From contig NZ_CP034870.1 in NCBI RefSeq assembly GCF_005081185.1, forward strand, positions 566,562 to 577,184: 10,623 nucleotides of DNA. The letters run 5' to 3'. The translations under genes were made by a program, and so were the position numbers. The stretch comes from Buchnera aphidicola (Lipaphis pseudobrassicae) (GTDB taxonomy: Bacteria > Pseudomonadota > Gammaproteobacteria > Enterobacterales > Enterobacteriaceae). Shown here piece after piece: positions 1 through 10,623 of this stretch. Every line of letters starts with the position of its first letter. The stretch's first letter is position 1. The notes under the pieces were generated by a model. It made no database searches, was not told the DNA's origin, and was given only the letters and a program-made list of their open reading frames with translations.

Positions 1-140
1 AATTGAAAAACACCGTCTCCAATAAAAAATAAATTTATTTTCTTAATAAGAGAAGAAATACCAAAAATAGCATCTAACCCTTCTCTACCAAAACTATTTC
101 CATGTGGTACATGAGAAAAAACAAAGGCAATTCTTTTCAT
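1..140 (-). CDS. tusC: TusC, sulfur-relay subunit (5' part; gene runs off the left edge)
   Basis: The first 46 codons are visible, starting at the ATG complementary to 138-140; the rest lies outside the window. The N-terminus [20 protein letters not shown] and the later [10 protein letters not shown] and FFIGDGVFQ stretches follow E. coli TusC (119 aa) closely, with the invariant PHG and GREGLDA segments present. By family knowledge TusC is the middle subunit of the cytoplasmic TusBCD heterohexamer, which passes persulfide sulfur from TusA to TusE and MnmA for 2-thiolation of U34 in tRNAs for Lys, Glu and Gln. TusC itself is structural and carries no catalytic cysteine. It lies 19 bp downstream of tusD in the standard tusD-C-B order, so the two are surely co-transcribed. 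I see no Shine-Dalgarno match in the 19-bp gap, so translation may depend on coupling to tusD. Partial only because of the window edge. Confidence 0.93.
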
Positions 141-159
141 TAAAGTAAACATACCAAAA

Positions 160-546
160 TTAAAATTGTATTATACGATCGCATATTTCTATAGAATAAG
201 CTAATTCTAATAATCCACTTAATTGAAAGCAAAATGCTAAATTTCCTTTTTTAAGATTTAAATTTGATGCTTCCTCATCATCTAGTATACCTCTTCTGAG
301 GGCTGCACTGCTGCAAACATATAGTTTTACATTATATTTTTTATTTAATTCTTGCCATGCTTGAACTAAGTTGAATTCATCAATTGCAGGTGTAGTCATA
401 CTATTTGCATTGAGAACTCCATCACAATAAAAAAACACGCTATATAGTTTATGTTTTGTTTTAACTAAAGATTGACAAAAAAGAAAAGCAGTGCTTGCAT
501 TTTGTGTTCCATAAGCAGAACCTGTTACTAATATTGTATAGTTCAT
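160..546 (-). CDS. tusD: TusD, sulfurtransferase subunit of the TusBCD complex
   Basis: 128 residues, the same length as E. coli TusD and collinear with it. The glycine-containing start [17 protein letters not shown], the SVFFY segment, [13 protein letters not shown] and the C-terminal CDRIIQF are all conserved. The catalytic cysteine, Cys78 in E. coli, falls at residue 78 here, in [11 protein letters not shown], so the protein should accept persulfide sulfur from TusA and hand it on toward TusE/MnmA for mnm5s2U34 tRNA modification. It acts in the cytoplasm as a DsrE-like fold within the TusB2C2D2 hexamer. The ATG at 544-546 gives the exact family N-terminus. It sits between fkpA (69 bp upstream) and tusC (19 bp downstream). 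The E. coli slyX and slyD genes that lie between fkpA and tusD are missing here. Retention with an intact catalytic cysteine suggests the thiolation pathway is functional. Confidence 0.96.
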
Positions 547-615
547 ATTTAAATTATTGAAAACATTTTCAAAAACATATTTTAATATTGATAGAAAAAA
601 ATAAATATACTATTT

Positions 616-1377
616 TTATATATTAATTACATCAAGCAATTCTATATCAAAAATTAGAGTAGAGTTTCCTGGAATAGTACTAATTTCTTTTTTTCCATAT
701 CCTAAATTAGGTGGTATTATCAACTTAATTTTACCGCCTTTCTTAATATATTTTAAACCTTCTTGCCAACCTAATATAACATCTTTTAACATTAATGATA
801 CAGGTTCACCTCTTTTATAAGAATTATCAAATTCTGTACCATCAATTAAAGTACCTTTATAATGCACAGTAATTTTTGTATTATTTGTTAATGAATCACC
901 CTCTCCTGGTTTTTCTATAATGTATAAAAGACCGCTAGATGTTTTTTTAGCTCCTTTAGTTTTAGAAAAATTTTTCATATATAATTCTCCTCTAGCAAGA
1001 TTTTCTTTTGCATTCTTTTCTAACTGAATTTTAGTGGCGTTATTTAATTTTTCTTCCAATTGTAAAAGAATCGAAGAGATTTCTTCATGAGACAACTGCA
1101 AATTTCCAGAAATTGCGTCTTGAACTCCTTTTAAAAGACTATTTTTATTTAAATGCACACCTATATTTTTTTGTTTTTCAAAAGATTGATTAACGTAATT
1201 TCCTAATGAAACACCTAACGCATAACCTAATTTATCATCATTGTTCGTAAAAGTATTTTTTGTTTCTAAATGCGGCTGAAAATTGATATTATTTAAAGAT
1301 ATTGATTCTGAAAATGATTTTGGAACATATAATATTATACATAATAATATTATTTTTTTTAGAATAAAAAAAATCAT
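616..1377 (-). CDS. fkpA: FkpA, periplasmic FKBP-type peptidyl-prolyl isomerase and chaperone
   Basis: 253 residues, compared with about 270 in E. coli. Residues 1-23 form a signal peptide: a basic pair (KK), a hydrophobic core IILLCIILYV, and a probable SFS cleavage end, so the product should be exported by Sec. Residues about 45-140 match the helical FKBP N-terminal dimerisation domain (KLGYALGVSLGNYV, then charged helices). Residues about 148-250 are the FKBP domain, with binding-pocket residues visible as Tyr173 (VHYKG), Phe183-Asp184 (EFDNSY), Val200-Ile201, Trp204 (GWQEGL), Tyr227 (LGYG) and Phe243. The family assists folding of envelope proteins and isomerises X-Pro bonds. The start is set by a GGGAG Shine-Dalgarno at 1384-1388, six bases before the ATG. 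It is followed by tusD 69 bp on and preceded by the decayed argD. The N-terminal and linker parts diverge more than the FKBP core, as is usual in reduced genomes. Confidence 0.95.
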   Translation of the reverse strand: MIFFILKKIILLCIILYVPKSFSESISLNNINFQPHLETKNTFTNNDDKLGYALGVSLGNYVNQSFEKQKNIGVHLNKNSLLKGVQDAISGNLQLSHEEISSILLQLEEKLNNATKIQLEKNAKENLARGELYMKNFSKTKGAKKTSSGLLYIIEKPGEGDSLTNNTKITVHYKGTLIDGTEFDNSYKRGEPVSLMLKDVILGWQEGLKYIKKGGKIKLIIPPNLGYGKKEISTIPGNSTLIFDIELLDVINI

Positions 1378-1403
1378 TTACTACTCCCAAAAACCTATAT
1401 ATT

Positions 1404-1417
1404 TTAAACATGTTTAA
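1404..1417. repeat. 14-bp perfect palindrome upstream of fkpA
   Basis: TTAAACATGTTTAA reads the same on both strands and lies 26 bp before the fkpA start codon, between it and the argD relic. It could be an operator or simply chance in AT-rich DNA. No matching second copy was noticed in the window. No regulator is assigned. Confidence 0.3.
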
Positions 1418-1453
1418 CAAATATTTTTTTAAATAGTATTAAATCTTTATTTT

Positions 1454-2580
1454 TTACAGTACTTTTTCTAAAGTATATTGAAATCATTTTATACTTTCTT
1501 TAATAATTATCTTCAGTCATAATTCAAGATGGTGATAAATGAAGAATGTTATCTCTAAATATTAAAAAAATAACAACTTCTTAAGAAAAAAAGTTGTAAA
1601 ATTTTATGTATTCTTTTAGAAAAATTTGATTGCAATACAATCCCTATTAATAAATCTTTATCTTGTATTTTTTGGAAAAATTAAAACGATTATTAATAAG
1701 ATGTAATTTAGAAAATATTTTTTCAGATTTTTTTAAACACCAGATAATAATTTGTTTGTATTTATAACATCAATAATAGACTTTTCTACAGCACAAACTA
1801 ACAGTTTTTTTCATATTTAGTATCATGAATTCCAGATTTTATTATTGACCCAATTTTATTTGTAGTCAATGTTGTACTAATTAGCAATTCTCCACCTAAA
1901 GATTTTACAAAATTTAAAATATTTGGTTTAAACCCATAGTGTTCATAAAAAATAACTTTCTATTTCTTCTCTAGTTTTTATTTCATTAAAAATTAAAATT
2001 ACATTATATTAATTATATGAATCTCTTAATTCTTTTATAAAAGAAATATTTACTAGTATTATACCTTTTTTTTCTTAAATAAGTTCAACTACTATCGCAC
2101 ATGTATCATAACTAATGATGTATTTTACTATTTTAATATCATTAAAAAATTATGAATTATACCTGTATTTTAAAGATTAAAATTTTTAGAACTTTTTAAT
2201 TACCTATCTAAAAAAAACAGTAAAAAAGTACGCCTATAAAACGAATTATAAAAAGAAATTATTTTATTTTTTTAGAATTACAAACTCTACATGAATAATA
2301 GCGCGCTATTTTAAAAACTACTTTATTTACTTCTGCTCTAGAGTTAGAAAATAAAATACGTGATTCAAAACTCAAGAAAACTAACTTTTTAGCTATAAGA
2401 TATATTTCGTTAACAAAAAAAATACTAATATAAAATAATGTTTTATTTTTTTTAATATTTTATTCAATTGTAGATGGCAATAAATTAATGATCTTACTGC
2501 AATTTGTTCAGAAAAATCAATACATTCTTTTCCTCTGTAATCCCATCAAGACAATTTTTTTTTAATATCATATGTATGAT
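1454..2580 (-). pseudogene. argD: Decayed argD (acetylornithine / succinyl-DAP aminotransferase), many stops and frameshifts
   Basis: No intact ORF exists here, but shifting-frame translation on the minus strand follows E. coli ArgD from near the start to the C-terminus. Matching blocks are: WDYRGKECIDFS then IAV..YCH (2545 to about 2474); VNEIYLIAKKLV ... ILFSNSRAEVNKVVFKIARYY (from 2414); KIISFYNSFYRRTF (about 2265-2224); NDIKIVKYIISYDTCAIVVE (2143-2084); FIKELRD ... VILIFNEI (to about 1979); HYGFKPNILNFVKSLGG (about 1942-1891); LLISTTLTTNKIGS; CAVEKSIIDVINTNKLL; DKDLLIGI; and a final LEKVL before TAA at 1454-1456. Two in-frame stops (2075-2077 and 2009-2011) fall where E. coli has Gln (CAA to TAA). 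A frameshift lies in or near the eight-A run at 2415-2422. The Asp of the FDEV motif that binds the PLP ring nitrogen is Asn (1985-1987), while the PLP-lysine codon survives (1903-1905). Its position between fkpA and tsgA agrees with E. coli argD mapping close to tsgA. The N-terminal limit is uncertain by about 100 bases; about 40 N-terminal residues are unrecognisable. Confidence 0.92.
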
Positions 2581-2798
2581 TTTATTAAATATTTAAAAAA
2601 ATTAATTTTTAAAATAAAATATACATTATATTTTATTAAAATTAAACTTAAATATTTAAAATATTTGGTTTAAATAACTTTAAAATTTAAAAAATAGAGA
2701 TTTTTATATAAAATTATTATAAATATATATAAAAATATAAAAAAGTTATAATATCTTAATTTATGTTTTTATAAATTTTATTAAATAAGGTGATGAAG
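2581..2798. other. Extremely AT-rich divergent spacer between the argD relic and tsgA
   Basis: This 218-bp stretch separates the argD relic (minus) from tsgA (plus). The first 180 bases contain only 9 G or C. The lost N-terminal codons of argD would fall in its left part, but nothing there can be aligned. It should carry the tsgA promoter and ribosome binding site. No small ORF or stable hairpin stands out. Confidence 0.6.
2747..2752 (+). promoter_or_regulatory. Candidate -10 box for tsgA
   Basis: A consensus TATAAT lies 46 bp before the tsgA ATG. No convincing -35 hexamer sits 16-18 bp upstream; the region there is only A and T. In DNA this AT-rich, a TATAAT can arise by chance, so support is weak. 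Confidence 0.3.
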
Positions 2799-3962
2799 AT
2801 GAAAAATATTAATCGAATAGGTCTTACATGGATTAGTTTTTTTTCATATGCCTTTACAGGTGCATTAGTCGTGGTTACAGGAATGATAATAGGAAATATT
2901 TCTGATTATTTTCATTTATCTATATCTCGAATGAGTAATACGTTTACTTGTTTAAATGCAGGTATATTACTATCAATAATATTAAATTCTTGGCTCGTAG
3001 AATATATGTCATTAAAAAAACAATTAATTTTAGGATTTATTTTAACAATAACATCTATAATAGGTATAGTATATAGTACTAATATAATTTACTTTTCTGT
3101 AAATATGTTCATACTAGGATTAGTAAGTGGTATTACTATGTCAATTGGTACATTTCTTATTACTTATTTATATTCAGGATCGAAAAGAGGATCTCAACTG
3201 TTATTAACTGACTCTTTTTTTAGTATGTCAGGAATGATATTTCCAATTATTACGGCTTATCTTTTAGAAAAACATATTATTTGGTATTGGATTTATATAT
3301 ATATAGGAGTAATTTACTTATTAATTTTTCTTTTAACAATAAATCTTAATTTTCCAGAATTAAAAAAAAGTAAAAAGAATTTCAAACAAAAAAAAGAAAA
3401 ATGGAACATTAATATTTTTTTATTGTCTATTTCAGCTTTGCTGTACATATTAGGACAATTAAGCTTTATTTCTTGGGTTCCACAATATGTTACTGAAGTG
3501 ATAGAAATAGATATCAAAAAAACAGGTGGATTAGTTAGTAATTTTTGGATGTCTTATATGATTGGTATGTGGTTTTTTAGTTTTTTAATCAAGTTTTTTA
3601 ATCTAAATCAAATGTTTATTCTTTTAACTAGTGTTTCTACATTTCTTATGTATAATTTTATTCATAATCAGAATTTTATACTACTTAAATGTATTATCAT
3701 TGGTTTGGGTTTTTTTTCTAGTGCTATTTATACTATAATTATAACATTAGCATCGTTACAAACAAAAAATCCATCTCCAAAATTAATAAATCTAATTTTG
3801 TTGTTTGGAACAATAGGAACTTTATTAACGTTTATTGTAACTAGTCCAATTGTAGAAAAAAAAGGATTATATGCTACTTTGATCACTTCTAATATATTAT
3901 ATGCAATAGTTTTTTTATTATCTATATTAATTTATTTGAATAAAAATTCTAAAAAATTATAA
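2799..3962 (+). CDS. tsgA: TsgA, major facilitator superfamily transporter
   Basis: 387 residues (E. coli TsgA is 393), predicted inner-membrane protein with about 12 helices: roughly 10-32, 46-68, 77-95, 99-125, 136-158, 161-184, then a basic cytoplasmic loop (KKSKKNFKQKKEKW) near 190-205, and six more between about 207 and 382. Hallmark blocks shared with TsgA are LTWISFFSYAFTGALVVVTG, SNTFTCLNAGILLSI, GLVSGITMSIGTFLIT, LLLTDSFFSMSGMIFP, VSNFWMSYMIGMW and GFFSSAIYTIIITL. The substrate is not established for the family; it was named as a tellurite/selenite-resistance-associated gene. A GTG nine bases upstream and an ATG six bases upstream are in frame, but the ATG at 2799 aligns with the E. 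coli N-terminus (N-RI-LTW) and sits six bases after AAGGTG (2787-2792). It is the only protein gene on the plus strand, divergent from the argD relic and convergent with trpS. It is intact beside a dead neighbour, so it is probably under selection. Confidence 0.94.
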   Translation: MKNINRIGLTWISFFSYAFTGALVVVTGMIIGNISDYFHLSISRMSNTFTCLNAGILLSIILNSWLVEYMSLKKQLILGFILTITSIIGIVYSTNIIYFSVNMFILGLVSGITMSIGTFLITYLYSGSKRGSQLLLTDSFFSMSGMIFPIITAYLLEKHIIWYWIYIYIGVIYLLIFLLTINLNFPELKKSKKNFKQKKEKWNINIFLLSISALLYILGQLSFISWVPQYVTEVIEIDIKKTGGLVSNFWMSYMIGMWFFSFLIKFFNLNQMFILLTSVSTFLMYNFIHNQNFILLKCIIIGLGFFSSAIYTIIITLASLQTKNPSPKLINLILLFGTIGTLLTFIVTSPIVEKKGLYATLITSNILYAIVFLLSILIYLNKNSKKL

Positions 3963-4006
3963 AGACTTTTACATATAAAAATTGTTAATTGTTTTATAAG
4001 ATACGA

Positions 4007-4042
4007 AAATAAACTGGAAGAAAATTAATTTCTAGTTTATTT
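4007..4042. terminator. Hairpin shared by the convergent ends of tsgA and trpS
   Basis: Arms 4007-4019 and 4030-4042 pair over 13 bp with one G-U wobble (AATAAACTGGAA against TTCTAGTTTATT) around a 10-base AT-rich loop. It begins 45 bp after the tsgA stop and its right arm contains the trpS stop complement at 4037-4039. Lying between two convergent genes, it fits a bidirectional terminator, although the T-tract after it is poor on either strand. Confidence 0.55.
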
Positions 4043-5056
4043 AAATAAAGAAACTAAACCTAGTTTAGAACATACATTTTGTAGAGTTTTTTCAGATTTT
4101 AATCTAGCCTTTATAGCTCCTTCATAAACTACTTTTTTCAAATAAGATTCATCACAACGATAATTTATATAAGATTTTTGCATTTTATATAAAAATTTAG
4201 ATAAAGAATCTGCTACAATATCTTTAAATTCTCTATACATTATACCTTGTAATTCTTTTAATAATATATCAATATTTTTATTCGTAATAGCAGAAAGAAT
4301 TTCTAATAGATTTGAAATTCCTGGTTTTCTTTCAATATCATAATATATTCTACATGGTTGTTCTGAATCAGTCATAGATTGTTTAATTTTTAATATCACT
4401 GAGGATATATCATCTAATAAAAAAATTACATTATTTTTATTAATATCCGATTTAGACATTTTTTTATTTGGTTCTAATAAGGACATAATTTTAGATCCAC
4501 ATTCATTAATTAATGGTTCAGGTAATGTAAAAATATCACCATATAATGAATTAAAACGATAAGCTATATTACGTGTAAGTTCTATATGTTGTTTTTGATC
4601 CCTTCCTACTGGAACGAAATTAGTTTGATATAATAAAATATCTGATGCCATCAAAATAGGATAGTTGAATAGACCTACATTTGTTTTCTCATAACGATTT
4701 TTAATCTGTCTTTTCATTTTGAATTGATTCATACGAAGTAATTCTGAAAATTGACTAAAACAATTCAAAATCCAATTTAATTGACTATGTTGATAAACAT
4801 GAGATTGAATAAAAATAATGCTTTTGTTAGGATCTACTCCGCAAGCTAAATAAAAGGATATTGTATCTAATATTGATTTTTTTAAACAAGAATGCTTATT
4901 GTATGTAGTAAGTGCATGTAAATCAGCAATACAATAGAAACAATTATAATCATTTTGCATTTTAGACCAATGACGCATAGTTCCTATATAATTTCCAATT
5001 GTTATATTTCCAGAAGGTTGTATAGCGCTAAATAGAACTGGTTTAAAAGAAGTCAT
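4037..5056 (-). CDS. trpS: Tryptophanyl-tRNA synthetase
   Basis: 339 residues (E. coli 334), a class I aminoacyl-tRNA synthetase that charges tRNA-Trp in the cytoplasm. The HIGH-type signature is PSGNITIGNYIG at 14-25, and KMSKS is at 199-203 within LEPNKKMSKSD. The Rossmann fold carries YCIADLHALT (41-50), QSHVYQHSQLNW (84-95), LMASDILLYQTNFVPVGRDQ (135-154) and QKQHIELTRNIA. The C-terminal helical domain is complete, with SNLLEILSAIT. In VPVG(E/R)DQKQH the E. coli Glu is Arg here; the flanking Asp and Gln remain, so activity is likely kept. The ATG at 5054-5056 gives the expected N-terminus (FKPVLFSAIQPSG). The upstream GAG in GTAGAGTACAAG is a weak Shine-Dalgarno. It lies 24 bp downstream of rpe, as in E. 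coli except that gph, which separates them there, is deleted. Co-transcription with rpe is likely. Confidence 0.97.
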   Translation of the reverse strand: MTSFKPVLFSAIQPSGNITIGNYIGTMRHWSKMQNDYNCFYCIADLHALTTYNKHSCLKKSILDTISFYLACGVDPNKSIIFIQSHVYQHSQLNWILNCFSQFSELLRMNQFKMKRQIKNRYEKTNVGLFNYPILMASDILLYQTNFVPVGRDQKQHIELTRNIAYRFNSLYGDIFTLPEPLINECGSKIMSLLEPNKKMSKSDINKNNVIFLLDDISSVILKIKQSMTDSEQPCRIYYDIERKPGISNLLEILSAITNKNIDILLKELQGIMYREFKDIVADSLSKFLYKMQKSYINYRCDESYLKKVVYEGAIKARLKSEKTLQNVCSKLGLVSLFK

Positions 5057-5080
5057 CTTGTACTCTACAATAAAAAAATA

Positions 5081-5767
5081 TTAATGAATAAATTTAGAAT
5101 AAGCATGTTGTAATTCTTTACGAATTTTTTCTATGATAAGATCATAATTAGAATGTTTAAATAGACCTGTTCCAATTACAAATATATTTGCTCCAGAAAA
5201 TGCTATTTCTGCAATATTATCCAATTTAATTCCTCCATCTACTTCTAAGAGAATATCTAAACAATTAGAATCAATAATTTTTCTAACTTCACGTAATTTG
5301 TTTAATGTAGATGGTAAAAAAGCTTGATTACCAAAACCTGGATTAACAGACATCAATAAAATTAAATCTAATTTTTCTAATACATAATCAAGAAAATTAA
5401 GTGGTGTAGCTGGATTGAAAGCTAGTCCTGCCTTACATCCATGCTCTTTAATTAATTGTAATGTACGTTCAATATGTTGTGTTGCTTCTGGATGAAAGGT
5501 AATAAAAGTAGCACCAGCTTTCGCAAATTGTGGAATTAAATTATCTACTGGTTTTACCATTAAATGAACATCAATTGGTACCTTAATATTATAATTACGT
5601 AAAGCTTCTAAAATCATAGGACCCATTGTTAAGTTAGGAACATAGTGATTATCCATAACATCAAAATGTATTAAATCACCTCCAGCATCTATTGCTTTTT
5701 GTGTATCTTCTCCCAAACGTGCAAAATCAGCAGATAAAATAGATGGAGCTAAAAAAAATTTTTTCAT
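5081..5767 (-). CDS. rpe: Ribulose-phosphate 3-epimerase
   Basis: 228 residues (E. coli 225), a TIM-barrel enzyme interconverting ribulose-5-phosphate and xylulose-5-phosphate in the non-oxidative pentose phosphate pathway. The signature [15 protein letters not shown] opens the protein. The metal ligands and catalytic acids are all present: His34, Asp36 and Met38 in [12 protein letters not shown], His68 in [10 protein letters not shown], and Asp177 in LEVDGGI. The phosphate loop MSVNPGFG follows at 139-146, and GTGLF replaces the E. coli GSAIF near the C-terminus. The start ATG (5765-5767) is preceded by AGGGA at 5775-5779, a good Shine-Dalgarno. It precedes trpS by 24 bp and is the probable first gene of that unit, since 559 bp of gene-free DNA lies upstream. 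It helps supply erythrose-4-phosphate used by the shikimate enzymes encoded nearby. Confidence 0.97.
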
Positions 5768-6326
5768 CTTAATTTCCCTGTATTAATTCTAAATAAATTC
5801 AATATATAAAATAAAAATAACTATATTTAATATTTTTTATTTTTTAATATATAAAATAAAGAAATCTTGAAAAAATTAATTTTTAATCTTTTAATGATAA
5901 AATAATTTATATTATATAAATTAAAAATTAAAGTGTTAAATATAAAGATAAAAAATAAACTATCACTTACTATTAAATGAAAATTGATATTTTTAATAAA
6001 AATCATAATATAATAATTATATAAATATTATTTTGATCATGTGTTTAGAAAATTAATAGAAGTTTTTTATTTTTTAAAAAGTGAAAATTTAGATGTTAAA
6101 ATTTTTAATTTTATAAGAAATTCATATATAATGTTTTTACTCTTTATAGTTTTATTTTTGTAATTATAAAGTGTTTTATCAAATATATTTATCACTTATT
6201 ATTTAAAACAAATATAAAAAAATGCTATTATTAAAAGAATAAAACTATATAAGAGCAAAAATAAAATCAAAATAAGTGTAAATATATAATATTTAATAGT
6301 TTTAGTTTATTTGATATGATAAAAAT
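5768..6326. other. 559-bp gene-free spacer between aroB and rpe (position of E. coli dam/damX)
   Basis: No ORF with a plausible start or recognisable product is present on either strand. In E. coli the interval aroB-damX-dam-rpe fills this position, so this is probably the eroded remnant or deletion scar of those genes. I could not align any stretch to Dam motifs. The DNA is almost all A and T and contains several AT-only inverted repeats (for example 5903-5911 with 5915-5923), which are expected by chance at this composition. It should hold the rpe promoter, but I cannot fix it. Confidence 0.6.
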
Positions 6327-7409
6327 TTATTGAGATTCTTTAATAGCAGTTAAAATGATATTTTTATCTACATGATTATAAATCTCTGATTTTCCAATAG
6401 ATAAAGGTAAAACTAATCTAATTTCTCCAGAAATAACTTTTTTATCTCGCATCATATAAGGAATATATGAAGCAGCAGACATATTTTTAGGTCCTTTTAC
6501 AGGTAAACCAGTCCTCTTTAATAATGTAATAATTCTTTTAAAATCTGTTTCTTTTAAGTATCCTAGTATTTTAGAAGTACGAGCAGCCATAACTATACCT
6601 ACTGATATGGCCTCACCATGTAACCAATTCCCATAACCAGCATGAGTTTCAATTGCATGACCATATGTATGACCAAGATTTAACAATGCTCTAAAATTAT
6701 TTTCTCTTTCATCAAGAGAAATTATTTTTGACTTTAATTCACAACATTTTTTTATACAATACGACATGATTTCATGATCTAAAGATAAAATATTTTCAAT
6801 ATTTTCTTCTAACCAAGAATAAAATTTTTCATCAAAAACAATAGCATATTTAATCACCTCTGCTATACCAGATACTAACTCTTTTTGTGGCAAAGTTTTT
6901 AAACAATCAATATCAATAATTACAGAAGCAGGCTGCCAAAAAGAACCAATCATATTTTTACCTAATAAATGATTGACAGCAGTTTTTCCACCAACAGAAG
7001 CATCTACTTGAGCTAAAAGAGTCGTTGGAATTTGAATGAAAGCAACACCTCTCTGATAAACAGAAGCAGCAAATCCAGTTAAATCACCTATTACTCCTCC
7101 ACCTAGTGCAATTAAAGTAGTATCACGAGTATGTTTTTTTTCTAATAAAGCTGAAATAATAAGTTCCATTTCATTCAATGTTTTATACTGCTCTCCGTCT
7201 GAAAGAATGACTTGATCTATTTTTATTCCAGATTTTCTTAAATGATATAGAACTTTATCCTTTAAAAGGTTTGCTAGTGTTTTATTTGTTACTAACATAG
7301 CTTGATTTCCAGGTTTTAAAGGCCAAAAAATATCATCTTTTTGAATAATATTAGAACCTATGCTAATAGGATAACTACGTTTTCCTAGAATAACTTTCAA
7401 TTGTTTCAA
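6327..7409 (-). CDS. aroB: 3-dehydroquinate synthase
   Basis: 360 residues (E. coli 362). It converts DAHP to 3-dehydroquinate, the second step of the shikimate pathway, using NAD and a divalent metal in the cytoplasm. Motifs seen: DGEQYK at 71-76, NAD-binding GGGVIGD at 103-109, [20 protein letters not shown] at 127-146, GKNMIG at 150-155, and the metal ligands Glu184 (GIAEVIKY), His247 (NLGHTYGHA) and His264 (WLHGEA). The start is TTG (7407-7409): it aligns exactly with the E. coli N-terminus (nine residues to the shared LG(E/K)RSYPI), an in-frame TAA lies three codons upstream at 7416-7418, and no in-frame ATG occurs until far inside the protein. A GGAG at 7421-7424 lies 11 bases before it, slightly far. 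It is 42 bp downstream of aroK, in the conserved aroK-aroB order. All catalytic residues are intact. Confidence 0.96.
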
Positions 7410-7451
7410 AATTTTTTACACTCCATGAATTTTTTATTCTAAGTACAAATG

Positions 7452-7973
7452 CTATATTTTTTCTAATAAACGAATAATATTAAAAGCTACTACTTTAGCA
7501 CTATGATCGTCGGTTTGCACTGTAATATCTGCAATTTCTTCATATAAAGGATTTCTTTCATTTGCTAAATTTTCTAATATAATACGATTTGAAATAGGAA
7601 CTTGTAATAATGGTCTTGTTTTATCTTTTTTGGTACGTAATAATTGTTTTTCAATTGTTGTTTCTAAATAAACGACAATACCACGAGCTGATAAAAAATT
7701 ACGAGTATCTTTAAATTGAACTGACCCTCCACCTGTAGCAAGTACAATACCTTGTTTTTTAGTTAATTCATTGATAATATTTCGTTCTCTTAAACGAAAA
7801 CCATTTTCACCTTCTACATCGAAAACCCAACTTATATCGGCACCAGTACGTTTCTCAATTTCTTGATCAGAATCAAAAAACTCCATGTTAAGTTGTTGAG
7901 ATAATTGACGACCAATAGTACTTTTTCCTGCTCCCATCGGTCCTACTAGAAAGATATTTCGTTTTTCTGCCAT
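7452..7973 (-). CDS. aroK: Shikimate kinase I
   Basis: 173 residues, the same as E. coli AroK and collinear with it. It phosphorylates shikimate at O3 with ATP, the fifth step toward chorismate. The Walker A loop is GPMGAGKST at 11-19; Asp34 and Asp36 are in [16 protein letters not shown]; the shikimate-binding Arg60 is in [10 protein letters not shown]; the Walker B-like TGGGSV is at 80-85; the lid Arg120 is in KTRPLL; and Arg140 is in [14 protein letters not shown]. The initiating ATG (7971-7973) gives [11 protein letters not shown], exactly the family start. There is no Shine-Dalgarno match in the A/T-only sequence just before it. It is the first gene of the aroK-aroB pair. A GC-rich hairpin followed by a T-run lies 35 bp upstream in its leader (8007-8032) and could attenuate the operon. 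Confidence 0.97.
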
Positions 7974-8002
7974 ATTTTTATTATTAAAAACAATTCGTTA
8001 AT

Positions 8003-8032
8003 AAAAACCAGCATTTAAAAACTTTTGCTGGC
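8003..8032 (-). terminator. Intrinsic-terminator-like hairpin in the aroK leader
   Basis: On the minus strand CCAGCA (8031-8026) pairs with TGCTGG (8013-8008) around a 12-base loop, with a G-U pair possible outside (8032 with 8007), and is followed by TTTTTATT. A stem with four G-C pairs is conspicuous in such AT-rich spacer DNA. It points toward aroK and ends about 30 bases before its start codon. It may terminate a lost upstream transcript or attenuate aroKB; the sequence does not decide between them. Confidence 0.5.
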
Positions 8033-8398
8033 AAGATATAAACACAAATCTATAATGCAATAAAATGAATATAAAAAATATCTCATGTATTATTTATTTT
8101 ATATAATGCAACTAAAATAGCTAAACAATCAAAAATAAAAAAATTAATTTTAATTTAAAAGATTTTAATATATTAAATAATACTTTTATTTTTTTATTAA
8201 TAAATTTGATTATTTTAGTTTTATACTTTTATATGAACTAAAAGTATATAGAGAATTATACTTAAATAAAAAATATATTCTATCAAAATCAACATCATTT
8301 TTTTCTATTTTTTAAGAAAATCGATATTTCATGAAATGAAAATCGAAAATATAAAATTATAGAAATATCTTAAAATAAACTTTAATTTAGCAAAAAAC
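8033..8398. other. Gene-free spacer between aroK and the tRNA-Ser promoter
   Basis: No coding region can be supported. The spacer separates the divergent aroK (minus) and tRNA-Ser (plus) and must contain the aroKB promoter. Small structures present are a direct repeat TATAATGCAA (8051-8060 and 8102-8111), overlapping inverted repeats at 8213-8248, and a palindrome flanked by direct repeats at 8316-8346. In the E. coli order hof genes would lie upstream of aroK; none can be recognised. Confidence 0.55.
8213..8248. repeat. Overlapping inverted repeats able to form two alternative stems
   Basis: TATACTTTTA (8222-8231) pairs perfectly with TAAAAGTATA (8239-8248) across a 7-base loop. TTTTAGTT (8213-8220) pairs perfectly with AACTAAAA (8236-8243). 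The two stems share bases 8239-8243, so they are mutually exclusive. Stems of this length can arise by chance at this A+T content. Confidence 0.4.
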
Positions 8399-8428
8399 TT
8401 GACGTAATTATTTTTTTTAGATTAAAAT
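8399..8428 (+). promoter_or_regulatory. Sigma-70 promoter for tRNA-Ser(GGA)
   Basis: TTGACG at 8399-8404 (five of six to the -35 consensus) and TAAAAT at 8423-8428 (five of six to the -10 consensus) are 18 bp apart and end 45 bp before the mature tRNA. Transcription would start near 8435. This is the best-matching promoter I noticed in the window. Confidence 0.65.
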
Positions 8429-8473
8429 AGTTATCTAATTAATTAAAAAATAAAATAAAAATTTTTCCAAAAT

Positions 8474-8558
8474 GGTGAGATGTCCGAGTGGCTTAAGGAA
8501 CACGCCTGGAAAGCGTGTATATGGAAACGTATCAAGGGTTCGAATCCCTTTCTCACCA
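8474..8558 (+). tRNA. tRNA-Ser (anticodon GGA)
   Basis: A complete class II tRNA cloverleaf is readable. The acceptor stem GGTGAGA (8474-8480) pairs with TCTCACC (8551-8557). The D region TCCGAGTGGCTTAAGGA follows. The anticodon stem CACGC/GCGTG (8501-8505 and 8513-8517) carries the loop CTGGAAA with anticodon GGA at 8508-8510, reading UCC and UCU. A long variable arm ATATGGAAACGTAT marks serine identity, and the T arm AAGGGTTCGAATCCCTT is standard. The sequence closely follows E. coli tRNA-Ser(GGA). Two oddities: the discriminator base is A (8558) where E. coli tRNA-Ser has G, and no CCA is encoded, so a CCA-adding enzyme is needed. It converges on deoD, whose stop lies 33 bp away. Confidence 0.95.
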
Positions 8559-8591
8559 AAAAAACATTTATGTTTAGTACTAATTATTATG

Positions 8592-9296
8592 TTATAAAGT
8601 AGATTCTAAAGCTATATGGATCATACTATTAAAACTAGATTCTCTATCTTTAGAAGATAAACTTTCTTTTTTTATAATATGATCAGATACGGTACATATT
8701 GAAATTGCTTTAACCATCAACTCTGATGTAACTCCATATATTCCTGCCGTTTCCATATCTACTCCAAGAATGTGATATTTTTGTAAAATTTCTAGTGTCT
8801 CTTGATCATCATTATAAAAAGAATCCGTAGTAAAAAAATTTCCAACACGTATATTAACATTTAATTTCTTGGCAATATGCATTGTCTTGCAAATCATTTT
8901 AAAATCAGCAATAGCAGAAAAATCATGATTTTTGAATTTAATTCTATTAATTTTCGAATCAGTACAAGCACCCATTCCAATAACTATATCGCGTAGATTT
9001 ACATCTTCTCTTACAGCGCCACAAGTTCCTATACGAATAATTTTTTTTACCTTATATTCATTAATTAGTTCTCTAACATAGAGCGTAGCAGATGGTATTC
9101 CTATACCATGACTCATTACTGAAATTTTTTTATTTTTATAAAAACCAGTATAAGCTAACATTAATCGAACTTTATTAATTTGCTGAAAATTATTTAAATA
9201 ATTTTCAGCGATATACTTAGCTCTTAAAGGATCACCTGGCATAAGCACTATATCAGAAAAATCATTTTTTTTACTACTAATATGAGGTGTAGACAC
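8592..9296 (-). CDS. deoD: Purine-nucleoside phosphorylase
   Basis: 234 residues (E. coli 239; the last five residues are missing). It catalyses phosphorolysis of purine (deoxy)ribonucleosides to base plus (deoxy)ribose-1-phosphate. Phosphate-site residues are present (numbering without Met1): Gly20 and Arg24 in MPGDPLRAKYIAE, Arg43, and Arg87 in IRIGTCGAV, where E. coli Ser90 is Thr. GMGACTDSKINRI and the catalytic Asp204 in CTVSDHI are intact, and Arg217 is in KDRESSF. The ribose-binding EMEAAGIYG is DMETAGIYG here, a conservative Glu179-to-Asp change, with Met180 and Glu181 kept. The start is GTG (9294-9296), giving MSTPHIS as in the family; AAGGA at 9306-9310 lies nine bases upstream and no nearby ATG is in frame. 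It follows deoB by 60 bp, in the E. coli deoB-deoD order, and is probably co-transcribed. Confidence 0.96.
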   Translation of the reverse strand: MSTPHISSKKNDFSDIVLMPGDPLRAKYIAENYLNNFQQINKVRLMLAYTGFYKNKKISVMSHGIGIPSATLYVRELINEYKVKKIIRIGTCGAVREDVNLRDIVIGMGACTDSKINRIKFKNHDFSAIADFKMICKTMHIAKKLNVNIRVGNFFTTDSFYNDDQETLEILQKYHILGVDMETAGIYGVTSELMVKAISICTVSDHIIKKESLSSKDRESSFNSMIHIALESTL

Positions 9297-9356
9297 TAAT
9301 TTTTTTCCTTTTTAATATACTATTATAAAAATATAAATCTATATTTTTTCGTATTT

Positions 9357-10580
9357 TTAAAGCATATTTTTGCCATATGGCATATCAGATAATAGAAAGT
9401 ATTTAGCAATAGTCTGTGCTATATCTGAAAAAGTTTTTCGATGTCCTAAATAAAATGGTTTAATAGATGGTGAATAAATTAATATAGGAATATTTTCTCT
9501 AGTATGATCTGTTCCCTTCCATGTAGGATCACATCCATGATCTGCAGTTAATATTAATAAATCTTTTTCAGAAACTAAATTTAACATCTCAGATAACTTT
9601 TTATCAAATAACTCCAAACCTTTAGCATATCCAGATACATCACGACGATGACCCCAATTTGAGTCAAAATCCACTAAATTGGTAAAAACAATAGTATTAT
9701 TTTTAGATAGTTTAATTGCATTAATAGTACTATTACATAAATCTTCCAAACCAGTAGAGTTAATTTTTTTACTTATTCCTATTCCTGCATAAATATCAGA
9801 AATTTTTCCAATTGCAATAACCTGCCCGTTTTTTTCATCTATTAATTTTTTTATAACAGTTGTAGAAAAAGGTTTTATTGAGAAATCACGTCTATTTCCT
9901 GTTCGTTGAAAATTTAATTTATTAGTTCCAATAAAAGGTCTAGCGATTACTCGTGCAACTTTATATTGATAATCATCTAATATAAAACGAATAATTTCAC
10001 ATAATTTATAAAGATTTGATAAACCAAAAAAGACTTCATGACAAGCAACTTGCAATACAGAATCTGATGAAGTATATAAAATCGGTTTCTTAGTATTTAT
10101 ATGTTCTTCACCTAAATTGTAAATAATATCTGTTCCTGAAGAGTGACAATTTCCGATAATACCAGGTAATTTAAACTGATTTATTATTTTTTTTAATAAC
10201 ATTTTAGGAAAACTATTATGTTTTTTTTCAAAATAAAACCAATCATCTAAAACTGGTACTCCTGCAATTTCCCAATGTCCTGAAGTAGTATCTTTACCAG
10301 AAGAAATCCCGCTAGCAAATCCATAACTACCTATAATATTTAAAGTATTATTAAACCCTAAAGGATATTTTCCTGTAGATTTTTTTGCTGCTTCTATAAT
10401 TCCTAATCGTACTAAATTAGGAATATTTAGAGCACCTGTTCTTCCTATATTAGCTTGTCTTAAAAAACACTTTTCTACTATATGTCCAAATGTATCTGAA
10501 CCAACATCATTAAATTTGTCTGCATCAATACTAGAACCGATACCAAAAGAATCTAAAACAATTAAAAAAACTCGTTTCAT
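9357..10580 (-). CDS. deoB: Phosphopentomutase
   Basis: 407 residues, the same length as E. coli DeoB. It interconverts (deoxy)ribose-1-phosphate and (deoxy)ribose-5-phosphate, linking nucleoside salvage by DeoD to the pentose phosphate pathway. It belongs to the alkaline-phosphatase superfamily and binds two Mn ions. Asp10 is in VLDSFGIG. The phosphorylated-Thr motif [18 protein letters not shown] is at 93-110 (E. coli has GKDTPSGHWE). Asp305 and His310 are in [12 protein letters not shown], Asp346 and His347 in [11 protein letters not shown], and His358 in GTDHTREN; these correspond to E. coli Asp306, His311, Asp347, His348 and His359. The cap-domain blocks [10 protein letters not shown] and [17 protein letters not shown] are kept. 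The ATG at 10578-10580 gives [15 protein letters not shown], the standard start. It precedes deoD by 60 bp. deoA and deoC of the E. coli deo operon are absent from this neighbourhood. Confidence 0.97.
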
Positions 10581-10582
10581 GA

Positions 10583-10623
10583 TTAAATATCCGAAAATTG
10601 ACTAAAAATAACTGTATTTTTTT
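10583..10623 (-). CDS. Possible C-terminal end of an upstream gene (runs off the right edge)
   Basis: On the minus strand one frame stays open from the window edge to a TAA at 10583-10585, reading [12 protein letters not shown] before the stop. The stop lies only two bases before the deoB ATG (TAATCATG), an arrangement typical of tightly packed operon genes. Thirteen codons are too few to identify a product. In E. coli prfC lies a few genes upstream of deoB, so a prfC end is a possibility from gene order only. Confidence 0.3.

What the first reader, a model, noticed from the sequence alone, without database searches (positions are those of the whole stretch)
1454..2580. argD, normally a key symbiotic gene, survives only as a pseudogene
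The sequence shows a full-length but broken ArgD relic between fkpA and tsgA: in-frame stops, several frameshifts, and the PLP-binding Asp codon changed to Asn. By established knowledge ArgD acts as acetylornithine aminotransferase (arginine) and also as DapC, succinyl-DAP aminotransferase (lysine and meso-DAP). Arginine and lysine supply to the host is a main function of this kind of symbiont, and meso-DAP is needed for peptidoglycan. The inference is that this lineage either lost both routes, or moved these steps to another aminotransferase (for example SerC-like), to the host, or to a co-symbiont. The decay is recent enough that nearly every block is still alignable.
Basis: partly seen in the sequence, partly recalled or inferred. 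Interest (0 to 1): 0.8.

Follow-up and report, generated by a model that had tools for sequence, protein, structure and literature searches.

The report
Dead argD gene in aphid symbiont
In this aphid symbiont the argD gene is truly dead, as it is in about a third of the related genomes examined; it fell together with other genes that make ornithine for arginine, while the lysine genes tested on either side of its second job stay intact, so another enzyme probably now does that one step.

Summary
Between fkpA and tsgA lies an argD relic: 354 of 405 codons align, with 6 in-frame stops, about 10 frameshifts and the PLP aspartate codon changed to Asn. No second argD was found in the genome; the only other family member is BioA. 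The loss is not rare: argD is intact in 23, broken in 4 and unrecognisable in 9 of 36 Buchnera genomes, by roughly 6-9 separate losses (inferred from a tree). Here argC and argE are dead too, while argF, argG and argH are intact, so the front (ornithine) half of arginine synthesis is gone and arginine must start from imported ornithine; [quoted passage not shown] The lysine/DAP route is not lost: dapB, dapD, dapE and lysA are found in all 36 and murE is intact here, leaving DapC as the gap. SerC, open in all 36, is the likeliest substitute (inferred). Two points go beyond the finding. argA and argB stay under strong purifying selection here although argC, argD and argE decayed nearly neutrally along this branch. 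One relative (G018) lost argA, argB, argC and argE but keeps a constrained argD, as expected if argD also serves lysine.

The parts
1457..2545 (-). argD pseudogene (ArgD residues 404 down to 37; 6 in-frame stops, about 10 frameshifts)
   Evidence: frameshift-tolerant alignment, shuffle control, tblastn blocks in three frames, whole-genome PF00202 hits
1985..1987 (-). codon of the PLP-binding Asp226, now AAT (Asn)
   Evidence: invariant Asp in the six-sequence alignment; role of the residue recalled
1903..1905 (-). codon of Lys255 (PLP Schiff-base lysine), still AAA
   Evidence: invariant; role of the residue recalled
2546..2789 (.). spacer to tsgA; would hold the first 36 argD codons, no longer recognisable
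   Evidence: alignment starts at residue 37
616..1377 (-). fkpA, intact neighbour downstream of argD
   Evidence: NF008150 hit
2790..3962 (+). tsgA, intact divergent neighbour
   Evidence: NF002982 hit

Best explanation
The feature is a decayed argD in a Buchnera lineage that has lost the ornithine-forming half of arginine synthesis. Shown: argC, argD and argE are dead in this genome and have decayed nearly neutrally over most of its branch; argF, argG and argH are intact; the tested enzymes around ArgD's second (DapC) step, namely DapB, DapD, DapE and LysA, are intact, and so is MurE. Inferred: arginine is now built from ornithine supplied by the aphid, and the succinyl-DAP aminotransferase step for lysine and meso-DAP is done by another transaminase, most likely SerC, an aminotransferase that is open in all 36 genomes. 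The argD loss itself is relaxed decay, not an adaptation.
For: Relic and lesions. argC and argE broken, argB, argG and argH intact. argA intact. argF 36 of 36. dapD 36 of 36, DapE 36 of 36, dapB 36 of 36, lysA 36 of 36, asd found in 36 of 36, murE intact in G000. SerC-type ORF of 361-368 aa in 36 of 36 (only the G000 copy was named by a SerC model). Near-neutral decay: dN on the G000 branch 0.208 for argD, 0.172 for argC, 0.174 for argE against dS 0.24, 0.19 and 0.17, versus dN 0.028-0.076 for eleven intact genes. G018 keeps a constrained argD after argA, argB, argC and argE died, which fits a separate lysine duty. Published precedents: Buchnera-Ua lost argECB, argA, argD, with arginine-rich phloem sap or host ornithine aminotransferase suggested as reasons (PMC3164680 passages); Buchnera of Sipha maydis keeps only ornithine-to-arginine while the host makes ornithine (PMC12013274 passages); aphid ornithine aminotransferase is up-regulated in bacteriocytes of two aphids (PMC10067822 passages); E. 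coli has a DapC activity besides ArgD (PMC4086706 passages).
Against: SerC as DapC is not shown here: SerC shows no consistent rate change in argD-less lineages (G000 0.065 against 0.040 in its sister, G020 0.041 against 0.038, G005 0.027 against 0.044) and only 2 of 372 alignment columns with even a weak shared residue. BioA is open in 35 of 36 and could serve. argA and argB remain constrained in G000 and G020, which a simple 'ornithine half is gone' story does not explain. carA, carB, dapF and hisC were not tested; dapA and asd of G000 could not be read whole because stretches read N. No host data were available.
Confidence: 0.6

Rival explanations
1. Same loss, but the DapC step is done by BioA, HisC or a host aminotransferase rather than by SerC.
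For: BioA is a relative of ArgD (PF00202) and matches the ArgD model TIGR00707, though below its cut-off (210.5 against 410.05 bits). No genome of the 36 lacks both ArgD and BioA (one BioA loss only, so this is weak). Published host transaminases already finish several Buchnera pathways (PMC10067822 and PMC12013274 passages).
Against: BioA uses a different donor and substrate (recalled). A host enzyme would need succinylated intermediates to cross membranes (reasoning). SerC is the enzyme whose substitution I recall from E. coli genetics. HisC was not tested here.
Confidence: 0.2
2. Ornithine synthesis continues: ArgA and ArgB still work, and the dead ArgC, ArgD and ArgE are replaced by lysine-route paralogues (Asd, SerC or BioA, DapE).
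For: argA and argB have branch dN 0.037 each in G000 and 0.036 and 0.024 in G020, far below the 0.17-0.21 of argC, argD and argE in G000 and the 0.174 of argD in G020. DapE and ArgE both match TIGR01910, below its cut-off; kinship of Asd and ArgC is recalled. Genome reduction through a substrate-ambiguous enzyme is argued in PMC4306246 (title and start of abstract; passages).
Against: Asd and DapE show no clear acceleration in G000, G020 or G005 (Asd of G000 on 336 codons only). Both argA and argB are missing from 9 of 36 genomes, so the route is dispensable. argA is mildly relaxed: 15 (G000) and 16 (G020) changes at 352 otherwise invariant columns against 0-10 in nine controls.
Confidence: 0.12
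3. This lineage has lost lysine and DAP synthesis as well.
For: argD is dead and it is the textbook DapC.
Against: dapB, dapD, dapE and lysA open in 36 of 36 and murE intact here; it is hard to see why they would persist in all 13 argD-less genomes without use.
Confidence: 0.03
4. The lesions are sequencing or assembly errors.
For: A+T-rich homopolymers; some stretches of this genome read N.
Against: Sixteen separate lesions, about 55% identity to intact relatives, a near-neutral substitution rate in this gene but not in eleven intact genes, and argC and argE equally broken.
Confidence: 0.01

Closest known systems
Loss of ornithine biosynthesis in Buchnera of Uroleucon ambrosiae (argECB, argA, argD; PMC3164680)
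   Same: argD, argC and argE non-functional.
   Different: Here argA and argB are intact and constrained, and argD, argC and argE are still recognisable. The paper's main text holds no word beginning with 'dap', so the lysine gap is not treated there under that name.
Buchnera of Sipha maydis (PMC12013274, passages)
   Same: Only the ornithine-to-arginine part is kept; host makes ornithine; lysine route described as complete.
   Different: A different aphid subfamily, with a Serratia co-symbiont; the main text does not mention argD (0 occurrences).
ArgD/DapC bifunctional aminotransferase of enterobacteria
   Same: Sequence homology, and position beside fkpA as in all 23 intact Buchnera loci.
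   Different: No open frame, PLP Asp codon changed; cannot encode the enzyme.

Membership tests
Functional ArgD (acetylornithine/succinyl-DAP aminotransferase) | homology to ArgD over most of its length | tested here: met
   residues 37-404 align, score 707 vs at most 42 in 20 shuffles
Functional ArgD (acetylornithine/succinyl-DAP aminotransferase) | single open reading frame of about 404 aa | tested here: not met
   6 stops and 10 frameshifts; no ORF of 60 aa or more listed there
Functional ArgD (acetylornithine/succinyl-DAP aminotransferase) | PLP-binding Asp and Lys (roles recalled) | tested here: not met
   Asp226 codon is AAT (Asn); Lys255 codon kept
Decaying Buchnera pseudogene | intact orthologue at the same place in relatives | tested here: met
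   23 of 36 genomes with intact argD, fkpA beside it in all 23 loci; tsgA on the other side was checked for one intact genome only, G018
Decaying Buchnera pseudogene | loss of protein-level constraint | tested here: met
   branch dN 0.208 [0.177-0.249], dS 0.24
Ornithine-branch loss as in Buchnera-Ua | argC, argD and argE dead | tested here: met
Ornithine-branch loss as in Buchnera-Ua | argA and argB also lost | tested here: not met
   both open and constrained in G000
Ornithine-branch loss as in Buchnera-Ua | argF, argG, argH kept | tested here: met
   carA and carB not tested
Ornithine-branch loss as in Buchnera-Ua | host supplies ornithine | not testable with these tools
   no host data; published support for other aphids only
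SerC as substitute DapC | intact SerC wherever argD is lost | tested here: met
   36 of 36, thus all 13 argD-less genomes; one copy named by model
SerC as substitute DapC | sequence signature in argD-less lineages | tested here: inconclusive
   2 weak columns of 372, no consistent rate change
SerC as substitute DapC | succinyl-DAP aminotransferase activity of Buchnera SerC | not testable with these tools
   needs an enzyme assay or complementation

The most novel reading that the evidence does not exclude
After argC, argD and argE died, ArgA and ArgB kept a selected function in at least two Buchnera lineages (G000 and G020), and ArgB alone in G005, which may share its losses with G020. The boldest reading is that the ornithine route still runs, with the lysine-pathway paralogues Asd, SerC/BioA and DapE doing the three missing steps, so that arginine and lysine synthesis are collapsing onto one set of promiscuous enzymes. 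A weaker form is that ArgA and ArgB serve an unknown purpose.
Probability: 0.13. Interest if true: 0.78.

Novelty: new member of a known kind. Interest (0 to 1): 0.4.

Why it matters
The relic is ordinary decay, but the survey around it makes two points testable. First, 13 of 36 Buchnera genomes have lost the textbook DapC while keeping the tested enzymes on both sides of the step, so which enzyme does that step in an obligate lysine provider is a direct question with SerC as the first candidate. Second, in the partly dismantled genomes G000, G020 and G005 argC, argD and argE are dead while argA and argB (G000, G020) or argB alone (G005) stay selected, which argues against the pathway losing its use as one unit.

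Tried and rejected
Rejected: assembly artefact (sixteen lesions plus a near-neutral rate); a second argD elsewhere (only BioA); loss of lysine/DAP synthesis; recent decay; a known RNA family inside the relic (Rfam at gathering scores finds only the tRNA in the window). Tried without result: naming the strains through genome contigs (none; one search kept the best 80 of 564 matches, all non-Buchnera, not used further); the plasmid collection (no match); convergent change in SerC of argD-less genomes (2 weak columns of 372); acceleration of Asd or DapE (none clear). An apparent internal gap in Asd of G000, which I first noted as a possible sign of takeover, proved to be a stretch reading N and is withdrawn. 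Scripts stopped with errors and one search ran with the wrong strand for most loci; their ArgD rows were discarded and one search replaces them. For the dN tables I used chosen trios (16 of 36 genomes entered), not all 36; genes whose length differed by 12% or more from the reference were dropped by rule there, and so tsf of G020 and G029, frr of G034, G005 and G035, and argG of G018 are missing from it. In the tree, columns with more than 3 gaps were dropped and the tsf ORF is short in G013, G020 and G029.

Literature: ten searches of an open-licence library. I found no report of argA/argB constraint after argC/D/E loss, or of the DapC gap across Buchnera, but most subscription papers are not held there, including a large Buchnera comparative genome paper that I only recall, so absence from print is not claimed. 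Of the papers cited I saw passages only, plus one section of PMC3164680 and the title and start of abstract of PMC4306246 in a listing.

Full report
What is there. The window is G000:C1:566562-577184 of a 652-kb Buchnera genome in three contigs. Curated models name its genes tusD, fkpA, tsgA, trpS, rpe, aroB, aroK, deoD and deoB, with one tRNA-Ser. Between fkpA and tsgA no ORF of 60 aa or more is listed, but the minus strand matches ArgD in all three frames. A frameshift-tolerant alignment to an intact Buchnera ArgD covers residues 37-404 at window 2545-1457, with 354 aligned codons, 193 or 194 identities, 6 stops and 10 frameshifts. The score of 707 compares with at most 42 over 20 dinucleotide shuffles. 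The Asp226 codon is now Asn and Lys255 is kept.

No other copy. PF00202 over the whole genome gives two pieces of this relic and one intact gene, which is BioA (NF005940, 702.6 bits against a cut-off of 625).

How common the loss is. Over the 36 genomes of the genus held here, argD is intact in 23, broken in 4 (G000, G005, G006, G020) and without a match in 9 (G003, G004, G011, G013, G016, G019, G024, G025, G027). In those nine the fkpA-tsgA interval was fetched and holds no ArgD match at E 0.01. Four handles match published chromosome lengths exactly: G016 is Buchnera-Ua, G002 Ak, G029 Tokyo (A. pisum) and G001 Sg (Table 1 of PMC3164680). On a six-protein tree (1378 columns, midpoint root) argD-less genomes fall in several places: G003, G000, G027 and G006 form one clade (support 100); G011 is sister to an argD-bearing genome (100); G013, G019 and G016 form another clade (100); G005 and G020 lie among argD-bearing genomes with low support (25-32); G025 sits at the base of an argD-bearing clade (85-100); G024 and G004 stand apart (39). 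Merging everything that the tree allows gives six losses. G006 still had a normal argD rate until recently (0.041) and shares no stop with G000 in argC, argD or argE, so the first clade probably holds four losses, giving about nine. G005 and G020 share two argD stop positions (codons 75 and 229), one in argC (222) and one in argE (288), so they may be one event; but G005 also shares stop positions with the distant G000 (argD 154, argC 51), so shared stops can arise in parallel.

The rest of the arginine route. In G000 argE and argC are broken in several places while argB, argG and argH are open; argA is open and complete; argF is present in 36 of 36. ArgE was found intact in 23 genomes and as a remnant in G005; argC reached the cut-off in 23, of which the G006 copy has an in-frame stop at codon 174; the stops that one search reports inside several other argC matches of near-complete open frames were taken to be the genes' own ends and not checked one by one. 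argB is open in 27 and argA in 25, with a broken argA in G005. Thus 22 genomes hold all five genes. The partial states are: G006 (argC and argD newly broken), G000 and G020 (argC, argD, argE dead; argA, argB alive), G005 (argB alone alive), G027 (argB alone), G018 (argD alone), and 8 genomes with none. The ornithine half is therefore what is being lost. This is in print for Buchnera-Ua, where arginine-rich phloem sap or host ornithine aminotransferase was suggested as the reason (passages of PMC3164680), and for Buchnera of Sipha maydis (passages of PMC12013274).

Lysine and DAP. dapD, DapE, dapB and lysA are present without stops in 36 of 36; asd is found in 36 of 36; murE is intact in G000. 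dapF was not searched, and dapA and asd of G000 cannot be read whole because stretches read N. So in 13 genomes DapC is the one step among those tested that is missing. E. coli has a DapC activity besides ArgD (passage of PMC4086706 citing Cox and Wang); that SerC is one such enzyme is recalled, not looked up. A SerC-type gene is open in 36 of 36, the G000 copy named by model. SerC sequences show no clear signature in argD-less genomes. G018 is the natural control: argA, argB, argC and argE are lost, yet argD is open and its dN on that branch (0.114-0.120) is like that of serC (0.116), pyrH (0.120-0.121) and tsf (0.133), somewhat above dapD (0.088-0.093), map (0.082-0.090) and rpsB (0.076-0.085). 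Mild relaxation is not excluded, but the gene has no stop or frameshift and its rate is that of working genes, which is what one expects if argD is held there by lysine synthesis. Taken with the 13 argD-less genomes, ArgD looks useful but replaceable for lysine.

Timing and the puzzle of argA and argB. With G006 as sister and G008 as outgroup, the G000 branch has dN 0.208 [0.177-0.249] for argD, 0.172 for argC and 0.174 for argE, with dS 0.24, 0.19 and 0.17, so these have been nearly neutral for most of the branch (misalignment around frameshifts may inflate these values). On the same branch argA has 0.037 [0.025-0.049] and argB 0.037 [0.021-0.054], like argG 0.034, argH 0.028 and dapD 0.039. 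G020 repeats this (argD 0.174; argA 0.036; argB 0.024), and in G005 argB has 0.029 against 0.128 for argD; in G027 argB is relaxed (0.112). Had the route lost its use as one unit, argA and argB should show about 0.17-0.21. argA is mildly relaxed: 15 and 16 changes at 352 otherwise invariant columns in G000 and G020, 11 in G006, against 0-10 in nine controls. argB is not: 4, 4, 6 and 5 changes at 182 columns in G000, G020, G006 and G005 against 0-7 in controls, but 25 in G027. So argA and argB outlived the rest under selection. I cannot say why. Takeover of the missing steps by Asd, SerC/BioA and DapE would explain it, but Asd and DapE show no clear acceleration, and other lineages dispense with the route.

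Verdict. Confirmed pseudogene; ordinary kind; the interpretation needs narrowing to the ornithine half plus a DapC gap. Confidence: pseudogene about 0.99, ornithine-half loss about 0.93, SerC as substitute about 0.5-0.6. 

Noticed in passing
G000 and G020 (loci L040, L034, L218, L035); G005 (L036): argA and argB are under strong purifying selection while argC, argD and argE decay; in G005 argB alone is kept and constrained.
   Followed up: partly
G018 (loci L010, L043): argD open and constrained although argA, argB, argC and argE are lost; the same genome has a broken bioA.
   Followed up: partly
G024 (587,277-base chromosome): No match at all to the murE model, which picks up further weaker matches (probably other Mur ligases) in the other 35 genomes, suggesting that the peptidoglycan precursor route is gone in this Buchnera, while lysA, dapD and DapE remain.
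   Followed up: no
murE in G001, G007, G009, G018, G022, G023, G028, G030: murE matches are split or contain stops in these 8 of 36 genomes; several may be single frameshifts.
   Followed up: no
window 5768-6326 and 7974-8472: Two spacers of about 500-560 bases (rpe-aroB and aroK-tRNA-Ser) with no ORF of 60 aa or more listed; possibly older gene relics.
   Followed up: no
G006 (loci L037, L045): Youngest stage of decay: argC has one in-frame stop and argD one frameshift and one stop, while argA, argB and argE are intact.
   Followed up: partly
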